DNA of 64,000 nt from Marinagarivorans algicola. GTDB lineage: Bacteria; Pseudomonadota; Gammaproteobacteria; Pseudomonadales; Cellvibrionaceae. The stretch lies in assembly GCF_001292705.1 (NCBI RefSeq), contig NZ_LGAK01000014.1, positions 62,001 through 126,000 of the forward strand, given 5' to 3'. Positions within the stretch are counted from its first letter, which is position 1; each line of letters starts with the position of its first letter. The position numbers were made by a program, and so were the translations under genes. The notes beneath the pieces are model-generated. The model did no database searches. It saw only the letters and a program-made list of their open reading frames with translations, and was not told where the DNA came from. Shown one piece after another: positions 1-64,000 of this stretch.

Positions 1-524
1 TGATAATCAAACAGCACATCAGGAGCGGTCATATCTTTAGGGATATCAACCACCACAGGTCCCGGGCGACCACTGGCCGCCAAATAGTAGGCCTTTTTAA
101 TAATCGCTGGGATTTGTGCGGGATCTTTGACTAAATAGCTATGTTTAACAATCGGGCGCGAGATACCGACCATATCAGTTTCTTGAAAAGCATCCTCCCC
201 AATACGATCGCTTACCACCTGACCGGAAATTACCACCATAGGAATGGAGTCTAGGTAGGCCGTTGCAATGCCTGTAATGGCATTAGTTGCGCCTGGACCC
301 GAGGTCACTAAGCAAGTGCCTGTGCGGCCGGTAGAGCGCGAGTAAGCGTCCGCTGCGTGCGTTGCTGCTTGTTCATGACGCACTAAAACATGGTGCACGC
401 GATCTTGCCTAAAAATCGCATCGTAAATGTGTAGCGCTGCGCCGCCTGGGTAACCAAAAATGCACTCAACGCCTTCATCGGCCAAAGCGCGCAATAGCAT
501 ATCGCCACCAGATAGTTGTTCCAC
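1..524 (-). CDS. ilvI: Acetolactate synthase, large (catalytic) subunit, N-terminal part
   Basis: This is the first committed enzyme of branched-chain amino acid synthesis. It is ThDP-dependent and condenses pyruvate with pyruvate or 2-oxobutyrate in the cytoplasm. About 174 codons are visible; the C-terminal two thirds lie beyond the left edge. The reading frame gives the [13 protein letters not shown] pocket (about residues 24-36), RHEQAA (49-54) carrying the catalytic Glu51, and the [13 protein letters not shown] loop, all hallmarks of the AHAS N-terminal ThDP-binding domain. The start is a GTG at 524, chosen because an AGAGGAA ribosome-binding site lies just upstream and the family N-terminus ([11 protein letters not shown]) begins there. 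The small subunit (ilvH) would be expected further left and is not visible. The ilvI/ilvB isozyme distinction is inferred. Confidence 0.93.
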
Positions 525-1256
525 CTTGATATTCCTCTGTTGTCAGCATCGCCGTCCAAATTAGCAGCGCGCTGGTAATACGGTTAATCATCAAATAATA
601 TTCATCACTACATCTCTACAGTCTATTCAATAATAGACGCTTCGTTTGCGCAGTCATGGAAGAAGTCGCGCCAATACAAAGTCAGCATAGGCTTATAGCC
701 CACACTTACCCAGCGGAACCTAGGGGGTGGCAGGTTCCCGCACTTTAAATGGTTAGAACGCACCGTGAGCGCTCTGGGGTAAAACATACTGAGGTTGGCC
801 AGCTTTTACCTACCATCGGCGAATACAGCATTTTTACAGCTGCGCCCCTAAAGTTCAAGCACGACCCCCTCCCTTTTAGCAAGTAAATTCCAACATACGA
901 AAAAATGCCGCACAAGATTGCTAAAGCGTATAAGGAAAAATCAAGATTAAGCAATTTTATATCATTATGCGCCAATCTTTATCTGAATATGCCAACGTAT
1001 CACAGTGACGCATAGATAAATAATGTGCGCATAGGCCACCGATAACGTGCGCATAGACCAATCAGTGGCGCACCAACAAAATACTAAAGCGGCCGCTTAA
1101 CCTGCAATGACGCGTAAATTTTAGGCATAACTCAAATTACGCTCAAATTAAAAAAGCTTAATAGCGCTTAGGGACGTATTAGGACGCACACTGTATTTAC
1201 ACACTTAAACACATGCTTTAGGCTAGCCAATCCTAAAAACTGCGATACCGAAGACC
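525..1256. other. Intergenic region between ilvI and smpB
   Basis: This is 732 bases with no convincing gene. It is the divergent promoter region for ilvI (minus) and smpB (plus). It holds two inverted repeats, at 621-638 (GTCTATT, 4-nt loop) and 715-738 (GGAACCT, 10-nt loop). Neither has a following T-run on either strand. On the minus strand both would lie in the ilvI leader, so an attenuator or operator role is possible. I could not find an Ile/Val/Leu-rich leader peptide of the classic kind. A short array of GTGCGCATAG-type repeats is listed separately. Confidence 0.5.
1005..1057. repeat. Three spaced copies of a GTGNCGCATAG-like motif
   Basis: GTGACGCATAG at 1005, GTGCGCATAG at 1025 and GTGCGCATAG at 1047 are spaced 20-22 bp, about two helical turns. 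A weaker GTGGCGCACC follows at 1065. The spacing suggests same-face protein binding, but no regulator is known from the sequence. It lies about 200 bp upstream of smpB. Confidence 0.5.
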
Positions 1257-1745
1257 ATGGGCGCCAAAAAGAAAAAACAGCCAACCAATAACACCATTGC
1301 CACCAACCGCCGCGCAAGGCACGACTACTTCTTAGAAGACCGCATTGAAGCCGGTTTGTCACTTGTTGGCTGGGAAGTCAAAAGCTTACGCGAAGGCAAA
1401 GCGCAGCTCACCGATAGCTACGTGTATTTTCAAAATAACGAAGCGTGGTTAATGGGTGTTCAAATTCAGCCACTGGGTACAGCCTGCACTCATTATGTGA
1501 CAGATCCTGTGCGCTACCGCAAGCTATTGCTTAATCGCCGCGAAATTGACCGCCTGCAAGAAGCAGTTAACCAAAAAGGTTACACCGTAGTGGCCACCAA
1601 CCTGTACTGGAAGCAGCACATGGTAAAGTGTGGCATTGCGCTGGCCAAGGGTAAGCAACTGCACGACAAGCGCAATACCGAGAAAGAGCGTGACTGGAGC
1701 CAACAAAAGCAACGTGCCATGCGTGCACACAACCGCGAGTCTTAA
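1257..1745 (+). CDS. smpB: SsrA-binding protein SmpB
   Basis: SmpB binds tmRNA and brings it to stalled ribosomes for trans-translation. The 162-residue product has the usual length. It shows the family N-terminal beta-barrel sequence ([20 protein letters not shown], then [15 protein letters not shown]) and the basic, disordered C-terminal tail that enters the decoding centre ([19 protein letters not shown], about residues 140-157). The ssrA gene, often adjacent in gammaproteobacteria, is not seen in either flank. The stop is separated from the nadC start by only 2 bases, so the two genes are probably co-transcribed. Confidence 0.97.
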
Positions 1746-1747
1746 CC

Positions 1748-2626
1748 GTGAGTCAGCACTTTGTAGGCCTTACGGTTTCGCCCGAACAATTGCAAACCGC
1801 CATAAATCTTAACGCCCAAGCCGCGCTAGATGAGGATATTCAAAGCGGTGATATCACCGCCGAGCTCATCCCACAAGACACACGGATTACAGCGCGCGTG
1901 ATTACCCGCGAACAAACCACACTGTGTGGCAGCGCATGGGTCGATAAGGTCTATGCTTTATTGGCCGCGCAAAACCAAAGCCAAGCCAAAATCACGTGGC
2001 ACCTCAATGACGGCGATAGCGCCGCAGCTGGCAGTGCACTGTTTGATATTACCGGTCATGCCCGAACACTACTAACCGGCGAGCGCGCAGCATTGAATTT
2101 ACTGCAAACGCTGTGTGCTACAGCACACACCGCCAAGCGTTACGCCCAGCTTACCCAAGGCCATGCCATTACCTTACTCGATACCCGCAAAACCCTACCG
2201 GGCCTGCGCATTGCACAAAAGTATGCAGTGGCTGTGGGCGGCTGCCATAACCATCGCCTCGGCCTGTGGGATGCCTTTTTAATTAAAGAAAACCATATTG
2301 CCGCTTGCGGAGGCATTAGCCGTGCTATCGCTCAAGCTCGCACACTAAAACCTGGCAAGCCTGTACAGGTAGAAGTAGAAACCCAGCAAGAGCTCAGCGA
2401 AGCCTTAGCCGCCAAAGCCGATATTATTATGCTCGATAACTTTAGCCGCGAGGACACGCAAGTCATCTTAAATACACCAGCACCTGATAGTGTCTTTGAG
2501 GTATCAGGAAACGTTGAGCTTAATAACTTTACCCCCATGGCAAGCTGTCAGCCTTATCGCGTATCGGTAGGGGCGCTGACTAAGCATGTTAAAGCGGTTG
2601 ATCTGTCGTTCCGCGTGATTGCCTGA
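1748..2626 (+). CDS. nadC: Quinolinate (nicotinate-nucleotide) phosphoribosyltransferase, carboxylating
   Basis: This enzyme converts quinolinate and PRPP to nicotinate mononucleotide, CO2 and PPi in de novo NAD synthesis. The 292-residue length is typical. The substrate-binding TRKT motif falls at about 146-149 inside LLDTRKTLPGLR, followed by the conserved AVGGCHNHRLGL and IKENHI, and then the VEVE and IMLDNF barrel strands. Translation starts at a GTG at 1748, two bases after the smpB stop, which favours translational coupling. No other nad gene is visible nearby. Confidence 0.96.
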   Translation: MSQHFVGLTVSPEQLQTAINLNAQAALDEDIQSGDITAELIPQDTRITARVITREQTTLCGSAWVDKVYALLAAQNQSQAKITWHLNDGDSAAAGSALFDITGHARTLLTGERAALNLLQTLCATAHTAKRYAQLTQGHAITLLDTRKTLPGLRIAQKYAVAVGGCHNHRLGLWDAFLIKENHIAACGGISRAIAQARTLKPGKPVQVEVETQQELSEALAAKADIIMLDNFSREDTQVILNTPAPDSVFEVSGNVELNNFTPMASCQPYRVSVGALTKHVKAVDLSFRVIA

Positions 2627-2703
2627 CAGCAGGCATAACGCATCACCATTATGCGCTTGCCCCCTTGCTCATCCCATGCCTTTGTTTAAGCGCTAAGTAG
2701 CCC

Positions 2704-3705
2704 ATGCCATCACGTCATACCCTTGCACGCGACTTTTACCTAATACTACTGTATGCCATTATTGTATGGGCACTGATGGCCGTATTTGCGTGGGACAGTA
2801 TTTGGCAAGCCTTGCAGCAAAAAACCAACATTGTTGCCGCCGTGATGGGGTTGGGCTCTTTTGTGGCCGGAGCCACATGCCTCGGCGGCGGTGCCGTCGC
2901 CTTCCCAGCATTAACCAAAATGATGGGCATCGACCCTTTTACTGCTAAATCGTTTTCACTAGCGATACAATCAGCAGGCATGACTTCAGCATCGCTATTT
3001 ATTTTAACCGCCGTCAAACAGTTGCCCTGGCGCTTTATGGCATTGTACTTAAAAGGGAGCCTCGCAGGTTTGTTGGTTGCATTACTGTGGCTAGACCAGC
3101 AAATAGCCGCCAATGATATCCGTATTATTTTTACTCTATTTTGCTTAGGCTTTTTGATTGTATTTATTTTAGCCAATAGGCACGCGGTATTTGTGCGCAG
3201 TCATATTAATACTCACACTTACAAAAGCCAGAGTGTCATTATTACCTTTGGCCTAGTGGGTGGTTTAAGCTCTGGACTGATGGGCTCGGGGGCCGACTTA
3301 CTCGCCTTTTGCGCGCTGGCTATTTATTTTAGATTATCGATTCGCATTGCGACCCAGGTAAGCGTACTCATGATGACAGCCAATTCGCTGGTAGGCGTTG
3401 CCGTACAATTTTGGTGGCTCGATAACGCCCCAGCACTCACCGCCCAACTGTGGTATGCCGCCGTACCGGTCGTTATTATTGGCGCTCCCATCGGGGCACT
3501 CGTGTGTAAATATATATCACAAAGGTTATTGTTTGTTTTTGTGATTATACTAGTCACCATTGAGGTCATGACTACCCTATGGCTAATCCCGGTTGAGAAC
3601 AGCAAGATCAAGTACTACGCCATCGTTTTTATTTTTGCATTAAGCGGGTTATTTTTAAGCCACTGGTACCCGCATAAACATTTAGATCATCCCCAATCGT
3701 CATGA
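2704..3705 (+). CDS. TauE/SafE (TSUP) family membrane permease
   Basis: This 333-residue integral membrane protein has about eight to nine hydrophobic segments. The family's two repeated halves are recognisable, each with a glycine-rich signature: GATCLGGGAVAFPALT (about 56-71) and GGLSSGLMGSGADLL (about 187-201). Members export sulfite, sulfoacetate or other organosulfur anions, or act as uncharacterised carriers. The substrate here cannot be read from the sequence. It is followed at once by a small membrane-anchored thioredoxin-fold-like protein, and the pair may be co-transcribed. Confidence 0.85.
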   Translation: MPSRHTLARDFYLILLYAIIVWALMAVFAWDSIWQALQQKTNIVAAVMGLGSFVAGATCLGGGAVAFPALTKMMGIDPFTAKSFSLAIQSAGMTSASLFILTAVKQLPWRFMALYLKGSLAGLLVALLWLDQQIAANDIRIIFTLFCLGFLIVFILANRHAVFVRSHINTHTYKSQSVIITFGLVGGLSSGLMGSGADLLAFCALAIYFRLSIRIATQVSVLMMTANSLVGVAVQFWWLDNAPALTAQLWYAAVPVVIIGAPIGALVCKYISQRLLFVFVIILVTIEVMTTLWLIPVENSKIKYYAIVFIFALSGLFLSHWYPHKHLDHPQSS

Positions 3706-3766
3706 GTGGCACTATATTTTGCCAAACAATACTCACAATCAATACCCCCTAAAAGTAGGCTTAACT

Positions 3767-4201
3767 ATGACTGAGACACACACCAAAACCCCTGCCCAAA
3801 AAGCCCTAAAGCTGTTGCTGATTTTGGCAGGTATAGGCCTTGTGGTTGCCGCCCTGTTTGCTTTTGCCCCTAAGGGTTTTGACTTAGACTTGAAACAAGT
3901 GGGCCAGGGCAAGCCTGCGCTTGTTTTTATTTATGATGCCAATTTAGGAGTCAGCTCGCAGCAAGCCGCTATTATTAACCAAGTACGCGATGCCCTAGAT
4001 GCAAAAACAAAAAATAGCATGCACTTTTTAATGGCCAAAATAGGCCGACCTGATGCGAAAACTTTTATGGAAAAATACACGGTGCGTGCAGCTGATTTAG
4101 TTCTGCTTGATAAAAGCGGCAATGTTATTAAAGTTACGCGCAGCTTAGTCGACGCCAAGGGTGTTACGGCAATGATTAACGAGGTAGTGTTAACGAAGTA
4201 A
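3767..4201 (+). CDS. Membrane-anchored thioredoxin-fold-like protein lacking a CXXC site
   Basis: About 144 residues: a short basic N-terminus, one transmembrane segment (ALKLLLILAGIGLVVAALFAF, about 13-33) and a periplasmic domain. The pattern PALVFIYDANLG, then a helix, then ADLVLLDKSGNVI resembles the beta-alpha-beta core of thioredoxin-fold proteins. Where such proteins have CXXC after the first strand, this one has Leu-Gly-Val-Ser-Ser, and the whole protein has no cysteine, so it cannot be a thiol oxidoreductase. The ATG at 3767 is preferred over an upstream TTG at 3719. The assignment is a fold-level guess; the function is unknown. Confidence 0.6.
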   Translation: MTETHTKTPAQKALKLLLILAGIGLVVAALFAFAPKGFDLDLKQVGQGKPALVFIYDANLGVSSQQAAIINQVRDALDAKTKNSMHFLMAKIGRPDAKTFMEKYTVRAADLVLLDKSGNVIKVTRSLVDAKGVTAMINEVVLTK

Positions 4202-4324
4202 TAACTAGGAACGCGCTATAACTTTCAGTCATCACTGTGCACATAGCGCTAACGCTTCAATGCATGAACTAGGCTGTAAAACCTAGCTCAAAAACGCCGC
4301 TAAAATCCGTGTGTATGGGTACAG

Positions 4325-6877
4325 CTAATCGCGTGCTAAACGCAGCGCATTCAACACCACAATTAAAGAACTCGCCGACATACCAATAGCGGCCATCCAA
4401 GGCGGCACAAAACCTGCTGCCGCCAACGGTAACGCCACTAAATTGTAGCCTAACGCCCACGCTAAATTCTGTTTAATGATGCGTGTAACGCGCTGAGAAT
4501 GGGGTATTAAACTGACTAATTGGTTTAAGTCATTATTGAGTAAAATAGAGTCAGCCTGTAAACGCGCTAACTCACTTGCCTCGCCCATAGCACACGAGAC
4601 ATCGGCCGCGGCTAATACCGGAACATCATTAATCCCATCGCCTACCATAAACACTTTTCTGCCAGCCGCTTGTAACGACTGTACATACGCCAACTTATTC
4701 GCCGGCGTTTGCTCACTTAATGCTATTTTAATGCCGAGGCTGTGTTGTAGCTGCGTGACATTGGGCGCCCTATCACCACTTAACAGATGCACCTGTAGAC
4801 CTCTGTTTAGCAACTGCTGTACGGCACTTGCACTCGTATCGCGCACCTGATCTTTCAAACAAATCCAAGCGATTAACTGCGTGTTTTTAGCCAAAGCAAG
4901 CCATTGGCCAGGCCCTGGGTATGTCTGTGTAGTATGCTCACAAACAAAACTCAATCGACCTAAACGATAAGTATTGCCATCAATCACACCTTGCACACCT
5001 TGGGCAGTGATGTTTTTTGCGCAGATTACTGTGTACGGGGTGGCGATATGACGAAAGGCCTTGGCGATAGGATGACTACTAACTTGCTGTAAGGCCGCTG
5101 CAATTGCGAGCACATCGGCTTGCATTAAAGCGCCGCTAGGGCCGGCATCATCGAGTAGCTTAACTTCGGCAATGTGTAATTGCCCACATGTTAACGTCCC
5201 GGTTTTATCAAAAATAACATCCGTAATATGGCCAAATTGCTCCATCGCAACACCCGATGTCATTAACACCCCTTTTTTACGGACCGCGCTTAACGCGCTA
5301 GTCAGTGCAGTCGGTGTCGCAAGCGATAGTGCGCAAGGGCACGTTACTACTAATACCGACAGCGTAATCCAGAGCGCTTTGGCCGGCTCTTGGGTAAACC
5401 AAAAACCCGCCACACATATCGATACGATTAATACCGCTGCAACAAAATAACCCGCAATATAATCAGCAATAGCCACTTGCTTTGGCCGCTCGGCAGCCGC
5501 TTGGTCGACTAAGCGCTCAATATGCGCTAACCGCGTCTGCCGACCAATAGCCTCAACACTTACCCACAACCCTGACTCAATATTTTGACTGCCGGCAACC
5601 ACATAGCTACCTACAACTTTATGCTGTGGCTCGGCCTCACCCGTTAATAGGGCTTCATCAGCGCTGCTATGGCCTTGCTCAACACGGCCATCGCAAGGAA
5701 AGGTTTCGCCCGAGCCGATCCAAATATGATCGCCTTCTTTTAAACTTTTAACCGGCACTCTTTGCGGCTCGCAGGTATCGTTTTGCGCATAACCACTGTC
5801 TTTTTTAAGTGCGGTTAAAGGTACTAATTGCTGTAAATTACCGGTGCGTAAAAAATTATTAAACCGCACCCGCTGCTCTAAAAAGCGCCCCAGCAACAAA
5901 AAAAAGGTAAACATTGCAATCGAGTCAAAATACACATCGCCGGTTTGATTGACCGTGGCAATAGCACTGGCAACATAAGCGAGTATAAGCGCTAATGCGA
6001 CAGGGACATCCATAATAAGATGACGCATTTTTAAGGCGCGCCAAGCGGCTATAAAAAAGGGATAGCCACTATACAGCAACACCGGCGTTGCCATAATTAA
6101 GCTCGCCCAACGCAACAAGCTTTGTAAATGAGCTTCAATACCCTGAATAGTACCTGCATGCAAGGCAATGGCCACCATGCCTGCTTGCATCATACCTAAG
6201 CCAGCAACACCCAAACGCAAAATAGCTTTGCGCTGGCGCTGCTGCCAATCATTTTGATAGTTGCGGGCTGTATTGGGGTTAAGCTGAAAACCAATACGCG
6301 CAAATTCGGCAAAAATTTTACTCAGTTTAATATGCTTTGGGTCAAAGCGAATCACCCCTTGATGACTACCTGAGTTGACACTGACAGAAGCTACCCCAGT
6401 GAGCTTTTTTATATGCTGTTCAATCAGCCATACACAGGCAGTGCAGGTGATCCCCTCGACCGTAATAGCCGCCTGCAATAAAGCTGGTTGCTGTAAGTCG
6501 GTTACCACAAAATCTTCTTGGACTTCTAGCAAGTCGTAAGCTTCAAAGGCTGCACGCTGCACTTGAGTGGCCTCGGGCTTTACACCTTGCTGCTCACGAT
6601 ATTGATAATAATTTTGCAATCCACCATCAACAATCGCCATCGCAATTGCTTGGCAGCCGGCGCAACAAAAAGGCTGCTCTTGCCCATCAATAAGCGCCGA
6701 AAAACCCGCTACACTCGGTAGAGCACAGTGAAAGCACGGCGGTGTGCTTGCCGAAGAGCGCTCAGTGAATGTCACTGATGGGTGTCTTTGCGACCCTTGA
6801 GCGATTGACGGCTGAGCGCTAATAACAGATGACGCCGATACGTTGTTTAACACTTTTTTTGATGCGGTTATTGGCAT
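4325..6877 (-). CDS. ccoI: Cation-translocating P1B-type ATPase CcoI/FixI (copper delivery to cbb3 oxidase)
   Basis: CcoI exports Cu(I) for assembly of the CuB site of cbb3 oxidase. The 850-residue protein has an N-terminal cysteine-rich metal-binding region typical of the CcoI subgroup (CFHC at 48-51, CCAGC at 71-75) and an HMA-like GITCTAC (142-148). It has eight predicted membrane segments, including the CPC ion-binding motif (513-515). The phosphorylation motif DKTGTLT (557-563, Asp557) and hinge GDGIND (746-751) are present. Its ATG overlaps the ccoH stop by one base (TAATG), so translation is coupled. It is the last gene of the ccoGHI unit; no ccoS follows. Confidence 0.95.
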   Translation of the reverse strand: MPITASKKVLNNVSASSVISAQPSIAQGSQRHPSVTFTERSSASTPPCFHCALPSVAGFSALIDGQEQPFCCAGCQAIAMAIVDGGLQNYYQYREQQGVKPEATQVQRAAFEAYDLLEVQEDFVVTDLQQPALLQAAITVEGITCTACVWLIEQHIKKLTGVASVSVNSGSHQGVIRFDPKHIKLSKIFAEFARIGFQLNPNTARNYQNDWQQRQRKAILRLGVAGLGMMQAGMVAIALHAGTIQGIEAHLQSLLRWASLIMATPVLLYSGYPFFIAAWRALKMRHLIMDVPVALALILAYVASAIATVNQTGDVYFDSIAMFTFFLLLGRFLEQRVRFNNFLRTGNLQQLVPLTALKKDSGYAQNDTCEPQRVPVKSLKEGDHIWIGSGETFPCDGRVEQGHSSADEALLTGEAEPQHKVVGSYVVAGSQNIESGLWVSVEAIGRQTRLAHIERLVDQAAAERPKQVAIADYIAGYFVAAVLIVSICVAGFWFTQEPAKALWITLSVLVVTCPCALSLATPTALTSALSAVRKKGVLMTSGVAMEQFGHITDVIFDKTGTLTCGQLHIAEVKLLDDAGPSGALMQADVLAIAAALQQVSSHPIAKAFRHIATPYTVICAKNITAQGVQGVIDGNTYRLGRLSFVCEHTTQTYPGPGQWLALAKNTQLIAWICLKDQVRDTSASAVQQLLNRGLQVHLLSGDRAPNVTQLQHSLGIKIALSEQTPANKLAYVQSLQAAGRKVFMVGDGINDVPVLAAADVSCAMGEASELARLQADSILLNNDLNQLVSLIPHSQRVTRIIKQNLAWALGYNLVALPLAAAGFVPPWMAAIGMSASSLIVVLNALRLARD

Positions 6878-7476
6878 TAATGAGCAACAGCCTTTAATTC
6901 AACACGTGAGACACCGTCGGTGGCATCAGCCAAATTCACCTCGCCAGGAATACGCCATATATTTAACGAGGCTTTTTGCTCATAGGCCTTATGAATGCCC
7001 GCCGGCGCTGGTATCGCTTTTAGTGGCTGTGGCGCGAGCGCTTCTTCTAACGTGCCTTGCAATGCAAAATACCATCGACCCTTTTGCATTGATGTTAAAT
7101 CAGCTCTAAAGCGCTGTGTATCCACTTGCTTTAATGGCAAGCTAAAATCTAATGCAGCATCCGCCGGATGCGAAAAAGCAACCACTAGCTGTGTTCTTGA
7201 AATGGCTTGATTTGCATTAAACCACAGTTCACCCGTCTGCCAGTCAAACGTAATAACGCCACCGATTTTTAACTTCACGGCTAAGGCTTGCTCTTCAAAG
7301 CGGTGATTAATCATACGGCCTTCTTTGTAGTAATTATCTAAGACACGGTCGTCGGCGCCGTTAAAGGCCGTGGTAATCATAATAGGCACCGTCACAATCA
7401 AAGTTAGCATCGGCGAAACTAACAGCCAAAACCATACTTCTCGGTACCAAGGCTTTGCAATCTCTTCGGTGTGCAT
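6877..7476 (-). CDS. ccoH: FixH/CcoH family cbb3 oxidase assembly protein
   Basis: CcoH is a single-pass inner-membrane protein needed for stable assembly of cbb3 oxidase. About 199 residues: an N-terminal WYREVWFWLLVSPM segment leading into the membrane helix (about 12-35), then a periplasmic FixH domain with DNYYKEGRMINHRFEEQ. The start at 7476 is favoured over the ATG at 7488, because GAGGTG sits about 5 bases upstream of the inner ATG. The C-terminal part is longer than in minimal FixH proteins. It lies between ccoG and ccoI in the expected order. Confidence 0.88.
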   Translation of the reverse strand: MHTEEIAKPWYREVWFWLLVSPMLTLIVTVPIMITTAFNGADDRVLDNYYKEGRMINHRFEEQALAVKLKIGGVITFDWQTGELWFNANQAISRTQLVVAFSHPADAALDFSLPLKQVDTQRFRADLTSMQKGRWYFALQGTLEEALAPQPLKAIPAPAGIHKAYEQKASLNIWRIPGEVNLADATDGVSRVELKAVAH

Positions 7477-7515
7477 GGTGCACCTCATTTATCTCAAAAA
7501 AGTGTATAAGCGCTA

Positions 7516-8961
7516 TTATTTACGCGGCTTAGGGGCCATAAAAACGGTCTTTTCTTTGGCCGCTATTTCGGTATTATCTTGTGCAATAATATGAATCGTT
7601 AAGGCATGAGACTCCGAAGTAATGAATTTTTTAGGCACCGCAACGCGAATAGGCAGAGTAAACACCTCTCCTTCGGCAATAGGTACCGGCTTATAGTTTT
7701 TTAATTCAAACGGTAGCTCGCCATGAAGTTCTATACGGTAAATATGTGTTTTTCTATCCATATTATTAATTTTAATGGTATACACATTTTGCACCTCTTT
7801 GCCTTGCACGCGATACATACTCGCACTGCGATCGCGCAATACGTCAACGCCCAAAGGGCTGCGGTTATAAATGGTGTAAGCGAGTAAACCGATCATTACA
7901 ATAACAAGGGAAAAATAACCCACAAGCCTTGGGCGAATAAATTGAGTATGACCGTTTTCTAGCTGATCTTCTGAGGTAAAGCGAATTAACCCTTTGGGAT
8001 ATTCCATTTTTTCCATAATGGAATCGCATGCATCAACACACAAACCACAGTTAATACACTCGTATTGAGCGCCATCGCGAATATCAATATCGACCGGGCA
8101 TACTTGCACACACCACGAGCAATCCACACAATCACCTAAGCCTTTCGCCTTGTAATCTTCACTGGCTTTACGCGGCCCACGCGTCTCGCCACGCGCCTCA
8201 TCATACTGTACATACAGTGTGTCTTTATCGTACATTACCGCTTGAAAGCGTGCATAAGGGCACATGTATTTACACACTTGCTCACGTAGCCAGCCTGCAT
8301 TTAAATAAGTAAAAGCGGTAAATAAGAATGTCCAAAATATCGCCACCGCAGGTGTATGCCATTCAATACCACTTGCGCTGATTGATGGGAAGAAGCCCCC
8401 GAGCAAATCGCGAATAGGCATAAAATAGCCGATAAACGTAGCGCCAGTAATAAAAGCAATCAATAACCACAAGGCATGCTTGGCACCTTTGCGCATTAGC
8501 TTTTCGAGGTTCCAGGGCTGTTTATCGAGTTTTATACGCTTATTTCTGTCACCCTCGCATATATCTTCAACCCAAATATACATTAAGGTCCACACGGTTT
8601 GCGGGCAAGTAAACCCACACCACACACGCCCCACCGTCACGGTCACAGCAAACAGTAAAAAAGCGGCAATAATTAATGTCCAAGCCAGCAATATAAAGTC
8701 TTGCGGCCAAAAGGTCACAAATAGCACATGAAATTTATGCTCAGTTAAATCAAAGAGTACCGCCGGTCGATCATCAATCACCAGCCAAGGTAGCAATAAA
8801 AAACCCAGCAATAAAGGAATGCCTGTGTAACGCCTAAGGCGCTGAAAATACCCTTTTACTTTTCGGGTATACACCTTACTATCAGATTCATATAAGTTAA
8901 TGTAGCGAATGGGCTCTTCACCCTCACTGTGAGATTGCTCAGAAGACTGGGATTCGCTCAT
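7516..8961 (-). CDS. ccoG: Cytochrome c oxidase accessory protein CcoG (FixG/RdxA), ferredoxin-type
   Basis: CcoG is a membrane protein with two 4Fe-4S clusters that reduces Cu(II) to Cu(I) for cbb3 assembly. In the 481-residue product the clusters are bound by C278-x2-C281-x2-C284-x3-C288 and C302-x2-C305-x2-C308-x3-C312. Membrane segments precede them (including GRVWCGFTCPQTVW and the second conserved REQVCKYMCPYARFQ), and an Ig-like C-terminal domain ends the protein. The ATG at 8961 is chosen over an upstream in-frame start because AGGTG lies about 9 bases before it and the family N-terminus is acidic and short. It is first in a ccoG-ccoH-ccoI unit separated from ccoP by a strong terminator. 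Confidence 0.95.
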   Translation of the reverse strand: MSESQSSEQSHSEGEEPIRYINLYESDSKVYTRKVKGYFQRLRRYTGIPLLLGFLLLPWLVIDDRPAVLFDLTEHKFHVLFVTFWPQDFILLAWTLIIAAFLLFAVTVTVGRVWCGFTCPQTVWTLMYIWVEDICEGDRNKRIKLDKQPWNLEKLMRKGAKHALWLLIAFITGATFIGYFMPIRDLLGGFFPSISASGIEWHTPAVAIFWTFLFTAFTYLNAGWLREQVCKYMCPYARFQAVMYDKDTLYVQYDEARGETRGPRKASEDYKAKGLGDCVDCSWCVQVCPVDIDIRDGAQYECINCGLCVDACDSIMEKMEYPKGLIRFTSEDQLENGHTQFIRPRLVGYFSLVIVMIGLLAYTIYNRSPLGVDVLRDRSASMYRVQGKEVQNVYTIKINNMDRKTHIYRIELHGELPFELKNYKPVPIAEGEVFTLPIRVAVPKKFITSESHALTIHIIAQDNTEIAAKEKTVFMAPKPRK

Positions 8962-9195
8962 AAAAACACCTAGATACGAGAGGCACCGAATAAAAGGCGC
9001 GAGAGGGGCATATTTAATGTCACTATTCAGCCAAGCTGAAAAAATCACCTGATAGGGTGTGACGGATTATGTTCTGGACATTTAAATGCTGGGAGCGCTT
9101 ATATGGCGCCCATAAATGGCTTGAGCGGCCCAGACAATGATTCATCAGTATCCAATTTCGGCACCTCTGAATCGTTACGATTTAATGTAAATAAA

Positions 9196-9228
9196 CTAAA
9201 AAAAGCGCGCAATGCGCGCTTTTTTTAG
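9196..9228. terminator. Bidirectional rho-independent terminator between ccoP and ccoG
   Basis: A 15-bp perfect palindromic arm (core GCGCGC) with an AAT loop is flanked by A7 on one side and T7 on the other, so it can act on either strand. It ends the ccoNOQP transcript just after the ccoP stop. The ccoG unit therefore needs its own promoter in 8962-9195, where I see no clear FNR box. Confidence 0.9.
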
Positions 9229-9242
9229 CAACACCCGACGAT

Positions 9243-10133
9243 TTAATGCGATAGGCTGTAAACATAAGCGGTCAGCAAATGAATCTTATCCTCACGTAGT
9301 AAATCTTCTTGTGCGGGCATGCGATTAACACGGCCATTGCGTACCGTATTAGCGATTGTGTCGCGCTCACTATCATACAACCAAATATCATCGGTTAAAT
9401 TAGGCGCACCCATCACAATTTGGCCTTTTGCGTCAGCCCCGTGACAAGCACTACACACAGCCCCAAAAACCTCTTTCCCTTTGGCCAGTTGCGTAGCGTC
9501 GTGATCTAAATCAGATAAGCTCAGCACATATTCAGTCACCGCCGCTACGCCCTCTTCACCAATGGTAGGGCCCCAAGCTGGCATGTTGGCATTGCGACCT
9601 TTAACGATACTTTCGCGAATTTTGTCAACGCTACCGCCGTGTAGCCAGTCGTTATCGGTTAGGTTAGGGAATCCGTAGTTACCGCCACCGTCAGCACCGT
9701 GGCATACTGCACAGTTATTGGCAAACAAACGCACACCCATTTTCATGGCTTCGGCATTCTGACTCAGCTCTTCAACGCTCATTTGGTTATATTTTTCATA
9801 GCTATCTTTGTATTGCTCTTGTGCCTTTTCTTGACGTGACTCTAATTGGTTAACCGATGTCCAGCCTAAAACGCCTTTAAAAGTTCCTAAACCAGGATAA
9901 AGCACTAGATAAATAGCTGTAAAAATAATCGTACCTATAAATAATTGAAACCACCATTTAGGTAACGGGTTATCGTATTCTTCAATGCCATCATAAACAT
10001 GGCCGGTTGTTTGATTGGCTGGATCTTCATCATCGCGCTTAGCCACTTTGCGATTAGCAAAAAGTATCCAAGTGCATAAACCAATGCAGGTGAGGGTTAA
10101 AACGATAACCCACAAACTCCAAAATGTACTCAT
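9243..10133 (-). CDS. ccoP: cbb3-type cytochrome c oxidase subunit III, diheme cytochrome c
   Basis: CcoP passes electrons from soluble cytochrome c to CcoO. The 296-residue protein has two N-terminal membrane segments (WSLWVIVLTLTCIGLCTWIL near residue 5-24 and WWFQLFIGTIIFTAIYLVLY near 60-79). Two heme-binding sites follow, C141AVCH145 and C227SACH231, each followed by a G-A-D sequence and a downstream methionine (NMPAWGP, NRMPAQE). This matches the standard long CcoP architecture. It lies 11 bases downstream of ccoQ. Confidence 0.97.
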   Translation of the reverse strand: MSTFWSLWVIVLTLTCIGLCTWILFANRKVAKRDDEDPANQTTGHVYDGIEEYDNPLPKWWFQLFIGTIIFTAIYLVLYPGLGTFKGVLGWTSVNQLESRQEKAQEQYKDSYEKYNQMSVEELSQNAEAMKMGVRLFANNCAVCHGADGGGNYGFPNLTDNDWLHGGSVDKIRESIVKGRNANMPAWGPTIGEEGVAAVTEYVLSLSDLDHDATQLAKGKEVFGAVCSACHGADAKGQIVMGAPNLTDDIWLYDSERDTIANTVRNGRVNRMPAQEDLLREDKIHLLTAYVYSLSH

Positions 10134-10144
10134 TGTCGTTAGCC

Positions 10145-10330
10145 CTAATTCTTTGTTTCGTCGGCAGAGTCTGTTGTTGCAGACGCTTCGTTTGGCTCAT
10201 CCGCAAAGGGAAGCTGAGCCGCCTCTTCAAACTGTTTACGACGTGAAGGGGAAAAAGCCCACCAACACACCGCAATGAATGCAATCGCTACCAATACGGT
10301 AGCGGCACTACGTAAAGTATTGATATCCAT
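10145..10330 (-). CDS. ccoQ: cbb3 oxidase small subunit CcoQ
   Basis: A 61-residue single-span membrane protein (TVLVAIAFIAVCWWAFSP, about 11-28) with a basic SRRKQFEEAA stretch directly after the helix and an acidic tail. Size, topology and its position between ccoO and ccoP identify CcoQ, which stabilises the assembled oxidase. It lies 5 bases after ccoO, within the operon. Confidence 0.92.
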   Translation of the reverse strand: MDINTLRSAATVLVAIAFIAVCWWAFSPSRRKQFEEAAQLPFADEPNEASATTDSADETKN

Positions 10331-10335
10331 ACTGG

Positions 10336-10947
10336 TTACCGCTTATGCGTGAGCAAAGTGCCCAGCTGCTGCAAATAAACGACAAGCGCATCGATTTCAG
10401 CCTTACCTTCTACTGCTTGTTTAGCGCCTGCAATATCTTCATCGGTATAAGGCACACCAACAGAGCGCAAGGCTTTCATTTTTTTGGCTGTGTATTCACC
10501 CGATAGCTTATTTTCAAACAACCAAGGGAATGCTGGCATATTGGATAAAGGCACGACACTACGAGGGTTGTACAAGTGCGCTTTGTGCCACTCATCGCTA
10601 TAGCGTAAACCAACACGTGCCAAATCTGGACCGGTACGCTTAGAGCCCCATAAAAATGGATGCTCATACACACTTTCTCCAGCGACAGAGTAATGACCGT
10701 AGCGTTCAACTTCTGCACGCAACGGGCGAATCATTTGGGTATGGCAGACATGACAACCCTCGCGAATATAAATATCGCGACCTTCCAACTCTAAAGCTGG
10801 TAAAGGCTTTAGGCCGGCAATCGGCTCGGTGGTTTCAGGTAAAAAGAATTGTGGTACGATTTCTACCAAGGCACCAAAGCTAATGGCGACAACCACTAAT
10901 ACACTCATCAAACCAATGTTTTTTTCGACGATATCATGATTTTTCAT
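10336..10947 (-). CDS. ccoO: cbb3-type cytochrome c oxidase subunit II, monoheme cytochrome c
   Basis: CcoO carries one heme c and passes electrons to the CcoN binuclear centre. The 203-residue protein has an N-terminal anchor (about 13-36) and the family heme site [14 protein letters not shown] (C65, C68, H69). Conserved Y-G-H-Y-S and [11 protein letters not shown] follow, as does the distal SNMPAFPWL methionine segment. It is located 11 bases downstream of ccoN. Confidence 0.97.
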
Positions 10948-10958
10948 ACTCGCACTCC

Positions 10959-12404
10959 TTATGCCGCTTGAGGCGTAGCTTTAGATTCTTCGGGCTGCAC
11001 TTCAAATTTCATCGTGCGAATAGCATTGTAAGCCATAATAAACATACCACTTAAAAATAGCGCCCCCCCTAAAAAGCGTACAAAGTAACCTGGACGGCTA
11101 AACTCTACGGCTTGAATGAAACTATAGGTTAGGGTGCCATCAGCATTAAATTGACGCCACATCTGGCCTTGACCAATACCATTGACCCACATAGCTGCTA
11201 CATACAACACGGTACCAACAGTCGCTAACCAAAAATGTACATTAATAAGTTTTACGCTGTGCATCTCTTTGCGGCCTGCCAAAATAGGCAATAAATGATA
11301 GATAGCACCAATCGTAATCATCGCAACCCAACCTAAAGCACCCGAATGTACATGACCAATAGTCCAGTCGGTATTATGTGAGAGCGCGTTAACTGTTTTA
11401 ATCGCCATCATCGGGCCTTCGAAAGTGCTCATGCCATAGAACGACAAAGACACCACTAAAAAGCGCAACACAGGATCGGTTTTTAATTTATGCCACGCGC
11501 CTGAGAGTGTCATCATGCCGTTAATCATGCCGCCCCATGAAGGTGCTAACAAAATTAAAGACATCACCATGCCTAAGCTTTGGGTCCAATCGGGTAAAGC
11601 GGAGTAGTGTAAGTGATGCGAACCAGCCCAAACGTATAACGAAATCAACGCCCAAAAGTGAACGATAGAGAGCTGATAAGAATACACAGGGCGACCTGCA
11701 CGCTTGGGTACAAAGTAATACATCATGCCCAAAAAGCCTGCGGTCAAAAAGAAGCCTACAGCGTTATGGCCATACCACCACTGAATCATGGCATCCATGG
11801 CGCCGCTGTACGCTGAGTATGATTTCATAAACGAGACCGGTACTGCCATGCTATTGACCACGTGCAACAAAGCGACAGTGATAATAAAGGCACCAAAGAA
11901 CCAGTTAGCCACATAAATATGCGATGTTTTACGCTTAACAATAGTGCCGAAGAACACTATGCCATAAGCTACCCACACCAAGGTAATCAAAATATCGATA
12001 GGCCACTCGAGCTCGGCATACTCTTTAGTTGAGGTATAGCCTTGTGGCAAAGTAATGGCTGCAGCCACAATCACCAACTGCCATCCCCAAAAAGTAAAGG
12101 AAATTAAAGGTCCACCAAACAGTGCCGATTGACACGTCCGCTGCACAATAAAGTAAGAAGTCGCAAACAGGGCACAACCACCAAATGCAAAAATAACAAT
12201 GTTAGTATGCAGAGGACGTAAACGGCCAAAATGACTGTAGGGTTGAAAAAAGTCGTTTAGTTCTGGCCACACTAACTGTGCAGCAATTAGAACACCCATA
12301 CCCATACCTACAATACCCCATAGAATGGTCGCTAGTGCAAATGACCGTACTACATCGTAGTTGTAAGTAGGCGCTTCGGATGTTTGCGCCGAGTGACTAC
12401 TCAT
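10959..12404 (-). CDS. ccoN: cbb3-type cytochrome c oxidase subunit I
   Basis: CcoN is the catalytic heme-copper subunit that reduces oxygen with very high affinity. The 481-residue protein has about 12 membrane segments and the expected conserved histidines, including [33 protein letters not shown] (CuB and cross-linked Tyr region), [14 protein letters not shown] and the [12 protein letters not shown] heme-ligand segment. It heads the ccoNOQP operon. Its promoter appears to lie far upstream, at the FNR box 359 bp from the ATG, leaving a structured leader. Confidence 0.97.
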
Positions 12405-12433
12405 ATGTTTTTCCCAAGTTTTAAATTAAAAGC

Positions 12434-12455
12434 AAAATAGAACAAAAATAGAACA
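12434..12455. repeat. 11-bp tandem duplication upstream of ccoN
   Basis: AAAATAGAACA occurs twice head to tail, 30 bp before the ccoN ATG. It is one of several short perfect tandem duplications at gene starts in this window. Confidence 0.8.
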
Positions 12456-12464
12456 ACCATAAAG

Positions 12465-12512
12465 CCTGCAAAACCTATCACTTAAGATAGTGTAATTTTT
12501 AACTTTTGCAGG
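12465..12512 (-). promoter_or_regulatory. Nested hairpin in the ccoN leader
   Basis: CCTGCAAAA (12465-12473) pairs with TTTTGCAGG (12504-12512), a perfect 9-bp stem. CTATC/GATAG (12475-12490) forms an inner hairpin. In the minus-strand transcript this lies about 60 nt before the ccoN start and could influence leader stability or initiation. It is seen in sequence; the role is inferred. Confidence 0.45.
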
Positions 12513-12537
12513 TTTTCGTGCTAACAGCTAATACGAT

Positions 12538-12594
12538 AAAAAGGCTAAAGCCCAAGCTCTCATCAGGGTTTGGTTAACCTGAGTCACTTGGGCT
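12538..12594 (-). terminator. Terminator-like hairpin inside the cco leader
   Basis: On the minus strand AGCCCAAG and CTTGGGCT form a perfect 8-bp stem enclosing a shorter TCAGG/CCTGA stem. It is followed after TTAGCC by T5 (12542-12538). It lies between the FNR box and ccoN, so it would terminate or attenuate transcripts starting at the FNR box. That yields either a short RNA of roughly 150-200 nt or a regulated leader. Confidence 0.5.
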
Positions 12595-12762
12595 AGTACA
12601 CGCCTTGCATACACAGGCTAATAGCACTTTTTGATTTATACGCACAGCAGATATATTGTCTTAGCCAACTCACAGTGATTACCTACGGTGATGAAGGCAT
12701 ACCCCATAATAGAGTACCTATTACTCACAATAAGAAGGGTACTGGACTTATCGCTAAAGCTC

Positions 12763-12776
12763 TTGATAAATATCAA
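12763..12776. promoter_or_regulatory. Perfect FNR/Anr box upstream of ccoNOQP
   Basis: TTGATAAATATCAA matches the FNR/Anr consensus TTGAT-N4-ATCAA at every position. It lies upstream of the cbb3 oxidase operon, a classic FNR/Anr target, and just downstream of the end of the outer membrane protein gene (12795), which is on the same strand. The distance to the ccoN ATG (about 360 bp) is long. I see no second box nearer to ccoN. Confidence 0.85.
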
Positions 12777-12794
12777 AAGACTGTGCGATAACGT

Positions 12795-13403
12795 TTAAAA
12801 GCTCATGCGTCCGCCAATAGCCAGTGAACGCTGTTCGGCACCAATGCCGATATCACCCGTTACTGAAAAGTTTTTATTAAACCAGTAAGCGCCACCAAAA
12901 TTGGCACTGGTCTCACCATCAAAAACGGTTGAGTGCTCAACTTCAAAATACGCCTCAATACCCTGTACTACGTAACCGCGAATACCACCACCGAGCACTA
13001 AACCTGAATCACCGGAGCCATTATCTGGCGATACATTTTGAAAACCTAATAAACCATACACATGTGAAGTGGCTCCCCAAGCCACCTTATAACCACCGCT
13101 CACGTTCAAAGATGAAGAACCGCATGCCTCATCGCCCGATACGTCGGTAAAGCTGCCACGAGCAAAAAATTGGTTACCAAAATCGTACGAGCCATTAATA
13201 TTGAGGCCGTCTTGGGTACACTCTTTATTACTGCCGTTGCCTTCATAATCATCAAGGCTTTGGGTGGTGTACTTAACACCAGCATAAGTATAGGTTGGGC
13301 GCACTTTTTTAGCGGGCTTCTTTTCATAGGTTTGTGCAACAACCACTTGACTACCAGCTACCAACAAAGAACTGGCCATAAGCGCACTGAGTAACTTTTT
13401 CAT
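12795..13403 (-). CDS. Small outer-membrane beta-barrel protein
   Basis: 202 residues with a clear signal peptide (MKKLLSALMASSLLVAGSQVVVA, cleavage after about residue 23). Alternating hydrophobic, glycine-rich strands follow, and the protein ends in the terminal Phe (GGRMSF) recognised by the BAM machinery. Strand patterns such as VYGLLGFQNVSP and GLVLGGGIRGYVV resemble eight-stranded OmpA/OmpX-like barrels. The ATG at 13403 has an AGGAG site. It begins only 28 bases after the argG stop, so it may be read from the argG promoter. The specific function is unknown. Confidence 0.8.
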   Translation of the reverse strand: MKKLLSALMASSLLVAGSQVVVAQTYEKKPAKKVRPTYTYAGVKYTTQSLDDYEGNGSNKECTQDGLNINGSYDFGNQFFARGSFTDVSGDEACGSSSLNVSGGYKVAWGATSHVYGLLGFQNVSPDNGSGDSGLVLGGGIRGYVVQGIEAYFEVEHSTVFDGETSANFGGAYWFNKNFSVTGDIGIGAEQRSLAIGGRMSF

Positions 13404-13431
13404 GGTATCTCCTAATATTGAAATAACGGTA

Positions 13432-14649
13432 TTAAAATAATGTGCGACCTTTTTGCGCTGCAATACGCATACGCAAAGAATTAAGCTTAATAAAGCCTTC
13501 CGCATCTTTTTGGTTATACGCGCCATCATCATCTTCAAAAGTAGCGATCTTCTCGTCAAACAAACTATTTTCAGAGCGGCGACCTACAGCACTCACGCTA
13601 CCTTTATAGAGCTTCAGACGCACATCGCCATTCACAGGCGTTTGCGATTCATCGATCGCTTTTTGCAACATAATACGCTCTGGGCTCCACCAATAGCCGT
13701 TGTAAACCAGCTCAGCATACTTGGGCATCAAGGAATCTTTAAGGTGAGCCACTTCACGATCTAGAGTAATAGATTCAATAGCGCGATGCGCTTTTAGCAT
13801 AATGGTGCCTGCTGGGGTTTCGTAGCAACCACGAGACTTCATACCAACATAGCGATTTTCAACAATATCTAGACGACCAATACCGTGTTTGCCGCCCAAG
13901 GTATTTAACGTTTCCATAACCGTTGCAGGGCTCATAGTTTCGCCATTGATAGCAACGATATCGCCTGATTCAAACGACACCTCAAGATACTCTGGCTTAT
14001 CGGGCGCTTGCTCGGGTGATACGCTCCAACGCCACATATCGTCTTCAGCTTCTGCCCAAGGATCTTCTAAAATGTCGCCTTCATATGAAATATGCAATAA
14101 ATTGGCATCCATCGAATACGGAGACTTTTTCTTTTTATTAAAATCAACGGGGATGTCATGCTTTTCGCAGTAAGCCATTAAACTCTCGCGACTACTTAAA
14201 TCCCACTCACGCCAAGGTGCAATCACTTGTACACCAGGCTTCAGGGCATAAGCACCTAATTCAAAGCGGACTTGATCATTACCCTTGCCCGTTGCACCAT
14301 GCGAAATTGCATCTGCGCCGGTTTCATTGGCGATTTCAATCAATCGCTTAGCAATAAGCGGGCGAGCAATCGAGGTGCCGAGTAAGTATTCACCTTCGTA
14401 AATAGCATTCGCACGAAACATAGGATAAACATAATCACGTGCAAATTCTTCACGCAAATCATCAATATAAATTTCTTTAACGCCTAGAGCCTCTGCTTTC
14501 GCGCGGGCGGGCTCAACTTCTTCGCCCTGACCAATATCAGCGGTGAAGGTAACGACTTCACAGCTATAGGTTTCTTGTAACCAACGGACAATCACGGAGG
14601 TATCAAGACCACCCGAATAAGCCAGAACAACTTTATTTACCGACGACAT
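13432..14649 (-). CDS. argG: Argininosuccinate synthase
   Basis: This enzyme condenses citrulline and aspartate with ATP to argininosuccinate. The 405-residue length is standard for the type 1 enzyme. The N-type PP-loop AYSGGLDTS is at 10-18, with the downstream [15 protein letters not shown] (citrulline and aspartate site) and the [17 protein letters not shown]-terminal region. The ATG at 14649 is preferred over one 30 bases upstream because GGAG precedes it and homologous N-termini start with [11 protein letters not shown]. The next gene downstream is an unrelated outer membrane protein; other arg genes are not nearby. Confidence 0.97.
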
Positions 14650-14846
14650 AGGGGCTCCAAAGGTAGAAAATTGTGACAAAAGGTGAAAACGGCGGCATTG
14701 TAGCGGGTACAGCGCCGAAATAACAGATATAAGAACGAGGTTTACCCGAGGAAACCACCTAGCAGGCCTTAAAGCTCACCAAACTTATTGGTCAAATTAA
14801 TGTCCAATCCAGCCGGACACCCTTATATTAAGTCAGAGCGCTCCAC

Positions 14847-16478
14847 ATGACCGACTTACTGCACCTAAATCTAAAACGACCTGCCCTAGCACTCACTTTA
14901 TCGTTAGTGCTCTGGGTGGTAAGCGCTTCAGCAGCGCCGGCTCTAAGCAGCACTCACAGCAGCCGAGCTGACTTTGGTCGCAATGCCTACCCCATTTGGA
15001 GCCCTCTCTCTTTTTTTGAGCGGCAAACCATTGGCGAGCGGCACGCCGCAGAAACTGGTGACCCTGATGCCCTTCTAGCACTATATATTATGGCTTCTGG
15101 TCGCCATTCTCTCGATGACTATAAGCGCATTAAGCAACAGATTGACCACTATGTAAAAACCCTTAAAGACCATACCGACGGTGTACTTGACCCCTGGCAA
15201 CAAGGGGAAATCTTAAACCGCACCATGCATCACAGCTTTTTTAGAAGCCCCGAACCCAAAGATGATGAAGACAGCCAAAGCAAACCACCAAGCAACTACA
15301 ACCTCGATCAATCGCAACTGACCGGTATATTCCAAAACAACCTTTTTAACTGCATCAGCTCTAGCCTGCTTTATGCCGTATTGGCCCGCCACCTAGGCCT
15401 AGAGGGCTTGGGTGTTATGCTGCCATCCCATGCGTTTATTCAGTTAAATTTCGAAAATGGTAAAACCGCCGAAGTCGAAACTACCAGCCCACTCGGTTAC
15501 GACCAACATCACGATGCAGAGTTTTATCAGCGCGCAGCCGATAGTTGGTTTAATCCACGCGGCTTAGCCCCTTCAAGCTACAACGATTACCTCGATCGCG
15601 AGCTGATTTCTTTTTGGCAACTCGGTACGCGCAACATGCTGCACCAACACACACACCCTGGACGCATGAATGATGTCAATCGTGGTCGCCTGGCCGAAAT
15701 CAGCGCCTTTCTCGACCCAAGCTATGAAGCGGCTCAAATCAACCGCATGCATTATTACACCACCGAAGCCTCAAACATGGCCAAACACCAACAGTGGCCG
15801 TCACTCGCCCGCTTTTTTAGTCACGTTATGGAAAACCTCACAATAGATACTGAACGCTTTAACCACAACGAACCACTACAAAATAGCTTTTTTTGGCTCA
15901 ATCTATTGGCCATTGATGCTTACGCCCAAACACAGCAGCTGGCACCAACGCTCAGTTATATTCAACAAAGTATGAATCTCGCTTTTAATAGTGAACGCTT
16001 AGAGCGCGCACAAAATAAAAGCTTAAGCGCGTTAAACACATTACTGAAGCACTTTGTTGCCGAGCAAGATTTTAACAGCGGGCTCTATGCCATCAATGCA
16101 CTTGAATCTTATAGTAGTGAACACCCTCATTTCGTAAAGAGCCTCAATTGGTTTTACAATCAATGGGCAAAAGCATTGTGGGACCAAAAACTATGGGGTG
16201 ATGCCACCGCAACACTCGAAGACTACCTTGCCCAACCCTATTTACCCGCCAACCTTAAAGATACCCATAACAATTTAGCCGGCGCCTATCAAAACTGGAT
16301 CATCGCAGAGCTTGAGCTGCACAACCTTGATGGCGCTAAAGCCATTACCGAGCAGTGCGAAATACAACATTTTGGCTTAACGCTATGCCAAAAGGCCCGA
16401 GACGAAATTACCGTTTATGAAACAGTGAACCCTAAAAAAGCCACTAAAGCTGCGCCAGCTCAGTTGCCAGGCACATAG
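14847..16478 (+). CDS. Secreted transglutaminase-like protein with helical repeat tail
   Basis: 543 residues with a signal peptide (about 1-29, ending ...VVSASA). The middle resembles the cysteine-protease/transglutaminase-like fold seen in SirB1-type proteins: NNLFNCISSSLLYAVLARHL with candidate nucleophile Cys169, PSHAFIQL with His195, and AEVETT with Glu209 or Glu211 as third residue. The C-terminal half (about 290-520) is alpha-helical with tetratricopeptide-like spacing. I infer an exported peptidase or transglutaminase-like enzyme with a TPR-like scaffold; no substrate can be assigned. It stands alone, divergent from argG and followed by a long gap. Confidence 0.65.
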   Translation: MTDLLHLNLKRPALALTLSLVLWVVSASAAPALSSTHSSRADFGRNAYPIWSPLSFFERQTIGERHAAETGDPDALLALYIMASGRHSLDDYKRIKQQIDHYVKTLKDHTDGVLDPWQQGEILNRTMHHSFFRSPEPKDDEDSQSKPPSNYNLDQSQLTGIFQNNLFNCISSSLLYAVLARHLGLEGLGVMLPSHAFIQLNFENGKTAEVETTSPLGYDQHHDAEFYQRAADSWFNPRGLAPSSYNDYLDRELISFWQLGTRNMLHQHTHPGRMNDVNRGRLAEISAFLDPSYEAAQINRMHYYTTEASNMAKHQQWPSLARFFSHVMENLTIDTERFNHNEPLQNSFFWLNLLAIDAYAQTQQLAPTLSYIQQSMNLAFNSERLERAQNKSLSALNTLLKHFVAEQDFNSGLYAINALESYSSEHPHFVKSLNWFYNQWAKALWDQKLWGDATATLEDYLAQPYLPANLKDTHNNLAGAYQNWIIAELELHNLDGAKAITEQCEIQHFGLTLCQKARDEITVYETVNPKKATKAAPAQLPGT

Positions 16479-17361
16479 TACGCATGCAGGTAAAATACGA
16501 CTAAAAGGTAATGCGACCGCAAAACAATACGCCCATGCGGGCTCTTATCGTATACTTCAGCGATTATGATTACACCGCTATATTATTGCGCCGCCACAAC
16601 ACCTAACACACCCGCATGACTGACCCGCTCACTCCGCAGCCTCCCTTGTAGCCAGTTTTTTCAACCGATCAAAAATAAGCGTCTCGCACGTGTCGAATTA
16701 TTAAACGCTTATAACCACCATAACTATAAGCGCTTTTCAACCTTCGGCTTCAATCCATTAATACGGCTTAAATACAACAAGAAGACATAAGTCGCCCTCT
16801 AAAATTCATGAACTCATCACAAAAAAACAAAAAAATAGCGGAAAAAGACTTAACTAAAAATAACACTCAATAACTTGGTATATTTATTGTATGCTTGATA
16901 AAGCTATGCTCTCTTGGGTTTAAATAAATACCGCAAAAAAACAACACCTTCACATTAAAGCCTCTTATTACCACGTGCGCACCATTAAGGGTCATCGAAA
17001 AATTTATTCCGCGATTATCTTTTAGCACCCGCGGCTCGCATAAAAACACCTGAGAGGCAAGGCAGGCAACTGTCATCGCCACACCCACCCTTAAAAATAT
17101 GCAAAAAACAACCAGGATTTCACAGATAGCAAAATAACAATACCCAAAACAGCAAAAATTGATCGCACCGAAACTAGCGCACCGTTTTTAACATCAACAC
17201 CTGCTAACCTAACACCTCAATAGCACTGATTTTCATGCTATACATTAAAAGCAGGTGCGGCGGTGGTACAACCAGAACCGCCGTCATTACACTCATCATT
17301 ATAATCAACATAATGACCACAACTACACTACACTCGCCGCTATGAGGCCCATTTATTAGCA
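16479..17361. other. Long intergenic region upstream of prsK
   Basis: This is 883 AT-rich bases with no convincing gene. CGCTTATA at 16706-16713 pairs with TATAAGCG at 16725-16732 followed by CTTTT, a weak candidate terminator for the preceding gene. CACCTGC (17198-17204) pairs distantly with GCAGGTG (17251-17257). CGGCGGT (17258-17264) pairs with ACCGCCG (17277-17283), so the two repeats abut about 80 bp before prsK. They may be operator or leader elements. I found no -24/-12 promoter here. Confidence 0.5.
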
Positions 17362-19413
17362 ATGACTTACAACAGCGCCACTTTTATTGCCTATTTAGGC
17401 GCGAGTGTTTTCTCGATTATTTTGATTTTTGCTTTCGCCTCTCAATTACGTACAATCGCGCTGCGCCCGGCATTTGCACTAGCGGCAGCAGCGCAATCTA
17501 CTTGGCTGCTCAGCGCAAGCTATACCCTAGCCAACCCTAATGCTGAGTGGCTCCATTACACACATCTATTAGATACAGCACAGCAATTTTTCTGGCTCTG
17601 GGCACTCATACAAGCCATGCAAAAATACTGTCAAAAAGCACTACCGATCAGTATTAGCAGGGGGTTTATTCCTCTTAGTGTGGCTATTTTTAGCGCGCAG
17701 CTGCTGCTTAGTCGCACCAGCGAAGTTCCCCTGAATATCATCTTTTCTATGCCAAGCGCTATCATTAACCTGATTGGCTTATTGTTTATACATCGGCTGT
17801 ATTGCAGTGCGAGTAACGCACGGTTACTAAAGCTTATTTGTCTCGCCCTTGGGGTAACCTTATGCTACACCTGCTATCACAGCATTATTCAACTCAGCGG
17901 CTTTAATGATGCGCCTGCTCTTAGCAGCACTCGCGCAACAATTACACTGATCTCCAATCTAGCACTGCTCTTTGGCGCACTCACACTCCCCAAAGAAAAC
18001 ACCGAGCACCATGCCAGTTTGTCACTATCGCGTCCGGTGATTTTATATCTTTGCTTGCTAAGTTTGAGTGCTGCTATTATTACGGTTTTTGCTTTGGCTA
18101 GCCTGTATATTCGTCGCTTTGGCGGCGGCATTGGCGAAGTCATGTATTTATTTGTAGTAGCCGCATCTATTGTCGCAGTTGTTATGCTACTTACCTCTAC
18201 TGGCTTTCGCAGCCTTCTTAACGTGTTAATAAATAAACATTTATTTAGTCATAAGTACGATTATCGTAGTGAGTGGCTCAAACTCATCGACGGCTTATCA
18301 AAGCCAGCCAACGGTCCAGAAGCCCTAAGCATTGCAATTAACGCAGTAATGGCAATATTCAAGAGCTCCGGTGGCGCTTTATACCTTCCTAAAGGCGATC
18401 AATTTCACCTCGCTTTGGGCACCAACATTAGTGACTCCCATAAACACACAGAGCCTCAAAATTCGTCTTTTTCACGCGTATTACGTGAGTTTGAATGGGT
18501 TTTTTTTCCGCGACTGGCACCAACTCAAACACAGCTTGACCGCTTTAACGAAACACTCCCTGATTGGATTCGCTTAATTGATGATGTCTGGTTAGTGATG
18601 CCGTTAATTTACGAAACCAAACTAACGGGCTTTATTATTTTGAGCGAGCCTAAGCTATATACCAGTTTAAACTGGGAAGATTTAGACCTACTCAAAATTA
18701 CTGGCCGTCAAATAGCCAGTTATATAGAGGGGCACCGCAAATCTGAAGCGCTCAGCGAAGCCAAGCAATTTGAAACCTTTAATAAACTCTCTGCATTTAT
18801 CATGCATGACCTTAAAAATCTGATTGCACAGCAATCTTTATTGGTCGAGAATGCCGCCAAACACAAAGGCAACCCCGCATTTATTGAGGACGCTTTTAGC
18901 ACGATTGGCAGCTCTGTTGATCGGCTGAATGTTTTGCTGCAAAAACTACAGCGTAGCGAGCCCGAAGCCGCGCGCCGGATTGACCTAAAACCCGTGCTCA
19001 TTGAAGCGCTGAGTCGCTGCAGTCGCGTACGCCCCACACCTAGTCTACGCCTAGAAGCCGATCACCTCAAATTGCTCGCCGCTCCCGATACCCTATGCAT
19101 GGTGTTTGTGCACCTTATTCAAAACGCCCAAGAAGCCACTCAAGCTTGTGGCTTTGTCGACATACATATCAAGCGCACCGAGAACAGCGTCATTATCGCC
19201 ATTGATGATAATGGCAAAGGCATGGATGAATACTTTATCAAGCACTCGCTCTTTAAACCCTTTGAAACAACCAAAACCGGCAAAGGCATGGGTATCGGTG
19301 TTTACCAAGCCAAAGACTACCTTGAACATTTAGGCGGCAGCATCACTGTAGAGAGTAAAATCAACGAAGGCACAACCTTTACCATTACACTTCCCCTGCT
19401 CACCACACCCTAA
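17362..19413 (+). CDS. prsK: PEP-CTERM system sensor histidine kinase PrsK
   Basis: A 683-residue membrane sensor kinase: about eight hydrophobic segments in residues 1-280, a GAF-like region (about 300-460), then the kinase core. H482 lies in FIMHDLKNLIAQQSLL, an H-box form typical of PrsK. N588 is in the N-box (IQNAQEATQ), and DDNGKGM (615-621) and GKGMGIG (640-646) complete the ATP lid region. PrsK proteins accompany PEP-CTERM/exosortase systems and phosphorylate PrsR. prsR begins 51 bases downstream. The assignment rests on architecture, the H-box and the neighbouring prsR and exopolysaccharide transferase. Confidence 0.9.
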   Translation: MTYNSATFIAYLGASVFSIILIFAFASQLRTIALRPAFALAAAAQSTWLLSASYTLANPNAEWLHYTHLLDTAQQFFWLWALIQAMQKYCQKALPISISRGFIPLSVAIFSAQLLLSRTSEVPLNIIFSMPSAIINLIGLLFIHRLYCSASNARLLKLICLALGVTLCYTCYHSIIQLSGFNDAPALSSTRATITLISNLALLFGALTLPKENTEHHASLSLSRPVILYLCLLSLSAAIITVFALASLYIRRFGGGIGEVMYLFVVAASIVAVVMLLTSTGFRSLLNVLINKHLFSHKYDYRSEWLKLIDGLSKPANGPEALSIAINAVMAIFKSSGGALYLPKGDQFHLALGTNISDSHKHTEPQNSSFSRVLREFEWVFFPRLAPTQTQLDRFNETLPDWIRLIDDVWLVMPLIYETKLTGFIILSEPKLYTSLNWEDLDLLKITGRQIASYIEGHRKSEALSEAKQFETFNKLSAFIMHDLKNLIAQQSLLVENAAKHKGNPAFIEDAFSTIGSSVDRLNVLLQKLQRSEPEAARRIDLKPVLIEALSRCSRVRPTPSLRLEADHLKLLAAPDTLCMVFVHLIQNAQEATQACGFVDIHIKRTENSVIIAIDDNGKGMDEYFIKHSLFKPFETTKTGKGMGIGVYQAKDYLEHLGGSITVESKINEGTTFTITLPLLTTP

Positions 19414-19464
19414 TAACGTACTATTTTAATCAACTCAGAACGCCCGCTCAAATAAGGCCATGTA

Positions 19465-20814
19465 ATGACAAACGACAAACCTAAACTACTAATTATTGAA
19501 GATGATAAAGGCCTACAGAGCCAGTTGCGCTGGCATTTTGACCAATACGATGTAAGCGTCGCAAGTCATCGCGAAGAGGCCATTGCCGCCGTTCGACTGA
19601 ATGAGCCCGCGGTCATTCTTCAAGATTTAGGCCTTCCACCCGATGAAGAAGGCGTTGAAGAAGGGTTTCACTGTATTCGCGAGATAAGCAGCCTACATCC
19701 CGACGCCAAAATTATCGTTATGACCGGTAATGCCGATTACGAAAACGCCGTACGCGCTGTAGCCATGGGTGCGTATGATTTTTATCAAAAACCAGTAAAC
19801 GCCGAAACGCTTGACCTGATTTTGCAGCGTGCTTTTCATATATATCAACTCGAAGAGCGTCACCGCAGAGAAGAAGACGCTCGTCAAGCGCCACTTCAAG
19901 ATGTCATAGCAGGCGATCCAGCTATGCTCAAAGTTTGTCGCATGATAGAAAAGCTCGCTCCCTCTAACGTAACATGCACCCTCACAGGCGAAAGTGGTAC
20001 AGGTAAAGAAGTACTCACCAAAGCCTTGCACAAACTCAGCCCACGTCACAAAAAGCGCCTAGTTGCCATCAACTGCGCTGCTGTACCTGAAAACCTAATG
20101 GAAGCCGAGCTTTTTGGCTACGAAAAAGGCGCCTTTACTGGCGCGGCCAAGCGCACACAAGGTAAAGTTGAAATGGCTCATGAGGGCACACTATTCTTAG
20201 ATGAAATAGGTGATATGCCGCTGGTGTTACAAGCTAAGTTGTTGCGTTTTTTACAAGAGCGCGTCATTGAACGCGTGGGCGGGCGCGAAGAGATCCCCAT
20301 TGATGTGCGCGTAGTGTGCGCAACAAACAAAAACCTCCTAGAAATGACCAAAGATGGCAGCTTCCGCGAAGATTTGTATTATCGCATTTGTGAAATGGAA
20401 ATTCACATCCCCCCTTTGCGCGAACGTCATGGCGACAAATTATTGCTCGCTCGCCATTTTTTAAACATGTATAACGCACAAAATGGCACCCATATTTCAG
20501 GCTTTTCACCTGATGCTGTCGACACAATTGACAGCTATTCATGGCCTGGCAATATTCGCGAAATGGAAAACCGCATTAAGCGTGCACTGGTGATGTGCGA
20601 CGGCAAGCTCATTACGACAGATGATTTAGGTATGCATAATAACGAAAATACCTTCTTAAACTTGCGACAAGTGCGCTATCAAGCCGAAAAAACAGCGATT
20701 GTTCGCGCTTTAGGTATGACCGAGAGTAATATTTCTGCAACGGCAAAACTGCTCGGCGTCACCCGCCCAACCCTCTATGACTTAATGAAAAAATATAATA
20801 TCAATGCTAATTGA
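19465..20814 (+). CDS. prsR: PEP-CTERM-box sigma-54-dependent response regulator PrsR
   Basis: A 449-residue NtrC-class activator. The receiver domain has acidic pocket Glu12-Asp13-Asp14 and phospho-acceptor Asp54 (ILQDLGLP). The AAA+ sigma-54 activation domain has Walker A GESGTGKE (175-182) and the sigma-54-contacting GAFTGA loop (222-227). A Fis-type HTH (ATAKLLGVTRPTLYDLMKKY) ends the protein. The receiver shows the PrsR-type insertion LGLPPDEEGVEEGFHCI. It is partnered with prsK and followed by a gene with a good sigma-54 promoter, its most obvious target. rpoN is encoded in this same window. Confidence 0.93.
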   Translation: MTNDKPKLLIIEDDKGLQSQLRWHFDQYDVSVASHREEAIAAVRLNEPAVILQDLGLPPDEEGVEEGFHCIREISSLHPDAKIIVMTGNADYENAVRAVAMGAYDFYQKPVNAETLDLILQRAFHIYQLEERHRREEDARQAPLQDVIAGDPAMLKVCRMIEKLAPSNVTCTLTGESGTGKEVLTKALHKLSPRHKKRLVAINCAAVPENLMEAELFGYEKGAFTGAAKRTQGKVEMAHEGTLFLDEIGDMPLVLQAKLLRFLQERVIERVGGREEIPIDVRVVCATNKNLLEMTKDGSFREDLYYRICEMEIHIPPLRERHGDKLLLARHFLNMYNAQNGTHISGFSPDAVDTIDSYSWPGNIREMENRIKRALVMCDGKLITTDDLGMHNNENTFLNLRQVRYQAEKTAIVRALGMTESNISATAKLLGVTRPTLYDLMKKYNINAN

Positions 20815-20986
20815 TGCTTAGATTAACGCCTAAAGACCGCAAGTGTCGATAAACTATACATAAGTGTAACCATCAACCTAAACGCCTGGTAACACACCTA
20901 AAAGTCATTTTGAAAATAAACAATAAAACAATATAAATCAATAGTTTAAAAAAAATAATGCCGTAACTTTTGGTAACAAAAAAACA

Positions 20987-21002
20987 TGGCACGCTCTCTG
21001 CT
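20987..21002 (+). promoter_or_regulatory. Sigma-54 (-24/-12) promoter of the PEP-CTERM-like miniprotein
   Basis: TGGCACGCTCTCTGCT matches the TGGCACG-N4-TTGCW consensus except for one base, with the correct 12-base spacing between the GG and GC elements. It lies 93 bases upstream of the ATG at 21095. TGGTAACA occurs twice upstream (20887-20894 and 20971-20978), so repeated GTAAC-containing sites are candidates for PrsR binding. Promoter and spacing are seen directly; regulation by PrsR is inferred. Confidence 0.85.
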
Positions 21003-21094
21003 TGTGCGGTAATATCAATAGCAAACTGGCTACATAGCGAGTTGCTTGAACAACTACACGCTCCAGCCGATTAAGGTTGACAAAGGAGAGCTTT

Positions 21095-21277
21095 ATGAAA
21101 GGTAATATTAAATTTTTAAGCAAAGCTGCACTCGTTATTGCAGTATTTGCACAAACCTCCGCTGCCGATACTGTACTGCCTATTATTGGTAGTAGCGGCC
21201 TTAACGAACCGCTGTATCTCAGTATCTGCGGTCTAGGCCTGTTGATTCTAGGCATGAAAAACAAGCCCTCGATATAG
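21095..21277 (+). CDS. PEP-CTERM-like miniprotein (60 residues)
   Basis: The ATG at 21095 has a strong AAGGAGA site. The product has a signal peptide (KFLSKAALVIAVFAQTSAA, about 6-24), then only about 13 residues (ADTVLPIIGSSGL). It ends in NEPLYLSICGLGLLILGMKNK (about 37-57), read as NEP, a short hydrophobic helix and a basic end. This tripartite ending resembles the exosortase target signal (PEP motif, transmembrane helix, Arg/Lys cluster), with Asn replacing the first Pro. If processed at both ends, the mature part would be tiny. The gene stands alone between prsR and the glycosyltransferase behind a sigma-54 promoter. The family is inferred from the motif and context. Confidence 0.75.
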   Translation: MKGNIKFLSKAALVIAVFAQTSAADTVLPIIGSSGLNEPLYLSICGLGLLILGMKNKPSI

Positions 21278-21345
21278 CATAGGCCAATATAGCATCAACT
21301 AATACAGCACCAGGTGATATAGCACCAAGAGATATAGCGTAAGCC
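21271..21345. repeat. Five tandem 15-bp repeats (GATATAGCA type)
   Basis: Five consecutive 15-bp units starting at 21271, 21286, 21301, 21316 and 21331 share the form RATAYAGCRY. The first unit contains the stop codon of the miniprotein gene. The units contain in-frame stops, so they are not a coding extension. They lie in the 3' untranslated region. Confidence 0.85.
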
Positions 21346-21377
21346 GGTCACACCAACGCATAGACATGACGGTAGCA

Positions 21378-21422
21378 AGCTATCACAGTACGAGCTATCA
21401 CAATACAAGCTATCAACAGCAG
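21378..21422. repeat. Three tandem 15-bp repeats (AGCTATCAC type)
   Basis: Units start at 21378, 21393 and 21408 and share AGCTATCA. The period equals that of the array just upstream, but the sequence differs. Both arrays lie between the miniprotein stop and the terminator at 21540. The rest of 21278-21737 holds no gene I can support. Confidence 0.85.
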
Positions 21423-21539
21423 CACAATTGTTTAAATAGGCACCCTCGACAAGTAGTGTTCAGGCAGCCGCTTAGGTAAACATTCTGATTTTAGCGACCT
21501 TCAAAATGTAGCACTGATTATGCACAGCAACTTCAAGCG

Positions 21540-21563
21540 GCGCCCACTATGGCGCTTTTTTTT
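21540..21563 (+). terminator. Rho-independent terminator after the miniprotein transcript
   Basis: GCGCC (21540-21544) and GGCGC (21551-21555) enclose a 6-nt loop and are followed by T8. It would end the sigma-54 transcript about 540 nt after the promoter, leaving a long 3' untranslated region that contains both repeat arrays. Confidence 0.75.
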
Positions 21564-21737
21564 GGCTAGTCGATACTAGCGTCAATCAATAGCTGAGTTG
21601 ATTGGATTTTCAGGCTTTGATGGATCAGCCGATGGGCAACCCGAGCAAGTATATAGATCCAACATACGAAGCGATAAAGGCGCAACTCTTACAGCAACTG
21701 CTATACTGGCGCAACACAATATAGGCAATGATAAGTC

Positions 21738-23168
21738 ATGTATTCGACCCCACAAAAGCCCAGTTTGACTCGCTCTAAACGCCTGTTGCAAAATCACGAC
21801 ACCCTTGCTCAATGGATTCAACACAGCCTAAATCTTGTGGTCGTGGGCGTAACGCTCATTATCTTAGCGCTGTGGCGAGATGGCACTATGGGCGACCACT
21901 ACCGCGTCATGCTGGGGTTTTCTTTGTTGATTATGACAATCATTTACAACTGGTTTGGTGTATTTAGACGATTTGAAAACCTTTTTGGCGGCATGCAGCA
22001 TTTGGCACGCGCTTGGGGTACAGTGATTATTATCCTAGCTTGGCTCGCTTTTTTAACGAAAACCTCCGAAGCTTACTCTCGCCAAGTGATTGTTTATTGG
22101 GTCTTCATTGCTTATATACTGCAAGTGGCAGTCCTTTATTTAACCCATACAATACATGCAGTATACCGTACACGGTACCGCGCGCGTATGCCGGCTATTA
22201 TTATTGGTACCGGTAGCATGGCAAAACACCTTGCTCAATCAATCAGCAATAACACTTGGCTTAACGACAAAATTGTTGGAGTTATTGGTGACCAGCAAGC
22301 ACAAGAGCACTGGAACGATAGTGATATACCGCTACTCGGCACTGAGAGCGACATATGTGCACTCATTGACCAGTACGCCATAAAACGGGTATACATGGCG
22401 CTACCGCTAGCTGATAGCAACCGTATTCAAGATATTCAAAACACCCTCTTCGAATACAATATTGACCTTATTTGGGCACCCGATATTTTTTCGTTACACT
22501 TACTCAATCACAGTGTACGCGAAGCTGGTGGGGTACCACTGATCAACCTCAATGAAACACCGCTACGCGCTGGCGGCCCCGCGTTTATCAAAGACTGCAT
22601 GGATAAAACCATTGCCTTATGCGCCATTATTGCTTTATCTCCCCTCTTGATTGCTGCTGCACTGGCCGTTAAGCTCAGCTCTAAAGGGCCCATTATTTTC
22701 AAGCAAGTACGCGATGGCTGGGACGGTAAGAAGTTTTACGTTTTTAAGTTTCGTAGTATGTATCAACACCAAGCCAAAGGCATTATTGAGCAAGCCAAGC
22801 GCAGTGATAGCCGCATTACCCCTGTAGGCCGTTTTTTGCGTCGCAGCAGTATCGATGAGCTACCTCAACTTTTTAATGTACTCAATGGTAGTATGTCTCT
22901 CGTAGGCCCGCGCCCGCATGCCGAGTCTCACAATCAATATTACTCCGATAAGGTCAACGCCTACCTCGCTCGCCACCGCATTAAACCTGGTATTACTGGG
23001 CTCGCACAAATTAACGGCTGTCGAGGCGAAACCGAAGACATCAAAGACATGGCAAGACGCGTTGAATACGATCTTGCCTACATTGCTAATTGGTCGCCTC
23101 TGCTCGACATTCAAATTCTTATCGCTACTCCTATGCGACTTATCTCTAAAGTAGGTAATGCTTATTAA
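21738..23168 (+). CDS. Undecaprenyl-phosphate sugar phosphotransferase (WcaJ/EpsE-type)
   Basis: A 476-residue polyprenyl-phosphate hexose-1-phosphate transferase that puts the first sugar on the lipid carrier for exopolysaccharide synthesis. It has four N-terminal membrane segments and a nucleotide-binding-like region (IIIGTGSMAKHLAQSI, about 155-170). A re-entrant hydrophobic stretch (about 290-310) and the catalytic domain follow, with FKQVRDGWDGKKFYVFKFRS, SSIDELPQLFNVL and SLVGPRPHA. It belongs to the long family with a CoA-binding-like domain. Context next to prsK/prsR supports an exopolysaccharide role; the sugar (often glucose) is not determined. No other polysaccharide genes follow. 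Confidence 0.9.
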   Translation: MYSTPQKPSLTRSKRLLQNHDTLAQWIQHSLNLVVVGVTLIILALWRDGTMGDHYRVMLGFSLLIMTIIYNWFGVFRRFENLFGGMQHLARAWGTVIIILAWLAFLTKTSEAYSRQVIVYWVFIAYILQVAVLYLTHTIHAVYRTRYRARMPAIIIGTGSMAKHLAQSISNNTWLNDKIVGVIGDQQAQEHWNDSDIPLLGTESDICALIDQYAIKRVYMALPLADSNRIQDIQNTLFEYNIDLIWAPDIFSLHLLNHSVREAGGVPLINLNETPLRAGGPAFIKDCMDKTIALCAIIALSPLLIAAALAVKLSSKGPIIFKQVRDGWDGKKFYVFKFRSMYQHQAKGIIEQAKRSDSRITPVGRFLRRSSIDELPQLFNVLNGSMSLVGPRPHAESHNQYYSDKVNAYLARHRIKPGITGLAQINGCRGETEDIKDMARRVEYDLAYIANWSPLLDIQILIATPMRLISKVGNAY

Positions 23169-23293
23169 TGAAAGTCGCTGCATGGCGGCTGTATCTAAAC
23201 ATCATGCGGCCAATACAGTGCCGTTTTTGCTGCCCTATACAGCACCCGGTTATCCATCACTGATTCACACAATGCGGCAGCAACAAACAAAAG

Positions 23294-23515
23294 CTAACCT
23301 TTCATGCCTCTCAATGGCTCAAGTACCCGCTCTTGCCCATGCGTTTTAATATCTAAAAGTAGCGCTAATAACTGCCCTAAGCCCCCCTCTGGCAAGCCTT
23401 TACTCGCCAACCATAATAAATACTCTTCGGGTATATCCATTAAAATGGTCCCCGCATATTTGCCAAACGGCATTTTTTGATTAGCCAGAGCCAGCAAGTG
23501 TTTTTCTTCGATCAT
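23294..23515 (-). CDS. DUF3820 family small protein
   Basis: A 73-residue product with the DUF3820 core MPFGKYAGTILMDIPEEYLLWL followed by GLPEGGLGQLLALLLDIK. Members are small cytoplasmic proteins of unclear role, annotated in places as putative quorum-sensing-regulated factors. It lies convergent to the glycosyltransferase and divergent from mgsA. Confidence 0.85.
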   Translation of the reverse strand: MIEEKHLLALANQKMPFGKYAGTILMDIPEEYLLWLASKGLPEGGLGQLLALLLDIKTHGQERVLEPLRGMKG

Positions 23516-23584
23516 TCGTTATATCCTATGATTACCGGCTATGCTAGCCACTAAAAACCATGCCATGTTGAAGAGAATGACACA

Positions 23585-24055
23585 ATGGACTTTACCCTTG
23601 CTACACTACCTCAGCACAAAACCATTGCATTAGTCGCACACGATAATCGAAAAAAAGCACTAATAGAATGGGCTTCCAAACATAAGCAACTCTTAAGCTT
23701 GCACGCGTTATGCGCAACAGGGACAACAGGCCAGCGAATTGAGCAGGCGATTAATATACCTGTCAGGCAGTTTTTAAGTGGCCCTCTGGGAGGCGATCAG
23801 CAAATTGGCGGCCAAATTGCCGAAGGAGGTATTCATTGCTTAATCTTTTTTTGGGACCCGTTTGAGCCTATGCCTCACGATCCAGATGTCAAAGCCTTGT
23901 TGCGTTTAGCCTCGGTATGGAATATTCCCGTTGCATGCAACAGCAGTACTGCTGACCTTATGATTTCTAGCCCGTTGTTCACACTAGAAAGTGTACGTGA
24001 AATCCCTGACTACACAAAATATTCAGCCCAAAGAACTTCACAGGAAGATTCTTAA
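23585..24055 (+). CDS. mgsA: Methylglyoxal synthase
   Basis: MgsA converts dihydroxyacetone phosphate to methylglyoxal and phosphate, a bypass used when phosphorylated sugars build up. The 156-residue length is typical. Catalytic Asp71 sits in [11 protein letters not shown], and the phosphate-binding ATGTTGQ (45-49 region) and [20 protein letters not shown] are highly conserved. It is a single-gene unit with its own upstream region. Detoxification genes (gloA, gloB) are not nearby. Confidence 0.96.
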
Positions 24056-24162
24056 AATGCCCTTCGCACATCGGTCAACATCGTGCTGTTCGCTTTATTC
24101 GTTCTTATCATGCATACCCAACAACCCGTCGATAATTCATAATCCATAACAAGAGAAATACC

Positions 24163-24720
24163 ATGAAAAAATTATTAACATTATTTGCCATCACATTTTT
24201 TAGTGTCGCCGCTCAAGCAAAAGATATAGCAGGCGTCGAGCTACCCGACCAACTCACGCATCAGCAAAGCACATTAGTCTTAAATGGGGCCGGCATTAGA
24301 AAAAAACTTTTTATCGACATTTATGCTGCTGCTTTATATTTACCCGCGCCTTCCAGTAACAATCATATGATTATTCAAAAAGATGGTGTTATGGCGTTGA
24401 AACTGCATATTATATCGGGATTATTAAATTCAGATAAAATGAAAAAAGCAACACGCGAAGGTTTTGAGAAATCCACAAAAGGTAACACCGCTCCCATCCA
24501 AAATACTATAGATGCGCTGATTGATACCTTTAAAGAAGATATTAAAAAAAATGACGTTTTTGATTTTATTTATGAACCAGGAGCAGGTATGCATGTTGTC
24601 AAAAATGGCGCACTCAAAACCACACTCAAAGGGCTCGCATTTAAACAGGCTTTTTTTGGCATTTGGTTATCCGACCAACCCATTCAAAAAAGTCTAAAAA
24701 AAGGATTACTTAACCCATAA
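24163..24720 (+). CDS. Periplasmic chalcone isomerase-like protein
   Basis: A 185-residue protein with a signal peptide (MKKLLTLFAITFFSVAAQA) and the bacterial chalcone-isomerase-like pattern: LVLNGAGIRKKLFIDIYAAALYLP near residue 40-63, then a basic helical middle and a C-terminal FKQAFFGIWLSDQPI. Bacterial members share the fatty-acid-binding chalcone isomerase fold, but an isomerase activity is not generally shown. The ATG has an AAGAGA site. Its function here is unknown; export to the periplasm is inferred from the signal peptide. Confidence 0.83.
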   Translation: MKKLLTLFAITFFSVAAQAKDIAGVELPDQLTHQQSTLVLNGAGIRKKLFIDIYAAALYLPAPSSNNHMIIQKDGVMALKLHIISGLLNSDKMKKATREGFEKSTKGNTAPIQNTIDALIDTFKEDIKKNDVFDFIYEPGAGMHVVKNGALKTTLKGLAFKQAFFGIWLSDQPIQKSLKKGLLNP

Positions 24721-24730
24721 TTCATCAATC

Positions 24731-24787
24731 ACAAGGCAAGCAAGCTGACTATTCATCAATAGCGAATATGTCAGCTGAGCACCTTGT
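24731..24787. terminator. Large stem-loop between convergent genes
   Basis: ACAAGG (24731) pairs with CCTTGT (24782-24787). Inside it AGCTGACTATTC pairs with GAATATGTCAGCT with a single bulge around a 9-nt loop. It has no T-run, so it is not a canonical intrinsic terminator. Its position between two convergent 3' ends suggests a transcript-end or mRNA-stabilising role. Confidence 0.45.
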
Positions 24788-24799
24788 AGCTGCTATGCA

Positions 24800-26704
24800 T
24801 CACGGCATATTTTTAAATTGCAAGTCAGCCAAGTGTTTGTATAACTCGGAGCTCTCTAATAATGCCTCGTGCGTTCCTTGAGCCACCAGTTCCCCCCGAT
24901 CTAAAACCGCTATCGAATCGGCATGCAATATCGTTGCTAGCCGGTGGGCGATAATAATTGTGGTCCTATTTTGCATTAATCGATCAAGCGCTTGCTGCAC
25001 TCGGTGCTCACTTTCGGCATCGAGTGCACTAGTTGCCTCATCTAGCAACAAGATTTTGGGGTCTTTTAAGATTGCTCGTGCAATGGCTAGGCGCTGTTTT
25101 TGGCCGCCCGATAAGCGCGTGCCTTGCTCCCCCAAATGACTATTGTAACCATCTTGTAATTGCACAATAAATTCATGGGCATAAGCGGCTTTGGCCGCAG
25201 CAATAACTTCCTCGTCGCAGGCTTCAGGTTTACCGTAGCGAATGTTATACCAAACATCTTCAGTAAATAAAGCAGGCTCTTGCGGCACAACGGCTATTTG
25301 CTGACGCAAAGTGGCTGTATCTAAAGTGCGAATATCCGTACCCGCTAGCGTAATGCAACCTTTTATGGGATCGTAAAAGCGCTGTAATAATTCAAATAGC
25401 GTCGATTTACCCGCACCAGAAGGCCCCACTAACGCTAAAGTCTGGCCTGCTTTAATACTCAAATTAATATCTAATAAAGCGGGCTTATCGGGTCGCGATG
25501 GGTAATAAAAATTCACGTGCTCAAAAGATACTAGCGGGGCACTTATAGGGTGAGCAGCTGGCGCTTGAGCACCTAACAATGCAGGTGCCTTGACGGGAAT
25601 CAAGGTTTTAACGTTGAGCAAATCAACCAGCCGCTCAGTCGCACCACTGGCGCGCTGCAGCTCGCCATAAACCTCAGAAATCGTCGCTACGGCTGTGGCC
25701 ATCATAATCGCATAAAAAACAAACGCCGCCAAATCGCCTCCTGTCATACGCCCGGCCAACATATCATTACCACCAACCCACAATAAACCACTAATCGCAC
25801 CAAACATCAGTAAAATAACGCAGGCAATTAACAGTGCCCGCTGGCGAATTCTTTGCTTAGCCACAATAAAAGCACCTTCCACTTCACGACCGAAGGCTTG
25901 GCTCTCATGCACTTCACGGGTATAACTTTGCACCGTTTTGATATGCTGAATAATTTCACCAGCATAAGAGCCTACACCAGCGATGGAATCTTGACTGGCC
26001 TTTGAAAGTTTCTGCACTCGACGGCCATAAAGTACGATAGGCAAAAAAACCATTGGTACGCCAATTAACACCATTAAACTCAACTTTAAATTCGTTAGCA
26101 ACAGCAACCCCAATGCGCCAATAAATATGAGTGCGCTGCGCAGTGCCATCGAGAACGATGAGCCAATGATGTTTTGTAGTAGTGTCGTATCGGTCGTCAA
26201 GCGCGACATAATTTCGCCGCTGCGATTAGTCTCGAAATAATTTGGGTGCAATGTAATAATATGGTTAAAGACCGCTTTGCGTAAATCTGCAACTACGCGC
26301 TCGCCCAACCAAGACACCGAGTAAAAGCGTGCATAAGTGCCGAGAGCCATCAATAAAGACAAGCTCATAATCATGATTACAGCATTAGCCAAAGCAGCAC
26401 TCGAGCGAGCCACGAACCCGTCATCAATTAACAACCTAACGCCCTGCCCAATTGACAAAGTGATGGCCGCGGTAATTATCAGCATCATGCCTGCAAAGAC
26501 TAGTGTTTTTTTGTAAGGGCGTATAAATTGCCAAAGCGATCGCAGCACCGATAACTCACTTGCGCCATCAGTCTCCGGTGGCACTTGGAATTTATCGACA
26601 GCGCCATGACTAGGATGCACCTGCGCATGCGATACATCATCTAAGTCGGCGTGCGCTACTAGGGGTTCATCTAGGGGTTCATCAACACTTGGGGTATTGC
26701 TCAT
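24800..26704 (-). CDS. ABC transporter, fused permease/ATPase (MsbA/lipid-exporter type)
   Basis: A 634-residue half-transporter. Six membrane segments occupy about residues 70-370, with the exporter signature (VFNHIITLHPNYFETNRSGE). The nucleotide-binding domain has Walker A GPSGAGKST (427-435), LSGGQKQRLAIARA and ILLLDEATSALD, and an H-loop (IIIAHRLAT). It acts as a homodimer in the inner membrane. The substrate (lipid A core, other lipid or drug) cannot be read. The gene has a perfect in-frame 12-bp duplication at 26660-26683 coding for Asp-Glu-Pro-Leu twice near the N-terminus. Confidence 0.9.
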   Translation of the reverse strand: MSNTPSVDEPLDEPLVAHADLDDVSHAQVHPSHGAVDKFQVPPETDGASELSVLRSLWQFIRPYKKTLVFAGMMLIITAAITLSIGQGVRLLIDDGFVARSSAALANAVIMIMSLSLLMALGTYARFYSVSWLGERVVADLRKAVFNHIITLHPNYFETNRSGEIMSRLTTDTTLLQNIIGSSFSMALRSALIFIGALGLLLLTNLKLSLMVLIGVPMVFLPIVLYGRRVQKLSKASQDSIAGVGSYAGEIIQHIKTVQSYTREVHESQAFGREVEGAFIVAKQRIRQRALLIACVILLMFGAISGLLWVGGNDMLAGRMTGGDLAAFVFYAIMMATAVATISEVYGELQRASGATERLVDLLNVKTLIPVKAPALLGAQAPAAHPISAPLVSFEHVNFYYPSRPDKPALLDINLSIKAGQTLALVGPSGAGKSTLFELLQRFYDPIKGCITLAGTDIRTLDTATLRQQIAVVPQEPALFTEDVWYNIRYGKPEACDEEVIAAAKAAYAHEFIVQLQDGYNSHLGEQGTRLSGGQKQRLAIARAILKDPKILLLDEATSALDAESEHRVQQALDRLMQNRTTIIIAHRLATILHADSIAVLDRGELVAQGTHEALLESSELYKHLADLQFKNMP

Positions 26705-26830
26705 CTATTTCTCGCAGCTATACAATTATTGCTCGATAGTAACGCATTCACGCAACAATTGTATCATCCATTCAAAGCAATCCCCCGCCTCTATCGGAAG
26801 AGATTTGTCAGTCTGGCCAAAAGCGACCTA

Positions 26831-28264
26831 TTATTTAATATACAACCACTTCAGCGCCTTCATTAAAAAGTGATTTTGTTTGAGCAGCAAACCGACCCGT
26901 GGGTTAAACCCACTTGATACAAAAGTATTTTTAGCATGGCTAAACGTTAAAAAACCTTCTTTACCATGATAATGCCCCATCCCCGAGTAGCCCACACCAC
27001 CAAAAGGCACGTCATCTGCCGTAACTTGCACGAGCGTATCATTGACTGCAACGGTTCCACTGAGTGTTTGCGCCATAATATAATCCTGAGCTTGTTTATC
27101 TTGCCCTAAAATATAAAGCGCCAGCGGGTGATGATGCTGCCGAATATAATCTAGCGCCTCATCAAGCGTGTCATAACTCATAATAGGCAGTATTGGGCCA
27201 AACAGTTCTTCTTGCATAAGCTGCATGTCATCATTGACCTGCACTACAAGATGCAGCCCCATGCGATGCTTTTGTGCATCTTCTTGATACTGCTCAAGAG
27301 GTTTAATAATGCGCGCACCCAAAGCTTGCGCCTGCTGTAAATAGCCATTAAGACGCTTGTAGTGCGCATCGCTAATAATAGAGGTTAAATTATCGCCCTC
27401 AACACCTTGTTTAAAATGCGTTTGGTAAAGTTCACAAAGTTGTTGAATTAACGGTTGCTCAAGTGATTTGGGCACCAAGACATAATCAGGCGCAACGCAA
27501 ATTTGCCCCGCATTAGACATTTTGCCAAATAGTAGTGCTTGCGCTGCTTTTTTAATATCGGCGTGCTCGGTAATAATCACTGGCGACTTACCACCTAACT
27601 CTAATGTGACAGGCGTTAAATTATGACTTGCCGCAGCCATCACCAACTTGCCCACACCAATCGAGCCAGTAAAAAATAAATGAGCAAAAGGCAGTGCCGA
27701 AAATTCAGCCGCAACCGTACTATCCCCTTGTATCACTTGGCAATGCTGGCTAAGTTCACCTGCAAAGAGTTTTTCGAGTATGGCATTAGTGTGCGGGGTA
27801 AACTCGCTCAACTTCAACATCGCTCGGTTACCTGCGGCAATAGCTGTAATAACCGGCACAATAGCTAGTTGAATAGGATAGTTCCACGGAGCAATGACAC
27901 CCACAACGCCTTTAGGTTGATAGTGAACACTCGCCTTAGATGGCCATAGACTCAGGCCCACCGAGCGACGACTTGGCTTTGACCAGCGCGGCAATTTTTT
28001 TATTGCATGAGCCAATGCTTGCATTGTTGGCACGATATCGCCAACCAGAGTATCGAAAGCGGTTCGATAACCAAAATCTTTAGAGGCAGCCTCAATCAAC
28101 TCACCCTCTAATGCCACCATGCGCTCACGCAATTGTTTTAATAGCGCAAGGCGCTCAGAAATTGGCAAATAAGGCGATTGATAAAACAAGTTTTTCAATA
28201 CTTCAAAGTGATTAACAAGCGAGGCTGCTGGCTGGATTTTGGCTGGCTGGGTATGAATAGTCAC
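26831..28264 (-). CDS. Coniferyl-aldehyde-dehydrogenase-type aldehyde dehydrogenase
   Basis: A 477-residue class-3-like aldehyde dehydrogenase using NAD(P)+. Glu222 (TLELGGKSP) and nucleophile Cys256 (NAGQICVAPDYV) are the expected catalytic residues, with a substrate loop GVVGVIAPWNYP. The C-terminal extension after VPFGGVGYSGMGHYHGKEGF ends in a hydrophobic basic tail (LLLKQNHFLMKALKWLYIK), suggesting membrane association. This form resembles coniferyl aldehyde dehydrogenase (CalB) of lignin-monomer catabolism, but related enzymes oxidise fatty or other aromatic aldehydes. No pathway neighbours are present. Confidence 0.85.
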   Translation of the reverse strand: MTIHTQPAKIQPAASLVNHFEVLKNLFYQSPYLPISERLALLKQLRERMVALEGELIEAASKDFGYRTAFDTLVGDIVPTMQALAHAIKKLPRWSKPSRRSVGLSLWPSKASVHYQPKGVVGVIAPWNYPIQLAIVPVITAIAAGNRAMLKLSEFTPHTNAILEKLFAGELSQHCQVIQGDSTVAAEFSALPFAHLFFTGSIGVGKLVMAAASHNLTPVTLELGGKSPVIITEHADIKKAAQALLFGKMSNAGQICVAPDYVLVPKSLEQPLIQQLCELYQTHFKQGVEGDNLTSIISDAHYKRLNGYLQQAQALGARIIKPLEQYQEDAQKHRMGLHLVVQVNDDMQLMQEELFGPILPIMSYDTLDEALDYIRQHHHPLALYILGQDKQAQDYIMAQTLSGTVAVNDTLVQVTADDVPFGGVGYSGMGHYHGKEGFLTFSHAKNTFVSSGFNPRVGLLLKQNHFLMKALKWLYIK

Positions 28265-28385
28265 AATAGATACTCGTTGTAGAATTCATTAAAAACTATA
28301 ACGCCCTTTAGTTGCGTAAGCAATAGACAGGTAAAGATCGCCCCTAAAGACTCAAACTAATATAAACACCAGCATTATAAGCATG

Positions 28386-28448
28386 TCAATTTTACAAACA
28401 ACAAAGTACATTTTACAAACAACAACGTCAATTTTACAAACAACAAGT
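28386..28448. repeat. Three tandem 21-bp repeats upstream of a lipoprotein gene
   Basis: Units start at 28386, 28407 and 28428, each containing ATTTTACAAACAACAA; differences are limited to the ends. Read in frame with the downstream gene they would code for a seven-residue repeat containing ILQTT. The real start is probably the ATG at 28620, which leaves the array about 170 bp upstream in the 355-bp gap. The two-helical-turn period is suitable for protein binding. Confidence 0.85.
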
Positions 28449-28619
28449 ATTACAGGCAATAAAGCCTACAGATACCCTACAAATACATCATATTCAAAAG
28501 AAAATCTGCATCATCCAATATGCGCTTGGCCTTTTGATGGCGAAGCATTAAGATACCAACACCCTAGGCCATTACGCCCTCAACATGAAAATAAAAATTT
28601 TATATTTACGGTAATCCTT

Positions 28620-29126
28620 ATGCATTTATTAAAAAATAAAAAAAAATCAAAAGAAATATCCAAACGAAATATTATTCTAAGTTTAATCATTTCATTGCCA
28701 TTAAGCGCCTGCAACACATCCAGCACTACTGCTAGCGATAGTGATCAGCAGAATAAGACACCAGCTAAAACCACAATTCAAAAACAAAAGATACAGCTTG
28801 ATAAGATAACAGGTAGTGATTTTGAACCACCTTGGAATATCGCTATTAACCATAAAAATATGGGGGATTTTTCGTTTACACTCACCACTGAAATGGGACA
28901 AAAAAAGACAACTGGCAATATCATAATTAGCAACGAATTCATTGCGGCACCTAACGCTCGTATCACATTAAAAGGATCAGATAATAACGGCAAAGCAGTT
29001 CTAATCACCTACACACAAACACAATGTTTAAATATGGCTGGCGAAGATGAAGGCGGCATACTCAATATAAAATGGGGCGAGCAAAAATTAGTCGGATGCG
29101 GTAGCCACACAATAAAAGCCAACTAG
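28620..29126 (+). CDS. Small lipoprotein of unknown function
   Basis: About 168 residues. A basic N-terminus (LLKNKKKSKEISKRN) leads into a hydrophobic stretch and a lipobox (LPLSAC), so the product is a lipoprotein. The remainder has a short Thr/Ser/Gln-rich linker and a beta-rich C-terminal domain (FEPPWNIAINHKNMGDF, then GGILNIKWGEQKLVGCGSHT) with two further cysteines that could form a disulfide. An in-frame upstream extension to 28383 exists but includes the repeats and lacks a good start. No family is recognised. Confidence 0.65.
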   Translation: MHLLKNKKKSKEISKRNIILSLIISLPLSACNTSSTTASDSDQQNKTPAKTTIQKQKIQLDKITGSDFEPPWNIAINHKNMGDFSFTLTTEMGQKKTTGNIIISNEFIAAPNARITLKGSDNNGKAVLITYTQTQCLNMAGEDEGGILNIKWGEQKLVGCGSHTIKAN

Positions 29127-29529
29127 TAAAAATATGCAATGAATATTATAAAAAAAACACTCAGTAAATGATAAGTACCCACATAACGCGCCTCGATCAA
29201 TGAGCACTTATTTACGTAGAATGGGTAGCTGTATATAAGCCCTTACTGTAGGCGCCCACATACAGCTCACTGATTACACCGTTCAAAATATCGGCAGCGC
29301 ATGTGTAGCCAAGCCTTACAAAAAAAGAGTGAAGTGATCTATATAAGTACGCAAAACGAGGCCTGCCGTAAGCACAAAATCACAGGCAATTTAAGCAGGT
29401 TAGTCGATGATTCATAAATATATAATTTCAAAATCTAAATACAATGTCGGCACACCTAAAGAGTGACACATTATATTGTTGAACAAATTGTAACGTACCA
29501 ATCAACCTTCGAGACTATCGGAAAAGAGC
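29127..29529. other. Intergenic region before the decayed DsbA-like gene
   Basis: About 400 AT-rich bases with no gene I can support. AGCTGTAT at 29227-29234 pairs with ATACAGCT at 29260-29267 (8 bp, 25-nt loop) with no T-run. Confidence 0.4.
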
Positions 29530-30144
29530 ATAACTCAAGCAGTACTTCATGCTGTTATCGACCCGTTATGCGATTGGAGCTATGGAGCAGCCCCTTTATT
29601 AAAGTCGGCAAAAAAACATCTCGATATTACTGTCAAACTATATGGCAGTGGGTTATTCGTTGATGAAAGTAAGCGCAAAATAGCACCCTATAGGGCTGAT
29701 AGTGCAGAACAGAATTACAAGGAGATAGCCAACAATGAGCCTATGGCACTGGACTCAGTTGTACCCATTAAAGCAATGATGGCAATCAAGCAGTTAAAAC
29801 ATAATGATTTAGAACTGTTATTAGCTATGCAAATTGCGCACTTTGAGCAAGGTCAATGCGCTGCTGAGCCCCAAGTATTATTTACACTAGTTGAAAAAAT
29901 GGGATTCAGTAAAATTATATTTAGTGAGGCTTATTACGCAATCACTTTAGAGCAAGTACATAGACATATACAGCAGGCACGCATGCGGCTACGAGCTTTA
30001 GGTGGCCAAGGGCTTCCGGCGATGGGACTAGGCTTTCAGGATAAGCAAGTAAAGCCCTTAAAACATGAAGAATTTTATGGGCGCGAGAGTGAATGGATTC
30101 ATTATTTACAGTATAAACTTGAGTCCTTAATCACTACCAGCTAG
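29530..30144 (+). pseudogene. DsbA-family (FrnE-like) protein with lost start codon and altered active site
   Basis: The frame reads VLHAVIDPLCDWSYGAAPLL near its start and continues open to 30144. It includes the FrnE-like cis-proline loop (GGQGLPAM) and the C-terminal EEFYGRESEW. The position where ATG is expected is ATA (29530), with GGAAAAG a few bases upstream as a plausible ribosome site. No ATG, GTG or TTG occurs after the stop at 29491 until the ATG at 29743, which would delete the active-site region. The usual CXXC is C-D-W-S, and a stretch between about residues 60 and 80 looks shorter than in homologues. The call is decay; an AUA-initiated variant protein is the alternative. Confidence 0.6.
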
Positions 30145-30203
30145 CCAGTAAAAATAGCTAAACGATTTGGATACGATAATACTTCCAAAATTCTGCGTAT
30201 TGC

Positions 30204-30245
30204 GATTATCGATGCGTATATCTCGATGTGTGCGCATCGATAATC
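30204..30245. repeat. Perfect 13-bp inverted repeat between convergent genes
   Basis: GATTATCGATGCG (30204-30216) pairs perfectly with CGCATCGATAATC (30233-30245) around a 16-nt loop. The flanks are AT-rich but have no long T-run. It may act as a strong transcript end for the flanking convergent genes, or be a remnant of an element. Confidence 0.65.
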
Positions 30246-30313
30246 TATATTATTACGCCGAAGTGTTTGACATACAAGACCAGATACACTTCCCAATAAC
30301 ATTGAAAATTAAG

Positions 30314-31999
30314 CTAGTTAAGCCCTAGCACCTGCTTGCCTTGTTTAAAAGTCACATCAACAGGAATATTCGCCCGACTGAGCTTTTCAAGATCTTTGGC
30401 AAGCTCGGCTTTAATGTCACCGTGCTGCTTAATTAATGCATCGACCTTCTGGTAATCACCATCGCCTTGTAACGTTAAAATAATACGCGACAGTTTCGCC
30501 ATAGCCTGACTCATCTTGGTCATATTCACATGGTACAAGCCTTGACTATTTTTAGAAAACGCCCCTTCTTGTGCGAAAAAGTTAAAGCGGATCATATTGG
30601 CTTTACCGTGCGCACTCGAGGCACCAAAGCGCACAGAGCGAAATATCCCCGCCATAAAAGTGGTGTAGTAATCTTCGAGTGTGCCTTCAGTAATTTCACC
30701 TTTTGCCAATAATTGCTCCACCATATATAAACCAAGAATGTCTGCTTTACCCTCTTCTAAAGCACTCGCGTGCTCTTGCAGTGACTGGCGTACAGTGCCT
30801 TTACCTGTGATGGTATTTTTAATACCCAAACCATGGGCCACTTCATGGAACATCGTATTGGCAAAAAAGGCATCAAAGGTAATGTGCTTACGCTGCTCGG
30901 GTACAATCAATTGCTCGGCAATAGGCACTAAAATTTTGTCAAATTTAGCACGCATGGCGTTTTTAAGCTGTAATCGACGTGTCCCTTTTTTAAGCTGCAC
31001 CTCTTCATCGTTAGGCAAATTAATTGCAATTGTTTTACTACCAGCATTAGAGTGGCCAGCATAATACACAACATCATAAGCATTTAAATCCGCATCAGAG
31101 CCTGGTACCTCTTGCTTATATTGACTATCGACGGGTAGGCCTTTTTGCAACTCTGGTAAGAAGGCAGCAAATTTTGCCAACCGCTCACTCCACTTTAAAT
31201 CTTTAATTAATACGTAAGACTCATACCCTGAGCGATAACCAAATAGTTGATCTTCGTAGGTTTCTATCGGCCCAATCACAACATCGATTGGGTTATTTTT
31301 CATGTCCATCCAAGCAAAATCAGACGCTTGAAAATCATCTTTTTGCAACGCATCAGCACGCAACATTAAATAATGAGCAAATTCTTTATCAACCGCCAAC
31401 TTACTAGCCTCACGAAGTAATGCTGAGGCCTGAGCTAATTCGCGGGCGTACTCAACCGAATAAGGCACACTATAAAGACTGCCGTCTTTGGCGCGCTTAA
31501 TGATTGAATAAAGGCCCTTTTCATCTTTTAAATGAGCGCGAGAAAGCTCTTCTTTTGTGATATTAGCGGGGTAAAACTGTGCTCCAAGGGGTTTTTCTGC
31601 GTAACCACTTAAAAAGAGGCTGTCACCATTTAAGCGATCCCAAGGGCCATAATTAATGTCTGCAAATTTACGTACTTTCTTGTCACTAATACCCGCTAAA
31701 AAAGCCTCTTTATTTTTACCGAAGGCTTGCCTCCAAAATAATTCGTCCATAATTTTTGAAGCATCAATAAGCTTAGCAATCATTAATTTTTGATTGTCAC
31801 TCAAATGCGATAAATCACTATACAAAGTAAAATCAGTATAAATATCCAAGCGCTGGCGATCTATATTGATCAATGTGTTGGTGAGCTGAGCTGGAGTTGT
31901 AGTCGCGCTATCGAGTACCTGAGGCACCTGCGCAGAGCAGGCGCTCAAAAAAACAGCACTCGATAAGCACGTTATTTGGCTAATTTTACTAAAAATCAT
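30314..31999 (-). CDS. Zinc metallopeptidase-like lipoprotein (dipeptidyl-peptidase III/M49-like)
   Basis: 561 residues with an N-terminal lipobox (VFLSAC). The zinc site is HEVAH (385-389, catalytic Glu386), followed about 26 residues later by ALEEGKADILGLY. Its Glu415/416 would supply the third ligand, matching the EExxAD second motif of M49-like enzymes. Canonical dipeptidyl-peptidase III has HEXXGH, so this belongs to the shorter HEXXH bacterial branch. The ATG at 31999 is chosen over an upstream TTG. It is probably a periplasmic or surface peptidase. The substrate is unknown. Confidence 0.78.
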   Translation of the reverse strand: MIFSKISQITCLSSAVFLSACSAQVPQVLDSATTTPAQLTNTLINIDRQRLDIYTDFTLYSDLSHLSDNQKLMIAKLIDASKIMDELFWRQAFGKNKEAFLAGISDKKVRKFADINYGPWDRLNGDSLFLSGYAEKPLGAQFYPANITKEELSRAHLKDEKGLYSIIKRAKDGSLYSVPYSVEYARELAQASALLREASKLAVDKEFAHYLMLRADALQKDDFQASDFAWMDMKNNPIDVVIGPIETYEDQLFGYRSGYESYVLIKDLKWSERLAKFAAFLPELQKGLPVDSQYKQEVPGSDADLNAYDVVYYAGHSNAGSKTIAINLPNDEEVQLKKGTRRLQLKNAMRAKFDKILVPIAEQLIVPEQRKHITFDAFFANTMFHEVAHGLGIKNTITGKGTVRQSLQEHASALEEGKADILGLYMVEQLLAKGEITEGTLEDYYTTFMAGIFRSVRFGASSAHGKANMIRFNFFAQEGAFSKNSQGLYHVNMTKMSQAMAKLSRIILTLQGDGDYQKVDALIKQHGDIKAELAKDLEKLSRANIPVDVTFKQGKQVLGLN

Positions 32000-32595
32000 G
32001 ATTTTGCCTATCAAAAAGTAAGTTTAGTCGCTCATATGAGCCATCAAAATAATGCATGCATACGTAGATGCATCACTGAAAACGTGCAGCATTAAAGCAA
32101 AACTCAAGGGCAAATAGCAAGTGTTAAGCCTTGACAAAGAAGGCTGCGCCCCCCAAAAATAATCTAGCAATACACGCATTGGCTCGATAAAAATGCTAAA
32201 TCTCATTACAATAAATAAGGGGCCACTGATCAACCTTTTGAGGGCTTACACATAATAAATATGGTAAATAATTATGCCGATACATGCCCCCTTAGATATT
32301 TATACTAAGACGTGATGTCATACAGCAATCAGTATTAAATAACTAAGCAGTATTATCAGTGCACGGAAAGGTGCTTTGAGCTTGTCTAAATAGTGACAAT
32401 GGACCTACCACTTAATACAAACATACATGCCAAATTTCAACCACTATCTTAAAAGGATTAATTATTGGCAGCAATACTCCCTTTTTTGCACTCAGAGTGA
32501 GTTTACAATTTGCTCATTTTTGAAATAAACGCTATTGGTGTACGCAGGAGCACAGCAACAAAATTTTAACAATTAATACCTCTACCGGAGAGCTT
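32000..32595. other. Intergenic region, divergent promoters
   Basis: 596 AT-rich bases between the M49-like gene (minus) and the desaturase (plus). No gene or repeat that I can support. A 69-codon minus-strand frame at 32024-32233 has no family features. Confidence 0.5.
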
Positions 32596-33660
32596 ATGGA
32601 CACGCTAATATCGGCATCTAATTACCTTTCAACAACTCCAAGTATTGCCGCACCTCATCACGCTGCTTTTAAGGCCAGCCCAACTGGGGGTTCGGCAAAG
32701 CGCGCCAAACCCAAACTGGCAAAAGATTTAATCGCCCCTTCGTATGCGTGGGGCCTAAGCTACCTAATATATGCTGTAAGCCTGTATTTAGGTTTAGGTA
32801 CTGTGAGCTTTATCGTCGCAACGAGTGCGCTAACCCTTATTATTAAGATACCCATCATTTTAACAGCAACCCTACTAGCCGGTTTTGGTCTCAGTATGCT
32901 AGCGCAAGCCGGGCATGAAGGGATGCATGGCAGCATGATTCCCAATAAAATTATCAGCGCTGTTTTAGGCATTGGCGCGTCATCGATGGTACTGACTTAT
33001 TTTGAGGTGGGCTTTGCTATGCGGCACTGGGCACACCACCGCTTTACTAATCGTATGAATGACCCCGATATTCACCCTTCTGCGCATTTAACAATATGGT
33101 GGCAGCGAGTGCTATTTTCTCGCCCGCTGTACAATAAAATTTATTTTAAGAACACCATTGTCATGGCGCTTGGCAAACCCTTTAAAATAGATTATTCCAT
33201 GAGCTATTCGCTCAAAACACAAATAGCTTTTGCACGCTTTAATCTGATTGTAGCCTTCGGTGTGTTTAGTGCCTATAGTTATGTCGTGTACTTAAATCCA
33301 CTGGCTGGGCTCTTTATTATTGGCCTACCCCATATAGCTGCACTCATTATTACCTCGTGCCAATCGTATGTTGATCATGCAGGGCTGGATGCGGATGATT
33401 TAAATAATGCCTATAGCCGCACGTCGCTTTTAATGACAGCATTAAGTTTTGGTACTAATTACCACTTAGAGCATCATGCTTATCCACACGTTCCCTGCTA
33501 TCGCCTGCCTCGCGTACACAAGCTACTGCTCGCCGCTAACGCAATTCCTAATCCACAACATGTTATTGTGCCAAGCTTTTGGGGGGCTTATAAAGCAGTC
33601 GGCAAAGCCTATAAGCCCAACCAACCAAAAGAGGACTTTAACCCGTTCATTATTAGTTAA
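32596..33660 (+). CDS. Membrane fatty acid desaturase
   Basis: A 354-residue integral membrane di-iron desaturase. The three histidine boxes are HEGMH (107-111), HWAHH (144-148) and HLEHH (290-294), the spacing of the acyl-lipid/acyl-CoA desaturase superfamily. Four hydrophobic segments are visible. It would introduce double bonds into membrane acyl chains; regiospecificity is not readable. The ATG has GGAGAG just upstream. It is a single gene with a strong terminator behind it. Confidence 0.9.
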   Translation: MDTLISASNYLSTTPSIAAPHHAAFKASPTGGSAKRAKPKLAKDLIAPSYAWGLSYLIYAVSLYLGLGTVSFIVATSALTLIIKIPIILTATLLAGFGLSMLAQAGHEGMHGSMIPNKIISAVLGIGASSMVLTYFEVGFAMRHWAHHRFTNRMNDPDIHPSAHLTIWWQRVLFSRPLYNKIYFKNTIVMALGKPFKIDYSMSYSLKTQIAFARFNLIVAFGVFSAYSYVVYLNPLAGLFIIGLPHIAALIITSCQSYVDHAGLDADDLNNAYSRTSLLMTALSFGTNYHLEHHAYPHVPCYRLPRVHKLLLAANAIPNPQHVIVPSFWGAYKAVGKAYKPNQPKEDFNPFIIS

Positions 33661-33742
33661 ACGCACAATTTCCAGAGAATTTCAGTAATTCAACAACCTC
33701 GTGGACTCATATCGAGCCTGTAATCAGTCAGCAGCGATTAAA

Positions 33743-33777
33743 ACCAAAAAACCCAGCTTAGCGCTGGGTTTTTTGGT
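33743..33777. terminator. Bidirectional rho-independent terminator (desaturase / nfuA)
   Basis: Fifteen-base arms (ACCAAAAAACCCAGC and its complement) flank a 5-nt loop, with A6 on the left and T6 on the right. It serves the plus-strand desaturase and the minus-strand nfuA. Confidence 0.93.
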
Positions 33778-33819
33778 ACTTAACACATAAGGTTACATGC
33801 GTATGATGTGTATATTGTA

Positions 33820-34467
33820 TTAAGAATAATAGGCTTGTGATGTGTCAGTATGATCGGTCATATCCTTCACGCCCTTCAAACCAGGCACTTTTTCCATGAG
33901 AGTTTTTTCTACACCATCTTTGAGTGTCATATCTACAGCACTACACCCTTGACAACCCCCGCCAAATTTCAGTATCGCAAACTGATCATCGGTTAGCTGC
34001 TCCAAAGTAACATTACCACCGTGCGCCGCTAAACCAGGATTCACCTCATTAATTAACACATAGTTGATGATGTCTTCCATTGGGCTATCATCATTGATTT
34101 TAGGCATTTTAGAGTTTGGCGCACGTATGGTCAGTTGTCCGCCCATCCGATCTGGCGAGTAGTCAACTTTGGCATCCTCCAAAAAAGGAATGCTACGTCC
34201 CTCGAACAAAGCCGCAAAGCCGTTAAGTTCAACGCGTACATCGCCGTCTTTTTCTTCACCTGGGCGACTATACGCTATGCATGTTTCAGCCTGCGGAGTA
34301 CCCGGTGATGATACAAACATGCGAATTGCAATGCCTTCGCAGTTTTGCTTTTCGAGTAAACCTGCTAAATATTCTTGTGCCGACTCAGTAATGTTCACAT
34401 TGGGAACAATCTGAGTAATCTCAGTGGTACTGGTCGCTTCAGTAGCGGCAGATTCAATATTCGACAT
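33820..34467 (-). CDS. nfuA: Fe-S biogenesis protein NfuA
   Basis: NfuA is a carrier that delivers 4Fe-4S clusters to apo-proteins, especially under stress. The 215-residue protein has a degenerate A-type domain (about 25-115, [14 protein letters not shown]) and a C-terminal Nfu domain with the cluster-binding C172-x2-C175 in [15 protein letters not shown]. The ATG at 34467 is favoured over one 24 bases upstream because it gives the family N-terminus and has GAGAG before it. Confidence 0.95.
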
Positions 34468-34622
34468 AACAACTCTCTTCATATATACCAAGCAACAGCT
34501 GGCCTAAAACTTAGTAGGTAAGGGCAAAGGCTATACCCGACTAAAATACTCGGTTATTCTACCCAAATACCAAAAAACCGCAAATACCAATTTTAATCAA
34601 TCATCGCCATCTACACGCATGG

Positions 34623-35297
34623 CTAATGAGCATAAATGGTAGGATCTGGCACATTAGCATCATTAAAACCATTTTTGCGTAAACGGCATGAGTCACAACG
34701 ACCGCAAGCTTCACCGACATTGTTGGCCTGATAGCACGACACAGTTAATCCGTAATCCACCCCAAGCGCCAAGCCTTTATGAATAATTTGAGCTTTAGTC
34801 AGATCAATGAGCGGCGTTTGAATCTGTAACGGCCGCCCTTCTACACCCGATTTGGTGGCCAAGTTTGCCATCGCCTGAAAGGCTTTGATGTACTCGGCGC
34901 GGCAATCGGGGTAGCCCGAATAATCCACCGCATTAACACCAATACACATCGCTTCCGCGCCTAAAACCTCAGCCCAACCTAAAGCAATCGACAAAAATAC
35001 AGTATTGCGCGCGGGCACATAAGTCACGGGAATACCGCCGGGATCATCTTCAGGCACGTCAATGGTTTCATCGGTTAATGCCGAGCCACCAATTGCTCGT
35101 AAATCAAGCTTAACCACTTTATGCTGTACAACACCCATCGCCTTTGCAATGCGCTCGGCAGCCTCTAATTCAGCACGGTGACGCTGACCATAATCAAAGC
35201 TAATGGTGTAACACTCATAGCCTTGCGCTTGCGCAATGGCCAACACCGTCGTCGAGTCTAGGCCGCCAGAGACTAGCACTACTGCTTTTTTTGACAT
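34623..35297 (-). CDS. queC: 7-cyano-7-deazaguanine synthase QueC
   Basis: QueC converts 7-carboxy-7-deazaguanine to preQ0 with ATP and ammonia in queuosine synthesis. The 224-residue protein has the PP-loop VSGGLDSTT (9-17) and the C-terminal zinc-binding [17 protein letters not shown]. The ATG at 35297 has GAGGTG upstream. It lies about 100 bases downstream of queE on the same strand, in the usual functional pairing; queD is not in the window. Confidence 0.96.
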
Positions 35298-35399
35298 TTT
35301 CACCTCTATTATTTTGTCACTCTTCAAAAATACCGCCCGGAGTACTATTGAACCGTTTACCGAGATTGTGCGATTGAGCACTGCATAGCTGGAGGCGCA

Positions 35400-36050
35400 C
35401 TAAACACCAGGTTTATCGCCCCACAGTAGCTTATGCAGCTGAATTTGGAAGCGTACGGGCAGGTTGTCATCGATAATCCAATCGGCCAAATCACGCTCGG
35501 CCAACACCCCATGCACAGGAGAAAACAACACCTCACCGACCCGTGTCGATAATTGATACTCATCCAATTTGAATTTAGCCCATTCATAATCATCGCGAGT
35601 CGCCAAGACAAATTTGATCTGGTCTTTGTCGCCAAGGCACGCAATATTGCTATACAAATTTTTGCCCACTTCGCCGCAGCTGGGGGTTTTTAGGTCCATG
35701 ACAATACTCACCCGCTGATCTACCGCGGTAACATCCATAGCGCCGCTCGTTTCTAGCGATACCGCATAACCCTCATCACACAATAAACTTAACAACGGCA
35801 AGCAACTAGGCTGGGCTAAAGGCTCACCACCAGTGACGCAAATATACCGAGGGTTGAATTTCGCCACTTCGGCCAAAACATGAGATAACGACAAGCGCTC
35901 GCCACCATGAAAAGCATATTCAGAATCGCAATAGTTACAACGTAAAGGGCAGCCAGTTAAACGCACAAATACCGTAGGAAGACCAATTGTTTTGGCTTCC
36001 CCTTGTAACGAATAAAAAATTTCAGTAATACGCAAATTCGCGTCAGCCAT
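35400..36050 (-). CDS. queE: 7-carboxy-7-deazaguanine synthase QueE
   Basis: A radical SAM enzyme that contracts 6-carboxytetrahydropterin to 7-carboxy-7-deazaguanine. The 216-residue product has the cluster motif C34-PLR-C38-NY-C41, preceded by LRITEIFYSLQGE and VFVRLTGC, and TGGEPL in the SAM-binding region. An in-frame ATG at 36068 would add six residues; neither start has a strong ribosome site. Confidence 0.94.
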   Translation of the reverse strand: MADANLRITEIFYSLQGEAKTIGLPTVFVRLTGCPLRCNYCDSEYAFHGGERLSLSHVLAEVAKFNPRYICVTGGEPLAQPSCLPLLSLLCDEGYAVSLETSGAMDVTAVDQRVSIVMDLKTPSCGEVGKNLYSNIACLGDKDQIKFVLATRDDYEWAKFKLDEYQLSTRVGEVLFSPVHGVLAERDLADWIIDDNLPVRFQIQLHKLLWGDKPGV

Positions 36051-36218
36051 CACAATTACAACACTCATAGTGAAAAAAGAGGCGCGATTTTACCTGTTTT
36101 TAGAACCCTCTGCTTGTCAGTCGGTCGGAGTGATCCATAAAAACAGTGATAAATTAACATTTACCCTAAAATTTCTATCGCTTGGCCCCAAACAACAGCC
36201 AGCAACGAGGCTCTTACC

Positions 36219-37133
36219 ATGTTCAAACGCGCACTTTCTTTATTAGCAGCGGGCACCTTATTTAGCGGCTCCTTTTTGACCAACCAAGCACAGGCTGATG
36301 CCATGGTTTGGAGAGTATCTAATGAGCATGGTGAGCTTTACCTTGGCGGCACTATTCATATGCTGCGCCCAAGCGATTACCCACTTAAGCCAGAATACGA
36401 CATTGCCTTTAAAGATAGTGATACCCTCGTGTTTGAAACCGATATAAATGCCGCCATGGATATGGGCTTTCAGCAGCAAATGATGATGCAAATGAGCCTA
36501 CCACCGGGTAAAACCTTACAGGATATACTCAGCCCTAAAACCTATACACGTCTAAGTACTTTTGCCGCCGAACGCGGTCTCCCGATTGATATGCTGCAAT
36601 CGTTTAAACCCGCTTTAGTAGCGGTAACACTCACTCAGCTAGAGTTGCAAAAACTAGGTATTACGGCAACCAATGGTATCGAAAGTTATTTTTCGGGCCT
36701 TGCCAAAACGCACAATAAATCAGTGTCCAGCCTCGAAACCCCTGATGAGCAAATCGCGATAATGGCCAGCATGGGAGAAGGCTACGAAGATGACTTTATC
36801 AATGGCTCGCTCGACGATTTTGAAAACCTTGCGCAAGAATTCAAGCACTTGATTAACGCTTGGAAAGAAGGCGACGTGTCGACAATTAATGAAAAAATGA
36901 CCACCATGATGAAAGACCGCTTCCCGCAAATGTATAACAACCTATTGGTGAAGCGTAATTTTAACTGGATTAAAGAGATTGACCGCCTAATCAAAACCCC
37001 CGACAAAGAATTTATTTTAGTGGGCGCAGCACACCTAGCTGGTAATGATAGCGTGCAAAACCTCCTCAAAGCGCAAGGCTACACAATCGAGAAGGTTACA
37101 CCCACATCAAAGTCAAAGTCACCCAACATATAA
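36219..37133 (+). CDS. TraB/GumN family protein
   Basis: A 304-residue secreted protein with a signal peptide (about 1-27, ending in QAQA). It has the family pattern VWRVSNEHGELYLGGTIHML, a GxxH-type putative metal site, then LVFETD and, near the C-terminus, FILVGAAHLAGNDSVQNLLKAQGY with a second conserved His. Members are proposed metal-dependent peptidases or haem-degradation-like proteins; the activity is unsettled. It is convergent with hisG. Confidence 0.87.
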   Translation: MFKRALSLLAAGTLFSGSFLTNQAQADAMVWRVSNEHGELYLGGTIHMLRPSDYPLKPEYDIAFKDSDTLVFETDINAAMDMGFQQQMMMQMSLPPGKTLQDILSPKTYTRLSTFAAERGLPIDMLQSFKPALVAVTLTQLELQKLGITATNGIESYFSGLAKTHNKSVSSLETPDEQIAIMASMGEGYEDDFINGSLDDFENLAQEFKHLINAWKEGDVSTINEKMTTMMKDRFPQMYNNLLVKRNFNWIKEIDRLIKTPDKEFILVGAAHLAGNDSVQNLLKAQGYTIEKVTPTSKSKSPNI

Positions 37134-37181
37134 AGGTAGCCGACTGAAACGCACCAAAATACGATCAAAGCACCGTCGATC

Positions 37182-37817
37182 TTATGCTAGCTCGCCTACC
37201 GCCGAAGAAACTGCATCAATGAGCGCATCAATCTGGTGATGCTTCATTTTCATGCTCGCTTTATTTACAATTAAACGTGAGCTTACATCTGCAATATAAT
37301 CGCGCTGTTCAAGGCCGTTAGCAATTAAAGTATTGCCCGTATCAACAATATCGACGATTTCATCGGCTAAGCCCAATACTGGCGCAAGCTCCATCCCACC
37401 ATACAGTTTGATAACGTCAACTTGGCGACCTTGCTCAGCATAATAGCGTTTAGCAATGTTGACAAATTTTGTCGCTACCTTTATGCGACCTTTAGGTAAG
37501 GTACGGCCTTTCATTCCTGCTGTCATTAAACGGCATCGAGCAATATTTAAATCCAGTGGTTCATAAAAACTGTTGTCACCGTGCTCCATCAGCATATCTT
37601 TACCCGAAACACCAACATCGGCCGCGCCAAACTCAACGTAAGTAGGTACATCAACGCCACGTAAAATTAAAAAACGCACATCCGGCGACGTTGTGTCAAA
37701 GGTGAGCTTACGGCTTTTACTAATGTCTTCTAAGGGCTCGATACCTGCAGCAGCAAACAGTGGCAAGGTTTCTTTTAGAATACGGCCTTTGGTGAGGGCA
37801 ATCGTTAACTGAGACAT
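37182..37817 (-). CDS. hisG: ATP phosphoribosyltransferase, short form
   Basis: HisG catalyses the first step of histidine synthesis (ATP + PRPP). At 211 residues it is the short HisG_S form, which lacks the regulatory C-terminal domain and needs HisZ. The PRPP-binding region ([14 protein letters not shown]) and the N-terminal [17 protein letters not shown] are clear. hisZ is not in the window. It follows murA, as in many gammaproteobacteria, but the usual next gene hisD is absent. Confidence 0.95.
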
Positions 37818-37891
37818 AAAATCCTCTGGCGAGCCAAATACTGGCTACGCGATAGTTTAGATATTGGCTAAATCGCGGGCACACCGGCACG

Positions 37892-39166
<1,275 letters not shown>

Positions 39167-39190
39167 CTATTTAGCCCTATTTTGCTGAGT

Positions 39191-39427
39191 TTATTGAGCT
39201 GGGCGCTCGGCGGGAGTAAAGGTTTTCATATGTACGGCGTGAATGTCACCCGAAGCAATCGCCGACTGCAAAGCGCCATAAACTAGCTGCTGACGCTTAA
39301 CGGCATTTAAGCCTTCAAAAGCTTCGCTCACAACCACTAAGTGGACATGATTACCCTCAATCACAACCTCTAACTCACACTCAGACACAACCTGAGTAAT
39401 CAATACTTTTATGTCTTCAACCTGCAT
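39191..39427 (-). CDS. ibaG: BolA/IbaG family protein
   Basis: A 78-residue BolA-like protein with the family helix-turn-helix-like class II KH fold and a conserved C-terminal HAVHMKTFTPAERP. IbaG-type proteins pair with monothiol glutaredoxins in Fe-S or acid-stress handling. Identity rests on size, sequence and position between mlaC and murA. Confidence 0.9.
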   Translation of the reverse strand: MQVEDIKVLITQVVSECELEVVIEGNHVHLVVVSEAFEGLNAVKRQQLVYGALQSAIASGDIHAVHMKTFTPAERPAQ

Positions 39428-39604
39428 AACTTTATACCTTTTAGCGTCTGTATTGGCTTACGGGGCAGTCACGTTAAATAACCACCCAGTTTATACAATA
39501 CATAAAAAAGCGCGCAGTTTAATCAAAACTAGCGCGCTATGCATCTATCTAAAGTGGAATAACGAGATTATACGAGTATACAACCTCTTAGCGGGCGTCT
39601 AAAG

Positions 39605-40279
39605 TTAAGACTCACCCCAAGTGGCAATGACTGCATCAATATCATTCTTATGCTGGCGCATGGCTTGTGCAAACTGCTGCTGAAAGTTACTGCCTAGGTT
39701 AATTCCGTTAAGCACAACATTAATCAGCAACCAATCACCTGTTTTTGATTGCCCCATAGTATAGGCCACGGTGTTAGTACCATCTTTACCGGCAACCTCT
39801 TGGGTGACTTGTACTTTGCGCTGGCCGCTCACATCGCCGGTGGGCGGTACTGTGGTAATTTTAAAGTCAGAGTAATTTGCCAAGCCCTTAGCAAAGGTTT
39901 CTACCATGGTTGACTGAAAGGTTTTAGCAAAAGCTTCGCGCTGTGCTTTAGTGGCTGTTTTGTAATGCTGAGCCATTACCGACTTCGCAATATAAGAAAA
40001 AGCCACTACAGGCTCTAATAAATCAGAGACTTGAGTGTAATAAGCTTGCGGATCATCGGCCATCAGCTGCGTGCTACGACGAATAATCGCCATCATGTCT
40101 TCAGTCACTTGCGTTACAGCGGCATGCGCAGTGCCCGGTTTCGCTTTTTGCGTATCGGCTTGCTTAACCTCGATTTTTTTGGGTTCTGTTTTTTCGATGG
40201 TTTGCTCCGCAGCGTTCACCGCATGGCCTCCGAATACTAACCCACCCAGTAACGCGGCGCGCACCAAAATAGCTAACAT
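39605..40279 (-). CDS. mlaC: Phospholipid-binding ABC transport accessory protein MlaC
   Basis: MlaC is a periplasmic shuttle that carries phospholipid between outer and inner membranes. The 224-residue protein has a signal peptide (MLAILVRAALLGGLVFGGHAVNA) and a Lys-rich spacer. The MlaC/Ttg2D domain is seen in FSYIAKSVMAQHYKTATKAQREAFAKTFQSTMVETFAKGL and NGINLGSNFQQQFAQ. mlaF, mlaE, mlaD and mlaB are missing from their usual places. The downstream gap to ibaG (about 180 bases) is too small for mlaB. Confidence 0.93.
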   Translation of the reverse strand: MLAILVRAALLGGLVFGGHAVNAAEQTIEKTEPKKIEVKQADTQKAKPGTAHAAVTQVTEDMMAIIRRSTQLMADDPQAYYTQVSDLLEPVVAFSYIAKSVMAQHYKTATKAQREAFAKTFQSTMVETFAKGLANYSDFKITTVPPTGDVSGQRKVQVTQEVAGKDGTNTVAYTMGQSKTGDWLLINVVLNGINLGSNFQQQFAQAMRQHKNDIDAVIATWGES

Positions 40280-40600
40280 ACCCTTCTCCTAAAATAGACT
40301 GATCATTATTAAAAATTAAGCGTACAGTGTACGCTCACTAAACTGAACTTAAACCAAATAGATACCACATAGACTCCATAGACGCTAAAAGTTTTATCTT
40401 GCGCACAATAAATAGACATATGACGCCTGATAGAAGGATTGGCTCAAAATAAACGCACACAAAGACTTGAATGCCAAAAATAAGAACATATCGTATACCA
40501 GTTGTTTACTGACAAGCTCGCCATGCATCAGTACCATGTGCGCCTATTCTTTATAGCCACTTTTTTGTAGCGCTATATTTACCGACTAGAGGATTTCCTT
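40280..40600. other. Divergent promoter region between mlaC and yrbG
   Basis: 321 bases with no gene. At 40319-40335 there is a perfect palindrome AGCGTACA-G-TGTACGCT, 40 bases upstream of the mlaC ATG. It is well placed as a repressor operator over the mlaC promoter, but no regulator is identified. Confidence 0.65.
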
Positions 40601-41587
40601 GTGCCAGAGTTACTACCCGCCGCCCTTGCAATTATCGCCGGTTTTATCGGTCTTGTGTGGAGTGCCGATCGCTTCGTAGGAGCCAGCGCCGCTATTGCAA
40701 AACTCGCCGGCCTAGCCCCATTAATGATTGGCTTAACCATAGTATCACTGGGTACTTCGGCCCCCGAAATCATGGTGTCGATCAGTGCTGCATTAAAAGG
40801 TGCCGGTGACTTGGCAGTGGGCAATGCACTTGGTTCTAATCTGGCCAATATGGGTATGGTATTAGGCGCGACGGCTTTAATTGCTCGTCTCCCTATCCAA
40901 AAACATCTATTTACCTGCGAACTACCCGTTTTATTGCTAGTAACCGCCGTGGCAGGCTTTGTACTTTACGATGCTAAACTTACAGCGGTAGACGGATTTA
41001 TACTGGCCGGCTTATTGGTGCCTGTCATGCTTTTTATTATTCGCATGAAAACACGCAGTATTACCCCCGCTGAAGTAAGCGCCGAAGAAGAGGATATTCC
41101 TGACATGACTAAGGGCCAAGCGGCAGTATGGTTTTTAGTCGGCTTAGCCGTACTCATCGGGAGTGCCGAATTGCTGGTTTACGGTGCCGAAACGACCGCC
41201 TTGGCTTTTGGCGTGAGCCCTTTAATTATCGGCCTCACCGTGATTGCTATTGGCACGAGCCTACCTGAACTGGCAGCATCCGTAATGAGTGCCATTAAAG
41301 GACACTATGATATTGCTTTAGGCAATGTGATTGGGTCGAATATATTTAACCTTTTAGCTGTTATGGCGGTACCGGGTCTCATTGCAACCACAACCATTGA
41401 CCCCGCCGCATTTACCCGTGACTATGTCGCTATGGCAGGTTTAACAGCGCTACTAGCCTTTGGTATGGTCGCCACTTACTGGTTCAACAAAAACAAAGAC
41501 AAGGCCGGCATTGGATGGCCGTTTGGGATTGTGCTATTAACCCTTTATGTGGGTTATTATGGTTTACTGTATAAAGCTATTGCTTAG
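40601..41587 (+). CDS. yrbG: CaCA-family Na+/Ca2+-type cation antiporter (YrbG)
   Basis: A 328-residue membrane protein of two homologous halves. The alpha repeats GLTIVSLGTSAPEIMVS (about 46-62) and GLTVIAIGTSLPELAASV (about 209-226) carry the acidic ion-site residues, and GNALGSNLANMG and GNVIGSNIFNLL are the paired GxxxGSN motifs. It starts at a GTG with a GAGG site and heads the kdsD-lpt cluster, as in E. coli. The transported ion is not proven. Confidence 0.93.
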   Translation: MPELLPAALAIIAGFIGLVWSADRFVGASAAIAKLAGLAPLMIGLTIVSLGTSAPEIMVSISAALKGAGDLAVGNALGSNLANMGMVLGATALIARLPIQKHLFTCELPVLLLVTAVAGFVLYDAKLTAVDGFILAGLLVPVMLFIIRMKTRSITPAEVSAEEEDIPDMTKGQAAVWFLVGLAVLIGSAELLVYGAETTALAFGVSPLIIGLTVIAIGTSLPELAASVMSAIKGHYDIALGNVIGSNIFNLLAVMAVPGLIATTTIDPAAFTRDYVAMAGLTALLAFGMVATYWFNKNKDKAGIGWPFGIVLLTLYVGYYGLLYKAIA

Positions 41588-41724
41588 TACTAACAGGGGC
41601 GGTAATTCACCCACATCACTGAAAGTGCATCATGTAAGTCACTAAACAGTCCAGTCATCACCTCAATAGCGGTCACATACCTGCGGCCGCTTGAAATCGT
41701 ATAGAGTCTTTTACTGACCATCGC

Positions 41725-41758
41725 TTTAACAGACTAAGCCTTTTAACAGACTAAGCCT
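41725..41758. repeat. 17-bp tandem duplication upstream of kdsD
   Basis: TTTAACAGACTAAGCCT occurs twice head to tail, ending 32 bases before the kdsD ATG. It probably affects the leader or promoter spacing. Confidence 0.85.
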
Positions 41759-41790
41759 TGCTAAAAGGTTGCACAACAACAGGATTACAT

Positions 41791-42762
41791 ATGACCGATC
41801 AGTCATTGATTGCCGCCGGTAAGCGCACTGTCGCCATAGAGCGCGACGCCCTCACTCAACTGCATGAACAAATCGATGCGCAGTTTGCCGCTGCCTGTCA
41901 TTTGATGATGGCTGTGAAAGGTCACACGATTGTGCTCGGTGTCGGAAAATCAGGTCATATCGGTAAAAAAATTGCCGCCACTTTAGCCAGTACTGGCACA
42001 CCAGCATTTTTCGTGCACCCCGTTGAGGCGGGACACGGTGATCTTGGCATGATTACAGCCAACGACATTGTACTCACATTATCTAATTCAGGTAACTCGA
42101 GCGAAATTCTTACATTACTGCCGGCACTCAAACGCCAAGGCACTAAAATTATTGCACTGGTGGGCAATACCCAATCGGCGCTCGCACAAGGCGCCGATGT
42201 CGTACTCAATGCGACCGTTAATCAAGAAGCGTGCCCACATAATTTATCGCCTACCGCCAGCACAACCGCCGCCCTTGCGATAGGTGATGCTTTAGCCATT
42301 GCCTTACTAGAGGCACGCCAATTTACACGCGATGATTTTGCACGCACCCACCCCAGCGGTACACTCGGTAGGCGCTTGCTCTTAAAAGTCAGCGATGTTA
42401 TGCGCAGTAATGGTGACATACCTGCGGTTACACCCGAGACATCAGTAAGTAAAACGCTCGCACTTATGAGCCAAAAAGGGCTCGGCATGACCACCGTTAT
42501 CGATGACAAACATACACTGCTGGGGGTTTTTACCGATGGAGACTTGCGCCGTGTACTAGACAAAGGCGCCACAATTACCCATGCCTGTATCGGGGAGTTT
42601 ATGACCCATCAACCACAAACAGTTAGTGCCGATACCCTCGCCATTGAGGCACTAGAGAATATGGAGGCCCGTAAAATCACCACCTTGGTTGTCGCTGATC
42701 GGCAAAATCATATTGAAGGCGTTCTACACCTACATGACTTGCTGCGTGCAGGGCTGGTGTAA
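41791..42762 (+). CDS. kdsD: Arabinose-5-phosphate isomerase KdsD
   Basis: KdsD makes D-arabinose 5-phosphate for KDO synthesis. The 323-residue protein has an N-terminal SIS domain (GVGKSGHIGKKIAATLASTGT and LSNSGNSSEILTLLPALKR) and two C-terminal CBS domains. The ATG at 41791 has AGGA upstream; an earlier in-frame start is not supported. It lies in cluster with kdsC and the lpt genes. Confidence 0.96.
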   Translation: MTDQSLIAAGKRTVAIERDALTQLHEQIDAQFAAACHLMMAVKGHTIVLGVGKSGHIGKKIAATLASTGTPAFFVHPVEAGHGDLGMITANDIVLTLSNSGNSSEILTLLPALKRQGTKIIALVGNTQSALAQGADVVLNATVNQEACPHNLSPTASTTAALAIGDALAIALLEARQFTRDDFARTHPSGTLGRRLLLKVSDVMRSNGDIPAVTPETSVSKTLALMSQKGLGMTTVIDDKHTLLGVFTDGDLRRVLDKGATITHACIGEFMTHQPQTVSADTLAIEALENMEARKITTLVVADRQNHIEGVLHLHDLLRAGLV

Positions 42763-42866
42763 ATCCTTATATTTATTCACCGCTTGATTCATCCATTGCT
42801 TGCTTAACCATTAATTACTAGTATCTTGCGCACCTTCACATTCACTTGCTCACAGGTTGTCACTTC

Positions 42867-43490
42867 ATGACCAGTAATACCTTCAATAATGCTGCTCTAT
42901 TAAAAGCCAAAAATATCCGCTTATTGGTCCTTGATGTCGATGGTATTTTAAGTGATGGCCGTATTACTTTTAGCGAAAGCGGCGAAGAACTCAAGAGTTT
43001 TCATACCCTCGACGGCCAGGGTATTCGCTTGCTATTGCGTGCCGGTATTCATGTTGCTGTTATTACGGGTCGCAAAAGCACTATTGTTGCTAAACGCTGT
43101 GCCGACTTGGGCATCAGTTTAGTGGCTCAAGGCCGCGAAGATAAATACACTGCCCTGCAAGAGCTACTCGCCACTTTGCCAACACCACCGGCCATGGAGC
43201 ATATTGCCCATATGGGAGACGATCTACCTGATCTTTTAATTATGACACAAGTAGGTCTAGCCTTAAGCGTACCCAATGGTCATATCGAAGTGCGCAACCG
43301 CGCGCACTGGCAAAGCAGCCGTCAAGGCGGCCAAGGTGCTGTACGCGAAGCTTGTGATGCCCTTTTACTCGCCCAAGAAAAATACCAAGATATTATCGAC
43401 TTTTACACCGCCACGGTACCCGCTCAAACTAACACCGCGCACACTCCAGCGCGCACAACAACCAGCCCAAGCACAGGTCGCAACACGTGA
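42867..43490 (+). CDS. kdsC: 3-deoxy-D-manno-octulosonate-8-phosphate phosphatase KdsC
   Basis: KdsC is an HAD-type phosphatase that gives free KDO. The 207-residue protein has the DVDGILSDG motif (Asp23 and Asp25), TGRKS, and MGDDLPDLL. It ends in a Thr/Ala/Pro-rich extension of about 25 residues not typical of the family. Its TGA overlaps the GTG start of lptC, so translation is coupled. Confidence 0.95.
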   Translation: MTSNTFNNAALLKAKNIRLLVLDVDGILSDGRITFSESGEELKSFHTLDGQGIRLLLRAGIHVAVITGRKSTIVAKRCADLGISLVAQGREDKYTALQELLATLPTPPAMEHIAHMGDDLPDLLIMTQVGLALSVPNGHIEVRNRAHWQSSRQGGQGAVREACDALLLAQEKYQDIIDFYTATVPAQTNTAHTPARTTTSPSTGRNT

Positions 43491-44074
43491 AAAACTGGCT
43501 TTATATTGCATTAATCTGCACGATTACAGGCGCCATGATTTTACTCTGGGAAAGCAACCCCAACATTTTATTGCCCGAGCAACAAGCCTCGCCCTTTGAA
43601 CGCTTTCCTTATGCGGTGCTTCATGATGCCCGCACCAGCCACTTTAATGAAGAAGGCCTGCTCACTTACGAGTTTGATGCGGTAACGCTTAAACACTTCA
43701 GGGCCGATATGCAAAGCTCTTCAGCGCAAGACTACATGCTTATCACCGCGCCAAAACTCACTATTTATGGCGACTCCACCCCCTGGCATCTTACCGCCAA
43801 ACAAGGCAAAGTGATGGCTCAAGGTGAGAAGTTGACACTTTGGGATGATGTCAAGGTGTGGCAATCAGCCGATATAGATAACAACGGCACTATGGAACTG
43901 ACCACGCAAACCATTGACATATACCCCATGCAAAAACGCATTGCAACCGCCGCTCATGTTCACATTGAGGGGCCCAACGGCACCGTCGACGCCGACGGTT
44001 TAGAAGTCGATATGGTAACCCAACGCATTAAACTACTCGCCAATGTCAGAGGCAAACATGACCCTATTCAATAG
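43487..44074 (+). CDS. lptC: LPS export bitopic membrane protein LptC
   Basis: 195 residues with a single N-terminal transmembrane segment (LYIALICTITGAMILLW, about 4-20) and a periplasmic beta-jellyroll domain of the LptC/OstA type. LptC passes LPS from LptBFG to LptA. It starts at GTG overlapping the kdsC stop and its end overlaps the start of lptA. Confidence 0.92.
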   Translation: MKNWLYIALICTITGAMILLWESNPNILLPEQQASPFERFPYAVLHDARTSHFNEEGLLTYEFDAVTLKHFRADMQSSSAQDYMLITAPKLTIYGDSTPWHLTAKQGKVMAQGEKLTLWDDVKVWQSADIDNNGTMELTTQTIDIYPMQKRIATAAHVHIEGPNGTVDADGLEVDMVTQRIKLLANVRGKHDPIQ

Positions 44075-44747
44075 CTCTAAAGCGCGTATATTTTTAGCCA
44101 CAACGCTAAGCTTTAGCGCTTTAAGTTTCAGCATACCAGCACTGAGCTTACAAAGTGACCGCAACCAACCGATTACCATTGATGCCAACACCGCTGAGCG
44201 CGATGAGCTCGCAGGCACCACCACTTATGCCGGTAATGTAGAAATGGCTCAAGGCTCGATGCGCATTAATGCTGATAAAATTGTTATTTATAATACCAAA
44301 GACAAAGTCACAAAAATCATTGCCCGCGGCAAGCCTGCCGCCTATCAGCAAAAGCCTAACGATACCGAAGGCAAGGTGGTCGCTCGCGCCAATATATTAG
44401 AGTATCAAATTGACAAAGAAACACTGCGCTTATTAGAGGGCGCTTCGCTACAACAAGAGGGTACAAGCCTATCAGGCAACACCATAGAATACGATGTGCG
44501 TCGATCGGTGGTTAAAGCCGGTAGTGATGCCAAACAAAATCAACGCGTACGCATGGTGATTCCGCCTAAAGCATTACAATCTAATGAAAAAGACCCACTT
44601 GATCGTGCGCAAGTTAGGCCTAATATGCCACAACCCGCTCCTGCACCTAAGCCCAATATTCCATCTAATATGAAACCCAGCCTGAAGCCTACCGAGGCCA
44701 ACACTCAGCCCGGCCTTAGCGTCACAAACCAAGAGTCTGAACAGTAA
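44058..44747 (+). CDS. lptA: LPS periplasmic bridge protein LptA
   Basis: A 229-residue precursor with a signal peptide (about 1-32) and a beta-jellyroll body ([20 protein letters not shown], then [12 protein letters not shown]). LptA polymerises into the periplasmic LPS bridge. The ATG at 44058 has AGAGG upstream and overlaps the lptC end. The C-terminus is a proline-rich disordered tail, longer than in E. coli LptA. Confidence 0.93.
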
Positions 44748-45472
44748 TGGCTACTCTCGAAGCTAAAAATCTCGCCAAAAGCTATGGCGCGCGCAGTATT
44801 GTGCATGATGTATCTATGCAAGTAGATACCCACCAAATTGTCGGCTTGCTCGGCCCCAATGGCGCAGGCAAAACAACGTGTTTTTATATGATTGCGGGTA
44901 TTGTGCGCGCCGACAAAGGACAGGTCTTTATCAATGGGCAAGATGTCACTCGCAAGCCCATGCATGAGCGCGCGCGCTTGGGCCTAGGCTACCTGCCACA
45001 AGAGGCCTCCGTATTTCGCAAACTCACCGTCACCGAAAATATCTTAGCCATACTAGAAACTCGTAAAGACCTCAAACGTAAAGATCGCATTAGCGAGACT
45101 AACAAGCTTATCGAGGAGTTTCATATTCCTCATATCAAAGACAGCTTAGGCATGGCGTTATCAGGAGGCGAGCGCCGGCGTGTCGAAATCGCGCGTGCAC
45201 TCGCGGCAAACCCTGAATTTATTTTACTGGATGAACCTTTTGCTGGTGTTGACCCCATCTCGGTCTCCGACATTAAACACATTGTATCGCACCTGCGCGA
45301 TCGTGGGATTGGCGTACTCATCACCGATCATAATGTGCGCGAAACGCTCGATATTTGTGAACAAGCGTATATCGTGGGTGAGGGTCACATTATTGCATCG
45401 GGCTCACCACAGACGGTGCTGCAAAACCAAAAAGTCAAAGAAGTTTATTTAGGCCAAGACTTTAAACTCTAA
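44747..45472 (+). CDS. lptB: LPS export ABC ATPase LptB
   Basis: A 241-residue cytoplasmic ATPase that powers LPS extraction with LptF/G. Walker [10 protein letters not shown] (36-44), signature [15 protein letters not shown] and Walker [13 protein letters not shown] are present. The ATG overlaps the lptA stop (TAATG). lptF and lptG are not in this cluster, as is usual. Confidence 0.97.
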
Positions 45473-45846
45473 TACACTAGCGCACCTTGAATACGATAAA
45501 CAACCATGTCACTTTAAGCACACAAGGATGTGCGCCTGCCCCTATTACACTTTTGCCCCTATAGATCATCGTATGCCCGTACAATTGCGCGTCCTTGCGC
45601 TTTGCATACTGACTGATAGTCTACCCAAGGGCCATAACATGCTATTTCCGTGAGTCACCTCTCCATTTCTTAGAGATGGCCTAAAGTTTGCTTTTGCCAA
45701 CCATTGCAGAGCACGCCTAGGATGACTACAATCATACTAAGATGTCCAAAAAATATTGCGCTGAATAATATTGCTCGCGATACGCTTATCCGGTGCACTA
45801 TTGGGCCAACCACTATTGGGCCAACCCTTGGCAAATCAGGTATTTC
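45473..45846. other. Intergenic region upstream of rpoN
   Basis: 374 bases with no gene. CACTATTGGGCCAAC is perfectly duplicated at 45796-45810 and 45811-45825, ending 21 bases before the rpoN ATG. A weak hairpin (CCATTTC/GAGATGG) lies near 45661-45680. This may be the rpoN promoter or leader. Confidence 0.6.
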
Positions 45847-47376
45847 ATGAAGCACTCTTTGCAACTTAAAATCGGCACGCAACTCACCATGACACCTCAG
45901 TTGCAACAAGCTATTCGCCTGTTGCAACTTTCCACATTAGACTTACAAAATGAAATTCAAGAAGCCCTTGAAAACAACCCCATGCTCGAAGCCACAGAAG
46001 ATAGCAGCTTAGCGAATCTCGACACGCCAGAGCAAGCCAACTCACAAGCCGAGCCCACCAAAGAGGCGCTTAATACCGATGCCTCCAATACCCATAGCGC
46101 CGAAAGCGCGCCCGAAAATACCAATGATGCCAACGAGCAAACCGCAAGCGATGACTGGAACGAGAATATTCCCAGCGATTTAGCCGTTGATACCAGCTGG
46201 GATGAAATTTACCCCACTAGTTCAGGCTCTGGCTTATCCCGGCCAGAAAACGATGACTTCGACTACGACTCACGCAATGCCAGCACCGAAACCCTCCAAG
46301 ATCATTTAATGTGGCAGCTGAATTTAACCCCTATGAGCCCAATCGATAACGACATTGCAACAGCCATTATTGATGCTGTGGAGCCCAGCGGTATGCTCAG
46401 CCAAAGCCTCGATGATATTTACGAAGGCATGCTAAACAGCTACCCAGAACTTGAAGAAGATGAAGTAGTTGCCGTGCTTCACCGGGTACAACAATTTGAC
46501 CCCGCTGGTGTGGCGTGTCGCAATATTAGCGAATGCCTCGACTTACAATTGCGACAATTACCGCATGAAACGCCAGGGTTTAAAACCGCTAGAGCTTTAA
46601 TCGCAGATTACTTACCGCTATTGGGCAACCGTGATTTCAAGCAATTAATGCGCAAACTCAGAGTCAAAGAACCCGAACTCCAAGAAGCCATCGCACTCAT
46701 TCAAACACTCAATCCTAAGCCTGGCGATTTTATTAGCCCCTCCGATACCCAATACGTTGTACCCGATGTCTTCGTCAGCAAAAGTAATGGCCGCTGGCAA
46801 GTGAGCCTCAACCCCGAAATCGCCCCCAAACTGCAAATCAACTCCGGCTATGCCTCTATGGTTAAACGTGCCGATAGCAGCAGCGATAACACCTACCTCA
46901 AAGACAACCTGCAAGAGGCGCGATGGTTTTTAAAAAGCTTGCAAAGCCGCAACGAAACACTCTTAAAAGTAGCTACATGTATTGTAGAGCGCCAACAAGG
47001 CTTTTTAGATCACGGCCCCGAAGCTATGAAACCGATGGTACTTCATGATGTAGCTGAAATGGTCGAAATGCATGAATCCACAATATCCCGTGTGACCACA
47101 CAAAAATTTATGCATACACCGCAAGGCATTTTTGAATTAAAGTATTTTTTTTCAAGCCACGTGGCTACAGAATCTGGTGGTGAGTGCTCATCTACCGCCA
47201 TTCGCGCTATTATCAAAAAGCTTGTGGCTGCCGAGAATACCCGTAAACCACTGAGTGACTCAAAGATCACAGACTTGCTGGCAGAGCAAGGAATTAAAGT
47301 CGCACGCCGTACGATTGCAAAATATCGTGAATCTTTACAGATTCCCCCCTCAAATGAGCGCAAACAACTTGTATAA
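45847..47376 (+). CDS. rpoN: RNA polymerase sigma-54 factor
   Basis: RpoN directs transcription from -24/-12 promoters with help from NtrC-type activators such as PrsR. The 509-residue protein has the Gln-rich region I ([23 protein letters not shown]) and an acidic linker (about 60-140). A core-binding and HTH region follows, then the RpoN box [10 protein letters not shown] near the C-terminus. The ATG at 45847 is chosen over an upstream in-frame start because region I begins there. hpf, usually the next gene, is absent. Confidence 0.97.
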
Positions 47377-47427
47377 TGCCCGCCTTTGAGCACATTAAAC
47401 GCTCGCAAGTTTGCCATTAGGTTGTTT

Positions 47428-47886
47428 ATGCCCTTAGATAAAATGCTCTCAGCTAATCGTGTTGCCTGCCACATGCCATGCACCAGTAAAAAGCGGGCGC
47501 TAGAAGCACTGGCTGAGTTAATAGCCAGCAGCGTGCCCACCCTTAACGCTGAAGACTTATTCAGCCAGCTTATTAACCGTGAACGCTTAGGCTCTACCGG
47601 TATTGGTGCAGGCATTGCCATACCGCATTGCCGCTTTGCTACCGGCGGAGCCTCAATTTGTGCTGTCATGACGCTAGAGCAAGCTATTGATTTCGAAGCC
47701 GTCGACAATCAGCCTGTCGATGTTATTTTTGCCATGCTCGTTCCAGAAGATGCCGATAATGACCACTTACAAAATTTAGCCGCACTCGCCGAGGCTCTAC
47801 AAATTAAACAATACCCCAATACCTTGCGGCAAGCACAAACATCACACGATTTATTTGATGCAGCCACAAAACCTTTTGTAAACTAG
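47428..47886 (+). CDS. ptsN: Nitrogen-PTS EIIA component PtsN
   Basis: A 152-residue EIIA-Ntr protein with the phosphorylatable His67 in GAGIAIPHCRF. It takes phosphate from Npr and regulates potassium and nitrogen metabolism. The start at 47428 gives the family N-terminus. It lies 51 bases after rpoN, where hpf normally intervenes. Confidence 0.94.
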   Translation: MPLDKMLSANRVACHMPCTSKKRALEALAELIASSVPTLNAEDLFSQLINRERLGSTGIGAGIAIPHCRFATGGASICAVMTLEQAIDFEAVDNQPVDVIFAMLVPEDADNDHLQNLAALAEALQIKQYPNTLRQAQTSHDLFDAATKPFVN

Positions 47887-48048
47887 CCGTTAAAACGCTA
47901 GGATTTAAACCGCTACAGATCAAAACACTAAGCACCTAAAATGCTCTATGCTTGGCTGAAGTGACAACATGTTACAACGCACTCGTATCAACGAGACAGA
48001 CTTGAAGGTATCTATCATCACGAGCAATAAGCTCATCAGGAGGTTAAC

Positions 48049-48924
48049 GTGCAATTTATTGTTGTCAGCGGTCGCTCAGGCTCTGGGAAATCAACGGCGC
48101 TTCAACTATTAGAAGACTGCGGCTATACCTGCATAGACAACCTCCCCGTGAGCCTATTACCGGCACTTATCGGGCAAATGAAAGCCGCCGATAAAGGTGA
48201 CTTAAAACTCGCCGTTGGAATTGACGCACGCAATATCGGTGGAGATCTAAGCCGATACCCCAGTATTATTAAAGCCTGCAATTTAGAGTCTTCGCAATTT
48301 ACTACCATTTTTTTGGATGCGAGTAATACCGTATTGCTCAAACGCTTTAGCGAAACCCGTCGCAAGCATCCGCTGTCTGACAACAGCGTCGGCCTAAAGC
48401 AAGCCATTGACAACGAGCGCAGTATTTTAGAGCCCGTTGCCAATCTCGCCGACGTCACACTCGACACCAGCACACTAACACTGCATGAGCTGCGTAGCGT
48501 TATCCGCAAAAAAATTGTCGGCGAAACCCGCACAACAGCGGCACTCAGTTTTGAGTCCTTTGGGTTTAAATACGGCATGCCTGTCGATGCTGATTTTGTT
48601 TTTGATGTTCGCTGCCTGCCCAATCCGTTTTGGAAGCCCGAGTTGCGCAGCCACACCGGGCTCGAAGCGCCAGTGCAAGCTTTTTTAACCGAGCAACCCG
48701 AAGTCATGAGTATGATCGATGATATCGCTGCTTTTATTAGTAAATGGCTACCGGCTTTTCAGGCCAATAACCGTAGCTACTTTACCGTAGCTATTGGATG
48801 CACCGGCGGCATGCACCGCTCGGTTTTTATTGCAGAGCAACTCACACGCCTGTTCAAAAGCCACTATTCCAATGTACAAGTACGCCATCGCCAACTCGCC
48901 GGCCAAGCCGAGCCCATACATTAA
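48049..48924 (+). CDS. rapZ: RNase adapter RapZ
   Basis: A 291-residue P-loop protein. The N-terminal Walker A is GRSGSGKST (8-16) and the C-terminal domain has the conserved VAIGCTGGMHRSVFIAEQL. In E. coli RapZ directs RNase E to GlmZ and senses glucosamine-6-phosphate; GlmZ-type control here is inferred. It starts at GTG with AGGAGG upstream, and is placed between ptsN and npr as usual. Confidence 0.96.
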   Translation: MQFIVVSGRSGSGKSTALQLLEDCGYTCIDNLPVSLLPALIGQMKAADKGDLKLAVGIDARNIGGDLSRYPSIIKACNLESSQFTTIFLDASNTVLLKRFSETRRKHPLSDNSVGLKQAIDNERSILEPVANLADVTLDTSTLTLHELRSVIRKKIVGETRTTAALSFESFGFKYGMPVDADFVFDVRCLPNPFWKPELRSHTGLEAPVQAFLTEQPEVMSMIDDIAAFISKWLPAFQANNRSYFTVAIGCTGGMHRSVFIAEQLTRLFKSHYSNVQVRHRQLAGQAEPIH

Positions 48925-48979
48925 CTCGACTCAAAACCCGATTGACCCATCCCCAGCTTCACAATATAAAGCGATACGT

Positions 48980-49013
48980 CAATCTAACATTTACAACAAT
49001 CTAACATTTAGAA
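48980..49013. repeat. 17-bp tandem duplication between rapZ and npr
   Basis: Near-identical units (CAATCTAACATTTA plus CAA or GAA) start at 48980 and 48997, followed by a GAACTTA doublet. It lies about 150 bases before the npr ATG. Confidence 0.8.
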
Positions 49014-49164
49014 CTTAGAACTTAAAACCTAGGCCCAAAAACCCTATGACATGACCCAAACAATACGAAACACCCACAGTATCAGCCACCCACTCTAGCA
49101 CCACCAATGTAGTGAATTGTATCGAGTCACAAAGATATCCACCCAAGCCCAGTTAAGGCCCTGT

Positions 49165-49434
49165 ATGAGCGAACTCACGACAACCATTTGCAATAAGCTC
49201 GGCCTTCATGCCCGTGCCGCCAGTAAACTTGCCAATACCGCCAGCCAATTTGGCAGCAAAGTGTGGGTCAGTTGTAACGGTAAAAGTATTGATGCCAAAA
49301 GTATTATGTCACTGATGTTGTTAGCCGCTTGCAAAGGCACACCCATTAGTATTCGCGCAGAAGGTAACGATGCCGAAGACGCGGTAAAAGCTGTCGTTGC
49401 TTTAATTAATAATCGATTTGATGAAAGTGAATAA
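49165..49434 (+). CDS. ptsO: Phosphocarrier protein Npr (PtsO), HPr-like
   Basis: An 89-residue HPr family protein with phospho-His15 in KLGLHARAASK and the SIDAKSIMSLMLLAA helix, where HPr Ser46 would sit. It is the middle carrier of the nitrogen phosphotransfer chain (PtsP to Npr to PtsN). The start at 49165 (AAGG upstream) is preferred over 49117. Confidence 0.93.
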   Translation: MSELTTTICNKLGLHARAASKLANTASQFGSKVWVSCNGKSIDAKSIMSLMLLAACKGTPISIRAEGNDAEDAVKAVVALINNRFDESE

Positions 49435-49536
49435 AGCTATCTCTCGCCTTTACTCTTAGTGGCCGCGCATTTACCGAGTACATCCCAGCAGGATGAACTG
49501 CCATCGCGGCTAACAATAGCCTTACAGAGCTGTAAT

Positions 49537-50892
49537 ATGCCCACCAATCATCAACACAGTGCCGAAAAACACGTCGGGCACATCCATAACTTGCTGCAAA
49601 CTGGCGCCCTTAAGCAGGTCAAGCAATCCATTCGTGTGCTTAGCCCTGTTCAACTAGCCCGTGTTATTGAGTCATCCCCTCCACCAACGCGCAAAATTGT
49701 GTGGGAATTGATTGGCAAAAAAACACGTGCCGAGCTACTCGAAGAGCTCCCCGAAGATATCCAAGCTCACTACTTGGCCGAAATGAATACGGCAGACCTC
49801 GTTGAATTGACCGAAGTCATTGAAACAGATGATATCGTCGATATTTTGCAAAACCTGCCAGATCAGATTACGCAGCAAGTTTTAGAAGCCATGAGCGACC
49901 AAGACCGCGAGCGTGTCACCACAGTACTGGCCTACCCTGAGAATACCGCAGGAGGGTTAACCAATACCGATACTATTACCGTTAGGCCTAAATTTACACT
50001 CGATGTTGTACTGCGCTACTTGCGCCGCCACGATGAATTACCACCGTCGACCGATAGCCTAATCGTCGTGAATAAAAAAGATATGTACTTAGGCTTATTA
50101 CCCTTATCAACGCTACTCACGCAAGCGGGCGATACCACGGTGCGCGAGGTGATGCTGACCGAAGCCGATCCTATTCCAGCGGATATGCCCGATACCGAAG
50201 TCGCTAAATTATTTGAGCAAAACGATTGGGTCTCAGCACCGGTGGTGAATGAACAAGGCAAACTCATTGGCCGCATCACTATTGATGATGTCGTTGACGT
50301 GATACGCGAAACCGCCGATCACTCATTTATGGGCGCTGCAGGCCTCGATGAAGAGGAAGACACCTTTGCCACCACCGCCAAAACCACCCCAAGGCGTGCA
50401 CTATGGCTGGGTATTAACCTATTAACTGCACTACTGGCATCAAGTGTCATTAACCTATTTCAAGGCACCATTGATAAAGTGGTGGCACTGGCTGTCTTGA
50501 TGCCTATTGTTGCGAGCATGGGCGGTGTTGCAGGCTCACAAACACTCACTGTGGTTATTCGCGGTATGGCTCTTGGGCACATTAGTCGCAGTAACCTAGG
50601 CTGGCTACTCAGCCGCGAGGTGCGTGTAGGCTTCCTTAATGGCGTGCTATGGGCGCTCATTATGGCCGCTATTGCAGGACTGTGGTTTAGCGACTGGCGA
50701 ATCTCGTTTATTATTGCCACCGCCATGGTGATTAACCTTATCACCGCAGCCTTTGCCGGCGCCCTTTTACCCATAGGGCTCAAAAATTTACGCATAGACC
50801 CCGCACTCGCCGGTGGTGTCACCCTAACAACCATTACCGATGTTGTTGGTTTTTTTGCCTTTTTAGGTTTGGCTACTCTTTTTTATGCCTAG
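49537..50892 (+). CDS. mgtE: Magnesium transporter MgtE
   Basis: An approximately 451-residue Mg2+ channel. It has a cytosolic N domain of helical repeats (about 25-130), two CBS domains (about 135-265), and five membrane helices with the pore motif PIVASMGGVAGSQTLTVVIRGMALG. The gate closes when intracellular Mg2+ is high, as known for the family. The ATG at 49537 gives the usual length; a GTG at 49459 is possible. It is downstream of npr and probably in the same transcript. Confidence 0.93.
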   Translation: MPTNHQHSAEKHVGHIHNLLQTGALKQVKQSIRVLSPVQLARVIESSPPPTRKIVWELIGKKTRAELLEELPEDIQAHYLAEMNTADLVELTEVIETDDIVDILQNLPDQITQQVLEAMSDQDRERVTTVLAYPENTAGGLTNTDTITVRPKFTLDVVLRYLRRHDELPPSTDSLIVVNKKDMYLGLLPLSTLLTQAGDTTVREVMLTEADPIPADMPDTEVAKLFEQNDWVSAPVVNEQGKLIGRITIDDVVDVIRETADHSFMGAAGLDEEEDTFATTAKTTPRRALWLGINLLTALLASSVINLFQGTIDKVVALAVLMPIVASMGGVAGSQTLTVVIRGMALGHISRSNLGWLLSREVRVGFLNGVLWALIMAAIAGLWFSDWRISFIIATAMVINLITAAFAGALLPIGLKNLRIDPALAGGVTLTTITDVVGFFAFLGLATLFYA

Positions 50893-50981
50893 CCATACTC
50901 AGCACCAAGACAAAAAACCAAGAACATTTTTGCTTTAATATATATTGAATAGACTAGGCTACGGCCACAACAGGTTTACCC

Positions 50982-51563
50982 ATGAGTCACGACAAAACCC
51001 CTAAAAAAGATAAGCCCATCAAAGACGATAAGCGACAAACGCCTTTTATTCATGGCTATACCGAACCCGAAGAAGAGATCATCAGCAAAACGGCCGTTAA
51101 AAAAGAATGCCTCGCACTCCAAGAGCTGGGGGAAGCGCTCACTGAGCTTAAAGACGATTTGCTCGCGCGCATTCCTCTTGAAGAGCCACTCCTATCGACC
51201 ATTCTAGAAACGCGTCGCATTACCAAAAATGGCGCTAAGAAGCGTCATATGCAGTTTATCGGTAAGTTAATGCGCGCCGCCGAACACGAAGCGATTAGTG
51301 AAGCTTATCAGGCCATCGTCGATGAGCAGCAAAACGATGCACGTCAATTACACATCGTCGAGAGCTGGCGTGACCGTTTACTAGACAGCAACGATAAAGA
51401 GGCGCTCGCCGACTTTTTTAACGCCTACCCACATGCCGACCGCCAGCAAATCAGGCAGCTAAGCAAAAACGCTCAAGCCGAACGCGCCAAAAACAAGACC
51501 CCCACAAGCGCGCGTAAACTATTCCGCCTATTACGCGAAACGTTAAAATCTCTTAATACATAA
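50982..51563 (+). CDS. yjgA: Ribosome-associated protein YjgA (DUF615)
   Basis: A 193-residue, highly charged, helical protein matching DUF615/YjgA: KKECLALQELGEALTEL, the central RMRHMQFIGKLMR-type stretch (KKRHMQFIGKLMR), and an acidic-basic C-terminus (HADRQQIRQLSKNAQAE). YjgA associates with the 50S subunit late in assembly. A Lys-rich N-terminal extension precedes the domain. Confidence 0.93.
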   Translation: MSHDKTPKKDKPIKDDKRQTPFIHGYTEPEEEIISKTAVKKECLALQELGEALTELKDDLLARIPLEEPLLSTILETRRITKNGAKKRHMQFIGKLMRAAEHEAISEAYQAIVDEQQNDARQLHIVESWRDRLLDSNDKEALADFFNAYPHADRQQIRQLSKNAQAERAKNKTPTSARKLFRLLRETLKSLNT

Positions 51564-51911
51564 ATGCCGCCAAATAAGGGGCGATGCATGGCAGAGCGCG
51601 CTAAGCGTTCGTGTTTTTGCCTTAGCCCTCAACTTTTATTGACCGCTACAATTCAGTCCCTGTCTGTTAAACCCAAATCGGCTAAATCCTCTTTTTACAC
51701 TAACTCTTTTCACTGATCTTGTTAGCTTGGCTTTAAATTTAGTTTTATCTGACCCGCCAGCCCTAAAAGTCAAATAGACCTATAGAGCCAAATACGCTAA
51801 CCTGAGCGTGCTGTTAGTCACTTAAATACACTATCAGTAAACACATTCAGTAAAGCTGAAGCCGCTCAACCCTATGATCGGCTGGCTTTTAAAAAATGGA
51901 GTATAAAAATA
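51564..51911. other. Intergenic region upstream of the GH26 gene
   Basis: 348 bases that probably hold the promoter of the mannanase unit. I see no terminator or repeat that I can support. Confidence 0.4.
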
Positions 51912-52958
51912 ATGAAACTACTATTTGGGCTGATTTTCACGCTATCGCTCAGCATGTCTGCGAGTGCCCGTGACTTTACAACCGTCACACCCAATGCCTC
52001 TAAAGAAGCCAAGGCGCTATTAAGCTACTTATACACAATATCTGGCAAACAGATTCTCACCGGTCAACACAATGCGCCACTGAATGGTTCAAACCGCTTA
52101 ATGGGTTTACATAAGCAAGTTGGCGAGTACCCAGCCATTTTTGGACAAGACTTTGGGTTTAGTGAACCGGGCTCTTGGGATGGCATTAACTTTCGTCAAA
52201 ATATTGTAGATGAAGCCATCCGCCGTCACGACCAAGGCTTTATTATTACTTTAATGTGGCATGCCGTAGCCCCTATACACGATGAGCCACAAACCTTTGA
52301 AAATTCTGTTCAAGCCAAACTCACCGATCAACAATGGCAAGAACTGCTCACGCCAGGTACGCATTTGAATGAACGCTGGAAATCACAAGTCGATGTTATT
52401 GCTTGGCATCTTAAACAGTTAAAATATGCCAAAGTCCCCGTCCTATGGCGCCCATACCACGAAATGAATGGCTTTTGGTTTTGGTGGGGTAAACGACAAG
52501 GCCCAGAAGGCTATGCCAAACTTTGGCGTATGCTGTTTGATCGCTTGGTCAACTTTCACCAATTAGATAACCTTATTTGGGTTTGGAATGCTAACGAAGT
52601 CAAAGAAAACGTTCCCGATTACAAACTTTTTTATCCGGGCCATGATGTGGTTGATGTATTAGCCACCGATGTATACAGCGGACAATACAATAAAAACAAT
52701 TACGATCAAATGGTGGCATTAGCCGAAGGCCGCCCTATTGGCTTAGGTGAAATTGGCAAGTTACCCACCACCGACATGCTTAACCAGCAGCCTCAATGGG
52801 CGTGGTTTATGAGCTGGCGTGACCCTGATAACTTTTTTTGGAACGATAATGACTCGCTAAAGCAGTTATTTAATTACAAAAAATCCACCGGCCTACATGA
52901 GCTGCCATGGGTTAACGCCCCAAAAGCCGTGCGACTGCATCAGCCTATTCTTAAATAA
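51912..52958 (+). CDS. Glycoside hydrolase family 26 endo-beta-mannanase
   Basis: A 348-residue secreted retaining glycosidase with a signal peptide (MKLLFGLIFTLSLSMSASA). The catalytic acid/base is Glu184 in WRPYHEMNGFWFWWG and the nucleophile is Glu280 in LGEIGKLP, the GH26 signatures. It has a single domain with no carbohydrate-binding module. It cuts beta-1,4-mannan to manno-oligosaccharides. The next gene, an epimerase of the disaccharide type, supports a mannan pathway. Confidence 0.93.
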   Translation: MKLLFGLIFTLSLSMSASARDFTTVTPNASKEAKALLSYLYTISGKQILTGQHNAPLNGSNRLMGLHKQVGEYPAIFGQDFGFSEPGSWDGINFRQNIVDEAIRRHDQGFIITLMWHAVAPIHDEPQTFENSVQAKLTDQQWQELLTPGTHLNERWKSQVDVIAWHLKQLKYAKVPVLWRPYHEMNGFWFWWGKRQGPEGYAKLWRMLFDRLVNFHQLDNLIWVWNANEVKENVPDYKLFYPGHDVVDVLATDVYSGQYNKNNYDQMVALAEGRPIGLGEIGKLPTTDMLNQQPQWAWFMSWRDPDNFFWNDNDSLKQLFNYKKSTGLHELPWVNAPKAVRLHQPILK

Positions 52959-53044
52959 ATGATCTTTTGAGATATTATCTTAATAACAATATCAATGGGC
53001 TACTTTATATTTGCGGTAGTCCATTTTTTTTGGGCCAAAAATTT

Positions 53045-54286
53045 ATGTTACAAACATCATCACCCACAACCAACAGCTTGATTAACCCACAAGAAATAGA
53101 AGCACACTTAAAAACACTGAGCCAGTGGTGGTTAGAGCACACCTTAACCGACGACAAATACACCTTTGTTGGCGAAGTATCACACGACGGTATCGCTAAT
53201 CCCAAAGCCAATAAAGGCATCATTTTAACCACCCGCATGTTATGGTTTTTTAGCGAAAGCGCAAAAACCTATCAGCACATTGATGCCGTACATTCACAAA
53301 AACTCGAAGCCGCAGCAACTGTCTTATTTCAATTTATTTGTCAGCATTTTATTGATAAAGAATATGGCGGTGTTTTTTGGGAACTCGATTGCTACGGTAA
53401 ACTTATTAATGGCCGTAAACAAGTCTATGCACAAAGCTTTGCGATTTATGCCTTTGCCGCCTATTACACACTGACTCACAACTCAGCAGCTTTAGAGCAA
53501 GCAATGGTTTTATTTTCGTTAATCGAGCAACACAGCCTCGATACGATTCATGGTGGCTATCACGAGGCACTCTCGCAAACCTGGGGGCCATTAGAAGATC
53601 TGCGATTAAGCAACAAAGATCTCAATAGCGCTAAAACCATGAATACACACCTGCATGTATTAGAGGCTTACACAGGCCTTTTCAGTGCACATAAAAATAG
53701 CGCATTAAAAATTGCCCTCACCCGCTTATTAGCCTGTTATGTCGATCGTTTTTATAATGATGACACAGGTCATTTTAAAATGTTTCAAAGTATTGACTGG
53801 CAAGATGAGTCTACGCACTTTTCTTATGGTCACGATATCGAAAGCAGCTGGTTAGTGTGGGAGGCCGCCGAGGCCTTAGAAGACCCCTCAATTCTGAAAA
53901 AATATAAACCGATAACTGTAAAGCTGGCCACAACCTGTATGCAGGCAGGGCTTAATCAAGATGGCTCGGTTATGGACATGCATAATATTGCACAATGCAA
54001 AGATATTCCCGAGCGCATTTGGTGGGTACAGGCCGAGGCGCTGGTTGGCTTTACTAATGCTTATCAATTAACCGGTGATTCCCGCTTTGCAACAACAGCC
54101 CATACAGTTTGGGCGTTTATTAAAGATCAAATTGTTGACAACGTAAAAGGTGAGTGGCATTCAATGGCCCAAAAAGATCAACACGCAAACTACAAAGAAT
54201 ACAAGGTCGGTTTTTGGAAAGGGCCTTATCATAATGGCCGAGCCTTGCTAGAGCTATACCAACGTGCAACGCATACACAACACTAA
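53045..54286 (+). CDS. Cellobiose/mannobiose 2-epimerase (AGE family)
   Basis: A 413-residue (alpha/alpha)6-barrel of the N-acylglucosamine 2-epimerase superfamily. The conserved KTMNTHLHVLEAYTGLF, FSYGHDIESSWLVWEAAE and IWWVQAEALVGFTNAYQ carry the family's catalytic histidines. Next to GH26, mannobiose 2-epimerase (mannobiose to mannosyl-glucose) is more likely than cellobiose epimerase. A downstream mannosylglucose phosphorylase and transporter would be expected but are absent. The ATG at 53045 gives the family N-terminus. Confidence 0.9.
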   Translation: MLQTSSPTTNSLINPQEIEAHLKTLSQWWLEHTLTDDKYTFVGEVSHDGIANPKANKGIILTTRMLWFFSESAKTYQHIDAVHSQKLEAAATVLFQFICQHFIDKEYGGVFWELDCYGKLINGRKQVYAQSFAIYAFAAYYTLTHNSAALEQAMVLFSLIEQHSLDTIHGGYHEALSQTWGPLEDLRLSNKDLNSAKTMNTHLHVLEAYTGLFSAHKNSALKIALTRLLACYVDRFYNDDTGHFKMFQSIDWQDESTHFSYGHDIESSWLVWEAAEALEDPSILKKYKPITVKLATTCMQAGLNQDGSVMDMHNIAQCKDIPERIWWVQAEALVGFTNAYQLTGDSRFATTAHTVWAFIKDQIVDNVKGEWHSMAQKDQHANYKEYKVGFWKGPYHNGRALLELYQRATHTQH

Positions 54287-54324
54287 CCCTTTCACACTCA
54301 AAGTGACCCAGTAATATATAATGT

Positions 54325-54365
54325 AAAAAAAACGGCAGTGCTTTATACGCGCTGCCGTTTTTTTA
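54325..54365. terminator. Bidirectional rho-independent terminator
   Basis: AACGGCAG (54331-54338) pairs with CTGCCGTT (54352-54359), with A8 on the left and T7 on the right. It separates the mannan pair from the convergent lipoprotein gene. Confidence 0.93.
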
Positions 54366-54414
54366 ATCATCGCCAATAAATAGCGTGTTAAACACACGCA
54401 GACTGACGGCTTTT

Positions 54415-56448
54415 TTAGGGAGTGACAACCAGTATTTTACCCGCAGAATCGATACCATGATTTTTGGCATTGGGCGAGGTTAATACATAAAAGCGACCAT
54501 CAGCGGCCTCATTCACCGTTGACTGTCTAAATTCATCGCGCTCACTACCAACAATAGGATCGCCAATCGTATGCGACGTATTGGTTTGCAATGTAATAAA
54601 TGCACCCGCATCAACCGTACCTGCAACATCATATGACGAAGCAGCAATCATTAAGCGATTACCACTCAGCTCAGTAATAGAGGTTGAAGCAAAATCTTCG
54701 ACCGTTTTACCCACTGTCGGGGCGCCGACCCACAAGCCTGTTGCACCATCGAGTAATCGAACCGAGCCTACAGCCTCATTACCAAACACCTCAAGCGACG
54801 AAACAACAGCAACATTATTATTACTCAGTGCAATAACGCCTCTGTTACCCAATTGCGCGTTTGTGTTTTTTCCTGTTGTGGGCTGCCCAATCACTGCGCC
54901 TGTTGTGCCATCAAATAAAGTAATCGAACCTGCATTTTCAATCCCCTCTACATCGTCTCTCGAGGCGGTAAGCACAAAGTTACCATTAGCCAATGTGGTT
55001 AATATCACGCGCTCAAAATCATCTTTATCATCACCCAGTACCGGCATACCAATACGTTCACCTGTTGCCCCATTAACCAACTGCAAGGCGCCTACATTTT
55101 CTATGCCACCAGCATCGACACCAGAAGAGACCACCACATAATTATTGGTCGCTAAAGCGGCAATACCGCCATTGCCAAAGAAGTCTTTAGGCTGCCCACC
55201 GGTCATCGCATCACCAATAACTTGGTTTGTTGTGCCATTAATTAATTTGATAGAACCTGAGTCTTCGATATTGGTGTTGGTATTATCAAGCGGGGTTAGC
55301 AATACATAATGGCCATTATTTAACGGAGTAATCACATTGCGCGATAACACACTCAGTGAAGGCTCAATAAGCGCATCGCCTATTTGTGTATTATTTTCAC
55401 CATTAATTAATCGAATAGAACTTGGGTGATCAGCACTCCTAGAATGAACCACAAAATGACCGTGACTTAATACCCGAGTAGATTCGCTACCCAGTTGATA
55501 ATTAGCCGCATTCCCCATCAACGTGCTACCGACTTGATCACCTGTTGTTTCATCAAATAAGCGAATAGCGCCAGCATTCTCAAGGCCGACCGCATCACTC
55601 ATTGGCGAGACAACAACAAACTTGCCATTACCGAGTGATAAAACATCAATTTGACTAAACGCCTCGACGCTTTCTCCTGAAATCGTACTGCCTACCTGCA
55701 AACCGCTATCGCCATTAACCAAGATAACCGAACCTGCGCCACTGACACCGGCGGGGTTAAAGCTACGGGATGCAATCGCAAAGTTATTATTTTCAAAAAC
55801 GACAATACCCGCATCACCCATTTGATCCGAAGTCTTCACGCCTTCAAATACGCTTATTTGTATGCCTGTAACGCCATTAATTAATTTAACCGATCCCACA
55901 GAGGAATCACTTGGAGTATTATCGCTTACCGATGCAATAATAAAATTGCCATTGGGTAATGCATAAATGCCATTGCTACCCAAAAAGTCATCATCATCAT
56001 CGCCATTAATCGTCGCTATAATATTTTGCGTACTAGCGTCATACAAATGGACAGAACCAGCTCTTTTGAGACCATTGGCATCATCATCAGGCTTAGCAAC
56101 AACAATATTACCATTGGCCAGTACCGCCACCTCATGACCGTATTCCACCAGCGCACTAGGATTGGGGTCGACCAATTCATTTATCGAGAAATTAGCCGTA
56201 TTGCTCACACTGCTCGCGGTTCCCATATTGTTATCAACACTGACACTGCTATTAGCAGCTGAGCTACTATTAGCGGCTGAACGACTACTGCTGGCGCCGG
56301 TACTCACGGTGCTACTGGCAGTGCCCGTATCTGATGTTGTTGAGGTGCTATTGGGGGTATTACTACCGCCACCACCACCACACGCCGAGAGTAAAACCAA
56401 AGAACAAACACCTACCGATATACGCTGTGATGATAAAAATGACATCAT
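54415..56448 (-). CDS. Lipoprotein with about ten 54-residue propeller-like repeats
   Basis: 677 residues with lipobox Cys23 (VLLSAC) followed by a glycine run and a Ser/Thr/Ala-rich linker (about 31-85), so the body stands off the membrane. From about residue 90 there are about ten repeats of roughly 54 residues, each with LxNGxFVVxS, then xxxNAGSVxLxNGxTG, then xIGxPxxG. The pattern resembles FG-GAP/integrin-like or PQQ-type beta-propeller blades, but I do not recognise an exact family. It is probably a surface protein that binds something extracellular. The function is unknown. Confidence 0.7.
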   Translation of the reverse strand: MMSFLSSQRISVGVCSLVLLSACGGGGGSNTPNSTSTTSDTGTASSTVSTGASSSRSAANSSSAANSSVSVDNNMGTASSVSNTANFSINELVDPNPSALVEYGHEVAVLANGNIVVAKPDDDANGLKRAGSVHLYDASTQNIIATINGDDDDDFLGSNGIYALPNGNFIIASVSDNTPSDSSVGSVKLINGVTGIQISVFEGVKTSDQMGDAGIVVFENNNFAIASRSFNPAGVSGAGSVILVNGDSGLQVGSTISGESVEAFSQIDVLSLGNGKFVVVSPMSDAVGLENAGAIRLFDETTGDQVGSTLMGNAANYQLGSESTRVLSHGHFVVHSRSADHPSSIRLINGENNTQIGDALIEPSLSVLSRNVITPLNNGHYVLLTPLDNTNTNIEDSGSIKLINGTTNQVIGDAMTGGQPKDFFGNGGIAALATNNYVVVSSGVDAGGIENVGALQLVNGATGERIGMPVLGDDKDDFERVILTTLANGNFVLTASRDDVEGIENAGSITLFDGTTGAVIGQPTTGKNTNAQLGNRGVIALSNNNVAVVSSLEVFGNEAVGSVRLLDGATGLWVGAPTVGKTVEDFASTSITELSGNRLMIAASSYDVAGTVDAGAFITLQTNTSHTIGDPIVGSERDEFRQSTVNEAADGRFYVLTSPNAKNHGIDSAGKILVVTP

Positions 56449-57335
56449 TCCGCTATTAACCCCTCTAAAAAGTATTTTTAGAATTATTCGACCTAAGAAA
56501 GACAGATGTTATTCATTAAAGAGGGATCGACAATATGACACAAATTACCTCAATCTGTCGCAAATATGCCCATTCATATTACAATACTGGCATGTAAATG
56601 CGAGCTTAAAAATAACACTAAGTGTGCGCTACCTCACCATCTCTGAATTCATGATCATCATTAATCACTGTATTCACTTTCAATACCAGCCCGTCAAACA
56701 CCTGACTTAGCGTCAGCAATAATAAGCGTATACTTTATTGCTGTTTTTATTGCAGTAAGACCGCCCGACCAAAAGCGTAATAATATCTGTATTTAATTCA
56801 ACATATCGCTATGCGCACGTTAAAAAGACACCCTCTAATGAATACGTATTCATATTGCTGAGGCTTGCTACTTCGGTCATATTTAACCCATTAGATATGT
56901 CTAAATTGTGGTGATTGACACACACTTCATCACACTTTTTATACAGGCCACCCAGTATCTACGGATAAAAAAACTGCTAAAAATAATAAAAAATGGCTGT
57001 TTTTACATACTCGCACCATGCGGGCCTGCGTAGATGTATCTATAAAGCCCTTGCGCACTGCTGAATAATTTAAGCAAAGCCAAAGGCACGATCCACTTTA
57101 ACGCTAAACCCTTTAAAGGCAGTCATACAAACATTTTTGTATGCTTTTAGTCATTTTCAGTTTTTAACAATAATCAATAAATTTCATCGTTACTGTTTAA
57201 CTCTAATCAGTAACAGCACATAGCAGTAATAGCCTAGCAGTAATAGCCTGTCTATTACTTCACTCAAATGTCTCTCTGGTCTGGAGCGCTAATATGCGCT
57301 CATGTGCCTGAGTGTTTTTCAAAAAGGAAAACGCC
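56449..57335. other. Long intergenic region upstream of the giant redox gene
   Basis: 887 bases with no gene. Notable elements: a perfect 16-bp palindrome ATGAATACGTATTCAT at 56838-56853; CATACAAA/TTTGTATG inverted repeat at 57124-57143; a 14-bp perfect tandem duplication TAGCAGTAATAGCC at 57221-57248; and GAGCGC/GCGCTC hairpin at 57284-57301, about 35 bases before the start. The first two look like operators. No regulator is encoded nearby. Confidence 0.6.
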
Positions 57336-60300
57336 ATGAGTCGTATTTTCATATTTTCTACCAACTTACTCAAATTTGTAGGTAGAAAGCGATTATTGAC
57401 CGCTCAAAAATGGGGGCGGCAACTCACCTCAACACTTGTGATTGCCGCTTGCCTACTTCCCATTCCTGGATTGGCTGCGCCAAGTACTTGGAATGAGGCG
57501 TACTTTAGAGGTACCGCCAACAACTGGGGCGCCAGCCCTATGACTTATGATGAGACCAACAGTGTTTGGACCATCACGCAAACCTTTAGCACCAATAACC
57601 CACGCTTCAAAATTGCACGCTTTAATAATTGGAACGAAGCTTACCCTAATGCCGACTTTTTGATTTCAACAGGCCCAGGGGACTACACCATTACCTTTAA
57701 TGATGTCACCAAAGAAATTCAAGCCAGCCTTACCACTTCTGAACCTGATCCCGAGCCAGAGCCCATAGGCGCAAATACGCTGTGCTTTGATAATGCTCAA
57801 AACTTTGCAGAGCCCACCATTTACTACTGGGCGGCCACCCCCGAAGACTCACTCAATAATTTACCCCAGTGGCCTGGACGCGCCATGACAGCTGTAGGTG
57901 AGTACTACTGCTTTGATTTTACGCCCTACTTAGGCGCTGGCAATACACTGCCCACCCGCCTCAATATCATATTTAACAACAAAGGCGCCAACCAAACGGG
58001 CGACTTAACCTTTAACGGCAATGCCTGCTACCAAGACAACACTTGGGTAAGCTTGTCGGCATGCGGATTTGATACAGCGCCAACGCTCAGTGCTGAAGCC
58101 GGCGACAATCGCAGTGTCGCCCAAGGCGCTAACACTGTACTCTCGGCCGCAGGCTCACAAGGCGCTTACACCTCAGCTACCTGGACCAGTAGCGCTTGGC
58201 CCGGCGCGCTAACAGGCTCGCCAACTGTAACACCGGCATTAAATACGGTCGGCCAACATGTCGTGACCTTAACACTCAGTAACGGCACAACCACCGTACA
58301 AGACACCTTTACATTAACCGTTACCCCCGCAGATACCGGCCATGGTATGAATCAAAGGCCAGAGCTTGCACAACCGCTAGCGTTTCCTATTTCGGGCAAC
58401 GTATCAGCAGGTAATTACCGTTTCGAAAAAGCCTTTCCTAATTTAGATGGGCAGTTTTTATCACCGGTTATGATTTTGCCCGACGGCATTAATGATTTGA
58501 TTTTTGTTGTCGATAAACCCGGCTCTATTTTTGTTTTTCCTAACAAAGAAACCGTTACCTCAGGCGAAGTGCGCGAAGTATTAAATATTCAATCAAATGT
58601 GCGCAACTACCATGAGCAAGGCCTACTTAGCATGGCTTTTGACCCTAACTATGCCACCAATGGTTTTATCTACATTTATTACATTCAGGGTAACGATGAT
58701 AACGAGCAAGCCCCCAACGGTGACCATGGCGATGCCATTTTAGAACGCTGGACAATCAACAACCCCAGCAACCCAACCCGCGTTGTGCAAAATTCTAATG
58801 TTGAAGTGTTGCGTATTGAGCAACCGGGCCCCGACCACAAAGGCGGCATGATGCAGTTTCATCCCGAAGACGGCTACTTGTACCTCAGTGTGGGCGATGG
58901 TGCTTACGGCCATAGTGCCATTACCCCCTTCCCCGATGTTGATGGGCGCACCAACAATAGCGCGCAAGATACGACTAATTTACGTGGCTCATTAATTCGT
59001 ATTCAACCGCTAGAATTCCCGCTGAACAATCAATATTACACCGTCCCTAACGACAACCCTTTTATTGGCGTTGCAGGCTTTCGGCCCGAAATTTACAGCT
59101 ATGGCCACCGCAACCCTTGGCGCTGGTCGTTTGACACAGAAGCCCCTTACACGCTTTGGCAAACAGAAGTAGGCCAAGCTGGTTTTGAAGAAGTGAATGT
59201 CATTCAAAAAGGCAAAAACTACGGTTGGCCAGTCTGCGAAGGTACCACCAACCGCCAAGAGCTCGGCGGCGACCCCGCTAAAAACTGCATCACCGATTTT
59301 GAGCCGCCGCGCGAAGGCTACTTTCAACCCGAAGGTTTCTCAATTATTGGCGGTATTGTTTATCGAGGCAACAAATTACCGGGTTTAACAGGGCGCTTTA
59401 TTTTTGGTGATTATGTCACTAAAAAAATATGGTCTATTGTTGATGGAGACGCCAAAGCGCTCATTAGTGATGCCTTTCCCGAAAACATCGTGTCGTTCGG
59501 TACCGACCTCAGCGGCGAAGAGCTGTTTGTCTCAACCTATGGCGTTGAGTACGGTGGTAATTCGACTATTTATAAAATTGTTGACGACGATGCAGAGGCC
59601 GCTGTTATCCCAGCCAAATTATCGGCGACAGGTTTGTTTTCTGACTTGCGTACATTAACCCCAGTGAGCGGCGTTATTGAATACGAGATCAATAGCAACG
59701 GTTGGTTTGACGGCGCGCAAACCCAGCACTTTATCTCTATCCCTAACGATGCCACCATCGACTTTGATGCAACCGGTGATTGGGCGCTGCCTGTTGGCTC
59801 GGTGGCCGTTAAACATTTAAGTGTCAAGGCCGCCGGTAATACACAAAAGCCCTTTACGACCTCTGTACTATTTAAGCAGGCAACGGGTAACTGGCAAGCC
59901 GCTAACTATTACTGGAACGCAGACGGTACTGATGCCGATCTTGTCACCCAAACACGTGATGTCTTAGATGGCGGCATAGACCCGCGTATGCGTGCCGTGC
60001 AAGCCTCTGCCGATTGCGGCTCCTGCCATACCGGTAGCGGCAGTAAAGAGCCTTTAGCCCTGCATACTCGCCAATGGAATAAAGACTTTGATTATAACGG
60101 CGTCATCGATAACCAATTAGAGGCCTTTGATTATGTGGGCTTGTTTAGCGATAACATTGGCAGTGCCGATAGCTACGACCGTTACGCCGCCATTGATGAT
60201 ACGCGCCAAAGCAGCGGTCAACGCGCCCGCGCCTACCTTGATACTAACTGCTCGCATTGTCATTCGAGTGGGTTTATGGATTTGCGCTTCGATACCCCGC

Positions 60301-63290
60301 TAGCCGACACACGCCTGATTGACCCCAGCAGCACAGGTAGAGCACGCCTGCGCCCGTTTGAGCCTAATAATAGTTTGATTTACATCTATCAAACCAGTGA
60401 TGGCAACCGCATGCCTAAAGGCTCTCGCCATACCAACCCACAGGCACAAGCGCTTTTTGAGCAATGGATTAACGCCGCCGATGCGCAGCAAATCGGCTTA
60501 GCGTTAAACAGCAACAATACACGCTTTTTGCTTGGCGATACCCTAAATGTGACGGTAACGGCCTTATTAGATAACGACTTTCAAACCAATAAGACCGGCC
60601 CTATTATTTGGTCATCGAGCAACAGCAATGTGATTAATACCGCAGGGCTGACCGGCAATACACTCACTATTGCACTCGATACTGTTGGTGAGACGACTCT
60701 AAGTGCTCAAGCCGGTGGCGACTCAGCTTCTTTGTCGATTACTGTGACCGACTCCGATGTGTCAGTCACTAGCTTAAAGATAGCTCCCTCAACTGTAGCG
60801 TTAGTAGATCAGCAGCAATTAGTCGCTTTTGGTACGCGCAACGACGGCTCAAACATTAACCTGTTTGGCGAGGTGACATGGGAGGTTACCGGCGGCACCG
60901 ATGCAATAACAGTTAATAGCACCGGCTTAGTAACCCGCATTGCCAACGGCAACGGCCAAGTAACCGCTCGCTACCAAGGAGTCGCCCAAACGCTAGACAT
61001 TACCCAAGCACGCCAAGATTTTGTGCTGCAGTACGACAATACTAATTCTAATTGGGCCCAAGTCTCGGCTTATGTATGGACCGAAACCAATGGGCAAGTC
61101 ACGGCCGTTGCCGATTGGCCGGGTATTCCTATGACGGGGCCAAATGCCGACGGTATTTGGCGCTATACCGTTGCCCCTGATGTGCTGGTTAATGGCGAAG
61201 TGAATGTTATTTTTAATAATACCAACGGCGACAAAACCGATGACCTGCTAGGCATTAAACAAGCATCAATATATAAAGATGGTATGTGGGAGCCCTTAGC
61301 ACCCAGCACGGCGCTCTCGCGTTTGGCCATTATTGCCGGTAGTACACCCAGTGGCGCACTCGATTTTGCTGTGGGTAGCGTAGTGACGGTAACCGCTGAT
61401 ACCCCTCCTTTAGGTACACAATTTAACGGCTGGAGTGGTGATGGCATAGCTTACATAATTAGCGACCCCTCACAAACATCTATTCAAGTACTCATTCCTG
61501 AACAGGGTATTTCGCTACAGGCCAAATTTAACGCCGATGCCACCGACTACAGTGCCGCGCGTACCTTGTATGCCGGCAACTGCGCACAGTGTCATGGTGC
61601 CGATGGTTCTGGGGGTGTTTCGCTAGCGATTAACCAGCTACATACTAGCAACCGCTATACACAAGATTCGCTCTCGAGCTATATCAGTAACTTTATGCCA
61701 CTGGGTAACCCCAGCGCGTGTACCGGTACAACACCTGGCGACTGTGCTTTTAGTATTGCCAAAATGATACTCAATGACGAATGGAGTGCATGCAGCGGGT
61801 CAGAGTGTGTGGGTACAAGTTTAGATACACGCAATCTGCGCTTACTCACGCGCACCGAATATCTCAACTCTGTACGCGATATTTTTGGCATCGCCTTTAG
61901 CGATACCATTATGTCGTCGGTACCGGCCGATGGTACTTTTAGAAACTACACCACCGCCTCAACTTTGGTAGCTGACAACGACCGAACCTTAGGCTTTGAT
62001 ATTGCCGCCAACGAAATCGCGAATATTGCCATTGCTGCAACAGGCTTTAATGGCTTAGCCTCTGGTTGCGGTAATAATAGAGTGTGTACGGTGCAGCAAC
62101 TTGGCCGTAAAATATTCCGCCGACCATTAAGCAACGCCGAAGCTCAGCGCTATGCCGCTTTATACGATGCCCGCGAAGATGGTGTAACGGTGGTGCAAGG
62201 GCTCTTAATGTCACCGCACTTTATGTACCGCTCAGAACTCGGCGAGCTGAATCGCACCACAGGCTTGTACGAGCTCACCGACTACGAGATGGCCACGTTA
62301 TTAGCCTACACTTTTTGGGTGACTACACCCGATGCAACATTGCTCGATGCAGCTGAAGCAGGCAATTTAAATATCGAGCAGCAAACACGGCGTTTACTGG
62401 CCGATCCTCGTTCAGAGCAAGGGCTAAGACGGTTTGCCTCGGGCTGGCTCATCAACAATCAGTACCCCTTCCCAGCCATTACCCGCGCTAGCCTTGTTGA
62501 TGCTTTTAAAGAAGAGACCATTCGCTTTGTGATGGCAGGCATTCGTGATAATGCACCGTTTAATACTTTGCTCAGTGCCGACTACACCTATGCCAATAGC
62601 GAGCTTGCGGCGCATTACGGTATTGCACCTACTGGCAACTGGACGCGGGCATTTTTCCCGGCAGATGATGAGCGCTCGGGCTCGGGGCTTTTAGGGCACG
62701 GCAGCTTTTTAGCATCGCGTACCAGCACCGTAAACCCCGCCCCCATTAAGCGTGGTGTATATGTACGCGAAGCCATTATGTGCCAGGAGTTTCCGCCACC
62801 GGCTGCTGCTAACTTCGATATTACCTTCGAGCCTAGCGATAGTAACCGCGACGCTACCTCAAGGCATACCGCCGACCCAGCATGCGCTACTTGCCATCAA
62901 TATATTGACGGCGTAGGCTTTGGCTTTGAGCGCTTTGATAGCAGCGGCCTATACCGTACAAGCGAAACCCTAGGTAATGGCACCGCGCAACCTATCGATG
63001 ACTCAGGCTCGATTAAAAGTTTGTATTCACCCGAAACCGTACTCGATCCCGATAGTACAAGCTTCCCTTACTTTTCGGTGCCCGAGCTTGCGGCATTGAT
63101 TGCCGATAGCGGCCAAGGCGAGGCATGTTTTTCTCGTCAATTTTACCGCTATACCGTAGGACGTAACGAAAGCAGTGAAGGCGATGAGCTCTTAATTCGT
63201 AGCTATAGCCAAGATTTGCGCAACGGCGGTGGCATGCTCGATATGCTTATTGATTTAACCACTTCACAAGCCTTTGGCGTACGTCGCTAA
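57336..63290 (+). CDS. Giant secreted fusion: carbohydrate-binding-like modules, PQQ-type sugar dehydrogenase, cytochromes c and DUF1587-1585 block
   Basis: 1984 residues from an ATG with AAGGA upstream. Order by approximate residue: signal peptide (to 46); carbohydrate-binding-like modules 50-135 and 149-245, a pair reminiscent of CBM26 starch-binding folds; PKD-like 247-333; glucose/sorbosone-dehydrogenase-like propeller 360-750. Then comes a region like SO2930-type diheme cytochromes, 750-1045, with CGSCH at 894 and CSHCH at 972; bacterial Ig-like pair 1045-1225; third carbohydrate-binding-like module 1228-1325; InlB-type repeat 1328-1400. It ends with a cytochrome c with CAQCH at 1416 and a DUF1587/1595/1592/1588/1585 block from 1490 (EYLNSVRDIFG, LGRKIFRRPLS, HFMYRSELGEL) including CATCH at 1850. 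A DUF1552 gene follows 14 bases later. Electron transfer from bound sugar is inferred. Confidence 0.85.
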   Translation: MSRIFIFSTNLLKFVGRKRLLTAQKWGRQLTSTLVIAACLLPIPGLAAPSTWNEAYFRGTANNWGASPMTYDETNSVWTITQTFSTNNPRFKIARFNNWNEAYPNADFLISTGPGDYTITFNDVTKEIQASLTTSEPDPEPEPIGANTLCFDNAQNFAEPTIYYWAATPEDSLNNLPQWPGRAMTAVGEYYCFDFTPYLGAGNTLPTRLNIIFNNKGANQTGDLTFNGNACYQDNTWVSLSACGFDTAPTLSAEAGDNRSVAQGANTVLSAAGSQGAYTSATWTSSAWPGALTGSPTVTPALNTVGQHVVTLTLSNGTTTVQDTFTLTVTPADTGHGMNQRPELAQPLAFPISGNVSAGNYRFEKAFPNLDGQFLSPVMILPDGINDLIFVVDKPGSIFVFPNKETVTSGEVREVLNIQSNVRNYHEQGLLSMAFDPNYATNGFIYIYYIQGNDDNEQAPNGDHGDAILERWTINNPSNPTRVVQNSNVEVLRIEQPGPDHKGGMMQFHPEDGYLYLSVGDGAYGHSAITPFPDVDGRTNNSAQDTTNLRGSLIRIQPLEFPLNNQYYTVPNDNPFIGVAGFRPEIYSYGHRNPWRWSFDTEAPYTLWQTEVGQAGFEEVNVIQKGKNYGWPVCEGTTNRQELGGDPAKNCITDFEPPREGYFQPEGFSIIGGIVYRGNKLPGLTGRFIFGDYVTKKIWSIVDGDAKALISDAFPENIVSFGTDLSGEELFVSTYGVEYGGNSTIYKIVDDDAEAAVIPAKLSATGLFSDLRTLTPVSGVIEYEINSNGWFDGAQTQHFISIPNDATIDFDATGDWALPVGSVAVKHLSVKAAGNTQKPFTTSVLFKQATGNWQAANYYWNADGTDADLVTQTRDVLDGGIDPRMRAVQASADCGSCHTGSGSKEPLALHTRQWNKDFDYNGVIDNQLEAFDYVGLFSDNIGSADSYDRYAAIDDTRQSSGQRARAYLDTNCSHCHSSGFMDLRFDTPLADTRLIDPSSTGRARLRPFEPNNSLIYIYQTSDGNRMPKGSRHTNPQAQALFEQWINAADAQQIGLALNSNNTRFLLGDTLNVTVTALLDNDFQTNKTGPIIWSSSNSNVINTAGLTGNTLTIALDTVGETTLSAQAGGDSASLSITVTDSDVSVTSLKIAPSTVALVDQQQLVAFGTRNDGSNINLFGEVTWEVTGGTDAITVNSTGLVTRIANGNGQVTARYQGVAQTLDITQARQDFVLQYDNTNSNWAQVSAYVWTETNGQVTAVADWPGIPMTGPNADGIWRYTVAPDVLVNGEVNVIFNNTNGDKTDDLLGIKQASIYKDGMWEPLAPSTALSRLAIIAGSTPSGALDFAVGSVVTVTADTPPLGTQFNGWSGDGIAYIISDPSQTSIQVLIPEQGISLQAKFNADATDYSAARTLYAGNCAQCHGADGSGGVSLAINQLHTSNRYTQDSLSSYISNFMPLGNPSACTGTTPGDCAFSIAKMILNDEWSACSGSECVGTSLDTRNLRLLTRTEYLNSVRDIFGIAFSDTIMSSVPADGTFRNYTTASTLVADNDRTLGFDIAANEIANIAIAATGFNGLASGCGNNRVCTVQQLGRKIFRRPLSNAEAQRYAALYDAREDGVTVVQGLLMSPHFMYRSELGELNRTTGLYELTDYEMATLLAYTFWVTTPDATLLDAAEAGNLNIEQQTRRLLADPRSEQGLRRFASGWLINNQYPFPAITRASLVDAFKEETIRFVMAGIRDNAPFNTLLSADYTYANSELAAHYGIAPTGNWTRAFFPADDERSGSGLLGHGSFLASRTSTVNPAPIKRGVYVREAIMCQEFPPPAAANFDITFEPSDSNRDATSRHTADPACATCHQYIDGVGFGFERFDSSGLYRTSETLGNGTAQPIDDSGSIKSLYSPETVLDPDSTSFPYFSVPELAALIADSGQGEACFSRQFYRYTVGRNESSEGDELLIRSYSQDLRNGGGMLDMLIDLTTSQAFGVRR

Positions 63291-63304
63291 TTGAGGAGAA
63301 CACA

Positions 63305-64000
63305 ATGAATAACATGACCCATACCGCGCGACGTAAGTTTCTTTTTGGTTTGGCAAAAACCGGGGCACTTTTGCCTTTTGCCAGCCAAATGTTAGGCCAA
63401 AAAGCACATGCTGCCGGTGGCGCAAAACGCGTACTTTTTATGTATTACCCTAACGGCGTGGTCCCTCACGCTTGGCGGCCGCAGCAAGATAACGGCTCTA
63501 TCTCAACCAGCTCAGAACTCAGCTTTGGCTTAGGGCCGCTAACACCTTGGCACAATAAGATGATTGTGCTCAAAAATTTAAATTTAGATGTAGGCCCCGG
63601 CGCTGGCGCGCACTATAACGATATGCGCGGTATTCTCACCGGCAATAATCAAATTGATTTTAATGGCGCCAGTATTGATCACTTGATTGCCGAACAACTC
63701 GGCAATGAGGGCGTCTTAAGTTTGGGGGTGCGCACCGGCCCCAAGCAAGACATTATGATTTCTAAACCCCGTGGCTACGACAGTAAAAGCCGCCCTATCC
63801 CCAATAATAACCCACGCGATGTCGCCAATAAGTTGGCTTTGCGGATTGGTCCAAGTGAGGGAATTTCTGATTCTAAAAAGGCGATGTACGAAGCCATTTT
63901 GTCGGACTTTAATGGTCTAAGTGACGCCACACTCACCAATGCGCGCCAATCTAAGATCGACTTTCACACCAATGCCTTAATTCGCTTACGCGACCAAGCG
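63305..64000 (+). CDS. DUF1552 family protein, N-terminal part
   Basis: 232 codons are visible, and the frame is still open at the window edge. The ATG has GAGGAG upstream. The N-terminus ARRKFLFGLAKTGALLPFASQ is a twin-arginine-like signal. GAKRVLFMYYPNGVVP and GAHYNDMRGILTG are DUF1552 hallmarks; family members commonly accompany DUF1592-type cytochromes, and such operons occur widely in Planctomycetes. The partner function is unknown. It is co-transcribed with the giant protein. Confidence 0.9.
   Translation, partial: MNNMTHTARRKFLFGLAKTGALLPFASQMLGQKAHAAGGAKRVLFMYYPNGVVPHAWRPQQDNGSISTSSELSFGLGPLTPWHNKMIVLKNLNLDVGPGAGAHYNDMRGILTGNNQIDFNGASIDHLIAEQLGNEGVLSLGVRTGPKQDIMISKPRGYDSKSRPIPNNNPRDVANKLALRIGPSEGISDSKKAMYEAILSDFNGLSDATLTNARQSKIDFHTNALIRLRDQA

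Follow-up and report, generated by a model that had tools for sequence, protein, structure and literature searches.

The gene at 57336–63290 (+ strand) of the window, the 64,000-nucleotide stretch of Marinagarivorans algicola DNA analysed here, encodes a protein of 1984 amino acids that, judged by its sequence, is a starch-directed, diheme-containing variant of the Cbp2D/TERTU_3803 kind, with a putative substrate, cofactor and direction of electron flow. The best explanation for it, which we hold tentatively and at somewhat under an even chance, is an exported, alpha-glucan-targeted multiheme redox protein in which electrons would pass from a propeller to a C-terminal block of DUF domains. The ORF, the Pfam matches and the full-length relatives are consistent with an exported multidomain redox protein.

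The open reading frame extends in a single frame from an ATG at 57336 to a stop codon at 63288–63290, as a sequence-only reading of this stretch had stated. The ATG is preceded by the ribosome-binding-site-like AAAAGGAAAAC; an in-frame GTG upstream, at 57312, would lengthen the protein to 1992 amino acids. The frame is uninterrupted in more than 30 genomes, so the fusion is not an artefact of assembly. Residues 1–48 (57336–57479) resemble a signal peptide on inspection, and relatives have clear A-x-A-type ends just ahead of the X25-like module; from this N-terminus the protein is predicted to be exported.

A Pfam scan of the protein was read at the family cut-offs, with weaker matches viewed up to an E-value of 1. 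Matches above cut-off were found for GSDH (145 bits), PSD4/DUF1592 (99.5 bits), CBM26 (97 bits in two stretches), PSCyt3/DUF1588 (90 bits), PSD5/DUF1595 (47.5 bits), PSD3/DUF1587 (40 bits) and cytochrome c (38–40 bits), while PSD2/DUF1585 was slightly below its cut-off (24.8 vs 25.8 bits). From the N-terminus, the chain starts with an X25 (pullulanase)-like module at residues ~31–130 (57426–57725), a sub-threshold match to PF22058 (E 0.0018) that overlaps the signal-like stretch at its start and has aromatic residues conserved in 30 relatives. Next are a CBM26 module at residues 148–228 (57777–58019), a PKD/Ig-like spacer (58101–58322, a weak Pfam match), and a GSDH six-bladed-propeller domain at residues 345–735 (58368–59540), placed by Pfam, the PDB and comparison with the soluble aldose dehydrogenases sGDH and Asd. 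An SO2930-like diheme region at residues 755–1050 (59598–60485), a Big_2-like Ig spacer region (60513–60980, a weak Pfam match of E 8e-4) and a second CBM26 module at residues 1225–1310 (61008–61265) follow. The chain ends with a small CjX183-like cytochrome c domain at residues 1396–1490 (61521–61805) and a DUF1587/1595/1592/1588/1585 block (PSD3-PSD5-PSD4-PSCyt3-PSD2; 61818–63275) that corresponds to the X132-type C-terminal region. The proposal that one exported chain joins dehydrogenase-like, SO2930-like, cytochrome c and DUF modules was thus borne out by the ORF, Pfam and TIGR03806 matches; the domain searches placed both the dehydrogenase and the DUF modules.

The four c-heme sites named by that reading are all present. 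CxxCH motifs occur at residues 894–898 (60015–60029) and 972–976 (60249–60263) in the SO2930-like region, at 1416–1420 (61581–61595) in the cytochrome c domain, where an invariant M1454 is a candidate distal ligand, and at 1850–1854 (62883–62897) within PSCyt3/DUF1588. Sites 1–3 are invariant in 30 of 30 aligned homologues; site 4 is found in 29 of them, every one in which the region is present, and the remaining row is a truncated locus. The SO2930-like region matches TIGR03806 with 167 bits over two stretches (E 4e-49), below the NCBI subfamily cut-off of 313 bits, and appears homologous to these diheme cytochromes while lying outside the strict subfamily. It had no match in the PDB. The small cytochrome c domain matched a related cytochrome domain (8q1v, E 8e-5) and CjX183, the X183 domain of Cbp2D (7b21, E 2e-4), and the DUF block after it, which has its own CxxCH, completes an arrangement typical of Cbp2D and TERTU_3803. 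The M. algicola genome also encodes a Cbp2D homologue (CBM2-YceI-cytochrome-PSD block, L062:3612–6860), by which the DUF block can be equated with X132 as published. No AA8 b-type cytochrome domain was among the Pfam matches viewed up to E 1. AlphaFold2 models made with 8 sequences each had a pLDDT of 33 for the GSDH-SO2930 part and 41 for the cytochrome-DUF block and were discarded, and the statements on the pocket below come from alignment.

When GTDB contigs were scanned with the protein as guide, the chain was recovered from one uncultured Pseudomonadales genome (90%) and from six Microbulbifer records (60%). The complete architecture is present in 31 of 144 genomes of the Cellvibrionaceae, in seven genera; a 32nd genome (G024), in which the fusion is split over contigs, is outside this count. 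Within a 392-genome sample of the order, the long chain was not found beyond its family, and the other families have GSDH-SO2930 chains of 740–860 amino acids. The exact fusion chain is a family-level trait. Its occurrence is frequent within the family, though with no known role, and the two together are what would have told against the sequence-only reading. That its components are normally separate proteins is wrong: chains of the GSDH-SO2930 and of the cytochrome-DUF159x type both occur commonly, and a GSDH-X183-X132 fusion, TERTU_3803, was published in 2024.

Cellvibrio japonicus (G015, identified by a 100% match to CjX183) is among the carriers. Only two CBM26 proteins were found in its genome, the fusion and a 4000-residue RHS-repeat protein whose N-terminus combines an X25-like module with CBM26 (L129:1344–13343). 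The C. japonicus gene cbp26A is reported to be up on starch, cellulose, mannan, xyloglucan and fungal necromass; either of the two proteins may be its product, and this expression record was not used for the fusion.

CBM26 is a family of starch-binding modules. Both CBM26 modules of the fusion exceed the profile cut-off of 28.1 bits, with 65 and 58 bits, and their aromatic residues – Y163, W165 and W179 in the first, W1240, W1261 and W1275 in the second – are invariant in 30 relatives. The N-terminal modules had only weak matches in the PDB, such as the AMPK beta glycogen-binding domain (E 0.74). A carbohydrate-binding module on the same chain as a signal-like N-terminus is, as far as sequence can tell, another feature of the Cbp2D/TERTU_3803 type. 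In 16 of the 31 loci, GH13 alpha-amylase genes are found beside the fusion gene: 13 of 13 in g22, the Microbulbifer-type genus that includes the named Microbulbifer records, and 3 of 3 in g14. Many of these GH13-flanked loci also have GH31 and/or TonB receptor genes as neighbours, and a Trp-halogenase-like gene is often present. The polysaccharide target is very probably an alpha-glucan, because of the two CBM26 modules with their invariant aromatics, the X25-like module, and the GH13, GH31 and TonB-receptor neighbours in relatives. The sequence-only reading had proposed polysaccharide targeting, and the modules point to starch in particular.

Starch-type neighbours were not found around the fusion gene in the M. 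algicola genome, in g4, g20 and g25, or in most of g9. In M. algicola, two genes at 51912–54286 (+), read from sequence as a GH26-type mannanase-like gene followed by an N-acylglucosamine/mannobiose epimerase-like gene, suggest a mannan locus adjoining the fusion gene, and a divergent gene at 54415–56448 (−) encodes a 677-residue lipoprotein-like protein with DUF5650 repeats. A second CBM26 protein is encoded on another contig (C59, L128:1992–7925); it has 1978 residues, an amylase-like start and four CBM26 matches, and its gene adjoins another amylase-like gene. The starch locus of M. algicola seems to be apart from the fusion gene.

The GSDH propeller is homologous to the soluble aldose dehydrogenases (sGDH/Asd, PF07995), with an sGDH match of E 3e-20, and it is the most conserved segment among relatives (63–95% identity). 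When the family is aligned with sGDH and with Asd (YliI) from E. coli, the equivalents of D143, H144, R228, N229, G247 and E253 are invariant in 30 of 30 relatives, the first four being D500, H501, R592 and N593 in the fusion. The PQQ ligands K377, R406 and R408 are replaced by V694, N717 and V719; in the relatives these columns hold V, N/Y and V/A/S, with a basic residue in 0 of 30. Searches for PqqB and PqqC, which gave matches in positive-control genomes (G038, G071 and G141), found neither protein in any of the 31 fusion carriers. PqqB was found in 11 of 113 non-carriers, so that the contrast is weak as a statistic and the argument lies in the complete absence among carriers. Rajagopal et al. 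(2024) reported neither PQQ binding nor glucose dehydrogenase activity for the SGL-X173 pair of TERTU_3803 (PMC10916295), and in our alignment the TERTU_3803 propeller likewise lacks equivalents of K377, R406 and R408. On these three grounds – lost ligands, absent PqqB and PqqC, and a related propeller that bound none – PQQ is a doubtful cofactor for the fusion. A propeller that is redox-active may use something other than classically bound PQQ as its cofactor.

The propeller could nevertheless be a quinoprotein that oxidises aldoses or maltodextrins with PQQ scavenged from outside, as Asd does in E. coli, and so a bacterial counterpart of the fungal AA12-AA8-CBM1 enzyme CcPDH. No PQQ pathway accompanies Asd in E. 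coli, and the PF07995 score and the invariant catalytic and sugar-facing positions also speak for a true PQQ enzyme. The starch-type propeller also has three invariant basic residues, K502, R538 and K696, which could stand in for the lost ligands; K502 and R538 were not found in the TERTU_3803 propeller. A fungal AA12 enzyme without K377 binds PQQ through other residues (PMC6881789). We consider a PQQ-scavenging enzyme unlikely, if well worth keeping in view. Of the PQQ-type sugar dehydrogenase first read from the sequence, the propeller homology and the sugar-facing and R228/N229-type residues stand; the ligands, the biosynthesis proteins and the result with TERTU_3803 go against the PQQ. Annotation as 'PQQ-dependent sugar dehydrogenase' is unsafe for this GSDH branch.

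A propeller without catalysis is another explanation. In a single-sequence comparison with the PDB, the propeller was closest to HHIP, a eukaryotic non-enzyme whose C-terminal blades are alike in kind (GGxVYRG...FGDY), and the domain might similarly be a binding or scaffold domain, leaving the heme-DUF1592 block and a DUF1552 protein to attack or modify alpha-glucan oxidatively. The M. algicola genome (4.06 Mb, loci L051–L074) has 27 DUF1592 stretches in ~26 proteins, which is a large family expansion, and its sole GSDH is that of the fusion. Several of these paralogues bear other carbohydrate modules (malectin, CBM2-YceI, CBM35 and CBM60-like), and many adjoin a DUF1552-like gene. A 2025 paper proposed that Cbp2D/E cut cellulose directly (PMC12542752); on that view the heme block would be an oxidative depolymerase and not a relay. 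Yet HHIP has lost the RN pair (it has GLHDP), while here the catalytic histidine, the aspartate that faces the sugar and R228/N229 are all invariant, the GSDH is the most conserved segment, and such propellers appear to have been recruited to these blocks more than once. A dead propeller is improbable in our estimation, if by no means negligible.

DUF1552 is the next gene after the fusion in 31 of 31 loci. In the window this partner gene (HXXSHH; 144 bits) starts at 63305 (+), has a twin-arginine-like N-terminus and continues beyond the window end at 64000. Its constant presence makes it doubtful that the fusion is a self-contained machine, as had been thought. Outside the window, some 3 kb past the intact gene in the downstream direction and near transposase-like ORFs, a 179-residue fragment 74% identical to Microbulbifer DUF1552 looks like a partial duplicate (L055:10466–11002; ~129765–130301 of contig C20, genome G000).

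In the mechanism that we favour, the two CBM26 modules and the X25-like module would tether the protein to starch, glycogen or maltodextrin, and the propeller would offer a sugar-oxidation-type pocket to chain ends. Electrons would pass through the two SO2930-like hemes to the X183-type heme and on to the DUF1592-type (X132) heme module, which would act together with the separate DUF1552 protein. Sugar oxidation by the propeller, electron flow from it towards the DUF block, and the final acceptor are what we infer. The loss of the K377/R406/R408 ligands, the absence of PqqB and PqqC, the negative result with TERTU_3803, the lack of starch neighbours in M. algicola and several other genera, and the direct cellulose cutting proposed for Cbp2D/E are counted against this explanation. 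A bolder version, which we regard as unlikely, is that the starch-bound chain is an extracellular oxidoreductase of a new type, in which a propeller with a non-classical cofactor either feeds a DUF1592/X132-DUF1552 heme enzyme or is fed by it, and this enzyme opens or modifies alpha-glucans oxidatively, an LPMO-independent bacterial starch-oxidising system.

Transfer of electrons to a lytic polysaccharide monooxygenase (LPMO), the acceptor offered in the sequence-only reading, is very improbable. CjX183 can slowly reduce AA10 LPMOs (PMC8981238), and most carrier genomes have an LPMO_10 gene, but LPMO_10 is absent from three high-quality carriers (G063, G064 and G065), no LPMO gene was seen near the fusion, and the X183 domains of Teredinibacter turnerae did not drive LPMOs (PMC10916295). 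Starch-active LPMOs (AA13) are, to our knowledge, known from fungi alone.

In the tree of PSD blocks, the starch-type blocks form one clade (support 98/98), and the TERTU-type blocks and Cbp2D are within a separate supported clade (97/95), Cbp2D and seven TERTU-type blocks together having 100/100. The starch-type GSDH domains are also a clade of their own (100/100). The starch-type X132 block lies outside the Cbp2D/TERTU_3803 clade and is not placed as its ortholog; the fusion appears to be of the same kind but of another lineage. The simplest reading of the trees is that GSDH was joined to cytochrome-DUF1592 blocks at least twice, independently, and the TERTU-type chain L122 (G006), whose placement is weak (83/51), may be a third joining. 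Such recurrence suggests a working partnership. Given the tree of DUF blocks, we rejected descent of the starch and TERTU types from one ancestral fusion, with later domain swapping as a possible way around this.

Proteins that combine carbohydrate-binding and redox modules are a known kind, described for Cbp2D (2021) and TERTU_3803 (2024). TERTU_3803 of T. turnerae has the architecture CBM10-X122-SGL-GSDH/X173-CBM2-X183-X132 (PMC10916295, PMC12055684); the chain L096:5698–11244 was taken as TERTU_3803 on domain order, not locus tag, and PF07995 matches its X173 domain, a propeller, with 172 bits. Like the fusion, it is an exported chain that combines CBMs and an X183 cytochrome with a DUF1587–1588 block and a PF07995 propeller, the latter 36.6% identical to that of the fusion (E 2e-53). 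It differs in that its CBMs are of the cellulose type and not CBM26, a further propeller (SGL, gluconolactonase-like) is present, and the SO2930 diheme is missing, which leaves two CxxCH sites where the fusion has four; in the tree its DUF block belongs with Cbp2D, and its propeller lacks the DHK and R538 features. Among the chains compared, a diheme between propeller and cytochrome is found in the starch type only. TERTU_3803-type chains also include the relatives L097, L118, L119 and L121, and in those scanned (L096, L118 and L121) an SGL/gluconolactonase-like propeller is upstream of the GSDH propeller, which suggests a lactonase-plus-dehydrogenase pairing and aldose-to-lactone chemistry despite the negative PQQ test.

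Cbp2D of C. japonicus (CBM2-X158/YceI-FN3-X183-X132) shares with the fusion a CBM-tethered X183 followed by X132/DUF1587–1588, but has YceI in place of GSDH-SO2930, two heme sites instead of four, and a cellulose module instead of starch modules. The Coprinopsis cinerea enzyme CcPDH (AA8-AA12-CBM1), to which a 2025 secretome paper likened TERTU_3803, also has a six-bladed sugar-dehydrogenase propeller, a heme domain and a CBM on one secreted chain; unlike the fusion, it has a cytochrome of the b type where the fusion has c-type hemes, its binding of PQQ is proven, its CBM is a cellulose module, and it has no DUF1592 block. Stand-alone GSDH-SO2930 chains of about 730–880 amino acids (33–44% identical), from this and other families of the order, have the propeller followed by a two-CxxCH SO2930 region, but no starch modules, X183 or DUF1592 block. 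The Planctomycete-type PSCyt/PSD proteins of Verrucomicrobia share PSD/PSCyt3 blocks, neighbouring families of uncharacterised genes and, in some, CBMs; the parts of that account consulted predict them to be periplasmic or cytoplasmic and mention no GSDH-SO2930 fusion (PMC5615132). No description of a starch-directed tetraheme version was found in the literature searched, with subscription journals and supplementary tables outside its reach.

Where the electrons of Cbp2D and TERTU_3803 come from and what X132 does are questions that the review and structural papers raise without settling. The fusion is a natural construct for these questions, in which a fuller and more conserved propeller is wired via a conserved diheme to the same X183-X132 end, and its presumed substrate, starch, is easily assayed. 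The trees indicate more than one joining of propeller to heme block, and a redox story so far centred on cellulose is widened by the fusion to alpha-glucans.
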